In this document: piece by piece, positions 1 through 64,000 of the stretch
How the letters are laid out: the number at the start of each line of letters is the position of its first letter
How positions within the stretch are numbered: position 1 is the stretch's first letter
Source of the DNA: Acidobacteriota bacterium
GTDB taxonomy: Bacteria; Acidobacteriota; Holophagae; Acanthopleuribacterales; Acanthopleuribacteraceae
Direction of reading: 5' to 3'
NCBI GenBank assembly: GCA_020439745.1
Contig: JAGQSC010000027.1
Location: forward strand, 1-64,000
Length of the DNA: 64,000 nt
The notes under the pieces: model-generated
Databases searched by the model: none
What the model was told of the DNA's origin: nothing
Seen by the model: the letters and a program-made list of their open reading frames with translations, nothing else
Made by a program: the position numbers and the translations under genes

Positions 1-124
1 AGCCGCGCGGTGGCATGTGGAAATATGGAAAGACGCTATCGCGTTTCCCACATTCCCACAAGCTCGACGGCTACGACTAGGACAAATAAGAATTCTCCTG
101 TCTAGTCTTTATGGGGAGCGCTAG
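1..124. other. Unassigned left-edge sequence
   Basis: No gene can be supported here. The stretch contains short open frames that end within about 120 bases, and it precedes two pieces of gene debris. Because the next 500 bases contain a recombinase fragment, this may be the tail of a decayed mobile element, but there are no terminal inverted repeats or a recognisable transposase in view. It is cut by the window edge, so a gene entering from the left cannot be excluded. Confidence 0.2.
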
Positions 125-430
125 GGTTGGACCTTCCACCAAGTAAAAACAGGTCCAACGGGTACTAACTTTGAGATTGGGGATCGTCTTGATTACTTGG
201 TCATACCTGATCCCCGGAAATATCATGACTCCACCGAGGAATATGTTGTAACTGAAACAAGTGTTGATCCGGCAGATGTTGGCTACGACAACGATCTGGT
301 GATCAACAAACTAGAACTCCCACCACACACAATAGTCGTGTTTAGGGATATAAACCACAATGGGTTGCTCGATGATTTCCATGAGATCAGAATCAATCAC
401 GTGGATGCGTCAGGGCTTCCTACAACTGGT
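125..430 (+). pseudogene. Orphan reading frame, probably the remnant of a secreted protein
   Basis: A frame stays open from just after the TAG at 122-124 and looks protein-like until about 430: it is rich in Asp/Asn/Pro and contains VVFRDINHNGLLDD, which resembles an acidic calcium-loop segment of secreted bacterial proteins. There is no convincing start codon with a ribosome binding site (a TTG at 197 is the first usable one), and beyond about 430 the same frame (to a stop at 544) runs antisense to a recombinase-like stretch and loses its character. I read it as a gene fragment interrupted on its 3' side. Function unknown. Confidence 0.3.
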
Positions 431-435
431 GCAGT

Positions 436-640
436 GGCATCATTGACAAGCCTCGACGCCGAGGTCTGCGCACTGTTATTGATCCCGCGAAACACCGGAC
501 CGTCTTCAACTCCGGCCATATCAAACCAACGACCCAACCGCTGAAAGGTGGTATCCGGGGCAAACGCCCAAGTACGCTCACCTGTGGGATCAGTCCTACT
601 GCGACGAATCAAAATGTAGTTAAAATCCACGATCAAATAG
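436..640 (-). pseudogene. Tyrosine recombinase (phage-type integrase) fragment
   Basis: The minus-strand frame encodes ILIRRSRTDPTGERTWAF, then RLGRWFDMAGVED, then GPVFRGINNSAQTSASRLV. This is the characteristic middle of the catalytic domain of tyrosine recombinases, where an IRRSKTD segment is followed by a helix ending in AGI-DGPLFR. Only about 65 residues are recognisable. The N-terminal SAM-like domain, the first catalytic Arg region and the C-terminal HxxR...Y box are all missing: the frame runs into the neighbouring DUF4126 gene upstream and hits a stop about 40 bases downstream. It is therefore a relic, not an active integrase, and marks an old integration or rearrangement at this edge. 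Confidence 0.55.
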
Positions 641-730
641 CGAAAATCGTCACTTTTATCCCGAAATGAGGCCGATTCTAGACAAAAACCCATGGCATCG
701 AACTTGCTCCTGCTTCGGCGGGAGGGTTTT

Positions 731-1324
731 ATGGAGCTTCTGCTGAGTGTCTGTTTGGGCGTGGGCCTGAGCGCCGCTTGTGGGTTTCGGATCTTCGTAC
801 CTGTTCTGATCATGGGTATGGCTGCACGAAGCGGTCATCTCCAATTGGCCGATTCCTTTGTGTGGATCGGTTCGACGCCTGCCTTGATTGGGTGTAGTGT
901 GGCGACCGCACTTGAGATTGGTGCCTATTACATCCCTTGGCTGGATAACTTGTTGGATACGGTGGCTACCCCTGCGGCGGTAGTTGCGGGTATTGTGGTT
1001 ACGGCGTCGTGTGTCGTCGATCTTGACCCCGTCATGCGATGGACTTTGGCTTCGATTTTGGGGGGCGGTTCAGCAGCCGTGGTTCAAACGGGTACGTCCC
1101 TGTTGCGGGCCACATCCAGTGCCACTACGGGGGGGCTTGGCAACCCGCTGGTGGCAACCGCCGAGGCTGGTGGCTCCATAGGCTTATCGCTGGTTAGTCT
1201 GTTGATGCCAGTCATTGCCGCACTGCTCTTCTTGAGCTGTATTGGGTTGTTTACTTGGTGGTGGATGCGCCGAAGAAATCGTCGACTTACGATGTCCGCC
1301 GATAGATCGGATAACGCGCTGTGA
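731..1324 (+). CDS. DUF4126 domain-containing membrane protein
   Basis: A small integral membrane protein of the DUF4126 family. Visible family motifs are [11 protein letters not shown] near the N-terminus, [16 protein letters not shown], a TPAAVVAG segment and [11 protein letters not shown] in the second half; hydrophobic segments cover most of the chain and the C-terminus ends in a basic cytoplasmic tail ([10 protein letters not shown]). I place the start at ATG 731, since the family normally begins MELLLS...; an in-frame ATG at 692 would add 13 non-conserved residues. The gene converges on glyA and overlaps its 3' end by 38 bases. The biochemical role of the family is unknown. Confidence 0.8.
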
Positions 1325-2534
1325 GTTCCTTGACCTCACTCAAGATTCCCTCAAGTCGGGCATCTTCTTTATCCAACTGAATGGCTTCATCGATCCAAGC
1401 CGCGATCTGATCCATCTCGGCAAATCCCATTCCTCGAGTCGTAACAGCGGGCGTGCCTACCCGAATGCCTGAAGCCACCATCGGTTTGTTTTGGTCGAAC
1501 GGAATGGTGTTCTTATTGACGGTAATACCTACATTGTCCAGGCGCTTTTCCACAGCCCTTCCGGTTTTTCCTTTGATGAAGGTGTCCACCAGCATCAAGT
1601 GATTGTCGGTACCACCGGACACGATGCGGAACCCGCGGTCCTCAAGCGACCGAGCCAACCGTTTTGCATTGTCGATGACGGCCTGTTGATACACCTTGAA
1701 TTCGGGGCGTTGGGCCAGTCCAAATGCGACCGCCTTGGCTGCAATCACATGCATCAGTGGCCCACCCTGGACGCCAGGGAAAAGGGCTCGGTCTATGGCT
1801 GCTGCGTATTGCTCGCGGCAGAGAATAAACCCGCCTCTTGGGCCGCGCAATGTTTTGTGGGTGGTACTGGTGACCACATCTGCGTGTGGGACTGGGTTTG
1901 GATGCAAGCCCGCGGCAATCAGTCCGGCAATGTGCGCCATGTCCACCATGAGCAAGGCACCCACATCTTTAGCGATGGCCGCAAATTTCTCAAAATCGAG
2001 CACGCGAGAGTAGGCAGAAGCGCCAGCGACAATCATCCGTGGTTTATGGGCGCGTGCCTTTTCTGCCAACTGTTCGTAGTCAATGGTCTCGCTCTCTCGG
2101 TCTACTTCGTAGGTGACCACGTTGAAAGACAGTCCCGAGAAGTTGAGCGGGTGCCCGTGGGTTAAATGACCGCCATGGGAGAGGTCCATGCCCATGATCG
2201 TATCGCCATGATTGAGCAGGCCGAGGTACACAGCCATGTTGGCTTGGGAACCCGAATGGGGTTGCACGTTGGCGTGTTCAGCACCAAAGATGGTCTTGAT
2301 GCGGTCCCTGGCGATTTCTTCCGCCACATCTACAAACTGGCAACCGCCGTAATACCGCTTTCCGGGATAGCCCTCTGCGTACTTGTTGGTGAGCACGGAA
2401 CCCGCCGCTGCGAGCACCTCGGGCACCACGAAGTTTTCTGAAGCGATCAGTTCAATGTGTGTTTCCTGGCGGTCCAGCTCATCGCGTAGCGCTTCGCCTA
2501 CCTGGGCATCAATAGCTGCTATGGTCTCGTACAC
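1287..2534 (-). CDS. glyA: Serine hydroxymethyltransferase
   Basis: PLP enzyme interconverting serine and glycine with transfer of a one-carbon unit to tetrahydrofolate, in the cytoplasm. The protein shows [15 protein letters not shown], the [15 protein letters not shown] segment, [10 protein letters not shown], the Asp/His around [15 protein letters not shown], and the Schiff-base lysine in [14 protein letters not shown]. With the GTG start at 2534 the product is 415 residues, the normal GlyA length. That GTG follows AAGGAG (2541-2546, minus strand) by six bases and lies directly after the rpiB stop; in-frame ATGs upstream (2564, 2597) would lie inside rpiB. Last gene of the rpiB-containing string; the 3' end overlaps the convergent DUF4126 gene. 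Confidence 0.95.
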
Positions 2535-2535
2535 A

Positions 2536-2985
2536 TCAATCTCCTTGTCGCCGTTCAAGTGCATGTATTTTTTCGATTCTACGTTCATGCCTGCCACCGT
2601 CGAAGGGTGTCGACATAAAGCGGTTCACAATGGCCAGCATCAGGTCCTTTCCTGTGACCCTCGCCCCAAGGCATAGGACATTGGCATTGTTGTGTGCTCG
2701 TGCCATTTGGGCTTCAAACTCTGTGCGACACAGGGCAGCTCGAATACCGTCCACTTTGTTAGCGGCGATGCTCATGCCGATACCTGTTCCACAAATGAGA
2801 ATGCCCAGGTCCGCAGAATCCAGATCGATGCGTTGACAGACGGCATCTGCGAAATCGGGATAGTCAACCGAGTCCGAACCTTGCGTACCACAATCTTCAA
2901 CCTGGTGTCCGCCTTCGGTTAGTAGTTCGGAGATGACCTGTTTGGCCTCGATGGCTGCATGGTCCGATCCAATGGCAATCTTCAC
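2536..2985 (-). CDS. rpiB: Ribose-5-phosphate isomerase B
   Basis: Interconverts ribose 5-phosphate and ribulose 5-phosphate in the pentose phosphate pathway. The 149-residue length is typical. The sequence begins [10 protein letters not shown], has the [14 protein letters not shown] catalytic loop with the conserved Cys, and the [11 protein letters not shown] segment of the RpiB/LacAB family. The start is GTG at 2985, preceded by a strong AAGGAGG (2992-2998) that overlaps the stop of the TraB gene, implying translational coupling. The downstream gene glyA starts two bases after the rpiB stop; an rpiB-glyA pair is a common bacterial arrangement. Confidence 0.94.
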
Positions 2986-2996
2986 GTGATACCTCC

Positions 2997-4193
2997 TTAG
3001 CTGGTGCGTGCCAGAATATTAATCAGCCAAGACAACCCGACAAGTGCACCTAGCGCAGAACCGATTGTGGAAAGCACCGTCACCAGCAGGACCCTGGTGA
3101 AGGAGTTGCGATAAACGCCTTTCACACTGCGAATATCATCGTGCACGCGCTCCATATCTGCAACCGTTGGTTTTCTCAACCAAGCTTCTACCAGGCCGAC
3201 CACCATCCCCGCGCCCAAAGTGGGGTTCAGTGACGTGATAGGCGAGGCGATGAAAGCGGTTAGAATGGACAGCAGTCGACCTCCCGCCACGGCTGTTAAG
3301 AAGGCGGCCATCACCGAATTCGGCAGAATCCAGGCCGTCAACATATTTTGAAACGATTCGCCCTGGTGTTGCTGCCATCCATAGTAAAACGCCGCCATGA
3401 CAATGGCCGGGATGATCCACTTCAATAGTTTGGTCCATTGCTTGGGAGGCGGGATGACCTCAATAGACGTTCGGTCCACCGGCTTCCCAAAATATGAAAG
3501 CATGCCATCAACGTGACCCGCACCTACCACAGCGACCACTGTTTTTCCGGGCGCCTCTTCGATCTTCGACATCAGATAGGCATCCCGTTCATCAATGAGA
3601 GGAGTCTTTATTTCGGGGAGTTGGTTGGAAAACTCTTCCATCATCACGGACAGTTGGTCGCGCTGTTTCAGTTTTTCCAAGTCTTCCTCGGTAATCTCAG
3701 AGTCCACCCAAACGCTTTCCAATAGGCCCATTAAGACCGTGACCCGTTTCAGAAAAGGGACGTTGGCCCAAGCGCGTTTTAGCGTAATTTGCACATCTCG
3801 ATCGACTAGGGCAACCTCGGCGCCCACCTCTTTGGCAGTGGCTACGGCCGATTTCAATTCAGAACCGGGTAAAACGCCCAATTGATCGCCCAGACTACGT
3901 TGAAAAGAGGCCAGGGCAAGGTTAGCCATGAGCATCAGTGTCTTGCCTTGTTTGATGACCTGAAACACGTCGAGTTTCCGCCAACGAGATTCATCGACTA
4001 ACGCCTCATAACGGGTAGGACACAACTCGACACATACGGTATCTGGCTTGACGGCTTGGATCAGCCGTTCCACGTCCTCCACACTTTTGCGGGACACGTG
4101 AGCGGTACCTAGGACGTAAATGGTGCGGTCCCCCTGGTGCAGGGTTTCCAAGACCTGATAGTCCTCGGGCGCAAATGTAGGTTCGTTGGCCAT
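2997..4193 (-). CDS. TraB/PrgY family membrane protein
   Basis: About 398 residues. The N-terminal half is a TraB domain with the diagnostic VLGTAHVSRKSVEDV segment and VCVELCPTRYEALVD, a later VGAGHVDGM loop, and conserved acidic residues that resemble the metal site of the TIKI/TraB fold. The C-terminal third carries several membrane segments (around IIPAIVMAAFYYGW, VMAAFLTAVAGG and VLLVTVLSTIGSALGALVGL). PrgY of Enterococcus, the best known relative, blocks pheromone activity; the function of chromosomal copies is unknown. I prefer the ATG at 4193, which follows GGTGGAG, over the in-frame ATG at 4205, which has no ribosome site. Cotranscribed with rpiB. Confidence 0.85.
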   Translation of the reverse strand: MANEPTFAPEDYQVLETLHQGDRTIYVLGTAHVSRKSVEDVERLIQAVKPDTVCVELCPTRYEALVDESRWRKLDVFQVIKQGKTLMLMANLALASFQRSLGDQLGVLPGSELKSAVATAKEVGAEVALVDRDVQITLKRAWANVPFLKRVTVLMGLLESVWVDSEITEEDLEKLKQRDQLSVMMEEFSNQLPEIKTPLIDERDAYLMSKIEEAPGKTVVAVVGAGHVDGMLSYFGKPVDRTSIEVIPPPKQWTKLLKWIIPAIVMAAFYYGWQQHQGESFQNMLTAWILPNSVMAAFLTAVAGGRLLSILTAFIASPITSLNPTLGAGMVVGLVEAWLRKPTVADMERVHDDIRSVKGVYRNSFTRVLLVTVLSTIGSALGALVGLSWLINILARTS

Positions 4194-4234
4194 TGTCTCC
4201 ACCATGAGCTGGGTATTCTACGGACTCCGGGCCA

Positions 4235-5068
4235 TTAAGGCAATCGACCGTACCAGACCTGGGTCACCAGTCCGTTGTCAATCATGAATACGGTTGGGTG
4301 GTGATGTACGTAATAGTGCATGATATCCGGTTTGCCTCGCATGATTGGAACGCCTGCGGCTTCGCCAGCCAAACCCCCTGAGGTATCGATCAGTACCAGT
4401 TCGGCATCAGAGGCTGCTTTTTTCATGGCGCTGATCTGAGTTGCGTCAGGCATGGTGTTGATCAAGGCGACGACCAGTTTTTTGCTGGCCGTCTTGGAAT
4501 TGGGGTCCAGTGAGGGTAGGGAAGTCATGGTGAATCCAGGCCGCAGTCGCAAGACCAGTGCATCAAAAACGCTTGTTTGCGCACCCACCCACGCAACCGC
4601 CATTAGAAAAAACCAGGAAACCATGAATCCAAGTTTCAGACTTCGAGTGGTGCCTGGCACGGGATAGCGATCCACGAATGCCAGAATCAGGAAGAGCATG
4701 GCATCGATGACCGCCATCACAATCGGGCTGGTATTGATGAGCGCGCCAAAACAACCGCAGGGCTTACCGTGGCCATAGACCGTCAATGCGCCCAAGTAGC
4801 CTATAAAACACACCAACATTGCTTGTGCAATCCGGCGCGATACACGTAACCGATAACCTGAAACCAGCATGCACCCAACACTGATTTCAAGCCAAAACAA
4901 CAGCGTGGTTACGGGGATAGCGAAATCAGGGAATGGGTTGCCCAGCGTGTTTAGGTGACCGGCAAACCCCTGAATGTGCCAGCCCTTAACGAGGCCAGAA
5001 ATCACAAAGACACAGCCAACCAGACCATGGAGCAAACGCGAAGTGGTCAATTTCTGTTCGTAGTTCAT
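4235..5068 (-). CDS. MauE/DoxX-like membrane protein
   Basis: An integral membrane protein with four or more hydrophobic segments in the first 180 residues and the CGCFGALI motif typical of MauE-like redox-associated membrane proteins, where paired cysteines are thought to take part in disulfide chemistry. The C-terminal 90 residues form a soluble domain ending PTVFMIDNGLVTQVWYGRLP, which looks like the end of a thioredoxin-like fold but has no CxxC. The ATG at 5068 overlaps the stop of the upstream alkyltransferase-like gene (ATGA), so the in-frame TTG at 5077 is less likely. The substrate is unknown. Confidence 0.7.
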   Translation of the reverse strand: MNYEQKLTTSRLLHGLVGCVFVISGLVKGWHIQGFAGHLNTLGNPFPDFAIPVTTLLFWLEISVGCMLVSGYRLRVSRRIAQAMLVCFIGYLGALTVYGHGKPCGCFGALINTSPIVMAVIDAMLFLILAFVDRYPVPGTTRSLKLGFMVSWFFLMAVAWVGAQTSVFDALVLRLRPGFTMTSLPSLDPNSKTASKKLVVALINTMPDATQISAMKKAASDAELVLIDTSGGLAGEAAGVPIMRGKPDIMHYYVHHHPTVFMIDNGLVTQVWYGRLP

Positions 5069-5379
5069 GGACGCCAACCAAACTGACGAAGATTGATGCG
5101 ACCCTCACCGCTCACGACAACGCCCTCCGCCTCAAGTCTGGCCTTCTGAACCAAGGCTGCCTCAGAACGGTCTGCTAAAGCAATGAAGCCTTTGTGATTC
5201 ACGATGCGATACCAAGGGACTTCCAGTCCTGCGGGTGTTTCGCCAAGTGCTTTTGCCACGTGTCGCGCCTTTCTAGGCTGACCCAAAAGTGCTGCAATCT
5301 GACCATACGAGGCTACATGCCCGAAAGGCACCATGCGTACCATGGCCCAAACAGATTCATTCCATTCATTACGGGTCAT
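5065..5379 (-). CDS. Alkyltransferase-like protein (ATL, MGMT fold without active-site Cys)
   Basis: A 104-residue protein with the MGMT DNA-binding fold: VRMVPFGHVASYGQIAALLG contains the helix-turn-helix, followed by RHVAKALGE and VPWYRIVNHKG. Methyltransferases carry PCHRV at this place; here it is PWYRI, so the alkyl-acceptor cysteine is replaced by tryptophan, as in ATL proteins that bind O6-alkylguanine without repairing it and hand the lesion to nucleotide excision repair. It starts five bases after the wecA-like gene and overlaps the next gene by four bases, so it is cotranscribed with unrelated envelope genes. mfd, which belongs to excision repair, lies elsewhere in this window. Confidence 0.85.
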   Translation of the reverse strand: MTRNEWNESVWAMVRMVPFGHVASYGQIAALLGQPRKARHVAKALGETPAGLEVPWYRIVNHKGFIALADRSEAALVQKARLEAEGVVVSGEGRINLRQFGWRP

Positions 5380-5384
5380 ATCAC

Positions 5385-7025
5385 TCAGATCACGATCCCA
5401 AAAATCACGAACAGAACGCCCGTCGTGGCAAGTACCATGGCTGGCCTGCGAGACCGAAGCTTGGCTAGCAGGATAATCTTAAATGCCAGGAAGAGAATCA
5501 AAGACCTCAATATGATTCGGACCAGCCCGAATTCCAGCTGAATTTCTTTGGGAACAAAAGCCATGGCTACGAGCATCAGGAATATGAAGAATTCCAGTGG
5601 CGTCGTAAGCACGAGCTCCTTGCTTTTGCGAAACACGATCTTGCCAAAAACGCCGACCACTAAGATCCAGAACACTAAAGTGTCAATGGATTGAAACGGG
5701 AGTCCGAAGAAGTCGTGGTGGCGCCGGAGCAAGTGTTCGGTGACGACCACCACCATGGCTGCCAGAAAGAACAGGGTGAAGATCAAGAAACTCTCACCAT
5801 TCTCACTCCGCGTAATCAGTAGGTACAAAACCAGCATGATGGTGAAGGTGGAGATGAGTAGCATGTTCGGAGGCACCCAAGGTAGCCCCAACGCGAAGGC
5901 TGTGATGTAGAGAACGGCTCCGATTTGGATCAGCATCAACGATGCATTGGCCATCAAATTTTGCAATTTCAGCGACAACATGCGATCCAGCGTTTGAGTG
6001 GCTTTTTTGGCTGGACCCGTCAAGTCCACAAAACCCCCGATTTGTCCGAGTGTCAAAACAATGGAGAGCACCAATGTGGGGATCAGGAAATACTTAAGAC
6101 TGCTGGAATTGGCCAAGGCGACCGTGCAGATGCTCAAGACGGCTGAGATGAAATAAATGACCGATACCGACTCGGTATGGTTCATGCCATAACTCATGAG
6201 TCGGTGGTGAAAATGCATTTTGTCGGCGCTGAAGGGGCTGCGTCCTTCCTTCAGGCGCCGAATGATGGCCCAAAGCGTATCGGTGATGGGCACGAGCAAC
6301 ACCAGGACTGGTGTAATCAACGTGACGGTGGTTAGAGATTTGAAGTTACCGACAAGGGAAAGTGTGCCTAGGCTGTATCCCAGAAACAGTGATCCCGTGT
6401 CACCCATGAAAATCTCGGCGGGGTGCGTGTTGTATTTGAGAAAACCGAGAATACTGCCAATCAGGGCCAAACAAACCGCAAACAGCACCATATCATCACG
6501 CTGATAAGCCAGAAACCCAAAACAAGCAAAGGCGATCAGCGAGATGCCACTGGCCAATCCGTCCAAACCGTCACTTAAATTGATTGCGTTGGTAATACCT
6601 ACAATCCAGAACAGTGTCAGGGGTACCGACAACAGGCCCAAGTCCAGATGAGATCCTAAAACACCACCCAGAAAATCGATGTTGATGTCGCTGACGACAA
6701 TTGCGGCGAGTGCTGCGACGATTTGACCCAGCAATTTGAGGCGGGGTTGAAGACCCAGGGTGTCATCAATTAACCCTACGATCACAATGATCACCATGCC
6801 GGTGAAAATGCCCTTGAACTTCTGCAGGTCTGAAAAATAGATGGCGAAGGTGACGAGCACGCCAAAGAAGATCGCCAGACCGCCAAGGCGAGGCACCACA
6901 TTTTGGTGGACTTTTCGTTCGTTGGGTTCGTCGAGGACACCCGCTACCTGAGCGAGTTGTTTGACAGGAGGTACAAGGAGCAGCGTCGTCACAAGCGCTG
7001 TAGTAAATATCAGAAAATAGTCCAC
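5385..7025 (-). CDS. WecA/TagO-type undecaprenyl-phosphate sugar-1-phosphate transferase
   Basis: A polyprenyl-phosphate sugar-phosphate transferase that should start glycan assembly on undecaprenyl phosphate at the cytoplasmic membrane. Motifs in order: VVPRLGGLAIF, VGLIDDTLGLQPRLKL with the DD pair, NAINLSDGLDGLASG, FMGDTGSLFLGYSLG and KMHFHHRLMSYG, all characteristic of the MraY/WecA superfamily and closest to the WecA/TagO branch. It is longer than usual (546 residues): after the roughly 330-residue core there is an extra membrane-rich C-terminal part of about 200 residues of unknown role. I choose GTG 7025 because GGAGGAG lies just upstream; an in-frame ATG at 7103 would add 26 non-conserved residues. 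First gene of the string down to glyA. Confidence 0.88.
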   Translation of the reverse strand: MDYFLIFTTALVTTLLLVPPVKQLAQVAGVLDEPNERKVHQNVVPRLGGLAIFFGVLVTFAIYFSDLQKFKGIFTGMVIIVIVGLIDDTLGLQPRLKLLGQIVAALAAIVVSDINIDFLGGVLGSHLDLGLLSVPLTLFWIVGITNAINLSDGLDGLASGISLIAFACFGFLAYQRDDMVLFAVCLALIGSILGFLKYNTHPAEIFMGDTGSLFLGYSLGTLSLVGNFKSLTTVTLITPVLVLLVPITDTLWAIIRRLKEGRSPFSADKMHFHHRLMSYGMNHTESVSVIYFISAVLSICTVALANSSSLKYFLIPTLVLSIVLTLGQIGGFVDLTGPAKKATQTLDRMLSLKLQNLMANASLMLIQIGAVLYITAFALGLPWVPPNMLLISTFTIMLVLYLLITRSENGESFLIFTLFFLAAMVVVVTEHLLRRHHDFFGLPFQSIDTLVFWILVVGVFGKIVFRKSKELVLTTPLEFFIFLMLVAMAFVPKEIQLEFGLVRIILRSLILFLAFKIILLAKLRSRRPAMVLATTGVLFVIFGIVI

Positions 7026-7120
7026 AACTCCTCCAGGTCGAAACGAGCGACCGAAGTAGACCCCTGCGGTAATCGTGGTCTCAGCAATTGGCTTTTCGCC
7101 CAAATATAGACCGGTCCCGT

Positions 7121-7151
7121 ATTATACAGAACTCGTGTCGAAAAGGGACAA
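7121..7151 (-). promoter_or_regulatory. Candidate promoter for the wecA-like operon
   Basis: On the minus strand a perfect TATAAT (7121-7126) lies about 95 bases upstream of the wecA-like start in the 200-base gap after the GT4 gene. A TTGTCC (7146-7151) sits 19 bases upstream, a weak match and slightly long spacing for a -35 box. The gap itself holds no gene I can support. Confidence 0.35.
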
Positions 7152-7226
7152 AGAACCGGCATGTATCGCTCCATCATGGGATTAGGTACGGCTCGCGCTG
7201 TAGGGAGCAAGATTGACGCCAATCAA

Positions 7227-8255
7227 TTAGAAGTCCAACTCTAATGCCTCGAACAATCGGGCAGCCTGAGCATGAACCGTAACTCGAGATTCGGCCCATT
7301 TTCGGGCTCGTTGGCCCATGTCTCTGCGAAGTTCGACGTTGGTTAGAAGCTCACTCAAACAGCTTATCCATTCTTCCGCTGATGAGGCTGTGCGGCCACC
7401 GCCAGATTCTTCAATGAAATCAGCATTCACGCCGACGGGACTGGCGACAGCGGGTATGCCACAAGACAGGTACTGAATGAGCTTCAGGCCGCATTTTCCT
7501 CTGGACCATGGATCATCCTTCAACGGCATGATGCCCACATCTAATTGACACAGTTCGTCGATTTCTTTGTCCAGCGACCAAGGTCGGCAATTGATCTTTA
7601 ATTCGGGGTGTGACCACTCTGCGCCAATTACGCGCAACTCATAGTCAGTCTGTTTGCGCAGGGCCACCAGCGCGGGGGCCAGTTCCTGTAGATAGAAGAC
7701 GGTTTGAGGCGTTCCGATCCATCCGACCACTCGGGTGTTGTGGCTTGGCTTGGCATTTTGATAGCGGGCCCATTCAAGCACCGTGGGAACGGTCACCACA
7801 TGCGCCCCGTTTTCGCGCACGTAGCTTGCCAAATACTGGTTTCCGACAACAACACAACTTGCGCCTTTCCAGATATTTGCGAATTTGTTCTGCCTATGGG
7901 CGGGATACCTCAGCCAAATTGCATCGTCGTAATCGTAGTAGCGGCGTTTGGGCAATGCCGCGTGCAAGATCCGCTCAAACCAGGCTGGTGCATAGGGTAC
8001 CAACTCACCTTCAATCCAGACCTTGTCATAGCGGAACCCCTGCAGACACACCCATACCCGCATCAAAGCGCGCCAAACGAGGTATGCCTTTCCTGACTTT
8101 TGCCCGTTGAAGAGTCGTCGGATATAGGCATCATCAAAGAGAGGTGCGATTCTTAGGCTGTGACCCGCTCGATGAAACTCGGAGACGTACTGCAGGAATC
8201 GGTATCTGGAGCTGGGACCTGCGGCACCGTATTTGGTGAGTAAGAGCAATCTCAA
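7227..8255 (-). CDS. GT4-type glycosyltransferase
   Basis: A 342-residue cytoplasmic GT-B glycosyltransferase related to family 4. The N-terminus MRLLLLTKYGAAGPSSRYRF is the usual first strand and loop, and the C-terminal half has the nucleotide-sugar site pattern: LDVGIMPLKDDPWSRGKCGLK followed by IQYLSCGIPAVASPVGVNAD, with acidic and glycine positions as in GT4 enzymes. The start is a TTG at 8255 that overlaps the stop of the upstream GT2 gene (TTGA), with AAGG a few bases upstream. It belongs to the polysaccharide string that begins at 12689. Donor and acceptor cannot be told from sequence. Confidence 0.85.
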   Translation of the reverse strand: MRLLLLTKYGAAGPSSRYRFLQYVSEFHRAGHSLRIAPLFDDAYIRRLFNGQKSGKAYLVWRALMRVWVCLQGFRYDKVWIEGELVPYAPAWFERILHAALPKRRYYDYDDAIWLRYPAHRQNKFANIWKGASCVVVGNQYLASYVRENGAHVVTVPTVLEWARYQNAKPSHNTRVVGWIGTPQTVFYLQELAPALVALRKQTDYELRVIGAEWSHPELKINCRPWSLDKEIDELCQLDVGIMPLKDDPWSRGKCGLKLIQYLSCGIPAVASPVGVNADFIEESGGGRTASSAEEWISCLSELLTNVELRRDMGQRARKWAESRVTVHAQAARLFEALELDF

Positions 8256-9178
8256 AAGCTGGCCTTTCTAAACGTCATCACATCCAAGAAACCAAGTGCA
8301 TAGGCCTTGGCCGTTAACCAGGCGTTTCGACTTGTGACACAGGCATGGAGCGTATGTGTCACCCCGTCTAGAGACACAATGGCCAGCAATGGTAGCCAAG
8401 TCCATGCACCATAGTGTTTGTGAAAGTAATGCCTCATGGAACGCATGGTGCGACGAATGGTCAAGACACGGACCTGCCTGGATGAGCCCCCGCCTTCGTG
8501 CCACACTTCCGCGTCCGCCTCAAAAAAGACCCGTTTTCCCGCCTGTTTGACGCGTTTGCAGAAATCCACTTCCTCGAAATACATGAAGTAGTCTGTGTCT
8601 AGGAAACCCAATTCATCGCAGTCTGTTCGTCTCATCGCAAATATGGAACCCATCACCTGATCCACATCACGCGAGGTGGCATGGTCGAAGTCGCCCATCA
8701 AATAGCCATTCCATAGTCGACTCCGCGGTGCCAGTCGATTGAGTCCTGTTGCTAAGAGCAACTGCTGCCACAGCGATGGGAATCGACGGCAACTGGGCTG
8801 TAGCAGACCGTCTGGCCCGACAATTCTGCATCCGGCAACGGCTATGTCTGGCTCCGCCTCCATTCGACGCACGATGGTTTCGATGGCCCGGGGCTTGATG
8901 ATAACGTCAGAATTAACGAGGAAGTGATACTTGCCCTTGCTCAACGGTATTAGTAGGTTGTGCGCGCCTGCAAAACCCAGATTTCGGTTGCATTTGATCA
9001 GATCAACTTTAGGGAATTCCCGCTCCAACATGGGTACGGACTCGTCAGTCGATGCGTTGTCGGCTACGAGAATTTGGTGCGGCAAAGAAACGTGCACTGC
9101 AATGGAGTTCAAGCAGGCGCGCAGACGCTCGCACGTATTCCAGTTGACGATGGCGAATGTCACGATGGTATCAGTCAT
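8252..9178 (-). CDS. GT2 family glycosyltransferase (rhamnosyltransferase-like)
   Basis: A 308-residue GT-A enzyme. It begins TIVTFAIVNWNTCERLRACL, has ILVADNASTDES for nucleotide-sugar binding, the FLVNSDVI acidic motif for the metal, and FMYFEEVDFCKRVKQAG, which is the ED-containing acceptor-side motif common in WbbL-like rhamnosyltransferases. The start at ATG 9178 overlaps the flippase stop by eight bases; the frame is open for 34 more codons upstream but those lie inside the flippase gene. A dTDP-rhamnose pathway gene (rmlD) occurs at 55323-56195, which makes rhamnose a possible donor, but this is only an inference. Confidence 0.87.
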   Translation of the reverse strand: MTDTIVTFAIVNWNTCERLRACLNSIAVHVSLPHQILVADNASTDESVPMLEREFPKVDLIKCNRNLGFAGAHNLLIPLSKGKYHFLVNSDVIIKPRAIETIVRRMEAEPDIAVAGCRIVGPDGLLQPSCRRFPSLWQQLLLATGLNRLAPRSRLWNGYLMGDFDHATSRDVDQVMGSIFAMRRTDCDELGFLDTDYFMYFEEVDFCKRVKQAGKRVFFEADAEVWHEGGGSSRQVRVLTIRRTMRSMRHYFHKHYGAWTWLPLLAIVSLDGVTHTLHACVTSRNAWLTAKAYALGFLDVMTFRKASF

Positions 9179-10577
9179 GTATATCTTCCCTAGCGAACTG
9201 GGTGAGGTCGGATCGACTGACCAATTTGAAAAGCAAAACCAGTGAACCGTAGACGCAGGCAGCCAAAACGACAACCACAACCGGGTGCATTGGTATCATT
9301 CCGGCCACCTGAACCGATGCTGCGCATACGAAAACAGGCGCTGTAGCTTTAAGTGGCTGATAGTGATGACTCCAGCGGCGCACTGCGATACTCATCGCGA
9401 CGGTAAGGAAAGCCTCAGAAAACACCGTTGCACTGGCCGCCCCTACGTATCCCCAATGTGGAATGGACCATGCATTCAGAACCAGGTTGATCAACGCGGT
9501 GACGCTCACCATGCTTAAGGCCAGTTTCTGCCTTTCCAAACCCAAGAACAAACGAACCAAACTGGAATTAGCGAACATGAAGGGCAAGGCCCAAACGAGA
9601 ATGTTAAGTGCGTTGGAACTGGGACCAAAATCGCCTTCAGCAGATTGAAACAGCATGGCGATCAGAGGTTCTGACACCAGCGAGGTGCCCCAGGCGATGG
9701 GCATGGCGATGACGGCCAGCAAACGAAGCGCTTGACTGAGGCGCTGTGCCTTGATGTCCAAACTGGTTTGTCGGTTTGAAAAAAGCGGGTACAACGCAGC
9801 CGCAACCGCCGCAGAAAGGAACAGGAGTGATTCGATCAGGGTGTAGGCCATTTTGTACCAACCCGAATGTTCCGCGGGTGCCATTTCAGGCAACATCACC
9901 ATGTCGATGTGAAAGTAGAGCACAATCATGAAGTTGAGTACTGCCAAAGGTGCAGCCTGGATCAGCGTATTGCGGATGGAGAAATCTGCAGGCGCGGTAT
10001 TGAGCTCACCGCGAACGAGGAACCAGGAAACCAGTGCGCGCAAGCCACTGGAAACTAACCATGCTGCAGCCAGTGACATGAATTCAGGATTGGCCCACAG
10101 TAGCAAGAGCGTCAATAGTGAGAATGAAATCCAACGAACCAATGTCAGCCAACTGCATGCAGTCAACCGGCGTCTTCCTTCCAATATCGCGATCGCGGTG
10201 GTACTGATGTGGTCGAAGAAGATGCTTGAGACAATCAAGGCGCAGGGTAGCGGTTCCGTGCGGATCAGAGATCCCAGGAGTCCGCCCCAAATGGCGACAA
10301 CCATCAGTATCACCACCATGCAACTCAAAGAGAAACGCCAAGCGACGATGCGAATGAAGGAGGAGCGGTTCAGTTGGCTGTTGGCAACATGACGTGATAT
10401 CCAAAGATCGAGACCAAATGTGGAGACAATGGCGATTACAACCAAGTAGGTCGTGGCGTTGCCAAATACGCCAAACCGCGCTGGACCAAGCACATTACCG
10501 GCTACGATAAGCGCTGCAAACGCCATGATACGGCCAACCACCTGAGCGGCGGAATAGAGCACTGTCTGCCTAAACAA
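9171..10577 (-). CDS. Wzx-like oligosaccharide flippase
   Basis: A 468-residue polytopic membrane protein of the MOP/MATE superfamily, with about 12 hydrophobic segments and the family-typical opening SAAQVVGRIMAFAALIVAG followed by LGPARFGVFGNA. Such proteins move lipid-linked oligosaccharide repeat units across the cytoplasmic membrane. The context of glycosyltransferases on both sides supports this role. The first codon is unclear: a TTG at 10577 immediately follows the stop of the upstream gene, and a GTG four codons later is possible. I do not see a Wzy polymerase or Wzz length regulator nearby. Confidence 0.85.
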   Translation of the reverse strand: MFRQTVLYSAAQVVGRIMAFAALIVAGNVLGPARFGVFGNATTYLVVIAIVSTFGLDLWISRHVANSQLNRSSFIRIVAWRFSLSCMVVILMVVAIWGGLLGSLIRTEPLPCALIVSSIFFDHISTTAIAILEGRRRLTACSWLTLVRWISFSLLTLLLLWANPEFMSLAAAWLVSSGLRALVSWFLVRGELNTAPADFSIRNTLIQAAPLAVLNFMIVLYFHIDMVMLPEMAPAEHSGWYKMAYTLIESLLFLSAAVAAALYPLFSNRQTSLDIKAQRLSQALRLLAVIAMPIAWGTSLVSEPLIAMLFQSAEGDFGPSSNALNILVWALPFMFANSSLVRLFLGLERQKLALSMVSVTALINLVLNAWSIPHWGYVGAASATVFSEAFLTVAMSIAVRRWSHHYQPLKATAPVFVCAASVQVAGMIPMHPVVVVVLAACVYGSLVLLFKLVSRSDLTQFAREDIHD

Positions 10578-12689
10578 CTAGGGTTCCGTGCTCATGAAGA
10601 CGAGATCCGCCCATCCTGCGGTGTCATAACGGTAATCACCTGCTGGACCGGGCCCAACCGCGAACCAGATGGCATCAGCGTTCGCGGGTACCTGAACCGA
10701 AAACCTCAGGCCCGCCCGGTCTTCTACGTTTTTCTTTCCATCCAAGTCACTTGACCACAAAATCACGACGTCACTTTTATCGCGATATCCCATGCTGAAG
10801 GAAACACCATCGCCCTCCTTGGACCAGGAACTGGGATCTGTCATAGCCCGTCCCGAGACTCGTGTGGGTTTGTCCAGGGCGACTGGGAACGCGATCGACG
10901 CGTCGGGATGCATGTAGAGCACACTGTGCGCGTTGCCATCAGGGGTGCGAAAGGTGGTTTGCCCTACATAGTTGGGATTGGACAGTTCCCATTTCTCGGC
11001 CTCAGGGAGCTTCTTGAGGAAGTAATTCACTTGGTATAGGTCTGCCCTTCTCACAGTTTCTGCGGGCGCAATGGGCAGAAGTCCGTCGAGGCTTCGATAA
11101 AAGCCAGCTTGCTTTTGTGTGTCAAAAAGCGTCATACCGGCAAAACTCGGGTACGCCCATGTCTCAACGAAACTCAAAGAGGCTTGAACATTTGGGTGAA
11201 TCATCCCCCGTGTGATCAGAATGTAGTCGCCTATTGGCACATCTTGTTGGGCCTGATCTAGATAATGGGCTCCTGCTTGGTTCAGATATCTGTTCAGTCC
11301 GGAATCGTCTGAAAACCAAAGACGGCTCATATCCGGAACGCGGTTCCTCAAGTATTGAGATAGTTCGTAGTCGGCGGTGGCTTGTTGGTAGTCAACGCGT
11401 GCAAAGAATAGGGCCAGGACAAAATTCAGTCCAATTAATACGCCTTCGCGTGCTTTTGCAAGTCGATAAAGCTGATGACCGAACAAAAGCATAAGAGCAG
11501 GTGGTACCGCGGGGAGGATATACCGTGCTGTAGCGTAGGGCATAAATATAACGTTGTATGCCAGCACACCCAGAAACCAAAAGCAAGGGAGTAGCATCCT
11601 CGCGGCGCGTCGGCGGTCCCGTATCAGTATTCGCATGCCGTCCACGGTTTTTGCCACGACCTGGAACGACCAGATGAGCCCAATGATCAGCAGCACCCGA
11701 AGCCAAAGGGTTTCCACTGCGGTGTAGGTGTCGAACAGGCCATTGCGCTTGCCTAAGTGGAAGAGGGTAAAGGTGAGTACCGACGAAAAAACGATATGCT
11801 CGATCAGCCTTCGTTGATTGACACTCATCAGCAGGATAATGGTGGGTAGCGCAAGTCCCAAGCCCAGATTGATCAGTACCCCGATGAATTTATGTAGGTA
11901 ATGGCTCAGTGCCATGCCACTTTTCACTTCAGACGCAATATTGTAGTCAATGCTGCTGGCCAGGAACGGCATGTAACCAGATGCAAGGTACACGGCAAGT
12001 AGGAAGAGCAGAAAACCGAGTAAGGGGTATAGAAGGACGGGTATGGCACCCTTCATGGGAACCTTGTGAATTAAGAAATAGGCCCCAATCAAAGGGAACA
12101 ATGCAATGGATTGGTAGCTGGTCAGTAACGCAAGGAACACCAACAATCCGGCCACGTAGGCGTTCCGATTGTCCGAGTTCTCCGCGTAACGAGAGGCAAA
12201 AACAACCGCACCCAGCCACATACCGGTCATCGCTATGTCAGTCATCAGGTTGGTGGCATTGACAAAGAAGATGGGAGAACTCACCAGGAAAAGCGACCAG
12301 TGGGGTCCCACACGTTTTGCCCTTAGATATCGTCGGGCGAAAAAGAGCGATAGTGCAGGGAAGATGAGGAACCCAAAATGATATCCGTAGAAATCGACCG
12401 GGCCAATTTGGGCCAGGGGTTTTAGGAGTTTCAGGAAGTAGGGGATCAGCGGAGGGTGCGTACTCTCGTAAGGACTAAGGGCTTCGTAGGTCATGCCTAA
12501 GAACTCAACCTTACCGGACGATTCGCCCACAAGTGTCCATGGAAGCAGATCGCCCATCCTGAGAAATAACGCATCGTCGATGTGATACGGTTTGCCGGCA
12601 AACATCGCCAAAAGAACCAGTGGCAGGCCGTAAAAGATCCAGGGCTTTATGTTCCAGACCCGTTCTGTGTTCCGTTTAGAATGACCCAT
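10578..12689 (-). CDS. GT39-like membrane glycosyltransferase
   Basis: About 703 residues. The N-terminal 450 residues are polytopic and look like an ArnT/PMT-type (GT-C) enzyme: an acidic loop HIDDALFLRMGDLLPW after the first membrane segment, a STHPPLIPYFLKLL segment, and VNATNLMTDIAMTGMWLG further on. GT-C enzymes of this kind transfer a sugar from a polyprenyl-phosphate carrier outside the membrane. The C-terminal 250 residues are soluble, beta-rich and unassigned. Start: ATG 12689 is preceded by GGTGGG, while the more upstream TTG at 12740 has no ribosome site. First gene of the minus-strand polysaccharide string; it abuts the flippase gene. Confidence 0.75.
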   Translation of the reverse strand: MGHSKRNTERVWNIKPWIFYGLPLVLLAMFAGKPYHIDDALFLRMGDLLPWTLVGESSGKVEFLGMTYEALSPYESTHPPLIPYFLKLLKPLAQIGPVDFYGYHFGFLIFPALSLFFARRYLRAKRVGPHWSLFLVSSPIFFVNATNLMTDIAMTGMWLGAVVFASRYAENSDNRNAYVAGLLVFLALLTSYQSIALFPLIGAYFLIHKVPMKGAIPVLLYPLLGFLLFLLAVYLASGYMPFLASSIDYNIASEVKSGMALSHYLHKFIGVLINLGLGLALPTIILLMSVNQRRLIEHIVFSSVLTFTLFHLGKRNGLFDTYTAVETLWLRVLLIIGLIWSFQVVAKTVDGMRILIRDRRRAARMLLPCFWFLGVLAYNVIFMPYATARYILPAVPPALMLLFGHQLYRLAKAREGVLIGLNFVLALFFARVDYQQATADYELSQYLRNRVPDMSRLWFSDDSGLNRYLNQAGAHYLDQAQQDVPIGDYILITRGMIHPNVQASLSFVETWAYPSFAGMTLFDTQKQAGFYRSLDGLLPIAPAETVRRADLYQVNYFLKKLPEAEKWELSNPNYVGQTTFRTPDGNAHSVLYMHPDASIAFPVALDKPTRVSGRAMTDPSSWSKEGDGVSFSMGYRDKSDVVILWSSDLDGKKNVEDRAGLRFSVQVPANADAIWFAVGPGPAGDYRYDTAGWADLVFMSTEP

Positions 12690-12763
12690 GACCCACCGTA
12701 CAAACCACCCAAGATAGCATGTGTACGAAACCCTCTCCAAGGTAGTCTTTCTTTGTAGGCGAT

Positions 12764-12772
12764 TGCTATACT
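12764..12772 (+). promoter_or_regulatory. Candidate extended -10 promoter element
   Basis: TGCTATACT (12764-12772) matches an extended -10 box (TGN plus TATACT) and lies 34 bases upstream of the GTG of the VWFA-like gene in the divergent gap after 12740. No good -35 box is visible, as is acceptable for extended -10 promoters. Confidence 0.35.
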
Positions 12773-12806
12773 CTTGCCGAGACGAGAACCGGGGGATCGT
12801 GATTCG

Positions 12807-13673
12807 GTGTATTTATCCTTGTGGCTTGTGTCTCTGCTGTTCTTTCAAGATGAACCCAAAGTTGATTACACGGAAGTTGTAAGGGTGACTCGTATTCCCG
12901 TCTTGGTTCAACGAGAAGGGAAGCGTGTCAAGGACGTGTCTCTGGAACGCGTACGCGTTTTTGAGAATGGCATGGAATCGAAAGTGCTGGCGGTGGAAAG
13001 TGTTGAACTCGCCAATACGATTCACATCCTCTTTGATCTGAGTGCCAGCCAAGAGGACCACTTGCGCCATGCACAACGGCTGTCTCGCGATCTGATCCGC
13101 GCCGTCAACCCTGAAGACAGGATCAAAATCAGTACTTTTTCAGGAATTTATCGGTCTGTAACCGAGTATTCAGCGGATCATGTGCGTCACCTTGAAGCAA
13201 TCAAGAGTCTGCAAACACGTGGTACGACCGCTCTTTACGAAGGGATTCTCGCTTCACTGGAAGAGCTGAGAACGGAAACCGGCCCGCGTGTATTAGTGGT
13301 ATTGAGCGATGGTGTAGACATTGTCAGCCAGCGCCGTGAAAGCGAATTGGGTGCCGTCGTCAAGAGTTACGGCGTCCCGATATTCCTGGTCCAGTTCTCC
13401 AAAGGCGAGCTTAAGGGTGAGACGCTGATTCAAGGATTGGAACGGTTCAAAGAAATCGTTCATGAGAGCGGGGGTACTGTACGTTTTGCGGACTTTTCTG
13501 CAGCTCGTGGGCTAGCTCGAGAGATTCGCGATTACGCCACGCGCACAGAGATCATTTACCTGCCGCCTAATCCCGAAGACCTCAGTCAATGGCGCCATGT
13601 TCAGATAAACATCGCCGATTGCAGTCATTGCGAGTTGGAATATCGACGCGCCTACCAGATCAATGACCATTAA
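12807..13673 (+). CDS. VWFA-related secreted protein (Acidobacterial type)
   Basis: A 288-residue protein with a short hydrophobic leader (VYLSLWLVSLLFF) that should export it. After the leader comes TRIPVLVQREGKRVKDVSLE and RVRVFENGMESKV, the beta-strand lead-in of the VWFA-related proteins that are abundant in Acidobacteria, and then a von Willebrand A domain. The usual MIDAS DxSxS is present only as FDLSAS; TTALYEGI supplies the threonine and VLSDGVD the aspartate, so a metal site is plausible. I start at GTG 12807, with GGGGGA ten bases upstream; frame-compatible codons back to 12774 are possible. Its 3' end overlaps the convergent adenylate kinase gene by four bases. Ligand unknown. Confidence 0.8.
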   Translation: MYLSLWLVSLLFFQDEPKVDYTEVVRVTRIPVLVQREGKRVKDVSLERVRVFENGMESKVLAVESVELANTIHILFDLSASQEDHLRHAQRLSRDLIRAVNPEDRIKISTFSGIYRSVTEYSADHVRHLEAIKSLQTRGTTALYEGILASLEELRTETGPRVLVVLSDGVDIVSQRRESELGAVVKSYGVPIFLVQFSKGELKGETLIQGLERFKEIVHESGGTVRFADFSAARGLAREIRDYATRTEIIYLPPNPEDLSQWRHVQINIADCSHCELEYRRAYQINDH

Positions 13674-14356
13674 CGACCTAAAGCAGCGGCTATCGTTTCA
13701 CTGATTGCTTGAATATCGCCTTCGCCATCCACGTGAATCACGTTGACGTCAGGTCTATTGGCCGCCCAAGATTCCACCGCACGTATGGCTGAGACTGTGC
13801 CGTTTTGCTCGTCAAAATAGATGTTCAACCTCACGTCGATGGCCTGTTCGTCGATATCGTCCTGGCGAACCGTTACGGGTTGCTGGCACTTGGCACAAAT
13901 CAGTTGATTTCCGCTTTTGATGGGGGCAATCGCGGGGATGGCTGTGTTGTTGGGGTGACCATTGGGACAGGTGGCGCGACCCATCAATCGCGCTTTGGCA
14001 ACCTCGCGGGCCAGCCTGATTTCAATGACTACGTCGAGGGGCGTTTGGCCCTGTTCAAGTGCCTGGATTAAGGCCATCGCCTGGCTGGGGTTGCGGGGGA
14101 ACCCGTCCAGAATCCAGCCATTGGCGCAGTCACTTCGGCTGAGTCGATCAACAATCATGGGGATTGTAATCTCGTCGGGTACCAGCTGACCCTGATCGGT
14201 GTAGGTCTTGGCTTTCTTTCCCAGTTCGGTGCCCTTTTTGGCGTGCTCGCGAAAAATACCGCCTGATTCGATGTGAGTCAGGCCGGTCTTTTTGACCAGA
14301 ATAGCTGACTGAGTGCCTTTACCACTGCCGTTGGGTCCGAAAATCAAAATACGCAT
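13670..14356 (-). CDS. Adenylate kinase family nucleoside monophosphate kinase
   Basis: A 228-residue phosphoryl transferase. It has the P-loop FGPNGSGKGTQS, THIESGGIFREHA where AMP-site residues lie, DEITIPMIVDRL, the GWILDGFPRNPSQA signature, and a LID region with ATCPNGH and LICAKCQQ, whose cysteines and histidine could bind zinc, followed by VRQDD. The P-loop has Asn where most adenylate kinases have Pro, and the C-terminal half differs from the standard enzyme. It may be the housekeeping enzyme or a paralogue. It starts nine bases after the ugd stop, so the two genes are probably cotranscribed. Confidence 0.82.
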   Translation of the reverse strand: MRILIFGPNGSGKGTQSAILVKKTGLTHIESGGIFREHAKKGTELGKKAKTYTDQGQLVPDEITIPMIVDRLSRSDCANGWILDGFPRNPSQAMALIQALEQGQTPLDVVIEIRLAREVAKARLMGRATCPNGHPNNTAIPAIAPIKSGNQLICAKCQQPVTVRQDDIDEQAIDVRLNIYFDEQNGTVSAIRAVESWAANRPDVNVIHVDGEGDIQAISETIAAALGR

Positions 14357-14365
14357 AGGTCCTCT

Positions 14366-15730
14366 TCAAGTAAGGTGTGTCAGGGGTGGTCTCCCAATGG
14401 GGAAAACGTTAAAACCGATATCAAATAGGGCTTGATGGTCTAGCAAATTGCGCCCGTCAAACACGAATGCAGGTTTCTGCATGCTGTCGTAAATTCGTTG
14501 GTAGTCCAACTTTTGGTAGCTTTGCCACTCGGTAAGGATCGCCAAAGCGTGGGCGCCATCTGCTGCCACGTAAGGGTCTGGTTCTAATTGTACAGGTGCA
14601 TCGCCTAAGGCTGATCTGGCATTCTTGAGTGCCTTGGGATCGTTGATCCAGACGTCAGCCTTTTCGGCAATGAGAGATTTGGCCACATAGATGGCGGGTG
14701 ATTCTCGAGTGTCGCCGGTATCCGCTTTGAACGCAAAACCAAACAGAGCAATCTTCTTTCCAGCCACTGTGTTGAACATTTGAGCCGTAATATTGGCAGC
14801 AAAACGCTGGGTTTGATGGTCGTTGAATGTGACCACCTGTTGCCAGTAATCAGCGACTTCGTGTAATCCGTAACTCCTACAAAGGTACACCAGGTTCAGA
14901 ATATCCTTTTTGAAACAACTCCCGCCAAATCCAACCGAGGCTCTAAGAAACTTGGGGCCAATCCGGCTATCCAGTCCAATGGCACGTGCCACCTCATCGA
15001 CATTTGCCTCGGTCTGCTCGCATAAGGCAGAAATGGCGTTGATAGAAGAAATGCGTTGAGCCAGAAAGGCGTTGGCGGCCAATTTGGAGAGTTCCGAGCT
15101 CCAGACATTGGTGCACAAAATACGTTCCCTAGGCACCCAACTCGCGTAGATCTCAACAAGTTCATTAACTGCGGCGCGACCTGCCTCGGTCTCTTGGCCA
15201 CCAATCAAGACGCGGTCTGGATCCATCAGGTCACGGATGGCAGACCCTTCAGCAAGGAATTCCGGATTCGAAAGAACCTGAAACCGGAGCCCGTTGTCGC
15301 CGGAATTGAGGATCCGCTCCATCGCAGCGGCGGTACGCACGGGTAAGGTTGACTTCTCAACGATAATCTTGGGTCGATCGGAGTTCGCGAGAATCTGCCG
15401 GGCCGTTCGTTCCCAATATTGAAGGTCGGATGCCATGCCTGCACCATGTCCGAAGGTCTTGGTGGGCGTGTTCACCGACACAAAAATGATGTCCGCGGCT
15501 TTGATGGCACCATCGATGTCTGTTGAAAAGAACAGATTTCGCCCGCGTGCGCGCGTCACCACTTCCAGTAGTCCTGGCTCGTAGATGGGTAGTTGATCGG
15601 AATTCCAGGCGTTTATGCGGTCGGCGTTAATGTCGACGACGGTTATCGTGTGGTCCGGACACTGATCAGCAATGACCGCCATGGTGGGTCCACCCACATA
15701 TCCGGCGCCAATACACAGAATGTTTTTCAT
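14366..15730 (-). CDS. ugd: UDP-glucose 6-dehydrogenase, eukaryote-like form
   Basis: Oxidises UDP-glucose to UDP-glucuronate with two NAD+. The Rossmann motif [16 protein letters not shown] opens the protein; the catalytic cysteine lies in [18 protein letters not shown]. Several segments, such as [36 protein letters not shown] and [20 protein letters not shown], closely match what I remember of animal and plant enzymes, and the 454-residue length fits that form rather than the shorter type common in bacteria. The product is the substrate of the epimerase encoded divergently at 15844, so the pair would make UDP-galacturonate for surface glycans. A good promoter lies just upstream. Confidence 0.94.
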
Positions 15731-15754
15731 AATCTCTGCCTCTCGTGCCGGCCT

Positions 15755-15783
15755 ATTCTATCTACCAGCGTCGTCACTGTCCA
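15755..15783 (-). promoter_or_regulatory. Candidate sigma70-type promoter for ugd
   Basis: On the minus strand TGGACA (15778-15783) and TAGAAT (15755-15760) are separated by 17 bases, each one mismatch from consensus. The predicted start of transcription falls about 18 bases upstream of the ugd ATG. Confidence 0.5.
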
Positions 15784-15790
15784 CGCGACA

Positions 15791-15820
15791 CTGGCATGTA
15801 TGGGGTGTTTTCTGTATGCT
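15791..15820 (+). promoter_or_regulatory. Candidate promoter for the UDP-glucuronate epimerase gene
   Basis: CTGGCA (15791-15796) and TATGCT (15815-15820) with an 18-base spacer, 24 bases upstream of the ATG at 15844. It overlaps nothing else and would fire divergently from the ugd promoter, allowing joint control of the two genes from one 113-base gap. Confidence 0.3.
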
Positions 15821-15843
15821 GTGCCCGGGCAGAAAGGATGCTT

Positions 15844-16812
15844 ATGCGTGTTTTGGTGACCGGTGCGGCAGGATTTATCGGATTTCATTGTAGCCGAGCC
15901 CTTATGAGGCGGGGCCATCAGGTACATGGCTTTGACAATCTCAACGATTATTACCTACCTTCCTTGAAAGAAGCCCGACTCGCTCGGCTCATGGAGGAGG
16001 GCGTACACGGCTTTTCTCGTCACGATCTTGAAGATCTTGACGCCATGGAAAAAGCGTTCAAATCCTTCAAACCGGATGCCGTGCTACACCTGGCCGCGCA
16101 GGCTGGGGTTCGTTATTCACTGACACATCCCCACGCCTATGTGCAGGCCAATCTTGTGGGCACCATGAACATTCTTGAATGCTGCCGCCACCATGGCCTA
16201 CCAAGGCTGGTGTATGCATCGTCTAGTAGCGTCTATGGCGGCAATCAAAAATTACCGTTTTCGGTGGCCGATCGCGTGGATCATCCCATTTCCTTGTACG
16301 CGGCCACCAAGAAGGCCAATGAGCTCATGGCCCATACCTATACGCACCTGTACGGACTACACACAGTGGGGCTGCGTTTCTTCACGGTCTACGGGCCATG
16401 GGGTCGACCCGATATGGCGATGTGGTTGTTCGCCGATGCCATTCTCACGGGCAGGCCGATCAAGGTTTTTAACCATGGCGACATGTATCGCGATTTCACC
16501 TATATCGACGATATTGTGTCAGGCGTCGTGGCATCGTTAGAGTCGAACAGTCTGGAATCATACGAGTTGTTTAACTTAGGTAATCACCGTAGCGAGCACT
16601 TGATGCACATGATAGACATTCTGGAGTCACATCTTGGTCAAACGGCTGAGAAACTGATGTTACCCATGCAGGAGGGAGATGTTCGCTCTACCTACGCAGA
16701 CATTGAGGCCGCTCGAGAGAAATTGGGATTTGTGCCCACAACGCCCATTGAGCAGGGCATCCCACTGTTTGTCGAATGGTTCAAAGCCCATCCAGAATTT
16801 CACAGCGCCTGA
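15844..16812 (+). CDS. NAD-dependent UDP-glucuronate 4-epimerase-like protein
   Basis: An extended short-chain dehydrogenase of 322 residues. It has VTGAAGFIGFHCSRALMRRG for NAD, the DNLNDYYLPSLKEARL segment that is characteristic of UDP-glucuronate epimerases, AQAGVRYSLTHPHAY, the serine in YASSSSVYGG and the catalytic YxxxK in YAATKKANE. RFFTVYGPWGRPDMA and YRDFTYIDDIV follow as in this family. The ATG at 15844 has GAAAGGA upstream at good spacing; earlier in-frame ATGs are not conserved. Divergent from ugd, whose product it should convert to UDP-galacturonate. The stop codon directly abuts the stop of the next, convergent gene. Confidence 0.9.
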   Translation: MRVLVTGAAGFIGFHCSRALMRRGHQVHGFDNLNDYYLPSLKEARLARLMEEGVHGFSRHDLEDLDAMEKAFKSFKPDAVLHLAAQAGVRYSLTHPHAYVQANLVGTMNILECCRHHGLPRLVYASSSSVYGGNQKLPFSVADRVDHPISLYAATKKANELMAHTYTHLYGLHTVGLRFFTVYGPWGRPDMAMWLFADAILTGRPIKVFNHGDMYRDFTYIDDIVSGVVASLESNSLESYELFNLGNHRSEHLMHMIDILESHLGQTAEKLMLPMQEGDVRSTYADIEAAREKLGFVPTTPIEQGIPLFVEWFKAHPEFHSA

Positions 16813-17142
16813 TTAGCTGGCCTTGTCTTGCCTCTGACGGTTATTTTCGCTTGGTGTTGGGATGGCAAACACACAGTGATGGTCGAAAGCTTCTGAAGAC
16901 TCTTGGGCCAACTTTTGATCCATCCAGCTCTGAAGTTTATGGCAGCGACGCTGTAGCCGTCGGCGATCGCGGTCTAGTGAGTCCAACGTGGCGATGAGAC
17001 GTTTGATGACCGCGATCTCGCGGCCACGCACATTGAATGTGTATGGATGTGTGTCTTGCAGCGCATCAAGGTCGTAGGGATCGTAATACACCTTCAGACA
17101 ATGAAGCTCAATGTCGTTGATGGGCTGATTCTTTGCGGCCAT
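16813..17142 (-). CDS. Small hypothetical protein with a basic helical segment
   Basis: 109 residues, family not recognised. The N-terminal part (IELHCLKVYYDPYDLDALQD, then HPYTFNVRGREIAVIK) looks folded; the middle (TLDSLDRDRRRLQRRCHKLQ) is a strongly charged helix that may form a coiled coil; the C-terminus is polar and probably disordered. I choose ATG 17142, which has GGAGGG at good spacing, over the ATG at 17172. No membrane segment or signal peptide. It is transcribed divergently from kptA and its stop touches the stop of the epimerase gene. Confidence 0.6.
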   Translation of the reverse strand: MAAKNQPINDIELHCLKVYYDPYDLDALQDTHPYTFNVRGREIAVIKRLIATLDSLDRDRRRLQRRCHKLQSWMDQKLAQESSEAFDHHCVFAIPTPSENNRQRQDKAS

Positions 17143-17306
17143 TTGGCCCTCCCTCGTCTTGTTACTAGACAATTTGGGAACCCTGTATGAAGATTTGATG
17201 AGGGTGAGGTATGCCTCTTACGAGGTTTTGATGAGTGGTCTGAAGAACCCATTTTGGTGGAACGAAGTACTCCGCCACCGCAGGAACATACTCCTTGGGA
17301 GAAGCG

Positions 17307-17846
17307 ATGAGCGACGTGAAGACCAGTAAATATCTGAGCTATGTGCTGCGTCACCAGCCCGAATCGATTGGACTTGATCTGGATGCCCATGGATGGGCCG
17401 ACGTTACAGAACTACTGGCTCGCAGTGTATCGTCGGGTTTGACGCGTGCGGCCTTGGATCGCGTCGTGGCGAATAACGACAAGAAGCGATTTGAGTACTC
17501 GCCGGACGGTCTGAAGATACGCGCCAGTCAGGGCCATTCCGTGAATATCGACTTATCCTATGAAGCGAGGACGCCACCAGAGATTCTGTTTCACGGCACC
17601 GTTGACCGGTTCCTGGACGCAATTCGAAACAGTGGTCTCATGAAAATGAAGCGACATCATGTTCACCTATCCGCAGATATGGACACGGCGCAATCGGTGG
17701 GCGATAGACGCGGCAAACATGTGGTGCTTCGCGTTCGGGCGGCTGAGATGGATGCGGATGGCCACAGCTTCTTCCTGTCCACCAATGGCGTGTGGCTTAC
17801 CGAACACGTCCCGCCAGAATACATCGAATTCAACCTCGCGGTTTAG
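17307..17846 (+). CDS. kptA: RNA 2'-phosphotransferase (Tpt1/KptA family)
   Basis: Removes an internal RNA 2'-phosphate by transferring it to NAD+, giving ADP-ribose 1'',2''-cyclic phosphate and nicotinamide. Present are KYLSYVLRHQP (with the catalytic Arg-His pair), KIRASQGHSV (second Arg), ILFHGT of the NAD site and MKRHHVHLSAD (third Arg), so the tetrad appears intact. At 179 residues it has the normal length. The start at ATG 17307 follows GGGAG; a TTG at 17295 is less likely. In fungi and plants it finishes tRNA splicing; the natural substrate in bacteria, which lack that pathway, is not settled. No RNA ligase is visible next to it. Confidence 0.92.
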   Translation: MSDVKTSKYLSYVLRHQPESIGLDLDAHGWADVTELLARSVSSGLTRAALDRVVANNDKKRFEYSPDGLKIRASQGHSVNIDLSYEARTPPEILFHGTVDRFLDAIRNSGLMKMKRHHVHLSADMDTAQSVGDRRGKHVVLRVRAAEMDADGHSFFLSTNGVWLTEHVPPEYIEFNLAV

Positions 17847-17897
17847 CAGAGTTCTTCAAGCAAATTACATGTAGGTCATGTTAGATAACGAGATGAG

Positions 17898-19445
17898 TCA
17901 ATACGTATCCTTTGTTTTTGCCGAAAGACTATGCTTGAAAGCCGCCAGTGACTCCAATTTGACGTTGTCTGCAGCTGTTCTTTTGGGGCGATCTGCCTTA
18001 GCGGCCTGGATCATTCGACAGATGCAATATTCTTGGAGCGCTTGGACCTCATCCTGATTCATTCTTGATTTCCTGTCCTCTATGAGTTTTGTCAATGCTA
18101 ATGCGTATCGGGACTTTCGTCTCGCATTGGTTCGCGAATTAATGAGTTGGTGTCCCTCAACTGAAATCTTGTGACTCCCCACAATGGAAAGGAAAACGTC
18201 TCCATCGTCAGTTGATTCGACTGCGTATGTAAGCGTCGTTGTTAAGTCGTTGGGCATGTGAGCCCAATAATCGAGTAGTGACTTGATCTGATTGTTCAAT
18301 TGGATGTGTGTGGTTTTCCAGATGCGTGCCGTGCAACTGTGCTGTTTTGGTGGAGCCGGTGAGGTCCCACAATTGAACTCAAATTCAGGATCTATGAAAT
18401 GAGATACTAGATCGAGCTTTTCTCCCATAGGGCTTAATGAGATGTCCCTGAAATGAATCGGGCTATCCAAAACTGAGCCAATGTTTAGTTCATAAACCAT
18501 ATCATCGCCCACATTATGCGTGTACCAGCCACCTTTATGTGTGTGTGCTGAAATGTATACAGTCGAATTTTGAGTGAGTAACTTGCCCAAGGAAGCCTTG
18601 CTTGTCTCATCCAAATCGCTAAAGGGATGATGTCCGGCAAGGACATAGTTGCCTGGATGTTCAGCAATCCATGTACGGGCCAGATCAAACTGGATGCCAG
18701 AAATACTTCCAGTTACGCCTGCTTTTGGGAAGCGATTGCGTATCCGCATGGCAGGTCTCGTTTGATAAACTCCGGTGTCAAACAAAATCATAAAATCGTC
18801 GCGATCACTATTCAACCTAACTCGTTGAATGACGAAACTTTCCCAGGGATTGGGTTTGATGGACCAATAAACATCTCCCAGAAATGTTGAGTCGTCACCT
18901 GTTTCCCAATGGTTTTCGCTTTCAACTTGTTCCAGTTTCAGCAAATGGGCGATGTATTGCTCGACAAATTGTGCTTTGTTAAGAGGCTGGCCACCCTCAT
19001 TTGTTCCCCAGAAGGCACGATCTTGACATGCCAACTTCCATGATTCCTGGCTTAAATGCCAGTCTGGATTTTCTGTTGGAAAAAAATTCCCTATGAAGTA
19101 GCCATCATGGTTTCCAGGTGCCATCACCCAATTGGGATGTTGATCCATGATTTCCAAGAAAACTTCCATTTCCGACGTGCAAGATATGTCTAGGCCGTCG
19201 CCTAAATGAACGATTGGAGTCCTTATGTTTTGCTCGACAATAGCACCCAGCATCGTCGGTCCAAAAAGAACTTGCTGCGAGGGGCGAATGGTCACTTCGA
19301 TGAACGCGTCGATGAAGAAGGTTTCTGTCCAACGAGGCGAACCCCTTGGTTGGTGGATCTGGCTGTCGGCGATGATCACTACTCGCTCGTAGTGGTCGGC
19401 CTCTGGTTCAGTCAATAAGCAACACAAAGTCAACAAGATAGACAA
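17898..19445 (-). CDS. Secreted calcineurin-like metallophosphoesterase
   Basis: A 515-residue protein with a possible short signal peptide (MSILLTLCCLLTEP). The dinuclear metal site of the calcineurin-like fold can be traced: VVIIADSQIH, IVHLGDGLD, APGNHDGYFIG, VLAGHHPFSDLD and ISAHTHKGGWY. The C-terminal 170 residues are not recognised and are rich in charged and polar residues. Substrate unknown; such secreted enzymes act on nucleotides, phospholipids or phosphoproteins. The gene and its flanks are noticeably richer in A and T than the rest of the window, which may indicate recent acquisition. It has its own divergent position relative to the sigma factor gene. Confidence 0.8.
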   Translation of the reverse strand: MSILLTLCCLLTEPEADHYERVVIIADSQIHQPRGSPRWTETFFIDAFIEVTIRPSQQVLFGPTMLGAIVEQNIRTPIVHLGDGLDISCTSEMEVFLEIMDQHPNWVMAPGNHDGYFIGNFFPTENPDWHLSQESWKLACQDRAFWGTNEGGQPLNKAQFVEQYIAHLLKLEQVESENHWETGDDSTFLGDVYWSIKPNPWESFVIQRVRLNSDRDDFMILFDTGVYQTRPAMRIRNRFPKAGVTGSISGIQFDLARTWIAEHPGNYVLAGHHPFSDLDETSKASLGKLLTQNSTVYISAHTHKGGWYTHNVGDDMVYELNIGSVLDSPIHFRDISLSPMGEKLDLVSHFIDPEFEFNCGTSPAPPKQHSCTARIWKTTHIQLNNQIKSLLDYWAHMPNDLTTTLTYAVESTDDGDVFLSIVGSHKISVEGHQLINSRTNARRKSRYALALTKLIEDRKSRMNQDEVQALQEYCICRMIQAAKADRPKRTAADNVKLESLAAFKHSLSAKTKDTY

Positions 19446-19505
19446 TTCGCACCTGCATATAAAATATCCCTGTTTTATACCATGACTATTCCTTTATTGG
19501 CGACA

Positions 19506-19533
19506 TTTACACGAATGAGCAAATTTCTATAAT
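19506..19533 (+). promoter_or_regulatory. Near-consensus sigma70 promoter of the sigma/anti-sigma operon
   Basis: TTTACA (19506-19511), a 16-base spacer, and a perfect TATAAT (19528-19533), about 95 bases upstream of the sigma factor start. This is the best housekeeping-type promoter I see in the window and suggests constitutive transcription of the operon. No second copy of a typical ECF -35 element (AAC-containing) is obvious next to it. Confidence 0.55.
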
Positions 19534-19627
19534 GGTTTTGCCAACATTGCGCTACGGCGTGGTCGTTTTTTTGAATCCGGAGGCGCTCTGACGGAGTAAA
19601 GGGGGTAGTGCAACTTTTGAAGGGAGC

Positions 19628-20245
19628 ATGCGTCCCCCAGCTATGGCATTATTTCAGTTCACACCCATGGAATCCACAGCACCTAAAGCCGTCGTTCATT
19701 CAGATGCAGATGAAAGCCAATGGCTGTCACGCCACTTAGCTGGCGATCCGACAGCTTTCGAGAGCTTGGTCCACGCTTACAAGAAGCCGATCTACGGTTT
19801 TTTGGCTCGATGTCCCATCTCAGCCGCTGAACGGGACGACCTGTTTCAGGAGATCTTCCTCAAGATCCACCGATCGGCGCATCAGTACGACCCGCAACGA
19901 CCTTTGAAACCTTGGATCTTCACCATTGTCGCCAATACCGCCCGCACCTATCTGGCCCGACGCAAAACTGCCGAACCCATTCCCGAAAGCCTTGAGGATG
20001 GGCGGCCCAGCAGTGAGCAAGTGGCGGAGACACGCGATCAGAAACATCGACTCAACCTATTATTGAAAAAACTTCCGGACCCGCAGCGATGGGTGCTGCT
20101 GCTTCATTGTTGCGAAGATATCACCCTACCCGACGTCGCCGAGACGCTCAATATGCCACTAGGCACGGTCAAGACCCATTTACGGCGAGGACGCCTGGCT
20201 CTGGTCCAGATATGGCAACGCGCAACCTTGGGAGGCCAATCATGA
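19628..20245 (+). CDS. RNA polymerase sigma factor, ECF (sigma-70 family)
   Basis: A 205-residue ECF-type sigma factor. Region 2 is seen as AAERDDLFQEIFLKIHRSA with the RPLKPWIFTIVANTARTYLARRK continuation that reads the -10 element. Region 4 is LPDPQRWVLLLHCCEDITLP followed by VAETLNMPLGTVKTHLRRGR, the helix-turn-helix for the -35. Regions 1.1 and 3 are absent. The start is taken at ATG 19628, which has AAGGGAG very close upstream; ATGs at 19643 and 19667 are alternatives. Its stop overlaps the start of the anti-sigma gene (ATGA), so synthesis of both proteins is coupled. Confidence 0.93.
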   Translation: MRPPAMALFQFTPMESTAPKAVVHSDADESQWLSRHLAGDPTAFESLVHAYKKPIYGFLARCPISAAERDDLFQEIFLKIHRSAHQYDPQRPLKPWIFTIVANTARTYLARRKTAEPIPESLEDGRPSSEQVAETRDQKHRLNLLLKKLPDPQRWVLLLHCCEDITLPDVAETLNMPLGTVKTHLRRGRLALVQIWQRATLGGQS

Positions 20246-22767
20246 ATTGCCAAGAGCTTCAAGCACTCATGTGCGACGAGAACGGGTCTGTGACCCAATT
20301 GGATGGCCCGCAAAAGGCGCATTTGGATCAATGTGAGCATTGCCAACAGTTCCTGGCCTCAATTTCGGAACTGAGTCAACTGTTGGCCGAAGATGCAGGA
20401 CTTTCGCCTTCGGATCAGTTGGTGGTTGAAACCCTAATTCGCGTCGCACAAGACAAACGAAAGAAGGAGCGGACCTTCACGCCTTGGTTCTGGCTTACAT
20501 CCGCTGCCGCCATGATTGCTTTGGCCGTGTCGTTTGCACCCAAGTTCGCTCACGAGGTTGGTCAAGCCGATATGGTTGCCGCCAAGAGGGACGCCCAGCT
20601 TGAGTACTTTGAGCGGGAACTACCGGCTGCAGAGGCGCCCATGGTGGACAAACTGGAAGCAGATCCTGAAGAACTTCCCGCTACCACCGAAAATGTGGTC
20701 GGTTACGAAATGGACCGGCAAGTGGGCGATGTGCTCAAGGAACAGGTTCGCAACGAGATGCCCAAACCCGCAGGCGGTTTTGACGGAGACGAAGAACAAC
20801 GCGGCATGGGCGCCAAAGAAGATCCTCGGCGGAAGAATGCGCCCGCAAAACAAAAAGTAGGTAAGGATGGACTGCTGGATAGAGTGGAAGAAACGAAGCC
20901 GGTTTCAACGCCAGCCGAAGTGGGTCTGAGATCGGACGATGGACCCGCATTCAGAGACGAAAAGAAACGCGAGATTGCCGAGACCATCGGTCGTGTGTCT
21001 GAAATCGAACTCATACCTCCGAAAGTGGTTAAGCGCGTATCACCCAACTATCCCAAACAGGCACCGCCCTTGGAAGGTGACGTGGTGTTGCGTGTCGTGG
21101 TGCGCCGCGATGGAATGGTGCAAGTGCTCAACGTCGTGGATTCATTCGATTACGATCACGGATTCATTGAAGCCGCTGAAGAGGCGGTGCAGCAGTGGGA
21201 ATTTAAACCAGCCACGTCGTTGGGTCAGCCTACCGATATGGAAACAGACATCACCATCACCTTCTCACAATCGGAACCTAATGGGCCCAAAGGTGCCTGG
21301 TTCCATCAACTGGACCAAATCCAAGGTTTGGAGTTTCATCCGTCCCACGGACGCTGGGCCAATACCTATCTACCGGGTAACCCCAGATTTCGATATCTGG
21401 ATTGGCTTTGGCAACAATCTCCCTTGTGGTCGCAGTTATCGATGGAACCGGTAGTGCCCCGGCTGGATGTGCCGACTAGGCAGGCACTGGCATTGAGTCT
21501 TTCATCCAATCGGTCTTCAGCCGATGGTCCAAAGCGAGCGCTGGTGCAAGTGGCCATCAAAGCAGCAGCTTTTGGCACGGGACGCAGACCCCCCATGAAT
21601 ATCACGCTATTGCTGCATGTGAATTCGTACCTCTCTACCGCGGATCGACAACTGATTGCCGATGTCATCGATCACCTGGCAGCGGTGAAAGCACCCGAAG
21701 ATGTTATTCGGCTGCAGACAACCCGTGATCCAGGCCGCGATCAGGTAGAGGCCTTTCGCCACGGTCCGCTACAAGTGGCCAAGAAGGAACTCTTGTTCCA
21801 ACCACAATCTGGACAAGCCACCGAAGCCTTGATTGCAGCTGTGAATGGGCTGTGCGGTGAAGCATCCGAATCAACGCAAAATACGGTGCTGTTCCTGACG
21901 AACCAAGGTCTTTCAGACCTCGATGATCTGTGTCGTGTCAGTGAGTTTGCGGTCCTCAACGGGGTACAGGTAAGCGTCATCAATGTTGGAGCTGCCTATG
22001 GTGCGCATCAGGGTCTGGCACTGGCGGGGCATGGATTGCTTCACGACATTTCAGAACCCGCCCAGGCTCGGGATGCGGTTCAAGACGAATTGGATGCGGC
22101 CAGTCGGACGGTTGCCCGGGCATTGCGTCTTGTGCTGAAACTGGCCCCGGGCGTGAGGCTCGTGGATGTCATCGGTTCCAGGTCACTGGATGAACGGGAA
22201 TCTGAAGTGGTTGCTGCGGCCGAACACACACTGGACCGACGTCTTTCGGCTGAACTGGGCATTCCATCAGATCGCGATCAAGACGATCAGGGCGTGGTAA
22301 TCGTGATTCCCGCCTTCTTGGCAGGCGATACCCACACGGTTCTGCTCGATGTGGTCGTACCCGGGCAAGGTCCCGTAGTGGAAGCCACCCTGCGTTACAA
22401 AGACTTGATATGGACTCGAAATACCACTCTCAGGCATCAGCTGACCTTACCTGGATTGCAACGGTCTGAGACACCTGAGCAACTGCTGGTGATGCGTCAA
22501 TGGTTGGTTACACAAACGCAAGATACCCTGCGTCGGGCCTATCAATGGATGAATACCGGGAATCATGAACGCGCCATCCAACTGTTGCAGGCTCATTGCC
22601 GGTTGCTTTCCGATTACCAAGATCACCTTCAGGTGCCGGATCCAGGCATCGAACAGCTAAGTTTGACCTTAAGCACATTGGCCAATTGGATCTCGGATCC
22701 GCAAGTGGCGTCAAACGCGCTTCAATACGCTGCGCTGGCACTTACCCAGCGCCCTCAAACACTTTAA
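20242..22767 (+). CDS. Zinc-finger anti-sigma factor fused to TonB C-terminal and VWA-like domains
   Basis: 841 residues. The N-terminus has an anti-sigma zinc-binding pattern (H27, C31, C34 in AHLDQCEHCQQF, with Cys at 3 and 11). One membrane segment follows (about 80-100). Outside the membrane there is a charged, probably flexible region, a TonB C-terminal domain at about 254-345 (VSPNYPKQAPPLEGDVVLRV, then AAEEAVQQWEFKPAT), and from about 433 a YfbK-like VWA region. The VWA metal site looks lost: the strand that should carry DxSxS reads ITLLLHVNSYLS. The final 70 residues look like helical repeats (RRAYQWMNTGNHERAIQLLQ). Translationally coupled to the sigma factor, it is the likely partner and sensor. 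Confidence 0.82.
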   Translation: MNCQELQALMCDENGSVTQLDGPQKAHLDQCEHCQQFLASISELSQLLAEDAGLSPSDQLVVETLIRVAQDKRKKERTFTPWFWLTSAAAMIALAVSFAPKFAHEVGQADMVAAKRDAQLEYFERELPAAEAPMVDKLEADPEELPATTENVVGYEMDRQVGDVLKEQVRNEMPKPAGGFDGDEEQRGMGAKEDPRRKNAPAKQKVGKDGLLDRVEETKPVSTPAEVGLRSDDGPAFRDEKKREIAETIGRVSEIELIPPKVVKRVSPNYPKQAPPLEGDVVLRVVVRRDGMVQVLNVVDSFDYDHGFIEAAEEAVQQWEFKPATSLGQPTDMETDITITFSQSEPNGPKGAWFHQLDQIQGLEFHPSHGRWANTYLPGNPRFRYLDWLWQQSPLWSQLSMEPVVPRLDVPTRQALALSLSSNRSSADGPKRALVQVAIKAAAFGTGRRPPMNITLLLHVNSYLSTADRQLIADVIDHLAAVKAPEDVIRLQTTRDPGRDQVEAFRHGPLQVAKKELLFQPQSGQATEALIAAVNGLCGEASESTQNTVLFLTNQGLSDLDDLCRVSEFAVLNGVQVSVINVGAAYGAHQGLALAGHGLLHDISEPAQARDAVQDELDAASRTVARALRLVLKLAPGVRLVDVIGSRSLDERESEVVAAAEHTLDRRLSAELGIPSDRDQDDQGVVIVIPAFLAGDTHTVLLDVVVPGQGPVVEATLRYKDLIWTRNTTLRHQLTLPGLQRSETPEQLLVMRQWLVTQTQDTLRRAYQWMNTGNHERAIQLLQAHCRLLSDYQDHLQVPDPGIEQLSLTLSTLANWISDPQVASNALQYAALALTQRPQTL

Positions 22768-22828
22768 TTCCCTCAACAACATTGAGTAACGAACCATGGC
22801 TTGACCGTGGACTGTCAGGAGTGAGCCC

Positions 22829-25801
22829 ATGTTGACCGTCGCTTTAGCTCTCTTATTTCAATCATCCGGAAATGTGGAATTACCGTTGGATGTGTACCAC
22901 ACGCTGTGGACTAATCAACAGCAGCAACTACAGCCTGCCCCTGCACCATTTGCCTTTGGACATGGGACGGCCAATGCGGACGTGCGATTCACGCCGCAGG
23001 GTGCCCAGACGCAAATCACCTTCTCGTTTACAGCGACGATCTTAGATGAGGGCTGGGTGAAAGTTCCGCTTTTGGTGTACGGGCCGGCGATTGACCAGGT
23101 GTTGGTTCAGGGAAAACCCGCCACGCTCCATCAGGCACCCGAAGGTTGGTGTTGGAGCACAGACCAAAAGGGATCCTACACGATCCAATTGACGTATCGA
23201 GTGGTGTCCAGTGTGACGCCGGAACAGGGGACTTTGAGCATACCGATTCCCGCAGTGCCCTCAACGGCATTACAACTCAAGGTGCAGGGGAGTGATCGTC
23301 AAATCACGGTGGTGCCTGCGGTGATCCAAACCGAACGAACGATTGGAGGCACTACTGAGATCACAGCCAGTTTGCCTGCCACATCTGTGTTTCATGTGGG
23401 TTTCACCAGTCCCACCAGCTCGCAGATCACGGTCAGTCAGGCTCACTACACTGCCACGCAGGCCATCGATCATGTGCAGTTCAAGGGCACCTTTCAGGTA
23501 CACGTTCAACGTGAGGGTGCCCAGGAGTTAGCACTTTTACCCGATACGGTCACCCTGCACGATGTGCGGTTGAATGGAAAGCCCGGTGTGATTCGAGCTC
23601 GTGATCACCGCTTCTGGCTCGCGGTTCGAGATGCTGGCAGCTACGAATTGAGCCTAACCTACGAGGTACCCATTCGCGTCCAAGAGGGCTTGCCATTTGT
23701 AGATGTACCCATGATGCAAGTGCCCATCAGTCGCATGGAGCTTTCGTTCATGGGTCGCAAGGAAGTCACGGTTCAGCCCGGAACGGGCCTGCAAACGGCA
23801 CACACAGACGACAAGACATCAGTGTCCCTGTTCGTTCCCATGTCCCACCAGGTCCGCTTTTCGTGGACGGAAGCGGTGCCCGATGATTTGACCCAGGAGT
23901 TTCGAGCCAATGCACAAATGGTGTCGCTGGTGCACGCCGACGAGGGGGTGATGTTGATTCAAACACGCATGGATCTAGATGTGTCTCGAGGATCAGCCTC
24001 CGTTTTGGAGCTAGTGGTCCCTGAAAAGACACAGATTGTCGATGTGCGCGGGTCCGCTGACGAAGTATCCGAATGGACCACACAACGCAGTGAGGGCGCG
24101 CCCCAGTTACTTCGGGTGTTCCTCAATCGTCAGGTGGACAGTCATCTTCAATTAACTGTTTGGTGCGAACAACCCTTAGATCCAGACCAGTCACAAAACG
24201 TACCCATCCTCAGTGTCGCCAACATCAATCGCCAAGGTGGGTTAGTCGCGCTGCTATCTTCGCGGAGCACCATGCTGAACCCTGAAACCGAGACCAATCT
24301 CACCAGGGTGGGCGAGAACCAGATACCGGTCGAATTGCGGCAAGACTTGGAGATGGTGATCGCGCACACCTTTAAGTTCGGCCAGGACTTGCCGCAGCTC
24401 ACGGTGCAGTTGGCAGAGCCAGAACGGATGGCTGGCCGGTTCGATGTGATGGTCGATACGCTGATTTCTCTGAACGATGTGTCCATGAAGGCGGCAGCCA
24501 GTTTCGATTGCCTCGTGAAATCGGGCCTGCTAGGCCAGTTGGAAATCATCTTGCCAAGCGATGTGAACCTGCTCCATGTGTCTGCTCCCTCCATGAGGAA
24601 TCATGTGGTGGTGCCGTCCGATGTTGGTCAGCGCGTGCAGATCTTCTTTACTCAGGAATTGGAAGGCCAAATCCGCGTGGAGATGGATTACGAACGCATC
24701 ATTGACTTCAACCAGGCACAGGTGAACATACCCCTCGCCGTTTGCGAGGGTGCAGAAGTACAGCAGGGTCGTGTAGCGCTGGAAGCGCTTACGGCGGTTG
24801 AAGTACAGCCTGCCAACCTGGAGAACGTCACAGAAATGGATTGGCAGGAACTGCCGCAATCTTTGATGTTGAAGACGTCCAACCCGATACTGGCTGCGTT
24901 TAAGTACGTTCGCGTGGCGCCGCCCGTGCAATTGGATGTGGCCATCAAACGCCATGCGCAGTTGGAAGTGCAGTCGGCGGTCATCGATCGGGCAGACGTC
25001 ACCACGTTGATCACCCGGGAAGGGCTCGTGGTGCATCGTTACGTGTTCCGGATGCGCAACAACAGTCAACAATTCCTGCGTCTGCCTATCCACCGAGATG
25101 TCGAGTTATGGTCTGCCTTTGTGGCGGGCAAGCCCGTGAAACCCGCAGTCGTTGATGAGGACAACGAGCGCGCCGCACTGATCAACATCATCCATGCCTC
25201 GGAACCCTTCGAAATCGAATTGGTGCTGGCAACTCCTGGCCGCCATTTGGGCTCGTTTGGCAGCCTAAGGACGAAGCTGCCCTTGCCGGAAACCACCACC
25301 ACGCAGTTGGATTGGCGATTGTTCCTCCCAGATGGGTTGACCTACCAAAGCATGAAGAGCAATCTCGATCCCGGTCAAGCCCATACTGAGGTGGGAATGG
25401 ACGAGGCTATGAGAAAAGTGGCGAGCCCGTTGAGTATTCAGTTACCTCAATCCGGAGTGCAATTCGAGTTGAGCAAACTCTATCCCAACCGATCAGAGGA
25501 GCCGCCCTACGTGTCCTTGAGTTATGTGTCGGCGACCACTCGCAAGACGGGACTTGGATTACATGTACTCGCCCTTGCGGTACTGATGGCGGGCGGTTAT
25601 GCATGGATGCGCCACCGCGACAAACCACACCTGCGTTGGACCGTGGCGGTGGGCGGGTTGATGGCGCTGGTCGTGTGGCTGATGACGGGCGTGTCAGGGG
25701 CACCCATTTTGATTGCGGGCGTCATACTCGCTGGCCTTGCTGTTGTAGGTCAACTGCTATGGCAGCGCCGCCTTAATCTTTCAGTTGTTGATAAAGAATG
25801 A
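22829..25801 (+). CDS. Large exported protein with C-terminal membrane anchor, family not recognised
   Basis: 990 residues. A short hydrophobic leader (MLTVALALLFQSSG) is followed by about 890 residues of beta-rich sequence with repeated patterns of the kind TYRVVSSVTPEQGTLSIPIP and LTYEVPIRVQEGLPFVDVP, suggesting several immunoglobulin-like or jelly-roll modules. Three hydrophobic helices at about 908-927, 937-954 and 958-977 anchor the C-terminus, which ends in a basic then acidic tail. I do not recognise the family. The gene follows the anti-sigma gene by 61 bases, so it is probably the third member of that operon and could be its ligand, client or effector. It overlaps the convergent membrane protein gene by 29 bases. 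Confidence 0.75.
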   Translation: MLTVALALLFQSSGNVELPLDVYHTLWTNQQQQLQPAPAPFAFGHGTANADVRFTPQGAQTQITFSFTATILDEGWVKVPLLVYGPAIDQVLVQGKPATLHQAPEGWCWSTDQKGSYTIQLTYRVVSSVTPEQGTLSIPIPAVPSTALQLKVQGSDRQITVVPAVIQTERTIGGTTEITASLPATSVFHVGFTSPTSSQITVSQAHYTATQAIDHVQFKGTFQVHVQREGAQELALLPDTVTLHDVRLNGKPGVIRARDHRFWLAVRDAGSYELSLTYEVPIRVQEGLPFVDVPMMQVPISRMELSFMGRKEVTVQPGTGLQTAHTDDKTSVSLFVPMSHQVRFSWTEAVPDDLTQEFRANAQMVSLVHADEGVMLIQTRMDLDVSRGSASVLELVVPEKTQIVDVRGSADEVSEWTTQRSEGAPQLLRVFLNRQVDSHLQLTVWCEQPLDPDQSQNVPILSVANINRQGGLVALLSSRSTMLNPETETNLTRVGENQIPVELRQDLEMVIAHTFKFGQDLPQLTVQLAEPERMAGRFDVMVDTLISLNDVSMKAAASFDCLVKSGLLGQLEIILPSDVNLLHVSAPSMRNHVVVPSDVGQRVQIFFTQELEGQIRVEMDYERIIDFNQAQVNIPLAVCEGAEVQQGRVALEALTAVEVQPANLENVTEMDWQELPQSLMLKTSNPILAAFKYVRVAPPVQLDVAIKRHAQLEVQSAVIDRADVTTLITREGLVVHRYVFRMRNNSQQFLRLPIHRDVELWSAFVAGKPVKPAVVDEDNERAALINIIHASEPFEIELVLATPGRHLGSFGSLRTKLPLPETTTTQLDWRLFLPDGLTYQSMKSNLDPGQAHTEVGMDEAMRKVASPLSIQLPQSGVQFELSKLYPNRSEEPPYVSLSYVSATTRKTGLGLHVLALAVLMAGGYAWMRHRDKPHLRWTVAVGGLMALVVWLMTGVSGAPILIAGVILAGLAVVGQLLWQRRLNLSVVDKE

Positions 25802-26288
25802 TGCCACCGATGGCAATCAGCAGCACCGCCCAAACGGTTTGCATGCTGGGTAGCATCTCGCGCAACTGCGGAAATTGCGGTAACCACCCCGCAATTCCCA
25901 GTGCCGCGAAAACAGCTCCGCGAATCAACAGGCGGTGTGAACTGGATTGAGAGGCAGCATGGGTGGTCACCATGCCCAGTCCCGCCCCTAACGGAAGTGC
26001 GGGTAGCCAGGAAAAGACGTCCCGCCATGAGAGCACGTGAAAGGTGAGCAGAAAAGCGGTTACACACATCACCGAGCCAAACACGGCTTTACCTAAGGAT
26101 GAAGGCGTTTTGGTGAGGATGAAATCCAGTAGCGATGCCAGCGCGCCCAACGCGATGAATCCGGGCCAGAACTTCACCATAGAGGGTACATCCACGCCGT
26201 TGGCTTCCATGAACAGCCATGACCCGAGCGAGATCCCAACCATGGCGCCGATCAGTGGCATCCTGCGACTTGGCTTCTGTTCCGACAT
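25773..26288 (-). CDS. Hypothetical five-segment membrane protein
   Basis: 171 residues with a basic N-terminus (MSEQKPSRRMPLIG) and five hydrophobic segments, including GAMVGISLGSWLFMEANG, FWPGFIALGALASLLDFIL and TVWAVLLIAIGGIILYQQLKD. The arrangement resembles small LiaF/DUF5668-type membrane proteins, but I see no diagnostic motif and make no functional claim. ATG 26288 is chosen because GAGGTG precedes it with seven bases spacing; the ATG at 26309 lacks a ribosome site. It converges on the 990-residue protein gene. Confidence 0.65.
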   Translation of the reverse strand: MSEQKPSRRMPLIGAMVGISLGSWLFMEANGVDVPSMVKFWPGFIALGALASLLDFILTKTPSSLGKAVFGSVMCVTAFLLTFHVLSWRDVFSWLPALPLGAGLGMVTTHAASQSSSHRLLIRGAVFAALGIAGWLPQFPQLREMLPSMQTVWAVLLIAIGGIILYQQLKD

Positions 26289-26427
26289 CCCATTCACCTC
26301 ATGATTCAATCCCCGAATCCTAACACCGAAAGGTGAATGATGGAGACATCCGTCTTCCTTGAAAATTTAACGTCGGCCTATTAATTTTCGAGGATAAAGG
26401 TCGCCGAGCGGAGGGCGAAAGGTGGCG

Positions 26428-26433
26428 TACAAT
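26428..26433 (+). promoter_or_regulatory. Candidate -10 element six bases from a start codon
   Basis: TACAAT (26428-26433) ends six bases before the ATG of the aldo/keto reductase gene at 26440. With normal geometry transcription would start at or next to the A of the ATG, giving a leaderless message. No clear -35 box is present, so this is tentative. Confidence 0.3.
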
Positions 26434-26439
26434 AGGCGC

Positions 26440-27258
26440 ATGTTAAAACCGATTCCTGACTTTTTGTATGGTACTGCTTGGAAAGAGGAACGTACCGCCG
26501 ACCTGACTTTCCAGGCACTGCAAGCTGGGTTTCGCGGGATTGATACCGCCAATCAGCGAAGGCACTACCACGAAGCTGGTGTGGGTGAAGCACTGATGCG
26601 GGCCCGAGATCACGGCATCGGTCGAGAGGATCTGTTTCTTCAAACCAAGTTCACCTTTTTGGCGGGTCAGGACCATCGGCTACCTTACGATCGGCATGCA
26701 CCTATAACTCAGCAGGTGCAGCAATCGTTGAAACGTTCTCTGTTACACCTGCACACCGATTATCTGGACTCGTTTGTGTTGCACGGTCCGATGTATCGAC
26801 ACGGGCTGCATGATGCCGATTGGGAGGCATGGGATGCTATGACTCAGTTGAAGCAATCGGGAGTGGTTAGGCAAATTGGGCTCTCGAACGTTTCCGCCGG
26901 GCAACTTCAGGAACTGGTGGCGAATGCAGATGTACCGCCCAGCTACGTCCAGAATCGCTGTTTCGCAGCTTTGGGTTGGGACCGCGACGTACGTGCGCTG
27001 TGTGCGAACCATGACATTAAGTACCAGGGCTTTTCGTTGCTTACGGCCAATCTGAGGGAGATCCAACGTCCTCAAGTGATCGAGCTGGCTGAAAGACTTC
27101 GACTGTCTTTGCCCCAATTGGTGTTTGGCTATGCGTTCAGCGTGGGGATGGTCGCGTTGACCGGCACCAGTTCGCCGCAACATATGCGCGAGGATCTGCT
27201 CGCCAAACCGCTTGATGCAACTGATGCCGAAACGTTCGAGATATGGACGACGAAATAG
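26440..27258 (+). CDS. Aldo/keto reductase
   Basis: A 272-residue NADPH-dependent (alpha/beta)8-barrel oxidoreductase. The catalytic tetrad can be placed: Asp in RGIDTANQRRHYHE, Tyr in the same motif, Lys in LFLQTKFTF and His in SFVLHGPMY. The segment RQIGLSNVSAGQL and the nucleotide-site motif VALTGTSSPQHMREDL also fit. The spacing between Asp and Tyr is longer by about two residues than in most members, which may affect the substrate pocket. The physiological substrate is unknown. ATG 26440 lacks a clear ribosome binding site; an upstream in-frame start at 26422 is possible but unconserved. Confidence 0.87.
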   Translation: MLKPIPDFLYGTAWKEERTADLTFQALQAGFRGIDTANQRRHYHEAGVGEALMRARDHGIGREDLFLQTKFTFLAGQDHRLPYDRHAPITQQVQQSLKRSLLHLHTDYLDSFVLHGPMYRHGLHDADWEAWDAMTQLKQSGVVRQIGLSNVSAGQLQELVANADVPPSYVQNRCFAALGWDRDVRALCANHDIKYQGFSLLTANLREIQRPQVIELAERLRLSLPQLVFGYAFSVGMVALTGTSSPQHMREDLLAKPLDATDAETFEIWTTK

Positions 27259-27538
27259 CTGTTGCCTAACGATTGGTTGCGTCATGTTAGGTAGATCGTC
27301 GATACCCCAGCTTTATACGACCGCCACTCTTGTTGCCGTCTTGGCTGACAGCAACGATTTGAAGGTACGACCCTGAGCAAGGTAAAAATATGATTTCGCA
27401 GCCCTGATCCGGTTTCGGCACTTTCTTGTAACCTCCTTGAAATAAACAATGTAATGTTTTGCGTGTGTTTCAGGTTGTTGTTTACCCAAACCTGGTAGCG
27501 CCATTGCTCATGTGATCACCAAACGAGGCGGTGATTTC
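27259..27538. other. Intergenic stretch with a possible promoter
   Basis: No gene can be supported in these 280 bases. On the plus strand TTGTAA (27426-27431) and TGTAAT (27450-27455) with an 18-base spacer could be the promoter of the following membrane protein gene. A short inverted repeat (CCTAAC/GTTAGG) shortly after 27265 could be a weak hairpin behind the aldo/keto reductase gene, but it lacks a U-tract. Confidence 0.3.
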
Positions 27539-29035
27539 ATGGGCTGTGAACCAAGCAACTACACATATGTACGTTACCTACATAATCCAGCTACAAACAA
27601 CTTCATCTGGGCACCCAGCTTGGTGATGTTACTGGTTGGGTGTCTTTTTGTTCCGCTCTTAGGACCACATTACGACGAGTGCCTGATTTCCGTCGTGGCC
27701 CGAGGGCACGACGCTCAGTTGTTTAGGTGGCAGAACATCGGGGACTGGACCTTTCGCGTTATGCCCTACATGGGCGCCATGAAGGCATATCTATTCGCTC
27801 CCCTATTGCGTTTCTTTGAGCCAAGCATTTGGCTCCTTCGCATGCCCAGCCTGATCCTTGCCATCGTAGTGGTCTGGCTCTTTTCAACCGTCACACACCC
27901 AGCTTGTCGCGCTCGGTTTTCCTGGCTTTATGCCACCGACCCAACGGTCATTCTCCTGGCCGTCTTTGATTGGGGACCTACCACACTAATGACGCTACTT
28001 AAGACGGTTTTTCTTTGGATGTTTCTCAAGTCTTCGGCGAACGCACGGGGTCCGTTACTTGCTGTCATTGCGATTCTGGGCTTGTATGACAAGTCCAACT
28101 TCGTGTGGTTTCTTCTCGCCATGGCGTTTGCTGTGATGGTTCATCAACCGTGGCGTAGACGCATGATTGTACTGGTTGGTCATACATCGCCATGGGTGAT
28201 TCTTTTGACCGCTTTGACTTTTACCTGCATGAGTGTGTACCTTCTTTGGCCATCGCTTGACCCCACGTTGTTACTTCAGGGTGGCGATGTGGATGTGGGT
28301 CGCCGGTTTGTGGTGATCGGCGAGACGTTCACCGGCAGCGCATTGGCGCACCAACTTCTGGATTGCCAACTCCCTCTCCTGGGAATGAAGGGCTTGATAC
28401 TGGTAGCGGCAATGGTCGCGGCTGTCAAGCGGCCTGTCCGCGATCCGCACCTCCTATGGGGCGCCGTGGTACTGGTTCTTTTTCTGGCTACTGAGCGTGG
28501 GAAAGGACCTCATCACGTGTTCATGGCTTATCCGTTTCCCCTGCTCATCGCTGCACATGTTTGGGGCAAACGCATGACCCTACTTTGCGTGGCTATGAAC
28601 CTTTCCATACTTACTTGTTTTTATGGACACATGCGACAGGGCGACATCCGCCAGACTTGGGACCCCGCACTTCTTGAGGCGATCCAGTATGTCCGGGAAC
28701 AGGATCTCCCGATGGTGGCGGGTGATTGGGGGATCCAAACGGGGATGCACCTTTTCTTGGAAAACGACCAAATTGCCTTGCCCGATGACGACCTTTGGCG
28801 GGGTCAACAGCTTCCTGAGTCACTGCGAGACCAATCTTTCATACTCATTTCTTTCGTTTCGGGTCGCGAAGCTTTTCCTTCCCTTAGCAGCAGTCTGATT
28901 AAACGGTTGTCGAACACTCATGTGATCGAGCGTGAAAAAGTGATTTACGATCTGAAATCCCGTCCTATCCTGGTTTGCAGACGCGTTGTTGCCAGCCCTA
29001 ATAGGATCCTCCATGGCACTGTAAACATTTTTTGA
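27539..29035 (+). CDS. Polytopic membrane protein, GT-C glycosyltransferase-like
   Basis: 498 residues with about ten membrane segments. After the first segment comes the acidic loop GPHYDECLISVVARGHD, and the general layout (acidic first loop, many helices, short C-terminal soluble domain) matches GT-C glycosyltransferases of the GT39/ArnT type. The similarity is one of architecture; I see no decisive motif, so the call is tentative. ATG 27539 has GAGG ten bases upstream; the in-frame start at 27512 is an alternative. The stop is immediately followed by a cluster of small palindromes before the next gene. Confidence 0.6.
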   Translation: MGCEPSNYTYVRYLHNPATNNFIWAPSLVMLLVGCLFVPLLGPHYDECLISVVARGHDAQLFRWQNIGDWTFRVMPYMGAMKAYLFAPLLRFFEPSIWLLRMPSLILAIVVVWLFSTVTHPACRARFSWLYATDPTVILLAVFDWGPTTLMTLLKTVFLWMFLKSSANARGPLLAVIAILGLYDKSNFVWFLLAMAFAVMVHQPWRRRMIVLVGHTSPWVILLTALTFTCMSVYLLWPSLDPTLLLQGGDVDVGRRFVVIGETFTGSALAHQLLDCQLPLLGMKGLILVAAMVAAVKRPVRDPHLLWGAVVLVLFLATERGKGPHHVFMAYPFPLLIAAHVWGKRMTLLCVAMNLSILTCFYGHMRQGDIRQTWDPALLEAIQYVREQDLPMVAGDWGIQTGMHLFLENDQIALPDDDLWRGQQLPESLRDQSFILISFVSGREAFPSLSSSLIKRLSNTHVIEREKVIYDLKSRPILVCRRVVASPNRILHGTVNIF

Positions 29036-29085
29036 CATCATGTCGTATAAACTTGACATAAAGGGTGTCATCGAGGCATGATGCC
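29034..29085. promoter_or_regulatory. Cluster of three short palindromes with a TTGACA box
   Basis: Three inverted repeats occur within 52 bases upstream of the membrane protein/XRE pair: GACATcATGTC (29034-29044), TGACA-N7-TGTCA (29054-29070) and GGCATgATGCC (29075-29085). The second contains a perfect -35 box TTGACA (29053-29058); a poor -10 (CATGAT, 29077-29082) lies 18 bases on. The arrangement is what one expects of an operator bound by a dimeric repressor, and the XRE-type regulator encoded downstream is the natural candidate. Confidence 0.4.
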
Positions 29086-29118
29086 ATTGTTAAGTTTATT
29101 TTACATGGGAGGTCGGCC

Positions 29119-29835
29119 GTGAACTCAATATCAATCGTGGCATACGTGGGCGTGGCTAGCTGGGTCTTGGCGTGCTTGGCAGGTGTAGTTCGCCTCATAT
29201 GGATGTGGCTGAAGACGCGGCAAATGGAATATGTACTCTGGGGTGGTGCTCTGTTGATGCTGGCCATGGCGCCATGCATCTCACTGGTAGTCTATGCCAA
29301 CAGTACTTCTGATTCACCCACTTGGATGGGTGGCGTGGTTCAGATTGTGGCTGCCGTACTCTTGATGCTAGCGGGTCTGCGCCAGCGGAGTGTGAGGAAA
29401 TCGCCGGAAAAGATGTCGCAAAGCAGTTTTCGCGAGAAAAGCGACCTTTTGGTGTTGTTGAGTTTGTGCTGTGTATTCCTTGGGTACTATGCACTTTCGT
29501 GGAACTTATCGGCACCCGCCATGGTCCCTATTCTTGTGGGTGCCGTGGTGGTGTTGGTTGTGATCAACATTGTGGGGCATATCGCCTTGGCGGTGATGCA
29601 TGCACCCATGGATGAACTCAACGATGGACCTGATGAACGTGATTTGGGCGCGCGTCGCAGGGGATTGCGCCATGCCTATTACGTACTGGCTGTCGGAATC
29701 TGGATCATTCTGGGATTGGCTGTCTTTCAAGTATCTCAGTGGTCCATTGCCAACGTAGCGTTTGGGTTTATGGTCATCGGTGAAATCGTCAACTATGCGG
29801 GCCGCATGTACCATTATCGCTACGGGGTGACCTGA
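29119..29835 (+). CDS. Hypothetical membrane protein upstream of an XRE regulator
   Basis: 238 residues with six or so hydrophobic segments; family not recognised. The start is GTG 29119, preceded by GGGAGG at good spacing, and gives a first membrane helix beginning SIVAYVGVASWVLACLAGV. The central acidic/basic loop (MDELNDGPDERDLGARRRG) resembles the loop in DUF2178-like membrane proteins, which are often encoded next to small HTH regulators. Its stop overlaps the start of the XRE gene (ATGA), as in many membrane protein/XRE pairs, where the regulator controls the operon. Confidence 0.7.
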   Translation: MNSISIVAYVGVASWVLACLAGVVRLIWMWLKTRQMEYVLWGGALLMLAMAPCISLVVYANSTSDSPTWMGGVVQIVAAVLLMLAGLRQRSVRKSPEKMSQSSFREKSDLLVLLSLCCVFLGYYALSWNLSAPAMVPILVGAVVVLVVINIVGHIALAVMHAPMDELNDGPDERDLGARRRGLRHAYYVLAVGIWIILGLAVFQVSQWSIANVAFGFMVIGEIVNYAGRMYHYRYGVT

Positions 29836-30059
29836 TGGCGAGGTCCAAGAGCCGCGTGGAAAACCGGGTCCGCGAGTTGCGATTCTCGCATGGGGCAATG
29901 ACTCAAGAGCAGTTGGCTAATGCCATCGGTGTGAGCCGTCAAACTGTTATTGCCATGGAACAAGGGCGGTTTTGCCCCTCATTAGAGTCAGCGCTCAAAA
30001 TAGGCAGAGTATTCAACGTTCCGTTAGAGGAAATTTTTCAATTGATTGAGGGTCAGTGA
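29835..30059 (+). CDS. Small XRE-family transcriptional regulator
   Basis: 74 residues consisting almost only of a Cro/C1-type helix-turn-helix: MTQEQLANAIGVSRQTVIAM, then EQGRFCPSLESALKIGRVFN and PLEEIFQLIEG. This is the YozG/YgzD type of minimal regulator. Translationally coupled to the membrane protein upstream. It probably binds near the palindromes at 29034-29085 and represses its own operon; this is inferred from the arrangement, not shown. Confidence 0.88.
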   Translation: MARSKSRVENRVRELRFSHGAMTQEQLANAIGVSRQTVIAMEQGRFCPSLESALKIGRVFNVPLEEIFQLIEGQ

Positions 30060-30108
30060 AGCTAAGATTGGATATGTGTCGTTAAATGGCGCTTAGGGGG
30101 CAGAAATC

Positions 30109-31041
30109 TTGGCGCAACAACCCATCGTCACGGTGGTGACCGCAACCTACAACCGCTCAAATGTCCTTGCCTACACCATTCGGTCGGTGTTGGCGCAGAC
30201 ATTTCCCGATTGGGAACTGTGGGTGATTGGTGATTGCTGCACAGACGACACAGAAACAGTTGTGAAGCTTTTCAATGATCCGCGTATCCATTTCGTCAAT
30301 CTACCTCAGAACATTGGCGAGCAGTCGGGGCCCAACAACGAGGGCATGCGACGAGCCCGCGGGTCCTATATCGCTTTTTTGAACCACGATGATCTTTGGT
30401 ATCCCGACCATCTTGAGCGACTTGTGAACCTAATCGAAAACCAGGGTGCCGATTTGGTGTTTGCACCCACGCAACGTGAATCTCCGGGCGAGCCTCGCCG
30501 ATATTACGGTTCCGTCCCCAAAGGACGTTATCAACCGGGAACGGGCGTTCCGGCATCTAGCTGGCTTTTTCGTGCTGACTTATTTGAGCGGGTGGGTCCG
30601 TGGCGTTTTTACCGCGAATTGCGCAATATTCCCTCTCAGGACTGGCTGTTCCGAGCTTGGAGGAGCGGCTGCAAACTGATGGGATCTCGCGTTCCAGGAT
30701 TGATCTCCTTTGTGTCGGGTACTCGACCGGGTTGTTATGCCGATCGCCATGAACATGAACAGCGCCATTGGTGGCAACGAATCCAGACGGAGCCAGACCT
30801 GCGCGACCAGTTGTTTCAAGCGTATCAAACAGAAGTCGGTCTTCATCCTCGTAAGTGGAAGCAGACAGCAATAAGGCTGTTTCGATACCTGGTCATGAAG
30901 GCGAAGAGCGGTTGGAGTTATGCGACCAGGATTGACCCTAAGCCATGGATCGCTAGGCTAAAGCGCGAAAAGCCTGGACAATTCATTGACACACTGAGAC
31001 ATATCCGTGGATTGTCGCCAAAGGAACACCGTGAACGATAA
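30109..31041 (+). CDS. GT2 family glycosyltransferase
   Basis: 310 residues. The GT-A core shows IVTVVTATYNRSNVLAYTIR, the nucleotide-sugar motif LWVIGDCCTDDT, NIGEQSGPNNEGMRRARG and the metal-binding FLNHDDLWYP. The C-terminal 100 residues are basic and probably peripheral to the membrane. The start appears to be TTG 30109, with a G-rich ribosome site (GGGGG) about ten bases upstream. The next gene begins inside its 3' end, so the two are cotranscribed. Specificity unknown; it is an isolated glycosyltransferase distant from the main polysaccharide string. Confidence 0.87.
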   Translation: MAQQPIVTVVTATYNRSNVLAYTIRSVLAQTFPDWELWVIGDCCTDDTETVVKLFNDPRIHFVNLPQNIGEQSGPNNEGMRRARGSYIAFLNHDDLWYPDHLERLVNLIENQGADLVFAPTQRESPGEPRRYYGSVPKGRYQPGTGVPASSWLFRADLFERVGPWRFYRELRNIPSQDWLFRAWRSGCKLMGSRVPGLISFVSGTRPGCYADRHEHEQRHWWQRIQTEPDLRDQLFQAYQTEVGLHPRKWKQTAIRLFRYLVMKAKSGWSYATRIDPKPWIARLKREKPGQFIDTLRHIRGLSPKEHRER

Positions 31042-31552
31042 GCATGTTGAGCCTGTGAAGGACAAACAGAGTGTCACCCAAGATTGGATGCCCCTCCAGT
31101 CACTCATCGATGGTGTGTTATGGCGTGAGGTAAAACATGTGTGCCGACCATCTGGAGGCGTGTTGACCGAACTGTTTCGGCGTGATTGGTTCGATGATCC
31201 TCACGAGATTGATCAGGTATTTCAAAATCTATTGGAACCGGGCCAGATCAGCGGCTGGCATATGCATGCACACACTACAGATCGCCTTTTCGTGTATCTC
31301 GGCACGATGCATGTGGTGTTGTTTGATGGTCGCGAGGAGAGTCCATCCCACCAGGTCACTAATGAGTTCTGCATGGGAACTTTGAGACCGGGACTACTGG
31401 TGGTGCCGCCTGGGGTTTGGCATGCCGTCAAGAATATCTGCAGTTCGCCAGCAGCACTTCTCAACATGGTGGATCACGCCTATCACTATCACGATCCCGA
31501 CCATTGGCGACTGCCGTTGACTACTGAATTGATTCCGTTTAGGTTTCCCTAA
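31031..31552 (+). CDS. RmlC-like cupin, dTDP-4-dehydrorhamnose 3,5-epimerase-related
   Basis: 173 residues of cupin fold related to dTDP-4-dehydrorhamnose 3,5-epimerase. Typical features are ISGWHMHAHTTDRLFVYLG with the histidines of the first cupin motif, VNEF-like TNEFCMGTLRPGLLVVPPGV, then WHAVKNICS and AYHYHDPDHWRLP. It is shorter and less canonical than RmlC proper, so it may act on another sugar nucleotide or be a pseudoenzyme. The GTG at 31031 lies within the end of the GT2 gene and follows AAGGA. Together the pair suggests a modified deoxysugar. Confidence 0.75.
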   Translation: MNDKHVEPVKDKQSVTQDWMPLQSLIDGVLWREVKHVCRPSGGVLTELFRRDWFDDPHEIDQVFQNLLEPGQISGWHMHAHTTDRLFVYLGTMHVVLFDGREESPSHQVTNEFCMGTLRPGLLVVPPGVWHAVKNICSSPAALLNMVDHAYHYHDPDHWRLPLTTELIPFRFP

Positions 31553-31576
31553 ACGTCGATAAGAAGTAGAAGATTG

Positions 31577-31605
31577 TTTTCAGATGAGTGTGCGTCTTTT
31601 ATGAT
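31577..31605 (+). promoter_or_regulatory. Candidate promoter placed for a leaderless message
   Basis: TTTTCA (31577-31582) and TATGAT (31600-31605) with a 17-base spacer. The -10 box ends only five bases before the ATG at 31611 and no ribosome binding site is present, so transcription would begin about at the start codon. Confidence 0.35.
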
Positions 31606-31610
31606 CCAGT

Positions 31611-33755
31611 ATGCGCTTCCGATTTGACGACTTCGAATTTGACTCAGAAGAGAGCCGACTCACGGTCAATGGCGAGGACGTGAATCTGCGTCCCCAAGTG
31701 GCACAAGTACTCCATGAGCTCCTTAACACCTATCCAAAAACGCTTACCAAGGATCAGTTGACCGAATCGGTCTGGTCCGACACTTTTGTTAGCGACCAGA
31801 GCATTGCCCTGTGTGTGAGCGAGTTGCGCAAGGCGTTGGGCGACGATACCCGTAACCCACGGTTTATTCGAACGGTACCTAAACGCGGATACCAATGGAT
31901 TTTCCCCCTTGATGAACGTTCACAAACCGATGGCCAGATCCAGATCATTGTGCCTCGACCCAAGCGGTCTCGAGCTGTTCCTTGGCCAGCGATCGTCGCG
32001 CTTGGTCTATTGTTCATCGTGATTGGGTCCTTTCTGCCACGAGACAAGCACAAACCTGAGACGCCCAAGCCCACTTTTGCCACGGTGGAAGGGCGGGTGG
32101 TATTGCTTCCGTTTGAAAACAAGACCGGGGAAACCGATTTGGATTGGCTCAGTTACGGCTTATCGGATATGGTTCGAGGTACGCTTGAAACATCGCCGGT
32201 ACTTCACACCGTGCCCTTGACCGACGTGCAATCGGCGCAGCAACTCGAGAACCTGCCTGACCTCAATGCTACAAACATCGAATACACCACTTGGTGCCAG
32301 TATTTTCGCAGTCAATATCTAGTCCGTACTCAGGTAACGCGTGTTTCAGGTGAGTTCCGGTTTGATTGCCAGATCTATGTGGCATCCGGCTCACAATCAA
32401 AAAGAGTGGTGCAGGCAGACACACTTTTGCAAGGTGGTGAACGACTTGCAGAAATGCTCCATGCCCGCTTTGCGCCCACCCAACCGATACGGGAGTTCAT
32501 CGATCAATACACCGATGATCCCTACCTCAATCTGACATTTGCGACAGGGTTGCACCGCAGTGCATTGGAAGGTCCGGCAGTCGGAACGCCTTACTTTGAA
32601 ACCTGTGTCAAAGAGCGACCTGATTTCGGTTGGGCTCGCTATTACCTGGCCAAGTGCTTACGCTTAACCGGGGAACGGGCACGTGCGGAGACGGAGTTAC
32701 AGGTACTCTTGGACCAGACCGAAGGCTCAGAATCGCTGATGAGGGCGCATGCTCTGGGTCTTCAATCGGTGTTGCGATTTGACGCCTTTGATATTGCGGG
32801 CTCGCGGCAACTGATACTGGAGTGCCAACCACTTTTTCAGAAAAATCAGGCGATGGTGGATTACGCCAAGACGGTGGGGCAATTGGGTTACTTGGATTAC
32901 GCCGAGGGTCAGTATCCCTCCGCAATTGAACGGCTCAAGAAATGCCTCGACCTTGTGCGCGAAGTGGGCGATCCATTGACGGAAGCGAATGTGCTCAACA
33001 ATCTTGGCATGGTGCACTCATCGGCAGACGACGAACAATCGGCGGTTAGCTATTTCGATGCAGCATTGGTCATTTTCAAGAAAGTGGGGAGCAAACCGGG
33101 AACTGCTTTGATGACAGGTAATATGGGCGCGATTTCGCTCGATTCCGGGTACATTGAGAAGGCACGCGCCTATCTAAATGAAGGACTTGACCTGTACCGC
33201 AGTTTGGGGGACCAACATGGCCTCTGCCGGCTGCTCTTGAACATGACGATTCTGAAAGCGACAGATCAGGACTTGGTAAGCGCGATCTCCTTTGGCCAGG
33301 AGGGTATGCTCTTAGCCCGCGAAATCGAAGTGGACTACATGGAAGGTCAGTTTGCATTTACCCTCATCCGACTTTTGGCGGATGCGAAACGACTCGATGA
33401 ATGTCAATCGTTAGGCTCTGAGGTCGCCCCGCTTATTGCTGCCATGAAATATGACGAAGTGACCGATCGGTTCCTTGCTGCGCGAGCCTACGGCTCGATG
33501 CGTGCGGGCGATCTCACGCGTGCCAAGTCATATTTGGAGCAGGCGAGTCCTTCTTTTCGTGAGAATCACTTTGTTGCTCTTTACACCAAGGCACTCATGT
33601 CTCTTGAAGAAGGCGACAAAGTGCGTGCTCTGGATTTCATGGACCAGACAATCGAGGCGGCGCGTACTGGTTGGAAGGATGTCTTCGGCCAGATACGAAA
33701 TGCCATTGAAAGGGACGAAGCCCTGCCGACAGTGAGTGTCGTGACCTACAACTAA
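31611..33755 (+). CDS. CadC-like membrane-bound winged-helix regulator with TPR sensor region
   Basis: 714 residues. Residues 1-100 are an OmpR/CadC-type winged helix (LTVNGEDVNLRPQVAQVL, then SDQSIALCVSELRKALGDD and FIRTVPKRGYQW). A single membrane helix lies at about 123-142. The outer part starts with a segment resembling TolB/FlgO-like domains (GRVVLLPFENKTGETDLDWL) and continues with about eight TPR-like repeats from residue 330 onward (for example EAQVLNNLGMVHSSADDE-like motifs around 33000). It has no kinase or receiver domain, so it should be a one-component regulator that senses outside and binds DNA inside. The neighbouring 2066-residue protein gene is a plausible target. Confidence 0.85.
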   Translation: MRFRFDDFEFDSEESRLTVNGEDVNLRPQVAQVLHELLNTYPKTLTKDQLTESVWSDTFVSDQSIALCVSELRKALGDDTRNPRFIRTVPKRGYQWIFPLDERSQTDGQIQIIVPRPKRSRAVPWPAIVALGLLFIVIGSFLPRDKHKPETPKPTFATVEGRVVLLPFENKTGETDLDWLSYGLSDMVRGTLETSPVLHTVPLTDVQSAQQLENLPDLNATNIEYTTWCQYFRSQYLVRTQVTRVSGEFRFDCQIYVASGSQSKRVVQADTLLQGGERLAEMLHARFAPTQPIREFIDQYTDDPYLNLTFATGLHRSALEGPAVGTPYFETCVKERPDFGWARYYLAKCLRLTGERARAETELQVLLDQTEGSESLMRAHALGLQSVLRFDAFDIAGSRQLILECQPLFQKNQAMVDYAKTVGQLGYLDYAEGQYPSAIERLKKCLDLVREVGDPLTEANVLNNLGMVHSSADDEQSAVSYFDAALVIFKKVGSKPGTALMTGNMGAISLDSGYIEKARAYLNEGLDLYRSLGDQHGLCRLLLNMTILKATDQDLVSAISFGQEGMLLAREIEVDYMEGQFAFTLIRLLADAKRLDECQSLGSEVAPLIAAMKYDEVTDRFLAARAYGSMRAGDLTRAKSYLEQASPSFRENHFVALYTKALMSLEEGDKVRALDFMDQTIEAARTGWKDVFGQIRNAIERDEALPTVSVVTYN

Positions 33756-33863
33756 CCGTCTGTTCTAGAGACATTTAAGATTTTTCTGATGTTTTTCTTA
33801 TGACTTAAGTCCGCATGGAGCCTTACCGTCCAGGGTACAAACCCGAACCAAACTGGAGGACCC

Positions 33864-36800
33864 ATGTACCGATTCATGGCATTCGTGATGCTGTTATGGA
33901 CTGCCTGTCACGCTGTAGGCCAATGTGGTTTTAATGGATGTGATGCGGTCACAGCGGCTGGCCTAAGAGGCGTGCTTTCGGATTGGCCAACTCACCTTGA
34001 CTGCAATGGCGACACCTCCAGTGACATGCGGGACCTAGTGTGTTTGATGGATCAGGTACCCGGATTGAGTCCGCCTGTGTTGCAGCCCATTGGCGATCGA
34101 TTGGTGACATTTGACTACAACCTCCAGTTTACGGTTCAGGCTATGGATCCCAACGGCGATCTATTGACCTATGGGGTGGAAGGTCTGCCCACGGGTGCCA
34201 GTTTCAATCCGTCAACTCAGCTGTTTGATTTCGCGCCACTTGAGCAAGACCTTGGCGAGTACTTATTAGACTTCTGGGTGGATGACGGCTTTTATCGGGT
34301 CCATGAACAGGTACAAATCACCGTGAAGGGCCTGACGAAGCTGGTCTCTACCTCTCCTTTTCACCAGGAAGAATCGGTCGCTGTGACACGTGAGACCCGC
34401 ATTCAGTTTGATTACCCCATCGATCCTGCAAGTGTGACTGCTTCCAATGTCCAAGCCACGTTTGCCGCTACGTCGCTACCTAGCTGGCGCCACATATCTG
34501 ACGATAGACGGGTGGTCACACTTTTCTATACCGATCCACTGCCTGCCAGCGCATTAATCCGCGTTTCAGTGGATGGGGACACGTTGCTCGACAGTGAGGG
34601 GATCGCACCGGATCTGGATGGAGATGGCATACCGGGTGGCCTTTACGAGATCGATTTTGAGACGCTCTCCTTGACGCCGTTGACTGGCACTTCGGTAACA
34701 GGTCGTGTTTTTGCCTCAGAGCCTGCGCTTGGTGAGTCAGGGGGACCACCGCTTGATGTGCCTCTGGAAGGCGTCAAGATCACGATTGACGGGTTGGAAT
34801 CGACCCATTTCACCTACACAGATGCCTCGGGCAACTTCACACTTGAGCCCGTTCCTGCGGGTCGATTCTTTGTCCATATTGACGGGCATACCGTGATGAC
34901 CGCCGAAATAGGTGGTGTACCCACGCCCACAACCTTTCCGGGGGGTCCCTATTATCCCTTTGTAGGGAAGGCTTGGACGGGGCATGCGGGTTTGGATACG
35001 AATGTGGGAGATGTGCACCTTCCGTTGGTTTTGCCAGGAACATTGCAGTCTGTGAGTGAGACGCAGCCAACAACCATTCACTTCCCGCAAGCCGTTGTGG
35101 ATCTTCATCCCGAGTGGGCGGATGTATCCATAACGGTTCCGGCCAACTCGCTGTTTGCCAATGATGGAACCACAGGTGGCATGGTGGGGATTGCTCCGGT
35201 AGATCCCCAAAGATTGCCTGGACAATTGCCTCCGGATCTGAACCCCGCCATTGTGATCACGGTTCAAACCAACGGGCCTAGTAACTTCAGCACACCCGCA
35301 CCTGTTTGCTTTCCCAACCTTCCCGACCCTCAATCAGGCATGCTTGCGGGTCCGGGTACAGCCATGGCACTGCTGAGTTTCAACCATGACTCGGGCCGGT
35401 GGGACCATGTGGGTACAGCCACCGTCAATCAGGACGGAACCATGGTGTGCTCAGACGAAGGTGTGGGCATCACGGCGCCAGGATGGCACCTCTCGGTACC
35501 TTGTAGTCCAACCAAACTGCACAACCCCAAGTACCAGTGCCGGAAAGACTGCGCCTTGTCGATTGTGTGGGGCATCATTGACTGCGCTTTGAGTTTTATT
35601 CCGGGAAGCGGCATCCTTCGTTGTGCCCTGGGCATTGTGCTCTCAGCGGTCCAGATAGCCCGCGACTGCCTGAACGATCCGGCCTCTGCTGGCTGCGTGA
35701 TTTCAGCCATCGCCAATTTTCTGTCGATCCTATCTGCGGAATGTTTGGGGGCCATGGCACACAATATACCTGCGTTGGGACAGATACTCGCCTGTGGCGG
35801 GGGTGCAGCGGGTGCAATTGCCGCGTGTTCCTGTCTCGTCGACAAGGGTGGCGAACCTTGGCAGCCTCGAATTGATGCAGAGTTGGCCTTTTTCAGTGCT
35901 TACCACGACTATGCATTGGAGGTATTGGGGGACCCCGTATGGACCTCTCTGGACCCCAACGATACCGACCATTTTGTGTCGCGGGCCCAAACCACTGAAA
36001 TCCTGGAGACCATTTTCAGTGCCGCAACCAATGGCATCGATACCAGTGAAGCGGCGGCGATCTTGGCCCTTCCTCGGCCAAGCGATATTACCGCAGTAGA
36101 TGTTCAGGCATTGATCGACCGATTCAATTTGACGCTAGACCTTTGGGGTCAGGGCATCTTTACCCATGCGCAAGCGGGTACCATAGCGTTTATCGACCGC
36201 GACGCGTTGATGGCTGACCTCGATCAGATCGAAACCATGATTCAAGACTTGCAAGCGATGAGCATTGACGAATTCGACTTGACCGAGCCAGGCGAACAAT
36301 ATGCGGCCTTCGCCAATGAGGAATTGGATGATCCTGAAGAACTGGATCCCAAGGGCGTGTTTTACCGACTAAGCGCGCGCCCCTTAGAGGATGTGTTGAC
36401 GCCGCCTCCCAACTTTGGTCAGTTACAGAGCGGAGGGGCATCTGGAATCGTGACCTTGAGGCCCAAGACACCTTTTGACATGGCCTACTACGATCCGGTC
36501 CGCCAATCCTACAACCATCGTTTTATCTATTCGAATGCGAATGGCGTGGAAACACCGATGCCCGTCACCAGTTTGTATGCACTCCCAGAACTGGATGGCA
36601 GTGTGAGTGCCGAGGATTTGGATGGAGACCTGTTACACAATCTGGCCGAGTCAGTGGTAGGAACAGACCCCATGAACCCGGATACCGATGGTGACGGCAT
36701 CGAAGATGGCGTTGAAGTGGATTTTGGTTTGAACCCATTGGACGGGTTGCTCCTGAACCTGGGTGTCGTTTTTCAGGTCAACACGGTTGATGCACAAGAT

Positions 36801-39800
36801 GTGGATGTGGATGACCAGCACATAGTACTGTCGCACGGAACCTATGGCATCACTTTGTTCAACGCTTTTAATGGTATGGATCCACGCATCATGGCTCAGG
36901 TCAACACCCCCGGTCAGGCGTTGGATGCGGCGCTTGCCGGCGACCTGATTGCAGTGGCGGATGGTTCCTCGGGCGTCACATTGATCGACATAAGCGATCC
37001 AGCTGCGGCGGCGATTATCCAGTCCATCCCTTTAGGTGGGTCCGCTCAAGCCATAGATGCAATGCTGGACCTAGCCTATGTGGGCTTGGATGTGAACATG
37101 TTGGCCGTGGTCGATGTGCGCTCCGGTTCCGTGATAGGTCGATTGAATATGCCCTACCCGGTGGTGGATGTGGTTGCAGGAACGGAAGCTGTCTATGTGG
37201 CTCATGTGGACCGAATTTCGGTCGTGGATAAGTTGGGTGCCAGTCTTTTGTTCACCACGCCTGCCCTAGGGACACCTTCGATCACCCATCTCGCGCTTGG
37301 TAAAGGGACTCTGTTTGCCATGCACGGTAGCGGCTATGCCACGTTGGACCTGACCGACCCGATTATGCCTACCTTGGTGTCTAATGCGCACAGTGGCCAG
37401 TTCTGGCGTGACATGGCATTGAACGGAAGTGGCTTGGGTGTGGCTGGCGTGAACTCGCTGGGCGGCGGGGGTATTGAAGTCTACGATGTGAGTAATCCTG
37501 CCCAAACCATCACACCAGCGCAAGAGTCCTTTGTGTTTGCAGCCAGAGTGAGAGCCGTGGAAATCACTAACGGTCTCGCGTACTGTGCCAGTGACAGCGG
37601 CTTGCTGGTGGTGAATTACCTGGCCTACGACGCCATGGGCGTGGCACCCGTCATCGCTCTCGACGGTCCGCTCGCCAAAGGCGCATGGATGTTGGAGGAG
37701 GGGAGCGCTTCCTACATATCTGCTGATGTAATGGATGACGTTCAGGTGCGTCACGTGAAGTTTTATCGTGACGGGGAGCTTGTCCACACCGATGCGTCGT
37801 ATCCCTTCACCTATTCCTTTCAGGCGCCGCTGCTGAGCCAACAGGCGTCCATGGAGATTCAGGCCAAGGCCATTGATACTGGCGGCAACTCGGGATGGTC
37901 GGCCACGCAGTTGATCGACCTGACTGCGGACGTAACAGCCCCTCAAGTCATGAGTAATCTTCCGGTCATTGGACAGCGAACCGTGAACCTGATTTCAGCA
38001 TTCATGAGTGAGTCACTCAGTGCTGCAACTGTGAATCCTGCCTCTTTCCTGGTGGTGGAAGCTGGTCCCGATGGACTGTTTGATACCGGCGACGATGTGG
38101 TGGTTAACCCTTTCAAAGTCCAATTCGATTCCGGTGTCAACCGAGTGGATTTTGTGACCTCGGGCCCTTTGAGTGATGGCTCATACCGAGCCACGCTGAC
38201 CACAGCCATCACCGATCAAGTGGGCAATCCCTTGCCGGCGGATCATCGTTGGGTCTTCCGTGTGGCCGATGCCGTGTTTTGGATCGCGGGCAGCGGTGAC
38301 TTTCAGGCGGGACTCAATTGGAGTGACGGCATGGTTCCGGGCCCCAGTGACCACGTGATCATCGACGCGCCAGGAACACCTACCATCACTTTGGCCACCG
38401 CACCGGCACGAACCGTAGGTTCCATGGAAGTACACGATGCACTGGTACTGCAGGGCGGTGACCTAACGACTTCGGTTTTGGACATCTATGGATCAGTGGA
38501 CATTCAGAACGGCCGCATAAGCCAAGCCGAGCTCAACAACACGTTCGGTGGATCGTTGATTGTTGGGACCACGGGTGTTGGCAGCTATTCTGCCGTATTG
38601 AACAACGTCACATTAAACGGGGCGCTGAACAATTCCGGTCGCCAAACCAGTATTACGGGTTCATTTTTCTTGAATGGTGATATGTGGCTGTCCGGGACCG
38701 GCATGGTGATGAACGGCCCCTTGATTGATGGGACGGGTACCATCCATCTATCATCCACCTACATCACAACCAATATCGGGACGTACACCATCGGTGCGGG
38801 GATCAGTGTCGTAGGCCAGCAGGCGAACATGCAAGGGACACCGGTCAATTACGGCACGATCACTATGAATGGCGGCACCCAATGCACCATCTACAACCTG
38901 CAAAACCACAATCAGTTGACGGTACAGAACACGGCTTGCACCTTGAGTGGCGGTCAGAATCACGCCAATGTTCAGGCCCAAGATGCCGCGCTCACCCTGG
39001 CTGGAACGTTTGAGAACCTGGGCGACATGGACTTTGTCAACACGCATGTGCGAATGGGCATGAGCGGACCTTATCAACCCAGTCAACTGGGTAACTACAC
39101 GCGCAGTGGCACCACACGTATCGAGATACTCGGCCACATGGACGTAAATCCAGGCCTTTTGCTGGATGCGAATACAGGGAGTTGGGAACTCTCAGGGTCA
39201 GTGGACGCAGTGGTGTCGAACGGGTTCATTGAAACCCAAGATGGGGCGCAACTCATCTTGTTACAGATGCCCGACAATGATCCAGCCACCTTGCGCAACA
39301 TCGAATTGAGAACCGATATCACGCTTGGCTTCAAAACCATGCTCAAGTTTGATAGTGGCCTGACGCTGAACAATGCCACGATTACCGTGGCGGGTAATGT
39401 CGCGTACCTTCAAGGTGCTCGATTTGCCTGCGGTGCCGCAGGACTACAAACTGTCGACGGAGTGGGTCTGATTCAGGTGACCACTTCCGGTGGAAATGAC
39501 GTGTTCTACGGTAGTAGCTCCAACCAGATCCGGATTGGGCCCGGCATCACCGTGGTGGTAAATGGCGGAAACGTGGGCAGCTACACACACCTGATTAACC
39601 AAGGCCTGATAGAGAAAAACGGCGGTAGCGGAGAATTGGTGCTGCGCGGTGAGTACGGATTCACCAATGAAGGAACCATCAGACAAACCTTGGGGCCCAT
39701 GCGAGCCAAGGAACCGATCTCTAATTCAGGGTTGATAGATATCTTGGCAGGTCAAAACTTGGTGCTGGACAAGAACCTGACCTGTAACTCCAGCTCCACG

Positions 39801-40064
39801 CTTCAAACATCCATCGCCTCACTTTCGAGTTATGGTCGATTTACGGGACATGTCACTAATTCAGCCGTCACTTTGGACGGAACGCTTGCTATTCAACTGG
39901 AGGGCGGATACGTACCCAACCTTGGGGACACGTTTACGTTGATGACGGCCAGCTCCATCACTGGTAGCTTCGCTTCAATCACCCATGCATCTCTTGGCAA
40001 TGGCACCCAATTCCAGGTGACGGTCAATGCGGCTTCGGTGGTCTTGGAGGTGGTTCCCGAGTAA
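33864..40064 (+). CDS. Giant secreted multi-domain protein (Ig-like, TSP3-like, LVIVD, beta-helix)
   Basis: 2066 residues with a clear signal peptide (FMAFVMLLWTACHAVG). In order: a Cys-containing dockerin-like opening (about 20-60); a cadherin-like Ig module (70-150); an SbsA-type Ig-like module (156-272); a carboxypeptidase-regulatory-like module (277-346); a Cys-rich region with hydrophobic stretches (545-662); a TSP3-like calcium motif, DTDGDGIEDG (near 940); LVIVD-type beta-propeller repeats (about 960-1250); a second Ig-like module (1357-1469); then a long repetitive, Asn/Gly/Thr-rich part starting FWIAGSGDFQAGLNWSDG that looks like a right-handed beta-helix. No LPxTG, PEP-CTERM or type 9 sorting tail is evident. 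Likely an adhesin or surface-structure protein. GGAGGA precedes the ATG. Confidence 0.85.
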   Translation: MYRFMAFVMLLWTACHAVGQCGFNGCDAVTAAGLRGVLSDWPTHLDCNGDTSSDMRDLVCLMDQVPGLSPPVLQPIGDRLVTFDYNLQFTVQAMDPNGDLLTYGVEGLPTGASFNPSTQLFDFAPLEQDLGEYLLDFWVDDGFYRVHEQVQITVKGLTKLVSTSPFHQEESVAVTRETRIQFDYPIDPASVTASNVQATFAATSLPSWRHISDDRRVVTLFYTDPLPASALIRVSVDGDTLLDSEGIAPDLDGDGIPGGLYEIDFETLSLTPLTGTSVTGRVFASEPALGESGGPPLDVPLEGVKITIDGLESTHFTYTDASGNFTLEPVPAGRFFVHIDGHTVMTAEIGGVPTPTTFPGGPYYPFVGKAWTGHAGLDTNVGDVHLPLVLPGTLQSVSETQPTTIHFPQAVVDLHPEWADVSITVPANSLFANDGTTGGMVGIAPVDPQRLPGQLPPDLNPAIVITVQTNGPSNFSTPAPVCFPNLPDPQSGMLAGPGTAMALLSFNHDSGRWDHVGTATVNQDGTMVCSDEGVGITAPGWHLSVPCSPTKLHNPKYQCRKDCALSIVWGIIDCALSFIPGSGILRCALGIVLSAVQIARDCLNDPASAGCVISAIANFLSILSAECLGAMAHNIPALGQILACGGGAAGAIAACSCLVDKGGEPWQPRIDAELAFFSAYHDYALEVLGDPVWTSLDPNDTDHFVSRAQTTEILETIFSAATNGIDTSEAAAILALPRPSDITAVDVQALIDRFNLTLDLWGQGIFTHAQAGTIAFIDRDALMADLDQIETMIQDLQAMSIDEFDLTEPGEQYAAFANEELDDPEELDPKGVFYRLSARPLEDVLTPPPNFGQLQSGGASGIVTLRPKTPFDMAYYDPVRQSYNHRFIYSNANGVETPMPVTSLYALPELDGSVSAEDLDGDLLHNLAESVVGTDPMNPDTDGDGIEDGVEVDFGLNPLDGLLLNLGVVFQVNTVDAQDVDVDDQHIVLSHGTYGITLFNAFNGMDPRIMAQVNTPGQALDAALAGDLIAVADGSSGVTLIDISDPAAAAIIQSIPLGGSAQAIDAMLDLAYVGLDVNMLAVVDVRSGSVIGRLNMPYPVVDVVAGTEAVYVAHVDRISVVDKLGASLLFTTPALGTPSITHLALGKGTLFAMHGSGYATLDLTDPIMPTLVSNAHSGQFWRDMALNGSGLGVAGVNSLGGGGIEVYDVSNPAQTITPAQESFVFAARVRAVEITNGLAYCASDSGLLVVNYLAYDAMGVAPVIALDGPLAKGAWMLEEGSASYISADVMDDVQVRHVKFYRDGELVHTDASYPFTYSFQAPLLSQQASMEIQAKAIDTGGNSGWSATQLIDLTADVTAPQVMSNLPVIGQRTVNLISAFMSESLSAATVNPASFLVVEAGPDGLFDTGDDVVVNPFKVQFDSGVNRVDFVTSGPLSDGSYRATLTTAITDQVGNPLPADHRWVFRVADAVFWIAGSGDFQAGLNWSDGMVPGPSDHVIIDAPGTPTITLATAPARTVGSMEVHDALVLQGGDLTTSVLDIYGSVDIQNGRISQAELNNTFGGSLIVGTTGVGSYSAVLNNVTLNGALNNSGRQTSITGSFFLNGDMWLSGTGMVMNGPLIDGTGTIHLSSTYITTNIGTYTIGAGISVVGQQANMQGTPVNYGTITMNGGTQCTIYNLQNHNQLTVQNTACTLSGGQNHANVQAQDAALTLAGTFENLGDMDFVNTHVRMGMSGPYQPSQLGNYTRSGTTRIEILGHMDVNPGLLLDANTGSWELSGSVDAVVSNGFIETQDGAQLILLQMPDNDPATLRNIELRTDITLGFKTMLKFDSGLTLNNATITVAGNVAYLQGARFACGAAGLQTVDGVGLIQVTTSGGNDVFYGSSSNQIRIGPGITVVVNGGNVGSYTHLINQGLIEKNGGSGELVLRGEYGFTNEGTIRQTLGPMRAKEPISNSGLIDILAGQNLVLDKNLTCNSSSTLQTSIASLSSYGRFTGHVTNSAVTLDGTLAIQLEGGYVPNLGDTFTLMTASSITGSFASITHASLGNGTQFQVTVNAASVVLEVVPE

Positions 40065-40281
40065 GCGACCCATTTGAGAGCGACTTCGATTTCCTTTCAA
40101 AGATCCTTTTTGCGATAAGGGCGTGCTCAGATTCGTCCTTCCAAATGGTTCGGGTTTAAGGGCCAAGCGGCGTCCATGTCGCTGTCGCCAAATACGGTGA
40201 CGCTTCTGCGTTTATGAGTATAACTCCTTTGTTTTCTGTACAATAGACGCCTTCTCGAATGATAGCGTCTTGGCATGAACC
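40065..40281. other. Gap between the giant protein and the next membrane protein
   Basis: No gene is supported. A TACAAT box at 40239-40244 could be the -10 element of the downstream gene, but no -35 box fits it. No strong hairpin with a U-tract follows the stop of the giant gene. Confidence 0.25.
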
Positions 40282-41658
40282 GTGCCCTTACACGGTCCTA
40301 TGTGGCGGAATGCTCTTACACCCAAATCCCTGTTCTTGACTTTGACTGCAACATGTTTCGTGGGGTTCCGACTCCACGCTTTGCTCTCAGCGGATTCACT
40401 TGGAGTGTTCCCGGATACGGATGCCTATTTGAATGTAGCGGAACGCAGCATATTCAGTCTTGGATTTTGGGCCCACAAGCCCGCAGGCCTGCCCTTACTA
40501 GTCAAGGTATCTGGAGGAAATGTCCACGTTGTGGTGTGGCTCCAGTGGGTCTTGAGTTGTGTTGCATGGATCTGTTTTGCCCATGCGATGTATGTGTCGC
40601 AGCGCTCTTTCTTGCGTTTCTTAGGTTGGGTGGTCGCGCTGATGTTGGGTCTTGGCACACAATTCTGTGGCTGGGATTCAGTCGTACTCTCTGAGAGCTT
40701 GGCAGTCACGTGTTCGGTGGCCGCGATAAGCGCTTGGATTCTGTGGTCGAAGTCCCCTAATGTGAAGAACCGTTGGATGGTTTGTTTGGTGACTTTAATT
40801 TGGATCATGACGCGCGATATTCATGCCTATCTGGGTAGCTTGATTGCCTTTGTTTTGCTGGTCCATTGCGTGTGGCGAAAAAGGCTTGGACATGAATTCG
40901 CGCTGTCCGCCACCTTATTGGCTTGGGCATTGATCCAACTGCATTTCGCGACCCTTGGCCAGCGGTTTTTGTTTCCCGTTCAGAACGTGATGAGCATGCG
41001 CATATGGGTTGATCCCGACCGTGTGGCTTACTTCCAACAGGAGGGCATGCCGTGGAATGCTCAGGTACAAAAACATGCCGGTGAGTCGGCCGGTGAGTAT
41101 GTCCATCAGCCGTATATGGTTCCCATGGCCAACTGGCTCTTGGAAAGGGGTAAGGGGGCCTATGCAGGATTTCTGATCTCTGAGGCAGAATGGGCCACAG
41201 AAGCCCTGTTTGAGCCCACCACGCTCAACCAGCTGGTTCGTCCCGGTATCCAAACCTACTTCCCTGTAGGTTTTGATCCGCCACTGGGAGAGTCCTGGAA
41301 CAACTGGCTAACCCTCCGGCGATTTCCCCATGCGGTGTTGTTGCTGGGCATGTGGCTGGCTGGGGTACTGTTTGTCTTGTCAAGGCGGCCGGATAGATAT
41401 GTGGCCATTGGTACATTTGCAATATTTTTCCCAGGCGCATTTTTGGTCTATCACGGAGATGCTATCGAAGTAGCGCGCCACAGTCTGACCGTGAGCTTGT
41501 TTTTTTGTCTGGGTTTCTGGCTGATGGCGTTCCAGTGTGTGGATGAATGGATGCGACGACTGCAAGGGTTCGTCGCGTCCGCTTCAGGTTACATACTGGA
41601 TGATTCTGGAGAGGCAAGTGCCCAGTCGAGGATGGCTTCCAAGGAACTGCGCCAGTGA
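40282..41658 (+). CDS. Hypothetical polytopic membrane protein (GT-C-like layout)
   Basis: 458 residues with about ten membrane segments. After the first segment is an acidic loop, SLGVFPDTDAYLNVAERSIF, and the next region has KPAGLPLLVKVSGG, a pattern reminiscent of integral-membrane glycosyltransferases. A long periplasmic loop (VDPDRVAYFQQEGMPWNAQV and on) separates two helix groups. The family is not recognised. GTG 40282 or ATG 40300 may be the start. The 3' end overlaps the convergent PQQ-propeller gene by 70 bases, the largest tail-to-tail overlap in the window. Confidence 0.6.
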   Translation: MPLHGPMWRNALTPKSLFLTLTATCFVGFRLHALLSADSLGVFPDTDAYLNVAERSIFSLGFWAHKPAGLPLLVKVSGGNVHVVVWLQWVLSCVAWICFAHAMYVSQRSFLRFLGWVVALMLGLGTQFCGWDSVVLSESLAVTCSVAAISAWILWSKSPNVKNRWMVCLVTLIWIMTRDIHAYLGSLIAFVLLVHCVWRKRLGHEFALSATLLAWALIQLHFATLGQRFLFPVQNVMSMRIWVDPDRVAYFQQEGMPWNAQVQKHAGESAGEYVHQPYMVPMANWLLERGKGAYAGFLISEAEWATEALFEPTTLNQLVRPGIQTYFPVGFDPPLGESWNNWLTLRRFPHAVLLLGMWLAGVLFVLSRRPDRYVAIGTFAIFFPGAFLVYHGDAIEVARHSLTVSLFFCLGFWLMAFQCVDEWMRRLQGFVASASGYILDDSGEASAQSRMASKELRQ

Positions 41659-43901
41659 CTCCAGCTCGGTGCACCTGCCGTTTCGATTACTTTCATCTTG
41701 GCATCTTTTTGAGATAGCATCTCGATCAATGCGCGACTGTCGGCTTCGGCCTGGATACCAGGGAAGTTGTAGTCGTTGGACGACACCTCAACGAAAAATC
41801 GCAAATTGGTGCTTTGCGTTTCGCCGAGAATGGCGCGGAGGTCAGTCCCCATGTCGCCAAAGAAGACAAATGATTGATTGATCACCGTACCGAAACTGTT
41901 TGGTTGTTTCAGTGCAGCATATGTGGACATGACTGCGCCACGCCCGACACCCATGATGCTTCTGTCCTTGGCTTGATCTTTCAGGCGATAGGTTTTGTTC
42001 AAGTAGGGTACTAACTCTTCAGCCAGAAACTGTGCATAGCTCGCGCGTTGGTCTCCTGCGTGGTCACCACTGAGTGTGGGCAGGAACGCGACAACCGCTT
42101 TTTTGTTCTTGAATAGATTGTCTAAGGACCGGTCCATCAACCCTATGGAAAGGGCCTGATCGTTGGTGTTCACGATGAGCGGATATGACCCGTCCGATTC
42201 GTCGTATCCTGCGGGCAAATAGACTTTGAAGGTCATGTCTGCCTGCAGCAGATCACTTTTGAGAGATTGTTCTTCAACACGGCCTACAGGACCTGTCGGT
42301 GGTTCGAGATGTGAGGGTACGGTCCACTGTGGCATGCGCAGTTCGTTTCGTGCACGCCTTCCTTCTCCGACTACGAAGGGGTTCTTGGCGTCCAATTGAG
42401 GGTCTCCAAACACACTGAAGTGGTATTCCCAATGACTGGCTGGATCCAGCTTTTCTGTTAACACGAATAGTTTGGTGCCTGGAACTTGGTACAGGGGTTT
42501 TTCCTCTTCGAATCCGCGTGCCAGTCCCAAGTCTGCGAAGTCACCATAGGCCAGGTAGTGAACTAGGTCCCCTTCGATGAGGGGTGTGGTTTTGATTTCG
42601 TTCCATTTCTTTTCCGCCTGCTCGGCCGCGTTCTGGGCTTCTGCCAATGACTGAACCCACTGCCCGAACACGCCCATGAATTCTGGTGTTTCGGGTGCGG
42701 CCTTGACGACGGGCATCGCTTTGTCGGTAATGCGAATGGCTGCCAGCTCTTTCAGATTCCGGGCATAGAGCATGCCGTTGGCATAGGAGACGGGCGTATA
42801 AGAATCCTGATCGAACACCTTGATCCGAGCTATCTCTCGGTATTCATTTGGGTTACAAGCTACGGCCACCAAGTCGCCATCGTCACTGATCGTGAGCAGA
42901 TGCCCATCCATGAGGGTAAGGGCTTTACCACTGGGCGGTCTGGACCGCCAGTTCACCGATCCGTCTGCAGGATTGATGGCGCTGAGGAAGCGCGCCTTAA
43001 AGCCGTAAATTGCGTCTCCATGGGGCATGGGTATGGCATAGGTGCGCCCAAACACGTCACCGCGCCAGACTTCGGTCAGAGCACCTTCGCCTTGATCATT
43101 GAACGATAATTTGAAGTAGGCCCCTTCCCGGGTGGTGGAAATGACCACACCATCGGTACCGTGAAACACGGGCACTGTATAGCTCTCGTTGTCGAGGACT
43201 TTGTGTTCGGATTGCCAGAGTACCTTGCCTGACTCGGGATCCAGAGCCATTAAGTTGTTATCTGTGACAGCCAGAACTTTGTCTTGCCAGAGAATGGGGG
43301 TTTGGTAGGTTCCGGTGTCGCTGCCCGAAGTCCACAGCAACTCGCCATTAGTCCGATGGAGCGCAGTAAATGTGCGTCCTTCGCCGTCGCCTGTCATCAC
43401 GATAACCCGGTCCTTGAGTACCAGGGGTACGGTGGCAAAGCCGTAGTGGGGGACCCTCGCCGGGAGGTCGTCACCGAGTTTGTGTTTCCAGACTTCTTGG
43501 CCATCGTTCAGATTGACACACACCAGAACGCCGTGGGGATCCAGAGCAAACACGTGATTGTCGTCAATCACAGGGGTACTGGTGGGTCCGTCTTGTGAGC
43601 CGCTATGTCCTTTGTAGACAGGGCCGAATAAGGTGCGCCACATCTCTTTGCCAGTTTTGGCATCGAACGCGGTCAGAATATCTGAAGTTTCGTCTGAAAA
43701 CATGGTGACACCTTTACCGTCGACCAAGCTGATGGCTGAGTATCCCGAACCCAACTCTCGCTTCCAGGCGACTTCAAAACCGAATGTCCCTTGCAATTTC
43801 CCCGCAGTTACCACCCCGTCTCGGTTGGGTCCGCGGTAATCCGGCCAGTCCGAGCACCAACCAAAAGAAATCGTCAGCAGAAGCACAAAGACCGCTTTCA
43901 T
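41589..43901 (-). CDS. Secreted PQQ-like beta-propeller fused to an esterase-like domain lacking the nucleophile
   Basis: 770 residues with a signal peptide (MKAVFVLLLTISFGWCSDWP). The N-terminal part is a PQQ-type eight-bladed propeller: WPDYRGPNRDGVV, AFDAKTGKEMWRTLFG, VNLNDGQEVWKHKLG, LDPESGKVLWQSEH, and INPADGSVNWRS. The C-terminal part is an esterase D-like alpha/beta-hydrolase (TFKVYLPAGYDESDGSYPLI, FLAEELVPYLNKTYRL). Where the nucleophile GxSxG is expected the sequence is GVGRG, with Gly (codon 41943-41945) in place of Ser; the distal His (SWSHWRSSLE) remains. Start ATG 43901 follows GAGGTG. It probably binds rather than hydrolyses. Overlaps the convergent membrane protein gene by 70 bases. 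Confidence 0.82.
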   Translation of the reverse strand: MKAVFVLLLTISFGWCSDWPDYRGPNRDGVVTAGKLQGTFGFEVAWKRELGSGYSAISLVDGKGVTMFSDETSDILTAFDAKTGKEMWRTLFGPVYKGHSGSQDGPTSTPVIDDNHVFALDPHGVLVCVNLNDGQEVWKHKLGDDLPARVPHYGFATVPLVLKDRVIVMTGDGEGRTFTALHRTNGELLWTSGSDTGTYQTPILWQDKVLAVTDNNLMALDPESGKVLWQSEHKVLDNESYTVPVFHGTDGVVISTTREGAYFKLSFNDQGEGALTEVWRGDVFGRTYAIPMPHGDAIYGFKARFLSAINPADGSVNWRSRPPSGKALTLMDGHLLTISDDGDLVAVACNPNEYREIARIKVFDQDSYTPVSYANGMLYARNLKELAAIRITDKAMPVVKAAPETPEFMGVFGQWVQSLAEAQNAAEQAEKKWNEIKTTPLIEGDLVHYLAYGDFADLGLARGFEEEKPLYQVPGTKLFVLTEKLDPASHWEYHFSVFGDPQLDAKNPFVVGEGRRARNELRMPQWTVPSHLEPPTGPVGRVEEQSLKSDLLQADMTFKVYLPAGYDESDGSYPLIVNTNDQALSIGLMDRSLDNLFKNKKAVVAFLPTLSGDHAGDQRASYAQFLAEELVPYLNKTYRLKDQAKDRSIMGVGRGAVMSTYAALKQPNSFGTVINQSFVFFGDMGTDLRAILGETQSTNLRFFVEVSSNDYNFPGIQAEADSRALIEMLSQKDAKMKVIETAGAPSWSHWRSSLEAILDWALASPESSSM

Positions 43902-44062
43902 GGCACACCTCGATTGTCTGGGAATCCTGATTGAATTGTACGCGAGCGCGAGGTGAATGTTGTCGGTTTTTACGATGGAACAATTACTCACGCGATAGAC
44001 GCGAAGTCCAGATGAAGGGAAAACAAGGCCAATCTAAAAAATAGGCGTTCTGGGTTTCTATC

Positions 44063-45298
44063 GTGCAGTTCACCGATGAGTTAGACTCAGTTATGGACCT
44101 CGTGACTGCTGTGGGAATTGGCATACTTGTGGGCGGTGCCGCCGCTTTGAGAGGCTTCATCCGCCGAGCCCGCAAGACCAAAGACCAAACTGTAGCTCAG
44201 AATGGAAAGACATTTGATGAAGAAAGTTGCAGGATCACATTTGAGCCGCCTTTTTTTTGGGACTTGGAAATCGTGAGGGAACCGATATCACCCCACAGCA
44301 TTGACACGGGTGATGGGATTTTTGATAGGGTCTTCAACATACAAACAAGTGCGCCTGATGATCTTGTTTACCTGAGTCAGCGCGTTCGAGATCAGTTGTT
44401 GTGCACGAACTGGGGCGAAATCAATCGTCTGGATTGCAGTCATGTTTTGGTGCTTTCGCCCATCAAGGGTCCATCATTCGACAAGTGGATGAACGAGTTG
44501 AGAGGACAATTAGCGGCAACGATGAGTGATACCGATCTTGTTGCTTTGGCAACAGGCGACGATGCACCGGCGATTCGATTGGCCGCAGTAAACAGATTGT
44601 GTGGCAAACCCGATAAACATCCCGAGGTGTTTGATCATTGCATCAACGACAGTGACATTCGGGTTGTGTTGCGGGTGGCCAAAGTTCTAGGACCTGCCGC
44701 CGAGCGGCCTTTGATCCTTGCCTTTGAGTCGTCTGATTTGAACTCTCGGCGTGCTATTTTGCGGCAATTGCTGGCTTTTGGGACGTCGACCAGTCTGGAA
44801 TTTGTAAGAAATCAGGCTGGGCAGAAAGCGGAGCAGGCATTGGCCTGTTACGCGATGGGATTGCTCGTAAGAGCGGGTTTACCCGTTGATATAGACCTGT
44901 GTTTAAAACAGTTATCGCGTTCAAGGCGTGTGACAGACCGAAAGGCCTGGCTCAGGCTTTTGAGCAAACTCAAATATGAGTCGATGGTGCCACTCTTGGA
45001 AAACGTGATTAAGAATGATCGATCTTTTAGAGGTCGTGCATGGGCGGCCGAGAGATATACGCGACTGCGCGGTCGAGATGGCCTGGAGTTTGTGCTCAAG
45101 GCGCTTGACGGGGAAAAGAACGAGACCATGAAACGCATCCTTATGAATGCCCGTGATGAGATGCGCAACATGCCTGCAGCTGAAGTTGGGTTGATTTCGG
45201 TTGCGGGCGAAGCGGGTATGATCTCCGTCGCTGAAGATCGAGGCGAGCTCTCGTTGCAGAAGACGGTGCAACGTCGAAAAAAGCCGGCTAATTCTTGA
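44063..45298 (+). CDS. Membrane-anchored HEAT-repeat-like protein
   Basis: 411 residues, or 401 if the ATG at 44093 is used; neither start has a strong ribosome site. One N-terminal membrane helix ([19 protein letters not shown]) is followed by a basic cytoplasmic linker, a folded domain of about 100 residues, and from about residue 155 a series of helical repeats of HEAT type ([56 protein letters not shown]). The C-terminal tail has a short internal repeat ([20 protein letters not shown]). It is probably a scaffold; no enzymatic motif is seen. It overlaps the end of the ABC permease gene by 11 bases. Confidence 0.65.
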
Positions 45299-46049
45299 GT
45301 CGGTAGCCGGTTTTGAAGATCCAGGCGATGATGGCGAAGCCCACCGTGAGGAACAACGCGATCATCGCGATGCTCACACTCAAATGCACATCCGAGTGCT
45401 CATAGAAACTCCAACGGAAGCCACTGATCAAATAAACTACGGGATTGGCCAAAGAGATCTTGCGCCATAACTCAGGCAACATGTCGATGCTGTAGAAACT
45501 CCCACCCAGAAATGCCAAAGGCGTGATCACCAGCAAAGGAATCAGTTGCAGCTTCTCAAAACCATCGGCCCAAATGCCAATGATGAAGCCCAACAAACTG
45601 AAGGTGACGCAGGTCAGTGCCAGGAACGCGACCATCCAGATCGGATGCTTTACTTCCAGTGGTACGAAGAAACCGGCCGTGAACAAAATGATGATCCCAA
45701 TAACAAACGATTTGGTGGCGGCTGCACCTACGTAACCCATCAACACTTCCACGAACGAGAGCGGGGCCGAAAGGAGCTCGTAAATAGTGCCTGCGAATCG
45801 CGGGAAGTAGATACCAAACGAGGCGTTGGCTACGGACTGGCTGAGGACCGTCATCATAATCAGGCCAGGCACAATGAAGGCCCCATAACTAACCCCGTTG
45901 ATGTCGTTGATGCGTGAGCCAATCGCGGAACCGAAGACCACGAAGTAGAGCACGGTTGAAAGGACGGGTGAGGCGATGCTTTGACCCAAGGTCCGGAATG
46001 TACGCGACATTTCAAATCGGTAAATAGCCTTAATGCCTTGGAAATTCAT
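45288..46049 (-). CDS. ABC-2 type transporter permease
   Basis: 253 residues with six membrane segments and the ABC-2 permease layout. [22 protein letters not shown] is the coupling-helix region, and the segment [20 protein letters not shown] followed by [19 protein letters not shown] is the well-known C-terminal signature of this family. It overlaps the ATP-binding protein gene by four bases (ATGA), forming a two-gene exporter. Drug, lipid or polysaccharide export are possible; the substrate cannot be read from sequence. Confidence 0.9.
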
Positions 46050-46978
46050 GATGCACGCACCAAATCGACGAAGATCTCCTCAAGCGAGCTTTGACGGGTA
46101 CTGATGTCGCGATAGAGGATGTGATGAGCTTTCAGGCAGTCCAACACGTCGGTTACGCCGTTATCTTCTTGCAGTGTGTCATAGGTGAATACCAGTTGAC
46201 TTCCCCCAGCGGCGAGGCTGATGTTCTTGCCGCACAATTCGGGCGGGACAGTTTCCAATGGGTGTTGAAGCTCAAACACCATCTCTTTCTTGCCCAGCTG
46301 CTTCATGAGCTTATTCTTTTCTTCGACCAGGAGCAATTTGCCCTTGTGAATCACCCCCACGCGGTCGGCCATTTCTTCCGCCTCCTCAATGTAGTGGGTG
46401 GTGAGGATAATCGTCACACCGGTTTCTCGCAATTCATGGACCTGGTCCCACATGGACTTGCGCAGTTCCACGTCTACGCCTGCTGTGGGTTCATCGAGAA
46501 ACAGGACTTGAGGTTCATGGGACAGCGCCTTGGCAATCATCACCCGACGCTTCATCCCGCCTGACAGCATGCGAATTTGGTTGTCCTTTTTGTCCCATAA
46601 ACTAAGTCTTTTGAGGATGGACTCAATCAAGGCGGGATTGGCTGATTTCCCAAACAGGCCGCGGCTGAAACTGACCGTGTTCCACACCGTCTCGAAGGCA
46701 TCTGTGGTGAGTTCCTGAGGCACCAGACCTATGCATGACCGTGCTTGACGGTACTGGGTGCAATGGTCGAATCCGTTAACGGTGATCTGCCCGGCACTCA
46801 GGTTCACAATGCCGCAGACCGCATTGATCAATGTGGTCTTTCCGGCACCGTTAGGTCCCAAGAGGGCAAATATCTCACCTTGATAGATCTCCAAGTCAAT
46901 GGGCTGAAGTGCCCGAAAGCCACCCGGATAGACCTTCTCGAGTCCTTGAATGGCAATTGCTGTTTTGGGTTCTGTCAT
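46046..46978 (-). CDS. ABC transporter ATP-binding protein
   Basis: 310 residues. Walker A is [18 protein letters not shown], the signature is [20 protein letters not shown], and Walker B is [19 protein letters not shown], followed by the H-loop [18 protein letters not shown]-terminal accessory region of about 90 residues follows, as in CcmA/NodI-like export ATPases. ATG 46978 is chosen because GGGAG lies six bases upstream; the ATG at 47011 is unsupported. Works with the overlapping permease. Confidence 0.93.
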
Positions 46979-47038
46979 GCTTGCTCCCGACCCTTGGGTT
47001 ACGCGCATCATAGCCGAAACCCCGAATACTGAGAGTTC

Positions 47039-48634
47039 TTAACTCACTGCGGCGTGCCTGATCTCCAGATACTCGTCAAATGATTTCAGGTAATCGTGTG
47101 CTTGTCCATCAGCACCGATTTCGATGACCCGAGAGCAGACCGTTTGTGCCAACTCGTGATCGTGAGTCGTAAACAAGATACAACCAGGGAATTGGGCCAA
47201 GCCCGTATTGAGAGCGGTGATCGACTCCAAATCCAAGTGGTTGGTGGGTTCGTCAAATATCAACACGTTGGCGCCCGACATCATCATTCGGGCAAACATG
47301 CAGCGGACTTTCTCGCCGCCGCTCAGAACATTGGCCTTCTTGGAGGCTTCATCACCGGAGAACAACATGCGACCCAGGAAACCACGTAAGTAGTTATCGT
47401 CATCGAAACCTTCCTTGGCCCACTGACGCATCCAATCCACCAGTGACAGATCGTTTTCAAAGAAATGGTCGTGCTCCTTGGGAAAGTAGGATACCGATGT
47501 CGTTTGGCCCCATTTGATGTGACCTTCCAGCTCGTCGCCCGTTAATGCGTCAAACAGGGCCGTCAGGGCTAGCGGGTTGCCGGTGAATACGACCTTCTCG
47601 TTCTTCATTATGCGGAAGGTGGCCGAATGCACTAGTCCGCCATCTTCGCCAGCAATGGACAGGTCCTCCACGTACAGGACGTCTTTGCCGATCTCACGGT
47701 CCGGCTTGAAATGGATGTAAGGATACTTGCGCGAGCTGGGAACGATGTCTTCGAGCACGAGTTTGTCGAGCATCTTTTTGCGCGCCGTGGCCTGACGCGC
47801 CTTGGACGCATTGGAACTGAATCGCTGAATAAACGCTTTGAGGTCTGCGATCTTGTCTTCCTTTTTCTTGTTGGCATCCCTCACTTGGCTCAAAGCCAGC
47901 TGGCTGGACTGATACCAGAAGTCATAGTTACCCACGTAGAGCTTGATCTGGCGGTGGTCAATATCGGCGGTGTACGTGCAGACACGATTGAGGAAGTGAC
48001 GGTCGTGTGAAACCACCAAAACCGTGTTTTCAAATTGGTAGAGAAACTCTTCCAACCAGTCAATGGAATCCATGTCCAAATGGTTGGTGGGCTCATCCAG
48101 CAGGAGTACCCCAGGATTACCGAACAGCGCCTGCGCCAACAAGACACGCACTTTGAGGGTGTCTTCCATATCTCTCATCAATTTTTCGTGCAGATCGGTG
48201 CCAATGCCCAGACCCTGCAATAGGGAACCTGCCTCAGACTCCGCTTCCCATCCGTTCAAATCGGCAAACTCACCTTCCAATTCAGATACGCGAATGCCGT
48301 CTTCGTCATTGAAGTCGGGTTTTGCATAGAGCGCGTCCTTCTCCTTCATAATGGCGTAGAGACGCTCATGACCCATGATGACGGTTTCCAAAACTGCATA
48401 TTCGTCATAGGCAAAATGGTCTTGTTTCAGTACGGCCACACGTTCGCCGGGGGTTACCTGCACGCTACCGGTTTGCGGTTCAATCTCGCCCGAAAGGATC
48501 TTGAGAAAAGTGGACTTGCCCGCACCATTGGCACCGATGATGCCGTAGCAGTTGCCGGGTGAAAAGCTGATGTTGACGTCCTCGAAAAGGGTCCGGCCGC
48601 CATATCTCAAACTGACGTTAGTTGCTGAAATCAA
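47039..48634 (-). CDS. ABC-F family ATPase with degenerate second P-loop
   Basis: 531 residues of tandem ABC domains without membrane segments, as in ribosome-associated ABC-F proteins, closest to the YbiT/YkpA branch. The first domain has GIIGANGAGKSTFLKILSG and VLLLDEPTNHLDMDSIDWLE. A linker of charged helices follows (FIQRFSSNASKARQATARKK). The second domain has an intact signature and Walker B (VLSGGEKVRCMFARMMMSG and VLIFDEPTNHLDLESI), but its Walker A position reads VVFTGNPLALTALFDALTG, without the GK[ST] core. A weak second P-loop may be a trait of this branch. Likely modulates translation. Confidence 0.9.
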   Translation of the reverse strand: MISATNVSLRYGGRTLFEDVNISFSPGNCYGIIGANGAGKSTFLKILSGEIEPQTGSVQVTPGERVAVLKQDHFAYDEYAVLETVIMGHERLYAIMKEKDALYAKPDFNDEDGIRVSELEGEFADLNGWEAESEAGSLLQGLGIGTDLHEKLMRDMEDTLKVRVLLAQALFGNPGVLLLDEPTNHLDMDSIDWLEEFLYQFENTVLVVSHDRHFLNRVCTYTADIDHRQIKLYVGNYDFWYQSSQLALSQVRDANKKKEDKIADLKAFIQRFSSNASKARQATARKKMLDKLVLEDIVPSSRKYPYIHFKPDREIGKDVLYVEDLSIAGEDGGLVHSATFRIMKNEKVVFTGNPLALTALFDALTGDELEGHIKWGQTTSVSYFPKEHDHFFENDLSLVDWMRQWAKEGFDDDNYLRGFLGRMLFSGDEASKKANVLSGGEKVRCMFARMMMSGANVLIFDEPTNHLDLESITALNTGLAQFPGCILFTTHDHELAQTVCSRVIEIGADGQAHDYLKSFDEYLEIRHAAVS

Positions 48635-48766
48635 GAGTGCTTCCTGTCTGGCGGCGGATAATGATCTGAACAGTCCCGCGTGGCCATGGATGTGTGTTTG
48701 CCTGAACAGCGCTCAAAAAAATGCGCGTAGACATGAAGTATACCACGGAAATTGGCTATGCGCTGC

Positions 48767-48796
48767 TCGTCATAGGCCTGTCATTTCTGATAGATT
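48767..48796 (+). promoter_or_regulatory. Candidate promoter close to the start of the PaiB-like gene
   Basis: TCGTCA (48767-48772) and TAGATT (48791-48796) with an 18-base spacer; the -10 ends six bases before the ATG at 48803. This is the third case in the window where a -10-like box sits five to six bases from a start codon without an evident ribosome site. Confidence 0.25.
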
Positions 48797-48802
48797 ACGC
48801 CT

Positions 48803-49447
48803 ATGTATGTTCCAGATCGTTTCCAGCAAGTTGACCATCTGATGATCCAGGAATTGGTGGATGCCTACCCTATGGGAACGCTGGTCGTGCCCACAGACGC
48901 TGGGTTTGAGGCGCACCACTTGCCTTTTGAATGGGATCGGGGTGCCTCAGGGGCTGGTGTGTTGCGCAGCCATATCGCCAAGGCCAACGACCTGTCACGC
49001 ACCCCTCCCTGCGAGGCCCTGGTGATCTTTCAGGGGCCAAATGGATATATTTCGCCGGCATGGTATGTGTCCAAACCCAAGGATCAGGAGGTGCCTACGT
49101 GGAATTATGCCGCCGTGCACATGAGGGCAAAACTGCGCGTCGTGGATGATCAAGCTTGGTTGCGTGAATTGTTGCAGCGTACCGTGTCTCGGTTTGAATC
49201 GAGCCTCACACCCAGCTGGTATTTGGAAGGTATTTCGGAAGGCTATTTCTCGCGCCTTTTGAAAGCGATCTGCGGATTGGAATTGGAAGTGATCGACGTC
49301 CAGGCCAAATGGAAAATGAGCCAAAACCGCACGCAACAGGACCTGTCCGGAATCTTCGGCGGGTTGGAATCGACGCAGCCTGACTTGGCAGCATTTATGC
49401 GGTCGTTTCATAAGGTTGTTCAAGGTCAAATCGAGACACCAAGCTGA
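48803..49447 (+). CDS. PaiB-family FMN-binding protein
   Basis: 214 residues of the FMN-binding split-barrel PaiB family: MYVPDRFQQVD at the start, MGTLVVPTDAGFEAHHLPF, LRSHIAKAN, VIFQGPNGYISPAWY, VPTWNYAAVHMRAKLRV and the C-terminal KWKMSQNR segment. PaiB was described in Bacillus as a negative regulator of sporulation and protease genes, but its flavin fold suggests redox or degradative roles; the actual activity is unresolved. It converges on mfd with a gap of 38 bases. Confidence 0.9.
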   Translation: MYVPDRFQQVDHLMIQELVDAYPMGTLVVPTDAGFEAHHLPFEWDRGASGAGVLRSHIAKANDLSRTPPCEALVIFQGPNGYISPAWYVSKPKDQEVPTWNYAAVHMRAKLRVVDDQAWLRELLQRTVSRFESSLTPSWYLEGISEGYFSRLLKAICGLELEVIDVQAKWKMSQNRTQQDLSGIFGGLESTQPDLAAFMRSFHKVVQGQIETPS

Positions 49448-49485
49448 CTTGATCGCCTTGGAAACAGATGCGGTTTCGACGTGGC

Positions 49486-52400
49486 TCAGTGCTCATTGCC
49501 GGGCATCAGGGCTCGCATCCTTGCGGATAGCCAGGGGATGAGTTGACTGAGGTCTGGAAATGACATGGTCAACAGACCCTCTGGGGAGAGCTGAATGGAG
49601 CGGTCCTCCTTCATCCACTCGATTAAGACCTGACTGCGGACTTCGGCAATGGGATCGAATTGGATCTTTAGCATGGATCCCTCTCGGTCCACCGAACGAA
49701 TGCGCATAGCTGCCAGCTCACCTTTCAACCGAGACTCCTGGAAAGCCAGATCCACTTCTTCGGGGATACTGCCGTAGCAGTCTTCGATTTCAGCGCGGAC
49801 CTGTTCCCTTTCAGCTTCCGACCTCGCACTGTAGATCAGCTTAAAGTAATGAAGTCTCTGATTGGTACTTTCCACCAGCGATCGGGGAATCCCTGACCCC
49901 AGCTTGAGGCTCAGTTCACAGTCGTTGGTGTCTTCGATGGGTGTTCCGCGAACGTCGGCGATGGCCTCCTCTAGTAACTTGATGAATAGCTCATACCCAA
50001 TTGCCTGAATGTGACCGGCCTGCTCTGGTCCCAACATGTTGCCTGCGCCCCTTACTTCCATGTCCATGGCGGCAATTCTGAATCCAGAACCCAAGTCCGA
50101 GAACTCTTCCAGCGCGGCAAGTCGTGTGCGCGCTTCAGGCGTCATCTGGGCTTTGGGGGGCACCATCAGATAGGCAAATGCCGATCGGTCAGACCGGCCA
50201 ATGCGTCCCCTGAGTTGGTAGAGTTGGCTGAGACCGAAATGATCCGCCCTATTGATAATCATGGTGTTGGCATTCGGGATGTCCACGCCGTTCTCGATGA
50301 TGGTCGAACATACCAAGACGTCGATCTCGTGTTTCATAAAGGCAATCATCACGCGTTCCAGTTCGCGGCTGTCCATTTGACCATGAGCCATACCCACTCG
50401 TGCCTGGGGTACCAGCTCGGCCACCGAGCGCGCGACTTCCAGCATGTTCTCCACCCGGTTGTGAATGAAGTACACCTGGCCTTGTCGGTCCAGCTCAAAG
50501 CGGATGGCATTCTCAACCACACCATCGCGAAACACCATGACCGAGGTACTAATGGCCAGGCGGTTAATGGGTGGCGTTTCGATGATTGAAATGTCGCGGA
50601 TACCCGTCATCGCCATGTTGAGTGTGCGGGGAATGGGTGTGGCGGACATGCTAAGGATATGGGCACGTTTGCGGAGGTTCTTAAGGGCCTCTTTGTGTCC
50701 TACACCGAATCGCTGTTCTTCGTCAATGATCACGCCACCCAGGTTCTTGAAGCCCACATCCTTACTCAACATGCGGTGCGTGCCGATCAGGATATCGACT
50801 TGTGCCAGTTTGGCCTCGGCAAGGATCTTCTTGATCTCTTTGGCGGGGGTGAACCGGCTTATCCAGGCGATTCTCAGCGGAAACGCGGCGAAGCGGCTCT
50901 TAAAGGTCATGTAGTGCTGAAATGCCAAGACGGTCGTCGGACATAAGACGGCCACCTGGAATCCGTCAATGGCCAGTTTGAAGGCCATTCGCATGGCGAC
51001 TTCTGTTTTGCCGAATCCCACATCGCCCACAAGCAAGCGATCCATGGGTTTTTCGCCAGATTCCAGGTCGGTCTTGATTTCATCAACCGATCTCAACTGG
51101 TCGGCTGTGGGTTCAAATTCGAAACTGTCCTCGAACTCCTTCTGCCAAGTGCTGTCCGGGCTACATTTGAGGCCGTGTACAACGGCTCGTTGTGCATAGA
51201 GCTTCACCAGATCGATGGCCAACTTTTGAACGGCTTTGCGGGCCCTTGTGCGGGTGTTGACCCAAGCCGTACCACCAAGTTTGTCGAGCGATGAACCGCT
51301 TTGAGATCCGCCATGCCGTTGGATTTTGTGAAGTTGGTGGAGTGCGACATAGAGCCGATCATTACCGCGATATTCAAGCGCCATCATCTCGCTGCGTTGA
51401 CCACCGGCTTCCACATCAACCAAACCGAGGAATCGACCAATGCCGTGATCAGCATGCACCACAAAGTCGCCAACTTTCAGGTCGCGAAGATCGGTCACAA
51501 ATGATTTTTTGCTGGATTTGCGTTGGGGTGCGCGTTTGCGCTGGGCCGGGAACAGGTCTCGATCGCTCAAGACGGCAAGTTTGCGGTCCATCCACTCGAA
51601 CCCTTTGTCCAAGTGACCGCGGGCAATATATAGACCGGGACGACGCGTATCTTGAAGCGGGAAGTCCAGATGACGTGCCTGAATGCCGCGCTCTTCAATC
51701 ATCTCAAACAAACGGTCGTAGCTGCCTTTGGAGGTACACACGATGACCACCACGTAGCGTTCCACGTGCTGGAGCCACTCATTGAGTGCGCGTAGTGGCT
51801 CTGCCTCATATCGCACCAGTGGCCGGGTTCCGATTTCTGTTTCTCCTCGACCCAAAGATAGGTGATGACTGAAGACACAAGTTCTTGGTGTGCGAATCTC
51901 CGCGCGATCCAATCCCCACAGGGTCAGGGGATCCGCGAATATTTGCTTACCACTCTGAGCTTGCTCGGACTGGAGCACCAAGTCTTGATACAACTCGCCT
52001 AGTTCTGCCTGAATGGCATCGGGATCATCGAAAAAGACCATCCCCTGCTCCGGTAACTGATCGAGCACGTGAGTGGTCTTGTCAAAAAAGAAACGAGTCC
52101 AATGCTCGAAACCAGGAAACGTACGATGGGTTTTGAGCGTCTGCACAAGTTCTAATAGGTGGGGTCTAGCGGAAGTCTTGTTCCAAGTCTTGCCCGCTAC
52201 CTGTGCAAACATGTCGCGGTCTATGTCTTTGGGTAGCCATGCACCATGTGGTGGGATCAACGTGCGTTTGAGTTGTTTGACCGTGAGTTGGTTTTCGGGA
52301 TCAAAGGATCGGATGTCTTCAATTTCGTCATCAAAAAACTCGATCCTAAACGGCTTCTCAGCTGTCATGGGAAACACGTCGAGGATACCGCCTCGTTTGG

Positions 52401-52863
52401 CGAACTCGCCGGTTTGGCTGACCATCTCAACCCGTGCGTAACCCATTTCCGCCAGTTTCAACGCCAGTTTCGTGGGGTCAATTATGGCACCTACCTGTAA
52501 TTTGATCAGCGGTCGGGCAATTCGGTCCGTCGGTGGTAGGGCTTCCACCAGGGCTGCAGGTTGCGTGATCACCACATCCCAGGCTCCATGGGCCAGCGCC
52601 ATCAAGAATGCGAGTCGAGCCTGACTGACTGACTCGTGCAAATGCGTGTATAGGAACGGGCTCCCGTTCCGAGGTGGATAAGTAAATACTCTGGCCTGTG
52701 GGCGAAAGGTTTTGATGTTGTCAGCCACGGCTTGGAGATCAGCATGCCTCGTGGTGACCACTACCGTTTGCCGCTGTTGCTCGGCGATGTACAACGCCAG
52801 TGCAGAAGACCGAAGACCATGAACATCCAGCCGATCTTCGGCTTGTATTTTGAAGGTCTTCAA
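49486..52863 (-). CDS. mfd: Transcription-repair coupling factor
   Basis: A DNA translocase that removes RNA polymerase stalled at lesions and recruits UvrA. Seen in order: UvrB-like region (GEFAKRGGILDVFP), the RNA polymerase-interacting domain (GDFVVHADHGIGRFLGL), helicase motif I (RLLVGDVGFGKTEVAMRMAF), motif II (VIIDEEQRFGVGHKE), SMSATPIPRTLNMAMTGIRD, and motif VI (YQLRGRIGRSDRSAFAYL), ending with the TRCF C-terminal domain. About 1125 residues with a TTG start at 52863, four bases after the Nudix-NadD stop; the ribosome site is weak and the exact start uncertain, since the frame stays open upstream. Last gene of the ten-gene minus-strand string. Confidence 0.95.
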   Translation of the reverse strand: MKTFKIQAEDRLDVHGLRSSALALYIAEQQRQTVVVTTRHADLQAVADNIKTFRPQARVFTYPPRNGSPFLYTHLHESVSQARLAFLMALAHGAWDVVITQPAALVEALPPTDRIARPLIKLQVGAIIDPTKLALKLAEMGYARVEMVSQTGEFAKRGGILDVFPMTAEKPFRIEFFDDEIEDIRSFDPENQLTVKQLKRTLIPPHGAWLPKDIDRDMFAQVAGKTWNKTSARPHLLELVQTLKTHRTFPGFEHWTRFFFDKTTHVLDQLPEQGMVFFDDPDAIQAELGELYQDLVLQSEQAQSGKQIFADPLTLWGLDRAEIRTPRTCVFSHHLSLGRGETEIGTRPLVRYEAEPLRALNEWLQHVERYVVVIVCTSKGSYDRLFEMIEERGIQARHLDFPLQDTRRPGLYIARGHLDKGFEWMDRKLAVLSDRDLFPAQRKRAPQRKSSKKSFVTDLRDLKVGDFVVHADHGIGRFLGLVDVEAGGQRSEMMALEYRGNDRLYVALHQLHKIQRHGGSQSGSSLDKLGGTAWVNTRTRARKAVQKLAIDLVKLYAQRAVVHGLKCSPDSTWQKEFEDSFEFEPTADQLRSVDEIKTDLESGEKPMDRLLVGDVGFGKTEVAMRMAFKLAIDGFQVAVLCPTTVLAFQHYMTFKSRFAAFPLRIAWISRFTPAKEIKKILAEAKLAQVDILIGTHRMLSKDVGFKNLGGVIIDEEQRFGVGHKEALKNLRKRAHILSMSATPIPRTLNMAMTGIRDISIIETPPINRLAISTSVMVFRDGVVENAIRFELDRQGQVYFIHNRVENMLEVARSVAELVPQARVGMAHGQMDSRELERVMIAFMKHEIDVLVCSTIIENGVDIPNANTMIINRADHFGLSQLYQLRGRIGRSDRSAFAYLMVPPKAQMTPEARTRLAALEEFSDLGSGFRIAAMDMEVRGAGNMLGPEQAGHIQAIGYELFIKLLEEAIADVRGTPIEDTNDCELSLKLGSGIPRSLVESTNQRLHYFKLIYSARSEAEREQVRAEIEDCYGSIPEEVDLAFQESRLKGELAAMRIRSVDREGSMLKIQFDPIAEVRSQVLIEWMKEDRSIQLSPEGLLTMSFPDLSQLIPWLSARMRALMPGNEH

Positions 52864-52867
52864 GGAC

Positions 52868-53845
52868 TTAGGCCTGTCGCAGGGCGGTTGAAGATAGACC
52901 CTCGTAAGGATGGTGAGGTAGCCAATGCAATTGGGTTCGTCTGCTTGTTGCGTGTACCCAGAGCTGCGCATTGCTGGTCGCATCCATATCGGCTTCTCTC
53001 GGTACGACGTACAGATGGCGGATGCTCTTTATGAGTTTAGCGGCGTGCCACCAGCGGGGAAGGCTGGCCAGGCTGTCGGCTCCGATCACCAAGGAACGAT
53101 GACGTGGTGGGAGTTTAGGGAACCAACCACAGGTGGGGTTTGGTTGTTCCAGACCGAGAAAACCGGGAAAGGTCCAGGCCCCTAGTTCATGAGCGTGCTG
53201 CTGGCATTGGCGATAGTGTTTCCAAGCACACGTGTCGTCATCGTTGGCCTTGAAGGGGCTGCGATCGGGCACCACCACCAAATCACCGTTATGTGTCGTT
53301 GCCGCCAACTCAATGCAAGCACTGTGACCGGCATGCCACGGGTTAAACGTGCCTCCATAAATGGCCATTCGAGTGAGTTTGCGCGGTACGGACCAGGGCC
53401 GAATGGTCTGGATCGGTGACTTCTGGAAGATGGGCCAGAATCTGCCAACTGCATCGCAAAGAATGGACCCGTGGTCAAAAGCCAGTTCTTCGATTTCGGA
53501 AAGTGTGCGCCACTCAGCACTTGCAGCATCATCGCCAGCATAAATGGGCAGCACGTCCTTCAATACCGCGAGGTAAGGTTGACTGACCGTCCAGCCTCGG
53601 GGATCCCGGCCTTTTGCGCCTCGGAGTGTGAGTGGGACTAGATGCGACTCATGCAAGGTCAGTCCGGTCTCCTCGCGCAATTCACGTAAGGCCGCCTGGA
53701 TGGGTACTTCATGCGGATCGACAAATCCGCCCGGCAGCGCAAAATGGTGGCGAAAGGGATCTCTTGCTCTTTGAATGAGCAGAACACTGGTCTCGGCACC
53801 TGTGCCTGCCAGTACGACTGTGTCGACCGTTAGAGAGGGGAGCAT
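52868..53845 (-). CDS. Nudix hydrolase fused to NadD-like nucleotidyltransferase
   Basis: 325 residues. Residues 1-150 are a Nudix domain: the box has GGFVDPHE, then five residues, then AALRELREETGL, with all its conserved glycine, glutamate and arginine positions. Residues about 155-325 are a nicotinate-nucleotide adenylyltransferase-like domain: MAIYGGTFNPWHAGHSACIE contains the GTFxPxHxGH site, and GLSSTALRQA at the very end matches the ISSTxxR motif. It would make NAD+ precursor and hydrolyse ADP-ribose-type nucleotides. The known bifunctional enzyme has NadM then Nudix; here the order is reversed and the partner is NadD-like. The ATG directly follows the M20 gene stop. Confidence 0.85.
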   Translation of the reverse strand: MLPSLTVDTVVLAGTGAETSVLLIQRARDPFRHHFALPGGFVDPHEVPIQAALRELREETGLTLHESHLVPLTLRGAKGRDPRGWTVSQPYLAVLKDVLPIYAGDDAASAEWRTLSEIEELAFDHGSILCDAVGRFWPIFQKSPIQTIRPWSVPRKLTRMAIYGGTFNPWHAGHSACIELAATTHNGDLVVVPDRSPFKANDDDTCAWKHYRQCQQHAHELGAWTFPGFLGLEQPNPTCGWFPKLPPRHRSLVIGADSLASLPRWWHAAKLIKSIRHLYVVPREADMDATSNAQLWVHATSRRTQLHWLPHHPYEGLSSTALRQA

Positions 53846-55255
53846 TTACACAGTTGCGTGGTCCTCAAGTATCTTGACCACACAGGCTGTCAATTTCTTG
53901 GCGTACCCGATATGCAGAAACTCGTTGGGCCCATGCGCGTTACTGTTGGGTCCGAGTACCCCGGTTATCACGAATTGTGCGTTAGGGAACTTCTCGCCCA
54001 GCATACCCATGAACGGAATGGTTCCACCTTCGCCCATATGGACCGCAGGTTTTTCGTAGAACATCTCAGATGCCGCTGTGAGCGACTCATCCAACCAGGG
54101 TGCCAGTTCCGGGGCGTTCCAACCTGTGGCTGGCTCGTCGAAGTCCAAACTCACCTTGGCGCCATATGGAGGATCTTCGGTCAGAATGCGGGCCACTTCG
54201 TTTTGTGCTTGCATGCCGTTGAGTGTGGGCGGTAAACGTAGCGACAATTGGACCGCCGTGTACGGGCGCAACACGTTACCCGAACTCTCTAGTGGCGGCA
54301 TGCCTTCCTGGCCTGTGTATGAGAGGGCAGCCCGCCAAGTTCGATTGAGTACCAGCTGAACTCGGTCTTTGTGCATGGGGCTCATGCCTTGAAGGAAGGG
54401 GAACTTGGCAAATACATCGTCGCCCAATGACTTTGCGGCCAGCTGTGCCTGGTCCACGCGCTGTTGAGGGATCTCTACTTTGAGCTTGGCGGGAAGGACT
54501 GTCCCCGTTTCAGGGTCTTCCAGCCGGCTCACCAATTGACGTAATACACGAAAAGAGGAAGGAACAATGCCGCTGGCGTCGCCAGAATGGACACCCTCGG
54601 TTAATACGTCCACGCGCAATGTAACGCCCACTAAGCCACGCAGGGAAGTAGTACTCCACAGTTGATCGTAGTTACCTGCACCTGAATCCAAACAGACAAC
54701 CAGATCCACTTCGCCGATGGCGTTTTGGTGTCGATCCACGTAGAAAGGCAAGTCAGGAGAGCCACTCTCTTCAGAAAACTCAATCAAGATCACCGCGCGG
54801 GCATGCGGGATGCCTTGGTCGTGCATGGCCTTTAGCGCACACACCGATGCAAAAAGAGCGTAACCGTCGTCAGCACCACCCCGACCGTAGAGCTTGTCGC
54901 CTTCTCGGACTGGAATCCACGGGCCAAGTCCTTCTCTCCAACCGGTCATTTCTGGCTGCTTGTCCAAGTGACCATAAAGCAACACGGTTTTGTCAATCTG
55001 ACCTGGAACATCAATCATAATAATGGGTGTGCGTCCTGGCACCTTGTCGATGGTGACTTTTGCACCGGGCAGGGGATGTTGATCAATCCATTCTTTAGCC
55101 AACTTCAATGCAGCGTCCATGTGTCCTGCAGTTTCCCATTTACTGTCAAATGACGGTGATTTGTTGGGGATTCGGATGTATTCGATGATGGGAGGAACGA
55201 TGTGCTGCTCCCAGAAATCGTTGACAAAAGACTGTGTGCGTTGGCGATCGACCAT
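53846..55255 (-). CDS. M20 family metallopeptidase
   Basis: 469 residues, a dinuclear zinc peptidase of the carboxypeptidase/dipeptidase branch. Metal and catalytic residues are placed in LLYGHLDKQPEMTGW, YGRGGADDGYALFA, LIEFSEESGSPDL (Glu-Glu), VCLDSGAGNYDQLW and HGPNEFLHIGYAK. The dimerisation lid domain lies between about 210 and 330. The length and motifs fit cytosolic non-specific dipeptidase-like enzymes such as the CNDP type. It lies 67 bases after rmlD and directly abuts the Nudix-NadD gene. Confidence 0.92.
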   Translation of the reverse strand: MVDRQRTQSFVNDFWEQHIVPPIIEYIRIPNKSPSFDSKWETAGHMDAALKLAKEWIDQHPLPGAKVTIDKVPGRTPIIMIDVPGQIDKTVLLYGHLDKQPEMTGWREGLGPWIPVREGDKLYGRGGADDGYALFASVCALKAMHDQGIPHARAVILIEFSEESGSPDLPFYVDRHQNAIGEVDLVVCLDSGAGNYDQLWSTTSLRGLVGVTLRVDVLTEGVHSGDASGIVPSSFRVLRQLVSRLEDPETGTVLPAKLKVEIPQQRVDQAQLAAKSLGDDVFAKFPFLQGMSPMHKDRVQLVLNRTWRAALSYTGQEGMPPLESSGNVLRPYTAVQLSLRLPPTLNGMQAQNEVARILTEDPPYGAKVSLDFDEPATGWNAPELAPWLDESLTAASEMFYEKPAVHMGEGGTIPFMGMLGEKFPNAQFVITGVLGPNSNAHGPNEFLHIGYAKKLTACVVKILEDHATV

Positions 55256-55322
55256 GATGTATTCCTCCGTGCTGCAGGCGTTCGGCGCCTATCCTATCAG
55301 ATAGTCCACCTGAAGTGGTCGA

Positions 55323-56195
55323 TCAGCGTGAAAAGATGCCCCTGGCCACCATATCGCGGAGATGGTCGCGCAGCGCTTCTTCCCAGTGCCGCATGGGTTC
55401 GCCAGTCAATTGATTAAATCGACTGTTATCCAATACAGAAAACGCGGGTCGTTGAACCTTAGATTGGAAGTCGTATGCGGCGATGGGTTCCAGTTTGGCT
55501 GGTAGCCGCAGTTCATCAAAGATGACTCGGGCGAATTCGAACCAACTGGCACGCCCAGATTGCGTGATATGGAAAATGCCCTTGCCTTTGCTGGACAGTA
55601 ACAGGCCGATGGCGCGAGCCAAATCCAGGGTGTAGGTCGGTGCCACCCATTCGTCATTGACCACCGTCACCCGATCACGAGTACGGCCCAAATGCACCAT
55701 GGTCGTAACAAAATTCCCGCCCTTGGCTCGGGTTGGAACCGCGCCGTAAAGCCCACAGCTTCGAACGATGCTGGCATCCTTAGACCCATAGGCCTGAACC
55801 ATGTGTTCTCCAGCGAGTTTAGTGATTGCGTAGGTACTCAGCGGCGCAGGAAGGTCGGATTCGGTGTAGGGTTTCTTTGTGCGACCATCGAAAACATAAT
55901 CCGTGCTGAGATGACAGAGATGGATACGCCGATTCTTGCAAGCGATCGCCAGGTTTCGGGCACCGATGGCGTTCACTTCAAAAGCCTGTTGATAGTGATC
56001 CTCGCAGGCAGGCACGTTGTGATAAGCAGCGGTGTTGACGACATGTGTGGGCTTGACTGCCGCTAGTAACTTGTCGACCTCGTCAAAAGAGGTGATATCC
56101 AGGTCAGCGTGGGTGCAGGCGATTGGGTTTTCGATCTGTTGCATTAGGTCCGTGCCCAGCGCGCCATTCGCGCCAATGATCATCGTCTTCATCAT
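55323..56195 (-). CDS. rmlD: dTDP-4-dehydrorhamnose reductase (RmlD family)
   Basis: 290 residues, an NAD(P)-dependent short-chain reductase for the last step of dTDP-L-rhamnose synthesis. IIGANGALGTDLMQQIE binds the nucleotide, HVVNTAAYHNVPACEDH, LSTDYVFDGRTKKPYTESD and the YxxxK in STYAITKLAGEHMVQAYG define the site, and VNDEWVAPTYTLDLARAIG is the usual substrate segment. Two ATGs (56195 and 56192) overlap the cmk stop, so the gene is translationally coupled to cmk. rmlA and rmlB are not in the window, so the substrate is likely but not certain. Confidence 0.9.
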   Translation of the reverse strand: MMKTMIIGANGALGTDLMQQIENPIACTHADLDITSFDEVDKLLAAVKPTHVVNTAAYHNVPACEDHYQQAFEVNAIGARNLAIACKNRRIHLCHLSTDYVFDGRTKKPYTESDLPAPLSTYAITKLAGEHMVQAYGSKDASIVRSCGLYGAVPTRAKGGNFVTTMVHLGRTRDRVTVVNDEWVAPTYTLDLARAIGLLLSSKGKGIFHITQSGRASWFEFARVIFDELRLPAKLEPIAAYDFQSKVQRPAFSVLDNSRFNQLTGEPMRHWEEALRDHLRDMVARGIFSR

Positions 56196-56860
56196 AAATG
56201 CTCCAAAGATGCTAATCGTCTGTGGGCCTCGTGCAATGCCTCTTCAAGTACGCCTTTCGCGTCAAGCTCGTCTGTGTCCAGTTTCCAAGCATCGTCGGCG
56301 GGTATTAGGGGTGCCACTTCTCGGGTCATGTCTTTCGAGTCTCTAGCTTGCTGTTCCACGAGGACTTGTTGGTATGGAACAGGCGACTGTTCTCCGCCCA
56401 GTTCCAGCCATCGTCTCCTGGCACGGGCCTCTGGCGAAGCGGTCAGGTAGATCTTCAAGAACGCGTTGGGGAACACCACCGTACCGATGTCGCGTCCGTC
56501 AAGCACACAAGGTTTCTTTATCGCGAAACGCCGCATCATGGCCGTCAAATGGTTACGGATCGTGGCAACAGACGAAACCGTGCTCACGTTTTGCGTGACT
56601 TCTTGACTGCGAATTTCTCGGCTGATGTCGTCCCCGTTGAGGCGGAAATTCGCACCTTCGACGTCGATAAAGATGCCGTCCAACCAAGCCTGATCGCTCA
56701 AAAGCTCAGGCGTATCGCCATCTTTCAACCAAGCCCATGTAATGCATCGGTACAACCCTCCAGTATCAAGGTATTGCCAGCGCAGTGCAGCCGCTAGTGA
56801 TCGGGCTAGTGTGGATTTTCCGACACCACTGGGCCCGTCGATGGCGATGACCTTGATCAT
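56192..56860 (-). CDS. cmk: Cytidylate kinase
   Basis: 222 residues. Phosphorylates CMP and dCMP. The P-loop is IDGPSGVGKSTLARSLA, the CMP-binding residues lie in YLDTGGLYRC (usually TGAMYR; here GGLYR), and the family signature CVLDGRDIGTVVFPNA is present, as are KIYLTASPEARARRRWLE and the DSKDMTREVAPLIPADDA segment. The GG in place of GA near the acceptor site is a minor variant. Overlaps the upstream pseudouridine synthase gene by four bases. Confidence 0.95.
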   Translation of the reverse strand: MIKVIAIDGPSGVGKSTLARSLAAALRWQYLDTGGLYRCITWAWLKDGDTPELLSDQAWLDGIFIDVEGANFRLNGDDISREIRSQEVTQNVSTVSSVATIRNHLTAMMRRFAIKKPCVLDGRDIGTVVFPNAFLKIYLTASPEARARRRWLELGGEQSPVPYQQVLVEQQARDSKDMTREVAPLIPADDAWKLDTDELDAKGVLEEALHEAHRRLASLEHL

Positions 56861-58257
56861 CGCCCACCCTTACCGCCCGACTTTTTAGAAGGACCATCGG
56901 TTCTTCTAGGTGATCGGGACCGGCTTTCCTGTGAGCTTCTGGTTTTTGGTCGATCGTCCCGTGACTTGGGCCGGTCATCACGGCGAGGCCGATCATCTCG
57001 AGACCTGGGCCGGTCATCACGCCGAGGTCGATCATCACGCGACCTGGGTCGGTCATCACGGCGAGGCCGATCATCGCGTGACCTGGGCCTGTCATCACGG
57101 CGAGTTTGATCATCGCGTGACCTGGGTCGGTCATCACGGCGAGGTCGATCATCGCGTGACCTGGGTCGGTCATCACGGCGAGGTTGATCATCGCGTGACC
57201 GGGTTCGGTCATCGCGCCGAGGCCGATCATCGCGTGACCGGGTTCGGTCATCGCGGCGAGGTTGATCGTCCCGTGACCTGGGTCGGTCATCGCGGCGAGG
57301 TTGATCATCGCGTGACCTGGGTCGGTCATCGCGGCGAGGCCGATCATCGCGTGATCTGGGTCGGTCATCACGACGGGGTCGATCATCCCAGGATCTAGGT
57401 CGATCATCACGTGCTTCCCTGGTTCCTCTGGAACTGGGTCGATCGTCTCGCCGTCGCGTTCGATCATAGCTCCGGGCAGGCTTGGGGAAGCGAATCGGGA
57501 CTCCCGCCTTTTTGAGTTCGGCTAGGCCATCGGCTGGCGATCCATACTCGCCCTTTTTCAACGCTGCTACTTCGTCTTCCGACAAGTGCCTGAAGTGTCC
57601 GGGTTCCAACTCGCCTAGCTCAATGCCGGCAAATTCAATGCGTTTGATTTTCGAAACCGGATGCCCGATATGTTCAAAGATCTTGCGCAAATGGTGTTTC
57701 TTGCCTTCGTACAGGACCACGCGAAGCCATGCGTTTTTTGGGGTATCGAAGAGCTGAATCTGACATCCCGAATAACGTACGCCGTCGATGGTGATACCTC
57801 TGGAGAGTCGCGCGATATGGGTGGCTGTGGGGATGCCCGAAACCTTGACCAGGTAGGTCTTGTGACAGCGTGATCGGGGTGAAATGAGTTTGTTCATCAA
57901 ATCGCCATCATTGGTGAGTAATAAGGCACCTTCTGATTGGAAGTCCAGCCGGCCCACGGGGTAAATACGACCTTTGACCCCTTTGATAAGGTCGGTAACT
58001 ACCGGTCTGGCTTCGGGGTCTGAAACACTGGATACGACCCCTTTTGGTTTGTACAACAACAAATATACATTGTGGCTGGGTAATGTGATGCGTTTGCCAT
58101 CGACCTTGATGTGGTCATTTTCGACGTCAGCTTTGGTGCCGAGTTCGGTCACGACTGTGCCGTTCACGGTGACGCGACCTTCCTCGATTAATTGTTCAGC
58201 CGCACGGCGGGATGCCACGCCTGCTTTGGCCAGTATCTTTTGTAATCTATCTTCCAC
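56857..58257 (-). CDS. RluB/RsuA-family pseudouridine synthase with long Arg/Asp repeat tail
   Basis: 466 residues. The S4 RNA-binding domain (RLQKILAKAGVASRRAAEQL, then GRVTVNGTVV) is followed by the catalytic domain with YPVGRLDFQSEGALLLTNDG, whose Asp is the nucleophile, and LRKIFEHIGHPVSKIKRIEF. The folded part ends near residue 240; the 23S rRNA-type enzymes RluB/RluE fit best. The rest is an extra tail: residues 283-438 are twelve copies of a 13-residue unit of the type RDDRPRSRDDRPR, then a basic Ser/Gly-rich end. The tail is highly charged and surely disordered. The stop overlaps the cmk start. Confidence 0.9.
   Translation of the reverse strand: MEDRLQKILAKAGVASRRAAEQLIEEGRVTVNGTVVTELGTKADVENDHIKVDGKRITLPSHNVYLLLYKPKGVVSSVSDPEARPVVTDLIKGVKGRIYPVGRLDFQSEGALLLTNDGDLMNKLISPRSRCHKTYLVKVSGIPTATHIARLSRGITIDGVRYSGCQIQLFDTPKNAWLRVVLYEGKKHHLRKIFEHIGHPVSKIKRIEFAGIELGELEPGHFRHLSEDEVAALKKGEYGSPADGLAELKKAGVPIRFPKPARSYDRTRRRDDRPSSRGTREARDDRPRSWDDRPRRDDRPRSRDDRPRRDDRPRSRDDQPRRDDRPRSRDDQPRRDDRTRSRDDRPRRDDRTRSRDDQPRRDDRPRSRDDRPRRDDRPRSRDDQTRRDDRPRSRDDRPRRDDRPRSRDDRPRRDDRPRSRDDRPRRDDRPKSRDDRPKTRSSQESRSRSPRRTDGPSKKSGGKGGR
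56944..57411 (-). repeat. Twelve-copy 39-bp tandem repeat within the pseudouridine synthase gene
   Basis: The gene tail contains twelve in-frame copies of a 39-bp unit, each encoding a 13-residue Arg/Asp/Pro/Ser module. Copies differ at only a few positions (R to Q, P to T, R to K, S to W) and many silent sites, so the array is old enough to diverge but young enough to be near-identical. Because the period is a multiple of three, expansions and contractions keep the frame. The array makes long open frames on other frames and strands which are not genes. Confidence 0.92.
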
Positions 58258-58260
58258 GGC

Positions 58261-59550
58261 TTAACCTTCTTTTATTTGTTGTCCAAGTGACGTCCAGAAT
58301 TCGGAATCCGCCAGCAGCAACTGGGCTGCGGCCTGTTGCGCGTTTTTCTTGGAGGTACCCCATGCTTCGGCTCGCACTTCATCGAGAATCTCGACACCCA
58401 TCAAATATCTTCGTTCATGGGCTGGGCCAGATTCGTCTATGAGCCTGTATTGCGGTACCTGATACCCCATCCCTTGTAGTCGTTCTTGTAATTCAGTCTT
58501 GAAGTCTTGTTTGCGTTTTAGAACCAATTTTTGCGCATGTATCTCAGCGTGAAACAGCCGATCAATGAAATCAGATGTTGCTTCCATGCCGCCGTCTAAG
58601 GTCATCGCCGCCATCACGGCTTCCATGGTGTCTGCCAAGATTGAGTCCTTGCTGGTTCCTTTGGTTTTTCGTTCGCCGACGCTCAACTTCAAGTGTTTGC
58701 CCAATTCCAGTTGTTTGGCTTTGTCAGCAAGCATGCGGGTTGAGACGATGGCTGATTTCTGTTTGGAGAGATCCCCCTCACGGGTGTGTGGATGGGCGAC
58801 GAACAACTTGCGAGCCACCAGGTAACCCAGGATGGAATCACCCAGAAACTCGAGTCTCTCGTTGTGAGGCAAGCTGTTTTCGTGTCCATATGATGCGTGG
58901 GAAAGCGCTTGCTCCAATAGTTCTGGCCGCTTGAATTGGTAACCTAGACGTGCTTCGAGGTGGCTCAAGGACGACACTCCAAAAGGGCCATATTCTACGC
59001 GGTTTTCAACCTTCCCGTCTATCGATGTTTTTTTGTCGAGCCACGCCAGGCATTGATGGATATCGTGGAACAGATGCACACTCGATAGATCCCAGGTAAC
59101 GTGGCCTTGCTGCTTTTGGAACATCAACCATTGGTAGAGAAACTCCCACTGACTCCCCAGTAACAGCATGTCTCTTGCTGGAATGATACCCTTGTTCATG
59201 CTGGCAAACACGTCCATGACTTCAAACAGAGTGCCTATGCCTCCAGGACCGGCGATGTAGATCTCGCCCAAGTTGATTAGAATACGTTGCCTGGCGTGGA
59301 GATCATTCACTGTTAAGATTTCGTCGGCATTTGGGCTGTGTTGGCGACCCGGAACGTCGAGTCGGATTCCTGTGGTTAATCCACCCGCCCGTTTAGCGCC
59401 GCGAAGCACGGCATCCATGAGTCCTGGCCCACCACCGTTGATTACATGATGGCCACGAGTCGCGAGAGCCTCGCCCAAAGATTCCATCAGTCGAGCTTCC
59501 TCATGGGTTCCCGAGGAGTTGCTACAGAAGATGACGACGTTCATAGTCAA
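58261..59550 (-). CDS. LOG-family phosphoribohydrolase-like domain fused to ribonuclease III
   Basis: 429 residues in one continuous frame. Residues 1-180 are a Rossmann-like LOG domain: VIFCSNSSGTHEEAR, HHVINGGGPGLMDAVLRGA, the LHARQRILI arginine and the GPGGIGTLFEVMD motif. Residues 195-415 are complete RNase III: the signature HNERLEFLGDSIL (E231, D238), SILADTMEAVMAAMTLDGG (D307, E310), and a dsRNA-binding domain from about 347 with WGTSKKNAQQAAAQLLL. All four metal-binding residues of RNase III are present. I see no internal start with a ribosome site that would give separate RNase III. It lies between the HD gene (four-base overlap) and the pseudouridine synthase. Confidence 0.88.
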   Translation of the reverse strand: MTMNVVIFCSNSSGTHEEARLMESLGEALATRGHHVINGGGPGLMDAVLRGAKRAGGLTTGIRLDVPGRQHSPNADEILTVNDLHARQRILINLGEIYIAGPGGIGTLFEVMDVFASMNKGIIPARDMLLLGSQWEFLYQWLMFQKQQGHVTWDLSSVHLFHDIHQCLAWLDKKTSIDGKVENRVEYGPFGVSSLSHLEARLGYQFKRPELLEQALSHASYGHENSLPHNERLEFLGDSILGYLVARKLFVAHPHTREGDLSKQKSAIVSTRMLADKAKQLELGKHLKLSVGERKTKGTSKDSILADTMEAVMAAMTLDGGMEATSDFIDRLFHAEIHAQKLVLKRKQDFKTELQERLQGMGYQVPQYRLIDESGPAHERRYLMGVEILDEVRAEAWGTSKKNAQQAAAQLLLADSEFWTSLGQQIKEG

Positions 59551-60887
59551 AACCTGAACGTCAGTTGACCGCGATGCATCAGCTCCAATTGATTGGGCAA
59601 GCCCAACTCATCTTCCAAGAGCTGAGCGGCCTTTAAGGCCTTGTGCTCGTAGGCGCGATCCAGAAATAGATAAAATCGCCAAATGGCCCGATGACCGTTT
59701 CGCAGGGCATCCAATTCTGGGTGGTGAAATTCGGATAACTGCACCAACGGTCCAGAATCTACGCGCACCGTCACAGATGCCTCTTTGAGGTTCATGGCGG
59801 TGTCGGGTGCGTAGAGGATCACAGCACATTGTGGCACCCTCAACGCCTTGGCGATATGTTTTTCGAGTTCGCTACGTGCTGAATGTTTGTTCAGGTGAAA
59901 CTGGTCCTGAACGCGATCCATGAATTCTTGAGGGGGAAAGTCTGGTACCAGGGGATCGCGTCCAACCATATAGACACGTTGATAAAGGCGTCTCGCTCGG
60001 ATGGCATCCCAAAGCGGCTTAAATGGTCGAACTTTGGATACGCGTTTTCCTAGTAGGTACATGAAACTGTCGTCCTGTAACTCGTAGAGTTCTTGCAGTT
60101 CAAATGCATCGTGAAGCAGCAACTCCTCTAGCAACCGAGAAATCATGGCCCCGGCCGCAACCTTGGCATGATGAAAATACACGCGCTCAGTGAGGTGGAA
60201 GCGCATCCTTAGGAGATTGATCAGTTCGGTCCAGGCATCTTGCCTGAATCCGCGTCCGCTATAGAGATTGAAACAAAGCCGATCACCTTCAATGGATAAG
60301 TAACGGAACAACCTCGAATCGTAGTCCAGCTTTAAACCGCAAAAGAAAGCGTCTCTTTTCATGTAGTCGAGCAAGTCTGCACATATGGGGCCTGCTACCA
60401 AATCGAATCCGTACTCTGGCCGCCATTGTTTCCCTTCGCTGAAAAATGTGACCAGCTGATCGCGGTAACCACTTTCGGCGAGCACGCGACCCAAACCAGG
60501 CGTTTCCAGGAAATAGTTCAGGCGGGCTTTGTTTTTGTCGTGTGCTGGAAGAATCCTGCGCTCGTCTTCCAGGGTGTGTCCAAAAGGGATGTGTGTAATG
60601 TCATGGAGCAGGGCAGCCAGAGACAGGAAGTCACGCATTTCGGCATCAATAGGTGGTTTTGAGAGCGTGCCAGCTCGTTGATTGATTTCTTTGACCAGTT
60701 GCTTTAGAAGCCAACAGGTGCCCACGGAATGCTCAAAGCGTGTGTGCTGTGCTCCGGGAAACACCAAGTACGACGTGCCCAACTGTCGGATTCCTCGCAG
60801 GCGTTGGAATTCGGGCGTATCCATCACTTCAATCTCAAGATCGCTTAGTTGAATGTCGCCATGGACCGGATCGCGTAAGGTCTTCAT
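59547..60887 (-). CDS. HD-domain phosphohydrolase (dNTPase-like)
   Basis: 446 residues related to the HD superfamily phosphohydrolases of the YdhJ/SAMHD1-like type. The opening KTLRDPVHGDIQLSDLEIEV and RLRGIRQLGTSYLVFPGAQH are characteristic; the HD metal residues are TRFEHSVGTCWLL and LSLAALLHDITHIPFGHTLE. Such proteins hydrolyse (d)NTPs, but many have unknown substrates. The start is ATG 60887 (a TTG at 60920 is possible), without a strong ribosome site. Its end overlaps the start of the LOG-RNase III fusion gene by four bases, so the two are made together. Confidence 0.9.
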   Translation of the reverse strand: MKTLRDPVHGDIQLSDLEIEVMDTPEFQRLRGIRQLGTSYLVFPGAQHTRFEHSVGTCWLLKQLVKEINQRAGTLSKPPIDAEMRDFLSLAALLHDITHIPFGHTLEDERRILPAHDKNKARLNYFLETPGLGRVLAESGYRDQLVTFFSEGKQWRPEYGFDLVAGPICADLLDYMKRDAFFCGLKLDYDSRLFRYLSIEGDRLCFNLYSGRGFRQDAWTELINLLRMRFHLTERVYFHHAKVAAGAMISRLLEELLLHDAFELQELYELQDDSFMYLLGKRVSKVRPFKPLWDAIRARRLYQRVYMVGRDPLVPDFPPQEFMDRVQDQFHLNKHSARSELEKHIAKALRVPQCAVILYAPDTAMNLKEASVTVRVDSGPLVQLSEFHHPELDALRNGHRAIWRFYLFLDRAYEHKALKAAQLLEDELGLPNQLELMHRGQLTFRF

Positions 60888-60944
60888 GTTAAGAGCATAT
60901 CGCGGGGCGACTACCTGCAACAGTCTGTTTCTGACGTCGATCCA

Positions 60945-61331
60945 TCAAAGACGCGCGTGGACCATGGTGTATTGGCGACCTTTTACCTGGACCAGTGTCA
61001 GAAAAAACGCCCAATGGATATCGGGATGTACGCTCATGTAGGCCTCTGCAAGTCGAATCAGTCGCCGTTCCTGGTCTTTGCTGAGAACATCTGCGATTTT
61101 ATGTGTGAATCCCGATCTGGTCTTCACTTCCACAAACAAGACTCTGTTTCTGCGAGCCATGATCAGATCAATTTCTCCCTGACGAATGCGTATGTTACGG
61201 CCTACCAAGTGATAGCCGAGCCTGTGATACCAACGTCGCGCCAGATACTCGCCGCGTGTACCCAAGTCCTTAATCCAGAATGGGTATGGCATCAGCCACC
61301 CCCGGAGCATTTCAATGACGCTAAATATCAC
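60945..61331 (-). CDS. YraN/UPF0102-family nuclease-like protein
   Basis: 128 residues with the PD-(D/E)xK-like YraN fold: LGTRGEYLARRWYHRLGYHL, VGRNIRIRQGEIDLIMARR and VLFVEVKTRSGFTHKIADVL, in which GEIDLI and EVK carry the expected acidic and lysine residues. The biochemical role in most bacteria is unclear; it is thought to act on DNA or RNA ends. The N-terminal 20 residues (MIFSVIEMLRGWLMPYPFWI) are an unusual extension. It overlaps the end of the histidine-kinase-like gene by four bases and lies 57 bases upstream of the HD gene. Confidence 0.88.
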   Translation of the reverse strand: MIFSVIEMLRGWLMPYPFWIKDLGTRGEYLARRWYHRLGYHLVGRNIRIRQGEIDLIMARRNRVLFVEVKTRSGFTHKIADVLSKDQERRLIRLAEAYMSVHPDIHWAFFLTLVQVKGRQYTMVHARL

Positions 61332-62296
61332 TCGGCGTGTGCGTTTGGAAACTCGAGTCGCATCAGTGCCCCGTGTCCCGGTGCTTCGCAGAAAATCAGA
61401 AAGGCGCCATGCATTTCTTGGATTGCGTTGGCGCAGTAATAAAGAGAAAAATGACGCCTTGTAAGGGTCGTGCTGTCAGACGGCGAGGCCAATGGATTGA
61501 CGACCTCTGCGTGTTCCAGTGCCCGCGCATCGCCCACCTGAAGCGTCACTTTGTCACTGCTCATACTTACCTTGGCAGACATGACCCATGGACCGGCAGG
61601 ATTGTGCATCACCATGGTCTCGCAGCCGTTGCGAATGAGCGTAACAATCACTTGAAGCAACTTGATTTTTGGTGCTTTGATGCGCGCTTCGTTATCCAAC
61701 TCAAACTGAACATCGATGCGATGTTCATCAAGAAGCCGCGATTCCATGGCCACTGCATCACGTACGAGCGAGGCCAACTCTACCTTATCCAATCGACTTT
61801 CCACGTTGGCATAGGCTTGCTGTGCCTTCACGATCTGGTTGAGCTTCTGGATCATGCTGGTGAGTTCCTGGATCTCGTTGACCAGCGATTCGTAGGCGTT
61901 GCCAAAGTACTCGGCATATTGCAACAAGGCGCCAGGCACCTTTTTGCCCCGTTCGTCCTTTTCAAAGAAGTTGGCAAGGTCGTTCTCGTGTTCTTTCACC
62001 AGGCGCATCAGTTTGCCAAGCGATTTGGTTTCCATGCGGTCCACTTTTTCAGACACCACACTTGATGACACATTGATGGTATTCAGGATGTGATAGATAT
62101 TCTTCAGGATACCTTCATTGAGTTCAGCGACGCCTGCCTGGTGGGCCACATTCATCATTTGGGAATCGGTAAACGTGGTTTCGTTGCGCTTCAACTTGCG
62201 GTTGAGGCCGAGTTCCTTCACGGTAGCGCGCAGGCGAAGGCAGTAAAGAATAAGACCGAGACAAAATGCACTAAGAACACTGACGGCTGCAACCAT
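61328..62296 (-). CDS. Degenerate histidine-kinase-like membrane protein
   Basis: 322 residues with one N-terminal membrane helix (AVSVLSAFCLGLILYCL) and no periplasmic sensor. The helical region AHQAGVAELNEGILKNIYHI then LNTINVSSSVV aligns with the HisKA-like segment normally written GVLHNVGNVLNSVNVS, but the phosphoacceptor His is Lys65. The ATPase domain keeps an N-box-like QVIVTLIRNGCETM, while the G1 box reads LQVGDARALEH without the DxGxG glycines and no clear second glycine box follows. It ends HFSLYYCANAIQEMHGAF, as in real kinases. Likely catalytically dead. Start ATG 62296. Confidence 0.75.
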   Translation of the reverse strand: MVAAVSVLSAFCLGLILYCLRLRATVKELGLNRKLKRNETTFTDSQMMNVAHQAGVAELNEGILKNIYHILNTINVSSSVVSEKVDRMETKSLGKLMRLVKEHENDLANFFEKDERGKKVPGALLQYAEYFGNAYESLVNEIQELTSMIQKLNQIVKAQQAYANVESRLDKVELASLVRDAVAMESRLLDEHRIDVQFELDNEARIKAPKIKLLQVIVTLIRNGCETMVMHNPAGPWVMSAKVSMSSDKVTLQVGDARALEHAEVVNPLASPSDSTTLTRRHFSLYYCANAIQEMHGAFLIFCEAPGHGALMRLEFPNAHAE

Positions 62297-62470
62297 GATG
62301 TATCATTTCACTTTGATAGTTGGCTTCATTGTAGCTGAGTTTCGCTCTGGAATACAGCTAGGCCGGCTGCTTATTGCATAAAGAGACGCGATCGCCCACG
62401 GGAGTGTGTTTTAATAGGAGAGATTTTGGACTAATTCCTTGTCATCTATGCATACAGGCTCCGGGAACAC
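62297..62470. other. Divergent gap between kinase-like genes
   Basis: This 174-base gap separates the ten-gene minus-strand string from the divergent Ser/Thr kinase gene, so promoters for both should lie here. No box pair is good enough to mark, and I see no other element. Confidence 0.3.
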
Positions 62471-64000
62471 ATGAGCAATCACGACCAGACCGCCAAGACC
62501 ATCGGCAGATATGTGGTGCAAAGCCTATTGGGGGAAGGCGCAATGGGGTCGGTGTACAAAGCATTCGATCCGGTTATCAAGCGCGTTGTTGCGATCAAGA
62601 CGATCAAGCTGGACCAATCGCGCAATGAAATTGATCAGAAGGAATTCGTGCAGCGTTTCTTTCAGGAAGCGCAAATTAGCGGCATTCTCAATCATCCGAA
62701 TATCGTCAGCATTTACGACATCGGCGAGCAGGATGGGATGCCCTACATTGCCATGGAGTATGTGGAAGGTCGCAATCTCAATCAGGTGATCAACGATCAA
62801 GAGCGACCGGACCTGGTTTATCTGGCTCAAATCATTGTTCAGGTCTCGAATGCGCTTGAGTTTGCCCACGGCAAGGGTGTGGTACACCGGGACTTGAAAC
62901 CGGGAAACATTATGGTCATGCCCAATGGCATCGCCAAGATCATGGATTTTGGGATTGCCAAGATGAGTGGGTCCCATCTCACACAGACCGGTGTTTTCTT
63001 GGGGACGCCCAGTTTTGCCAGCCCGGAGCAGATCAAAGAAGGTCAGGTGGATCACCGCTCGGATATCTTTTCGCTCGGTATTCTGGCTCACGAAACACTG
63101 ACCGGACATACGCCGTTCCCAGGCCAAAGCATTTCGGCCATCCTCTACAAGATTGCCAACGAGCCGCCTACGCCGGCACCCAATTTGAAGGACCTGCCAG
63201 TTGAGGCGCCCAAGTGGCGCATGGTTTTTGACAAGGTCTTTCAAAAAGAGCCCGGTAAACGCTACCAAAATGCGGGCGATTTCGGCCGAGATTTATTGAG
63301 TTCCATGACCTTTACCAATCAACAAGAAGTTGCACTGGGTACTTTTGTCGGTCAGGTCAATGCCACGGTTCGCGATGCATTTGGTATTCAAAAAGACATC
63401 CAGCGTTCGGATTTTGAGAAATCTCAAGCGCCACCGAGACCCATCATCGCGAAGCAGCCTAAAAAACGATCTTCACTAATGGGTCTACTCGTCGTGTTGC
63501 TGTTAGTTTCCGCAACGGCATTGGTGCTATTCAAGACGGGCGTGATTGGCGACGGGGAACGCCTTTCTTCCATAGTCAATATCCCCGACATTCTTCCCAG
63601 CAAACATTTCGAAAAGATGGTTGCCATCAACTCGACGCCTCAAGGCGCCACGATATTTGTTGACGATCAAGCGATTGAATTCACGACACCACACGGCCAC
63701 CTCGTCGTGGGTGACGTGGGTACGACGGTCACCATTCGACTGGAACTAGATGCCTACGAGCCGATCTCGCAGTCGCTGGTTCTAGGTGAAGAGATGCCTA
63801 GCGCGATCAATTTGGACTTGGTGATTAAGCCGCTCATTCGCAGCATTACGACGTCACCCGCAGGCGCGGAACTCAGCGTGAATGGGGCGAAATTGGGACC
63901 GAGCCCAGCCGAGTTTTCCTTCACACCTCAAGAGCAGTACCGCATTGAGGCCAGTCTCGAGGGTTATGACGGTTATGAGATGACCTACGAGGAAGGTAAG
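62471..64000 (+). CDS. Membrane Ser/Thr protein kinase with PEGA domains (partial, runs off the window)
   Basis: The window ends inside this gene after 510 codons, so its stop is not seen. Residues about 13-280 form a PknB-like kinase: LLGEGAMGSVYKAF, VVAIKTIKL, HGKGVVHRDLKPGNIMV, KIMDFGIAKM and GTPSFASPEQIKEG are all intact, so it should be active. A membrane helix lies at about 334-354 (LMGLLVVLLLVSATALVLF). Outside are two PEGA-like modules (INSTPQGATIFVDDQAIE and ITTSPAGAELSVNGAKLG), which commonly bind the surface or peptidoglycan. Start ATG 62471 with GGGAA upstream. Divergent from the histidine-kinase-like gene. Confidence 0.92.
   Translation, partial: MSNHDQTAKTIGRYVVQSLLGEGAMGSVYKAFDPVIKRVVAIKTIKLDQSRNEIDQKEFVQRFFQEAQISGILNHPNIVSIYDIGEQDGMPYIAMEYVEGRNLNQVINDQERPDLVYLAQIIVQVSNALEFAHGKGVVHRDLKPGNIMVMPNGIAKIMDFGIAKMSGSHLTQTGVFLGTPSFASPEQIKEGQVDHRSDIFSLGILAHETLTGHTPFPGQSISAILYKIANEPPTPAPNLKDLPVEAPKWRMVFDKVFQKEPGKRYQNAGDFGRDLLSSMTFTNQQEVALGTFVGQVNATVRDAFGIQKDIQRSDFEKSQAPPRPIIAKQPKKRSSLMGLLVVLLLVSATALVLFKTGVIGDGERLSSIVNIPDILPSKHFEKMVAINSTPQGATIFVDDQAIEFTTPHGHLVVGDVGTTVTIRLELDAYEPISQSLVLGEEMPSAINLDLVIKPLIRSITTSPAGAELSVNGAKLGPSPAEFSFTPQEQYRIEASLEGYDGYEMTYEEGK

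Follow-up and report, generated by a model that had tools for sequence, protein, structure and literature searches.

The only RsuA/RluB-type pseudouridine synthase of this Acanthopleuribacteraceae genome ends in a long Arg/Asp-rich tail that is real, in frame, predicted to be disordered, lineage-specific in sequence and constant in physical character. On balance, and with moderate confidence, we read this tail as a selected, disordered, Arg-rich mixed-charge segment of tunable length that would serve as a weakly cationic tether to RNA and pre-ribosomes. The tail is an extreme, selected case of a recurrent and little-studied feature of the RsuA/RluB-type family.

The synthase gene and its neighbours are described in Table 1; all positions refer to the window, that is, the whole 64,000-nucleotide stretch of DNA that was analysed. 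The enzyme part corresponds to the first ~235 residues, in which an S4 domain precedes a PseudoU_synth_2 domain, both over the Pfam cut-off, and the TIGR00093 score was 149.6 bits against a curated cut-off of 109.3. Residues G102, R103, L104, D105 and Y135 could be aligned to RluB and were invariant in 10 aligned sequences. The best PDB matches were RluB, RluF and RsuA, and the S4 plus catalytic domain arrangement and the GRLD motif are common to the synthase and these three Escherichia coli enzymes. No further RsuA-type match was found in the genome; a weak hit at C56 belongs to the RluA family.

Table 1. Position of the synthase gene, its domains, its tail and the adjacent genes in the window.
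Feature	Position	Strand	Evidence or remarks
RsuA/RluB-type pseudouridine synthase gene	56857..58257	minus	GTG start, 466 aa; Pfam S4 and PseudoU_synth_2 over cut-off, TIGR00093
S4 RNA-binding domain, aa 4-45	58123..58248	minus	PF01479, E=2.3e-17
Catalytic domain, aa 65-196	57670..58065	minus	PF00849, E=3.8e-17
Catalytic Asp105 in GRLD	57943-57945	minus	Aligned with RluB GRLD; invariant in 10 aligned sequences
Disordered mixed-charge tail, aa 254-466	56860..57498	minus	pLDDT ~42, without secondary structure; composition
39-bp tandem array, 11.9 copies, unit DDRPRRDDRPRSR	56948..57411	minus	TRF
cmk (cytidylate kinase)	56192..56860	minus	TIGR00017, 198.2 bits vs cut-off 135.55
rnc (RNase III fused to LOG-type domain), directly upstream of synthase	58261..59550	minus	TIGR02191, 224.2 bits vs cut-off 166.25

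The equivalog models of the individual E. coli enzymes all scored far below cut-off, with 127.3 bits against 290 for RluB (23S U2605; NF007976), 130.9 against 318 for RluF (23S U2604; NF007784) and 114.4 against 275 for RsuA (16S U516; NF008097). Arg130 aligns with Glu135 of RluB, which is described as a residue of the bulge-binding loop (PMC3919597), and the loop SPRSRCHKTYLV of the synthase resembles the RsuA loop SPRHHCEKTYLV. Because all specificity models remained below their cut-offs and Arg130 replaces Glu135 of RluB, the target nucleotide was left unassigned.

The gene lies between rnc and cmk, in the order rnc-rluB-cmk, and its stop codon shares 4 bases with the cmk start codon (ATGA). 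All six other family genomes have the RNase III part upstream of the synthase, and four of the six have cmk on its downstream side; in G005 the contig ends there, and G004 gave no match in the stretch covered. The upstream gene (58261-59550, minus strand) is itself a fusion, in which a LOG-type (lysine-decarboxylase-like) domain is followed by RNase III within one 429-aa ORF. It is matched end to end in the same-genus genome G001 (aa 3-424), while the five other family genomes match its RNase III part only. Other multidomain proteins are encoded elsewhere in the window. In the single ORF at 52868-53845 (minus strand), a NUDIX domain at aa 7-128 is joined to a cytidylyltransferase-like one at aa 162-324, possibly as a NUDIX-NadD fusion. 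The 2066-aa protein encoded at 33864-40064 (plus strand) bears bacterial Ig-like domains and a weak carboxypeptidase-regulatory-like match, and is probably secreted. The ORF at 31611-33755 (plus strand) fuses TPR repeats to a DNA-binding Trans_reg_C domain.

In the original prediction, twelve 39-bp repeats were said to encode a disordered Arg/Asp-rich tail about as long as the catalytic domain, and each of these statements agrees with the present results. TRF identified a period of 39 with 11.9 copies at 56948-57411 (88% matches, score 641), together with a weaker 21-bp sub-period. The coding strand, which had not been given, is the minus strand, and the array lies inside the synthase gene (58257-56857). 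Residues 291-433 (56959-57387) are made up of eleven in-register units of 13 amino acids, with partial units on both flanks; each unit consists of two half-units, DDRPRR and DDRPRSR, and the consensus DDRPRRDDRPRSR shows occasional Q, T and K replacements among the copies. Exact repeats in the array reach 38 bases, versus at most 12 in 200 shuffles. A search of the genome for another copy of this repeat protein, with E values up to 10, returned only the protein itself. The AlphaFold2 model (31 sequences) has a pLDDT of ~90 in the core and of ~42 in the tail, where no secondary structure is predicted from aa 254 onwards; this low-confidence chain (aa 254-466) has ~213 aa, compared with ~170 aa for the catalytic domain. 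E. coli RluB and RluF also have a C-terminal end that is described as predicted or seen to be disordered (PMC3919597), but it is short, that of RluB having 40 aa versus the ~213 aa, repeat-built, of the synthase studied here.

A long C-terminal tail is present in all seven genomes of the family, which is the one to which Acanthopleuribacter pedis belongs; the longest tail has 386 aa and the shortest, truncated where its contig ends, 136 aa. Their repeat units are not the same, with 39 bp in the present genome, 14.2 copies of 42 bp in A. pedis, 5.0 copies of 45 bp in G005 and 27/51 bp in G004. The repeat finder detected no repeat in the tail of G001, and the tails of G002 and G003 are without a tandem unit evident by eye. 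The source genome and G001 are 82% identical in the enzyme core; past the first 25 residues, their tails are 36.5% identical, versus 35 +/- 3% for shuffled tails. The alignment score of the two tails (193, versus 144 +/- 16 after shuffling) indicates some residual similarity beyond composition. Since the repeats differ and the identity to the G001 tail is near the shuffled level, the inherited part of the tail is mostly its composition and charge pattern. In 7/7 genomes the tail is Arg-rich and poor in hydrophobic residues, with a net charge per residue (NCPR) of +0.12 to +0.24 and a charged fraction (FCR) of 0.38-0.67. The tail is not a general habit of pseudouridine synthases in these genomes, because 37 TruB and RluA-family proteins from them have ordinary ends: a basic end was seen in 0/7 TruB and in 0/30 RluA-family proteins, the latter being the 30 for which a locus was given among 42 places found by the RluA search, the synthase excluded. 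The R+K content of the last 60 aa was 0.07-0.18 in these controls versus 0.28-0.40 in the RsuA/RluB-type synthase of all seven genomes.

Outside the family, a C-terminal extension of at least 100 aa was found in 6 of 78 named loci, in 0/30 loci of the phylum and in 0/23 loci of the class, and the many relatives without a long tail are counted against a tether. In f2, a family equated with Holophagaceae by its likeness to named loci, 7 of 15 loci have an N-terminal low-complexity basic extension of at least 80 aa, as counted from the first in-frame start codon. Among 23 records of a plasmid collection, which were picked by hand and not at random and are in part chromosome-scale or chromids, nine have a long basic low-complexity extension (three Bacteroidota, one Nonomuraea and five Paracoccus), one is intermediate (Pseudoalteromonas) and 13 are without, several of these 13 being maybe plasmid-borne paralogs. 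Five of the nine extended records, including Bacteroides and Nonomuraea, were given to the repeat finder, and all five contained tandem arrays. These synthases of Bacteroides, Parabacteroides, Phocaeicola, Nonomuraea and Paracoccus belong to the same enzyme family and share an Arg-rich, mixed-charge, low-complexity repeat extension. It is C-terminal in the five Paracoccus records and N-terminal in Bacteroides, Phocaeicola, Parabacteroides and Nonomuraea, unlike the C-terminal tail described here, and the units of the other phyla differ from DDRPRRDDRPRSR, being for example EGGDRPYRPRFN-like or REDGERKPFAR. Tails of a comparable, repeat-built kind are thus borne by this enzyme in Bacteroidota, Actinomycetota and Alphaproteobacteria, some of them N-terminal and others C-terminal. 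The view that such a tail is unlike any usual bacterial rRNA modifying enzyme is therefore not supported, as the same enzyme bears one in 7/7 family genomes and in members of three other phyla. No paper on repeat-built tails of these enzymes was found by title or abstract opening, in a literature search outside of which most subscription papers fell.

In relatives, the length of such tails changes by whole units. Two Paracoccus versutus strains, with cores 98.9% identical, are one 33-bp in-frame unit apart, and P. ferrooxidans differs from one P. versutus strain by 33 and 66 bp. Together with G001, the same-genus genome without a repeat, P. versutus is cited here for length change in relatives. 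The in-frame slippage proposed originally is in this way borne out in relatives, though not in this species itself.

Of the distinct changes among the 11 in-register copies, 15 are silent and 4 replacing, while a replacing fraction of 0.67-0.72 would be expected (P between 7e-6 and 5e-5, according to the transition rate assumed), and the pairwise dN/dS between copies is 0.085 in the coding frame. Because of this excess of silent changes and low dN/dS, the tail protein is under purifying selection, and the copies have diverged under it. The 33-aa units of P. ferrooxidans, a separate replicate, gave 11 silent and 4 replacing changes (P 2e-4). The arrays of A. pedis and G005 alone do not show selection: the 13 in-register units of A. 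pedis have 4 silent and 3 replacing changes (P 0.10), or 8 and 19 when one degenerate unit is included to give 14 (P 0.49), and the few changes among the G005 units are 2 silent and 0 replacing (P 0.075).

The tail could instead be a tolerated passenger, a permissive protein end in which tandem slippage makes repeats and nothing is gained, its composition remaining constant only through recopying of an arginine-rich seed sequence. Unit sequence and length do vary among genera, with no repeat in G001, the A. pedis array is without clear selection, many relatives lack the tail, and poor conservation has been ascribed to the RluB tail of E. coli (PMC3919597). However, such a passenger would not be expected to show the strong silent bias among copies found here and in P. 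ferrooxidans, to be kept throughout the family, or to be missing from 37 other pseudouridine synthases of the same genomes; in addition, the tails without evident repeats (G001, G002 and G003) share the net charge and the charge mixing. We therefore regard this explanation as unlikely, although it is the most probable of the alternatives.

The composition of the tail (R 0.38, D 0.25, NCPR +0.14, R/(R+K) 0.94) stands out in the window: in a comparison with its open frames of at least 200 aa (46 examined), the best 100-aa charged fraction is 0.75 in the synthase and 0.43 in the next protein. Aromatic or aliphatic residues (FWYILVM) make up 1% of the tail. The charges are well mixed, with a kappa of 0.042 for the tail and 0.024 for the array, compared with 0.046 for (D4R4)3 and 0.81 for (D16R16)3, so that the segregated charge blocks of a homotypically phase-separating, blocky polyampholyte were not found. 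In 7/7 family genomes the kappa of the tail is under the mean of 40 shuffles each, shuffles being an imperfect control for repeat arrays. Being composed mainly of R and D in a mixed pattern, with a net charge between ~0 and +0.2, the tail has the features of an Arg-enriched mixed-charge domain. SNRNP70 and NELFE are described as similar in this respect, with R and D as the main residues, mixed, and a net charge of ~+0.1 to +0.2 (PMC9324279); the tail studied here differs from them in being bacterial, made of a tandem 13-residue unit and placed on an rRNA modification enzyme.

These properties bear on a possible role as a condensate domain, by which the tail would bring the enzyme into, or form, an RNA-rich condensate through complex coacervation with rRNA, giving a nucleolus-like modification hub. 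The NCPR and the arginine share of the tail are within the range of R/D domains that enter condensates of human cells, and R/D domains with a net charge up to ~+0.2 are reported to be better incorporated into nuclear condensates (PMC9324279). The pseudouridine synthase RPUSD4 has been described as a component of mitochondrial RNA granules (PMC5377769), and Rho of Bacteroides thetaiotaomicron, a conserved bacterial RNA enzyme, is reported to condense with RNA via a charged disordered region (PMC13269538). That region differs from the present tail in having a Lys/Glu-rich subdomain and conserved motifs controlling condensation, as described in the same report, whereas the tail consists of Arg/Asp repeats with units not conserved between genera. 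Against this role stand the near absence of aromatic and aliphatic residues and the thorough mixing of charges, which is close to that of (D4R4)3; of the peptides described in PMC9324279, D12R12 is reported to phase-separate, and (DR)12 and (D4R4)3 are reported not to. A condensate function is accordingly judged improbable. Given such well-mixed charges, the idea that alternating blocks drive phase separation by themselves is the weaker element of the original reading, and the tail on its own is not predicted to phase-separate. Its joining of an RNA-driven condensate is possible, since R/D domains of up to ~+0.2 enter nuclear condensates and the Bacteroides Rho offers a case in bacteria.

It is very improbable that the repeat works as DNA or mRNA, through structure, through antisense or alternative-frame ORFs, or by controlling the start of the overlapping cmk gene. 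The array is indeed crossed by open frames of 233 aa (minus strand, other frame) and 162 aa (plus strand), and the synthase stop overlaps the cmk start. However, neither of these extra ORFs has a Pfam match, and pN/pS is 2.0-2.4 in the two other sense frames and 1.6-1.9 in two antisense frames; in the third antisense frame it is 0.23, a low value that would follow if this frame shares its wobble positions with the coding frame. Alternative-frame and antisense ORFs were ruled out by these silent/replacing ratios and the lack of family matches, and an RNA-structure function because the array mRNA was no more stable than versions with shuffled synonymous codons, of which 34 in 200 were as stable (z -0.93). 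Furthermore, the same place in other family members is occupied by unrelated repeat DNA or none.

An equally remote explanation is an assembly artefact, by a wrong copy number or a mis-joined array: although the source genome is a draft of 65 contigs and the G005 contig stops inside its own array, the copies here are 88% alike with an intact reading frame, similar tails occur in other genomes, including the single-contig G003 and complete Paracoccus records, and collapse is unlikely, as no exact repeat exceeds 38 bp, a length below that of the k-mers commonly used with short reads. In G005, an A. pedis relative, the contig ends within a 45-bp array of 5 copies, 98% alike (L038:1-226), which is likely an assembly break at the repeat.

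Returning to the tether, RNA binding and ribosome tethering by the tail are plausible, and a loose electrostatic role is what we infer. Many weak Arg-phosphate contacts would lengthen the dwell time of the enzyme on nascent rRNA or ribosome-assembly intermediates, while the interspersed Asp residues would keep the chain soluble, extended and reversible, and not tightly bound. In-frame gain or loss of units would then tune tail length and leave the catalytic core unchanged. RsuA is reported to bind, modify and prefer an assembly intermediate, its S4-like domain being needed for recognition (PMC7356742). Counting against a tether, according to PMC3919597, E. coli RluB lacking its 40 C-terminal residues still formed the covalent complex with a stem-loop, and the disordered C-terminal end of RluF did not contribute to stem-loop binding. 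Since the shortened RluB still reacts and the RluF end adds no binding, such a tail would be dispensable for catalysis on a minimal substrate. Also against it, re-expression of RluB is reported to give no significant help to growth in an E. coli strain without 10 modification enzymes (PMC11194073).

A broader and more speculative proposal, which we put forward as rather doubtful, is that RsuA/RluB-type synthases in at least four phyla have repeatedly and independently built disordered, Arg-rich mixed-charge tails, at either end and by in-frame tandem duplication, and that these tails, convergent and tunable in length, serve to locate the enzyme in an rRNA-rich assembly zone. If this were true, such tails would be a bacterial counterpart of the nucleolar or speckle targeting of RNA-modifying enzymes. 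Single deletions of rRNA-modifying enzymes are often of minor effect, and the reason for their retention is an open question; the same physical tail, rebuilt from different DNA repeats, would offer a handle on why these enzymes persist. The Paracoccus strains and the Acanthopleuribacteraceae genera provide natural series of tail lengths, with which it could be asked whether a bacterial disordered region is selected for its physical character and not for its sequence.

Follow-up and report, generated by a model that had tools for sequence, protein, structure and literature searches.

Bacterial RNase III (Rnc; TIGR02191; structures 7r97 from E. coli and 2nug from A. aeolicus) and the LOG phosphoribohydrolases (type I, 5zbk and 3sbx; type II, 5wq3 and 1wek) are the closest described counterparts of the two halves of the protein reported here. 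The protein resembles RNase III in its signature, its acidic residues and its dsRNA-binding domain, with a Z score of 24.7 to 7r97, and the rnc-rluB-cmk synteny of its gene is that of rnc in related species, but it differs in carrying an additional, in-frame LOG-type domain at its N terminus. This domain shares with LOG enzymes the fold (Z ~23), the GGGPGLMD motif, the catalytic Arg/Glu pair and the [PS]GGxGTxxE phosphate loop, whereas the class to which it belongs has Gln for the adenine-binding Lys and Phe/Tyr for Asp/Glu, and it is joined to an RNase III. Stand-alone LOG proteins with the same RQ...[FY]E pocket and ~40% identity to the fused domain occur in a species of the same family (G002) and in Gottesmanbacteria (L045), but they are not linked to rnc. 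PpnN, another multidomain LOG protein, combines a LOG-like nucleosidase core with two gating domains; its core has the fold of the fused domain (Z 19), but its PAG domains are absent from the fusion and the RNase domain is absent from PpnN. In addition, bacterial genes with nested in-frame starts yield two proteins, as exemplified by the IF2 isoforms. The fusion gene is like these in that a short form would start inside the frame of the long form; here, however, the short form would represent the ancestral gene and the long form would have arisen by fusion across its promoter.

The window analysed is a 64,000-nucleotide stretch of contig JAGQSC010000027.1 from an Acidobacteriota bacterium (assembly GCA_020439745.1; family Acanthopleuribacteraceae). 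In the ORF reading of this 64-kb window, a single uninterrupted frame at 58261-59550 (-) encodes 429 aa from a TTG codon. The ATG at 59544 is the likelier start, because a sister species starts there and the upstream TTG is not conserved; residues are numbered from this ATG unless TTG numbering is stated, ATG numbering being TTG numbering minus 2. The frame and its parts are as follows.

58261..59544 (-), fusion ORF, 427 aa from the ATG (429 aa from the TTG at 59550); the same ORF is found in the sister species G001 (L032, 8076-9374, -)
59026..59544 (-), LOG-type (SLOG/LDcluster4, Lysine_decarbox) domain, residues 1-173 of the ATG form, from Pfam/NCBIfam and with mostly high pLDDT in the AlphaFold model
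58972..59025 (-), linker, residues 174-191, predicted disordered, pLDDT under 50
58555..58926 (-), RNase III catalytic domain with E229, D236, D305 and E308
58309..58500 (-), dsRNA-binding domain, from Pfam dsrm and the AlphaFold model

Pfam places LDcluster4 at residues 4-114, Lysine_decarbox at 45-152, Ribonucleas_3_3 at 209-332 and dsrm at 351-414 (TTG numbering), the last with an E value of 3e-13 (PF00035). Taken together with NCBIfam, these matches put the LOG-type part at 4-152 and the complete RNase III, dsRNA-binding domain included, at 198-414. With the NCBIfam RNase III equivalog model TIGR02191, the fusion scores 224 bits against a cut-off of 166, whereas it stays below the cut-offs of TIGR00730 (84.8 bits, cut-off 96.35) and of the CtkRMPhLog model (53.6 bits, cut-off 300). 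The AlphaFold model has a mean pLDDT of 87 and consists of two well-predicted parts with the disordered stretch 174-191 between them. The RNase III half contains the NERLEFLGDS signature and the four acidic catalytic residues. Thus, the first-pass annotation of this DNA, which described a LOG-type domain and a complete RNase III in one frame, was right on this architecture: the frame is open from end to end, Pfam and NCBIfam support both domains, and E231, D238, D307 and E310 (TTG numbering) and the dsRNA-binding domain are all there.

The LOG-RNase III fusion is real. A separately assembled genome of a sister species in the same genus, 'Holophagae bacterium OFTM365' (Acidobacteriota; JAJCXM010000022.1; G001), carries the same fusion with the same neighbours, which rules out an assembly or frameshift artefact, and its protein is 53% identical overall (66% in the RNase III half and 38% in the LOG half). 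The first-pass annotation had proposed looking for the fusion in relatives and for a second rnc in the genome, and had suggested that this protein may be the organism's main RNase III. The sister gene answers the former; as to the latter, no second rnc was found in the source genome (97% completeness), and the fusion is the only rnc detected, as that suggestion anticipated. Both sampled species of the genus, which are uncultured, have the fusion, and all five other sampled species of the family have a stand-alone rnc. One of these, G006, has a 380-aa open frame before rnc, but this frame does not match LOG and appears to be open by chance. Among the matches listed, no further fusion came up in profile searches of 396 genomes of the same phylum, nor in those of 398, 299 and 287 genomes (984) of three other phyla, for which the listed matches extended to an E value of 1e-48 only, so that a distant fusion could be missed. 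A tblastn search of plasmids and phages found no fusion elsewhere, and two N-terminal peptide patterns, a query of low sensitivity, matched only the sister when run against 84,980 species genomes. Within this sampling, the fusion is derived and restricted to the genus. The first reading knew of no described enzyme that joins these two activities, and we likewise found no earlier account of a LOG-RNase III fusion in the open-access literature.

The two genes flanking the fusion are encoded on the same strand.

59547..60920 (-), upstream, HD-domain phosphohydrolase gene, whose stop codon lies 2 nt before the fusion ATG
56857..58257 (-), downstream, rluB-type pseudouridine synthase gene, an ancestral rnc neighbour, from Pfam/NCBIfam

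The pseudouridine synthase reported to follow the fusion gene is this rluB-type gene. In both fused species the order is a kinase-like gene, yraN, the HD gene, the fusion, rluB, cmk, rmlD and an M20 peptidase gene. Among the five unfused species of the family, rluB lies beside rnc in four, and cmk and yraN do so in three, where the stretch read allowed; rnc-rluB-cmk is ancestral housekeeping synteny. The HD gene is also widespread, being present in 7 of 7 family genomes with 58-68% identity in the six others, and its junction with the fusion is TGA-CT-ATG in the window and TAA-ATC-ATG in G001. In the unfused genomes, however, it lies away from rnc, at ~10 kb in G002, at ~90-750 kb in G003, G005 and G006, and on another contig in G004. 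The coupling of the HD gene to the fusion is therefore recent and defines no module. This removes the basis for the dsRNA-processing and nucleotide-salvage or defence-like module once conceived for the locus; an HD-LOG-RNase III module or anti-phage defence system was rejected since synteny in the five unfused members reveals no conserved co-occurring gene set, and nothing points to a defence role. As side observations, the HD protein (59547-60920) has an HD_assoc_2 domain, and the family genomes also carry a second, more distant HD paralogue (~30%). The C-terminal tail of the RluB-type protein (window 56948-57411) is encoded by a 39-bp unit (RDDRPRSRDDRPRRD-like) repeated in tandem ~12 times, and the long opposite-strand ORFs over it are probably by-products of the repeat; the tail of the sister protein is R/S/D-rich and has no regular repeat.

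The LOG half aligns with structures 7w2i, 5zbk, 3sbx and 5wq3, AMP complexes among them, at VIA-align Z scores of 23-24 over ~171 residues. Its active-site motifs include R85, Q86, T105, F107 and E108; both fusions and both stand-alone RQ-class relatives share the catalytic Arg (R85) and Glu (E108), and the phosphate-binding GGxGT and T105 are retained. In LOGII of C. glutamicum, alanine at R155, K156, T175 or E178 abolished AMP cleavage, D177A nearly abolished it, and K156 and D177 line the adenine site (PMC5379747). Q86 and F107 of the fusion stand where CgLOGII has K156 and D177, and the adenine-binding Lys and Asp/Glu are accordingly missing. The earlier remark that GPGGIGTLFE is intact holds for the motif itself, which conforms to PGGxGTxxE and ends at E110 (TTG numbering), but it does not imply AMP cleavage. 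Because both adenine-binding residues differ, AMP is a doubtful substrate of the fused LOG half. The sister LOG half has SGGVGTAFE, that is, SGG for PGG, and given this replacement its activity could be declining; AGG occurs in other LOG-like proteins compared.

Among the loci fetched, LOG pockets are of the classes RK with [DE]E, RL with LE, and RQ with [FY]E. The RK...[DE]E class includes separate LOG paralogues of both fused species, the RL...LE class is made up of proteins from archaea, some bacteria and viral contigs, and both fusions form the RQ...[FY]E class together with the proteins of G002 and Gottesmanbacteria. The G002 gene (L034, 7233-7769) is unlinked to rnc and lies beside a GroEL-like gene (named by eye), and the Gottesmanbacteria gene (L045, 105-638) is likewise unlinked to rnc. 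Since these stand-alone proteins have RQ...[FY]E, the Gln/Phe replacement is a subfamily trait rather than decay after fusion, the class predates the fusion, and the subfamily probably has another base specificity. In the tree, the two fused LOG domains group together (95/84), and the rows closest to them by path are G002 and L045. Between the two fusions, the pocket motifs show 77% identity, compared with 29% for the rest of the LOG domain (Fisher p = 2e-6), and this far better conservation indicates that a ligand site is under selection. Separately, HAD-phosphatase-like and NUDIX-like genes (names by eye) closely follow the RQ-class LOG gene in L045 (105-2008), which hints at nucleotide housecleaning there. 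LOG-like proteins on putative viral contigs (IMG/VR, L110-L138) have an RL...LE pocket distinct from the AMP-type RK...[DE]E; they were considered as kin of the fused LOG and set aside, being of the RL...LE and not the RQ class.

The first reading of the fusion, sound as to architecture, overlooked that the joint between the halves appears to retain the promoter, ribosome-binding site and start codon of rnc. These signals lie in or next to the linker.

59016..59021 (-), -35-like hexamer TAGACG, part of the internal promoter proposed for rnc, the rank 1 promoter-like sense-strand site of the ORF in both species
58992..58997 (-), -10-like hexamer TAGAAT with a spacer of 18, ending 23 nt ahead of the internal start
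58977..58980 (-), Shine-Dalgarno-like GGAG, 8 nt ahead of the internal start (in G001, GGAGG, 5 nt)
58966..58968 (-), internal TTG start at codon 193 (ATG in G001), which aligns with the stand-alone RNase III start in the family

Between the two fused sequences (n=2, a single pairwise comparison), 9 of 18 linker residues are identical and 8 of these 9 keep the identical codon, compared with 65 of 205 conserved residues elsewhere (P ~0.003, per-residue null). DNA identity is 65% over codons 175-193 versus 33% over codons 134-173. In both species, TAGACG-18-TAGAAT outranks every other promoter-like sense-strand site in the ORF and occupies the same codons, as scored with sigma-70 weights not derived for this phylum, and a separate scanner agrees. 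Three of the five stand-alone rnc relatives have TGGACA-17-TATGAT ending 24, 24 and 25 nt before the ATG; in L036 the site is weaker or further away (TAGACT-17-TTTAAT, 30 nt before the rnc start), and in L033 it is less clear. Moreover, codon 193 is a start codon with a Shine-Dalgarno-like site in both species although the residues there differ, and a start at this codon would give a 235-aa RNase III. TTG, the codon in the window, is a weak start codon. The promoter score by itself is unremarkable, being equalled by 9% (window) and 19% (G001) of synonymous shuffles of that stretch, and the number of promoter-like sites in the joint region is not above that in shuffles. A single promoter match of this kind is not significant; the case for a nested promoter rests on conservation and position. 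With a conserved promoter-like site, a Shine-Dalgarno-like site and an in-frame start at the ancestral rnc start all present, the locus has the sequence features of a nested gene; the linker is probably the translated former rnc promoter and leader, still usable. Since these signals are retained inside the joint, a free RNase III product is likely, and RNase III activity is expected of either the long or the short form from the intact residues.

We therefore lean, with moderate confidence, towards a dual-product locus, with free RNase III as one product and a LOG-RNase III protein as the other; the LOG half of the latter likely cleaves a nucleoside 5'-monophosphate other than AMP. In an ancestor of the genus, an RQ-class LOG gene may have come to lie immediately before rnc and then lost its stop codon, an order of events that we infer. 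The sequence itself shows the resulting anatomy, in which the LOG frame continues across the apparent former promoter, ribosome-binding site and start codon of rnc and on into RNase III. Transcripts from upstream, through the HD gene, would give the 427-aa LOG-RNase III protein, and the internal promoter and codon-193 start would give an ordinary 235-aa RNase III for housekeeping dsRNA processing. The LOG half would most likely hydrolyse the N-glycosidic bond of a nucleoside 5'-monophosphate, with AMP cleaved poorly or not at all; catalysis on a non-adenine nucleotide is plausible. Because the linker is disordered, the halves would probably act independently, or, more speculatively, a mixed RNase III dimer might bring LOG activity to RNA-processing sites. 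It is unlikely, although conceivable, that mixed dimers of free RNase III and LOG-RNase III carry a domain that cleaves or senses non-adenine nucleotides to sites of dsRNA cleavage, and thereby couple RNA turnover to specific, perhaps modified, nucleotides.

One may argue that the locus is a plain bifunctional fusion, in which only the full-length protein is made, the linker is kept for its peptide, and RNase III and LOG jointly serve RNA decay and the salvage of nucleotides. This explanation fits the single intact frame found in two species, the lack of a second rnc, and the tight HD-ATG spacing, which suggests operon translation. It nevertheless seems rather improbable, as it leaves unexplained why a linker predicted to be disordered exceeds the remainder of the gene in synonymous-site conservation, and why a start codon and Shine-Dalgarno-like site persist at the ancestral position though the residues differ; the RQ-class LOG of G002, moreover, is unlinked to RNase III.

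Two further explanations concern the LOG half itself. It might be a non-catalytic nucleotide sensor, with binding of a nucleoside monophosphate or alarmone regulating RNase III; the replaced adenine-binding Lys and Asp/Glu and the SGG of the sister are consistent with this, and PpnN, a related protein, is under (p)ppGpp control (PMC6717881). However, PpnN takes alarmones through extra gating domains that the fusion lacks, tight allostery is less to be expected across a disordered linker, and neither the two fusions nor the stand-alone relatives have lost the catalytic Arg and Glu or the phosphate loop; we hold a sensor role to be quite unlikely. Neutral read-through, with the LOG domain a decaying passenger ahead of a working rnc, would account for the faster evolution of the LOG half and for the change from PGG to SGG in the sister, but we judge it very improbable: the frame has stayed open over a long divergence, the pocket motifs are conserved well beyond the remainder of the domain, and the unusual RQ/[FY] residues are common to free-standing relatives and thus not random.

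In summary, the fusion is rare and, in what was searched, undescribed, and it combines known kinds of arrangement, namely domain fusion and a nested start. Judged by sequence, the fused LOG half is not a simple AMP-cleaving LOG and the locus is not a defence module. Within the reach of our searches, this domain arrangement is new for RNase III, a housekeeping nuclease that is near-universal; it has persisted through a long divergence in a lineage that has received little study, and it points to an uncharacterised LOG subclass defined by RQ...[FY]E. For the dual-product reading that we prefer, the joint seems to illustrate how two genes can fuse while the second one survives, its former promoter and start having become a linker while they keep working.
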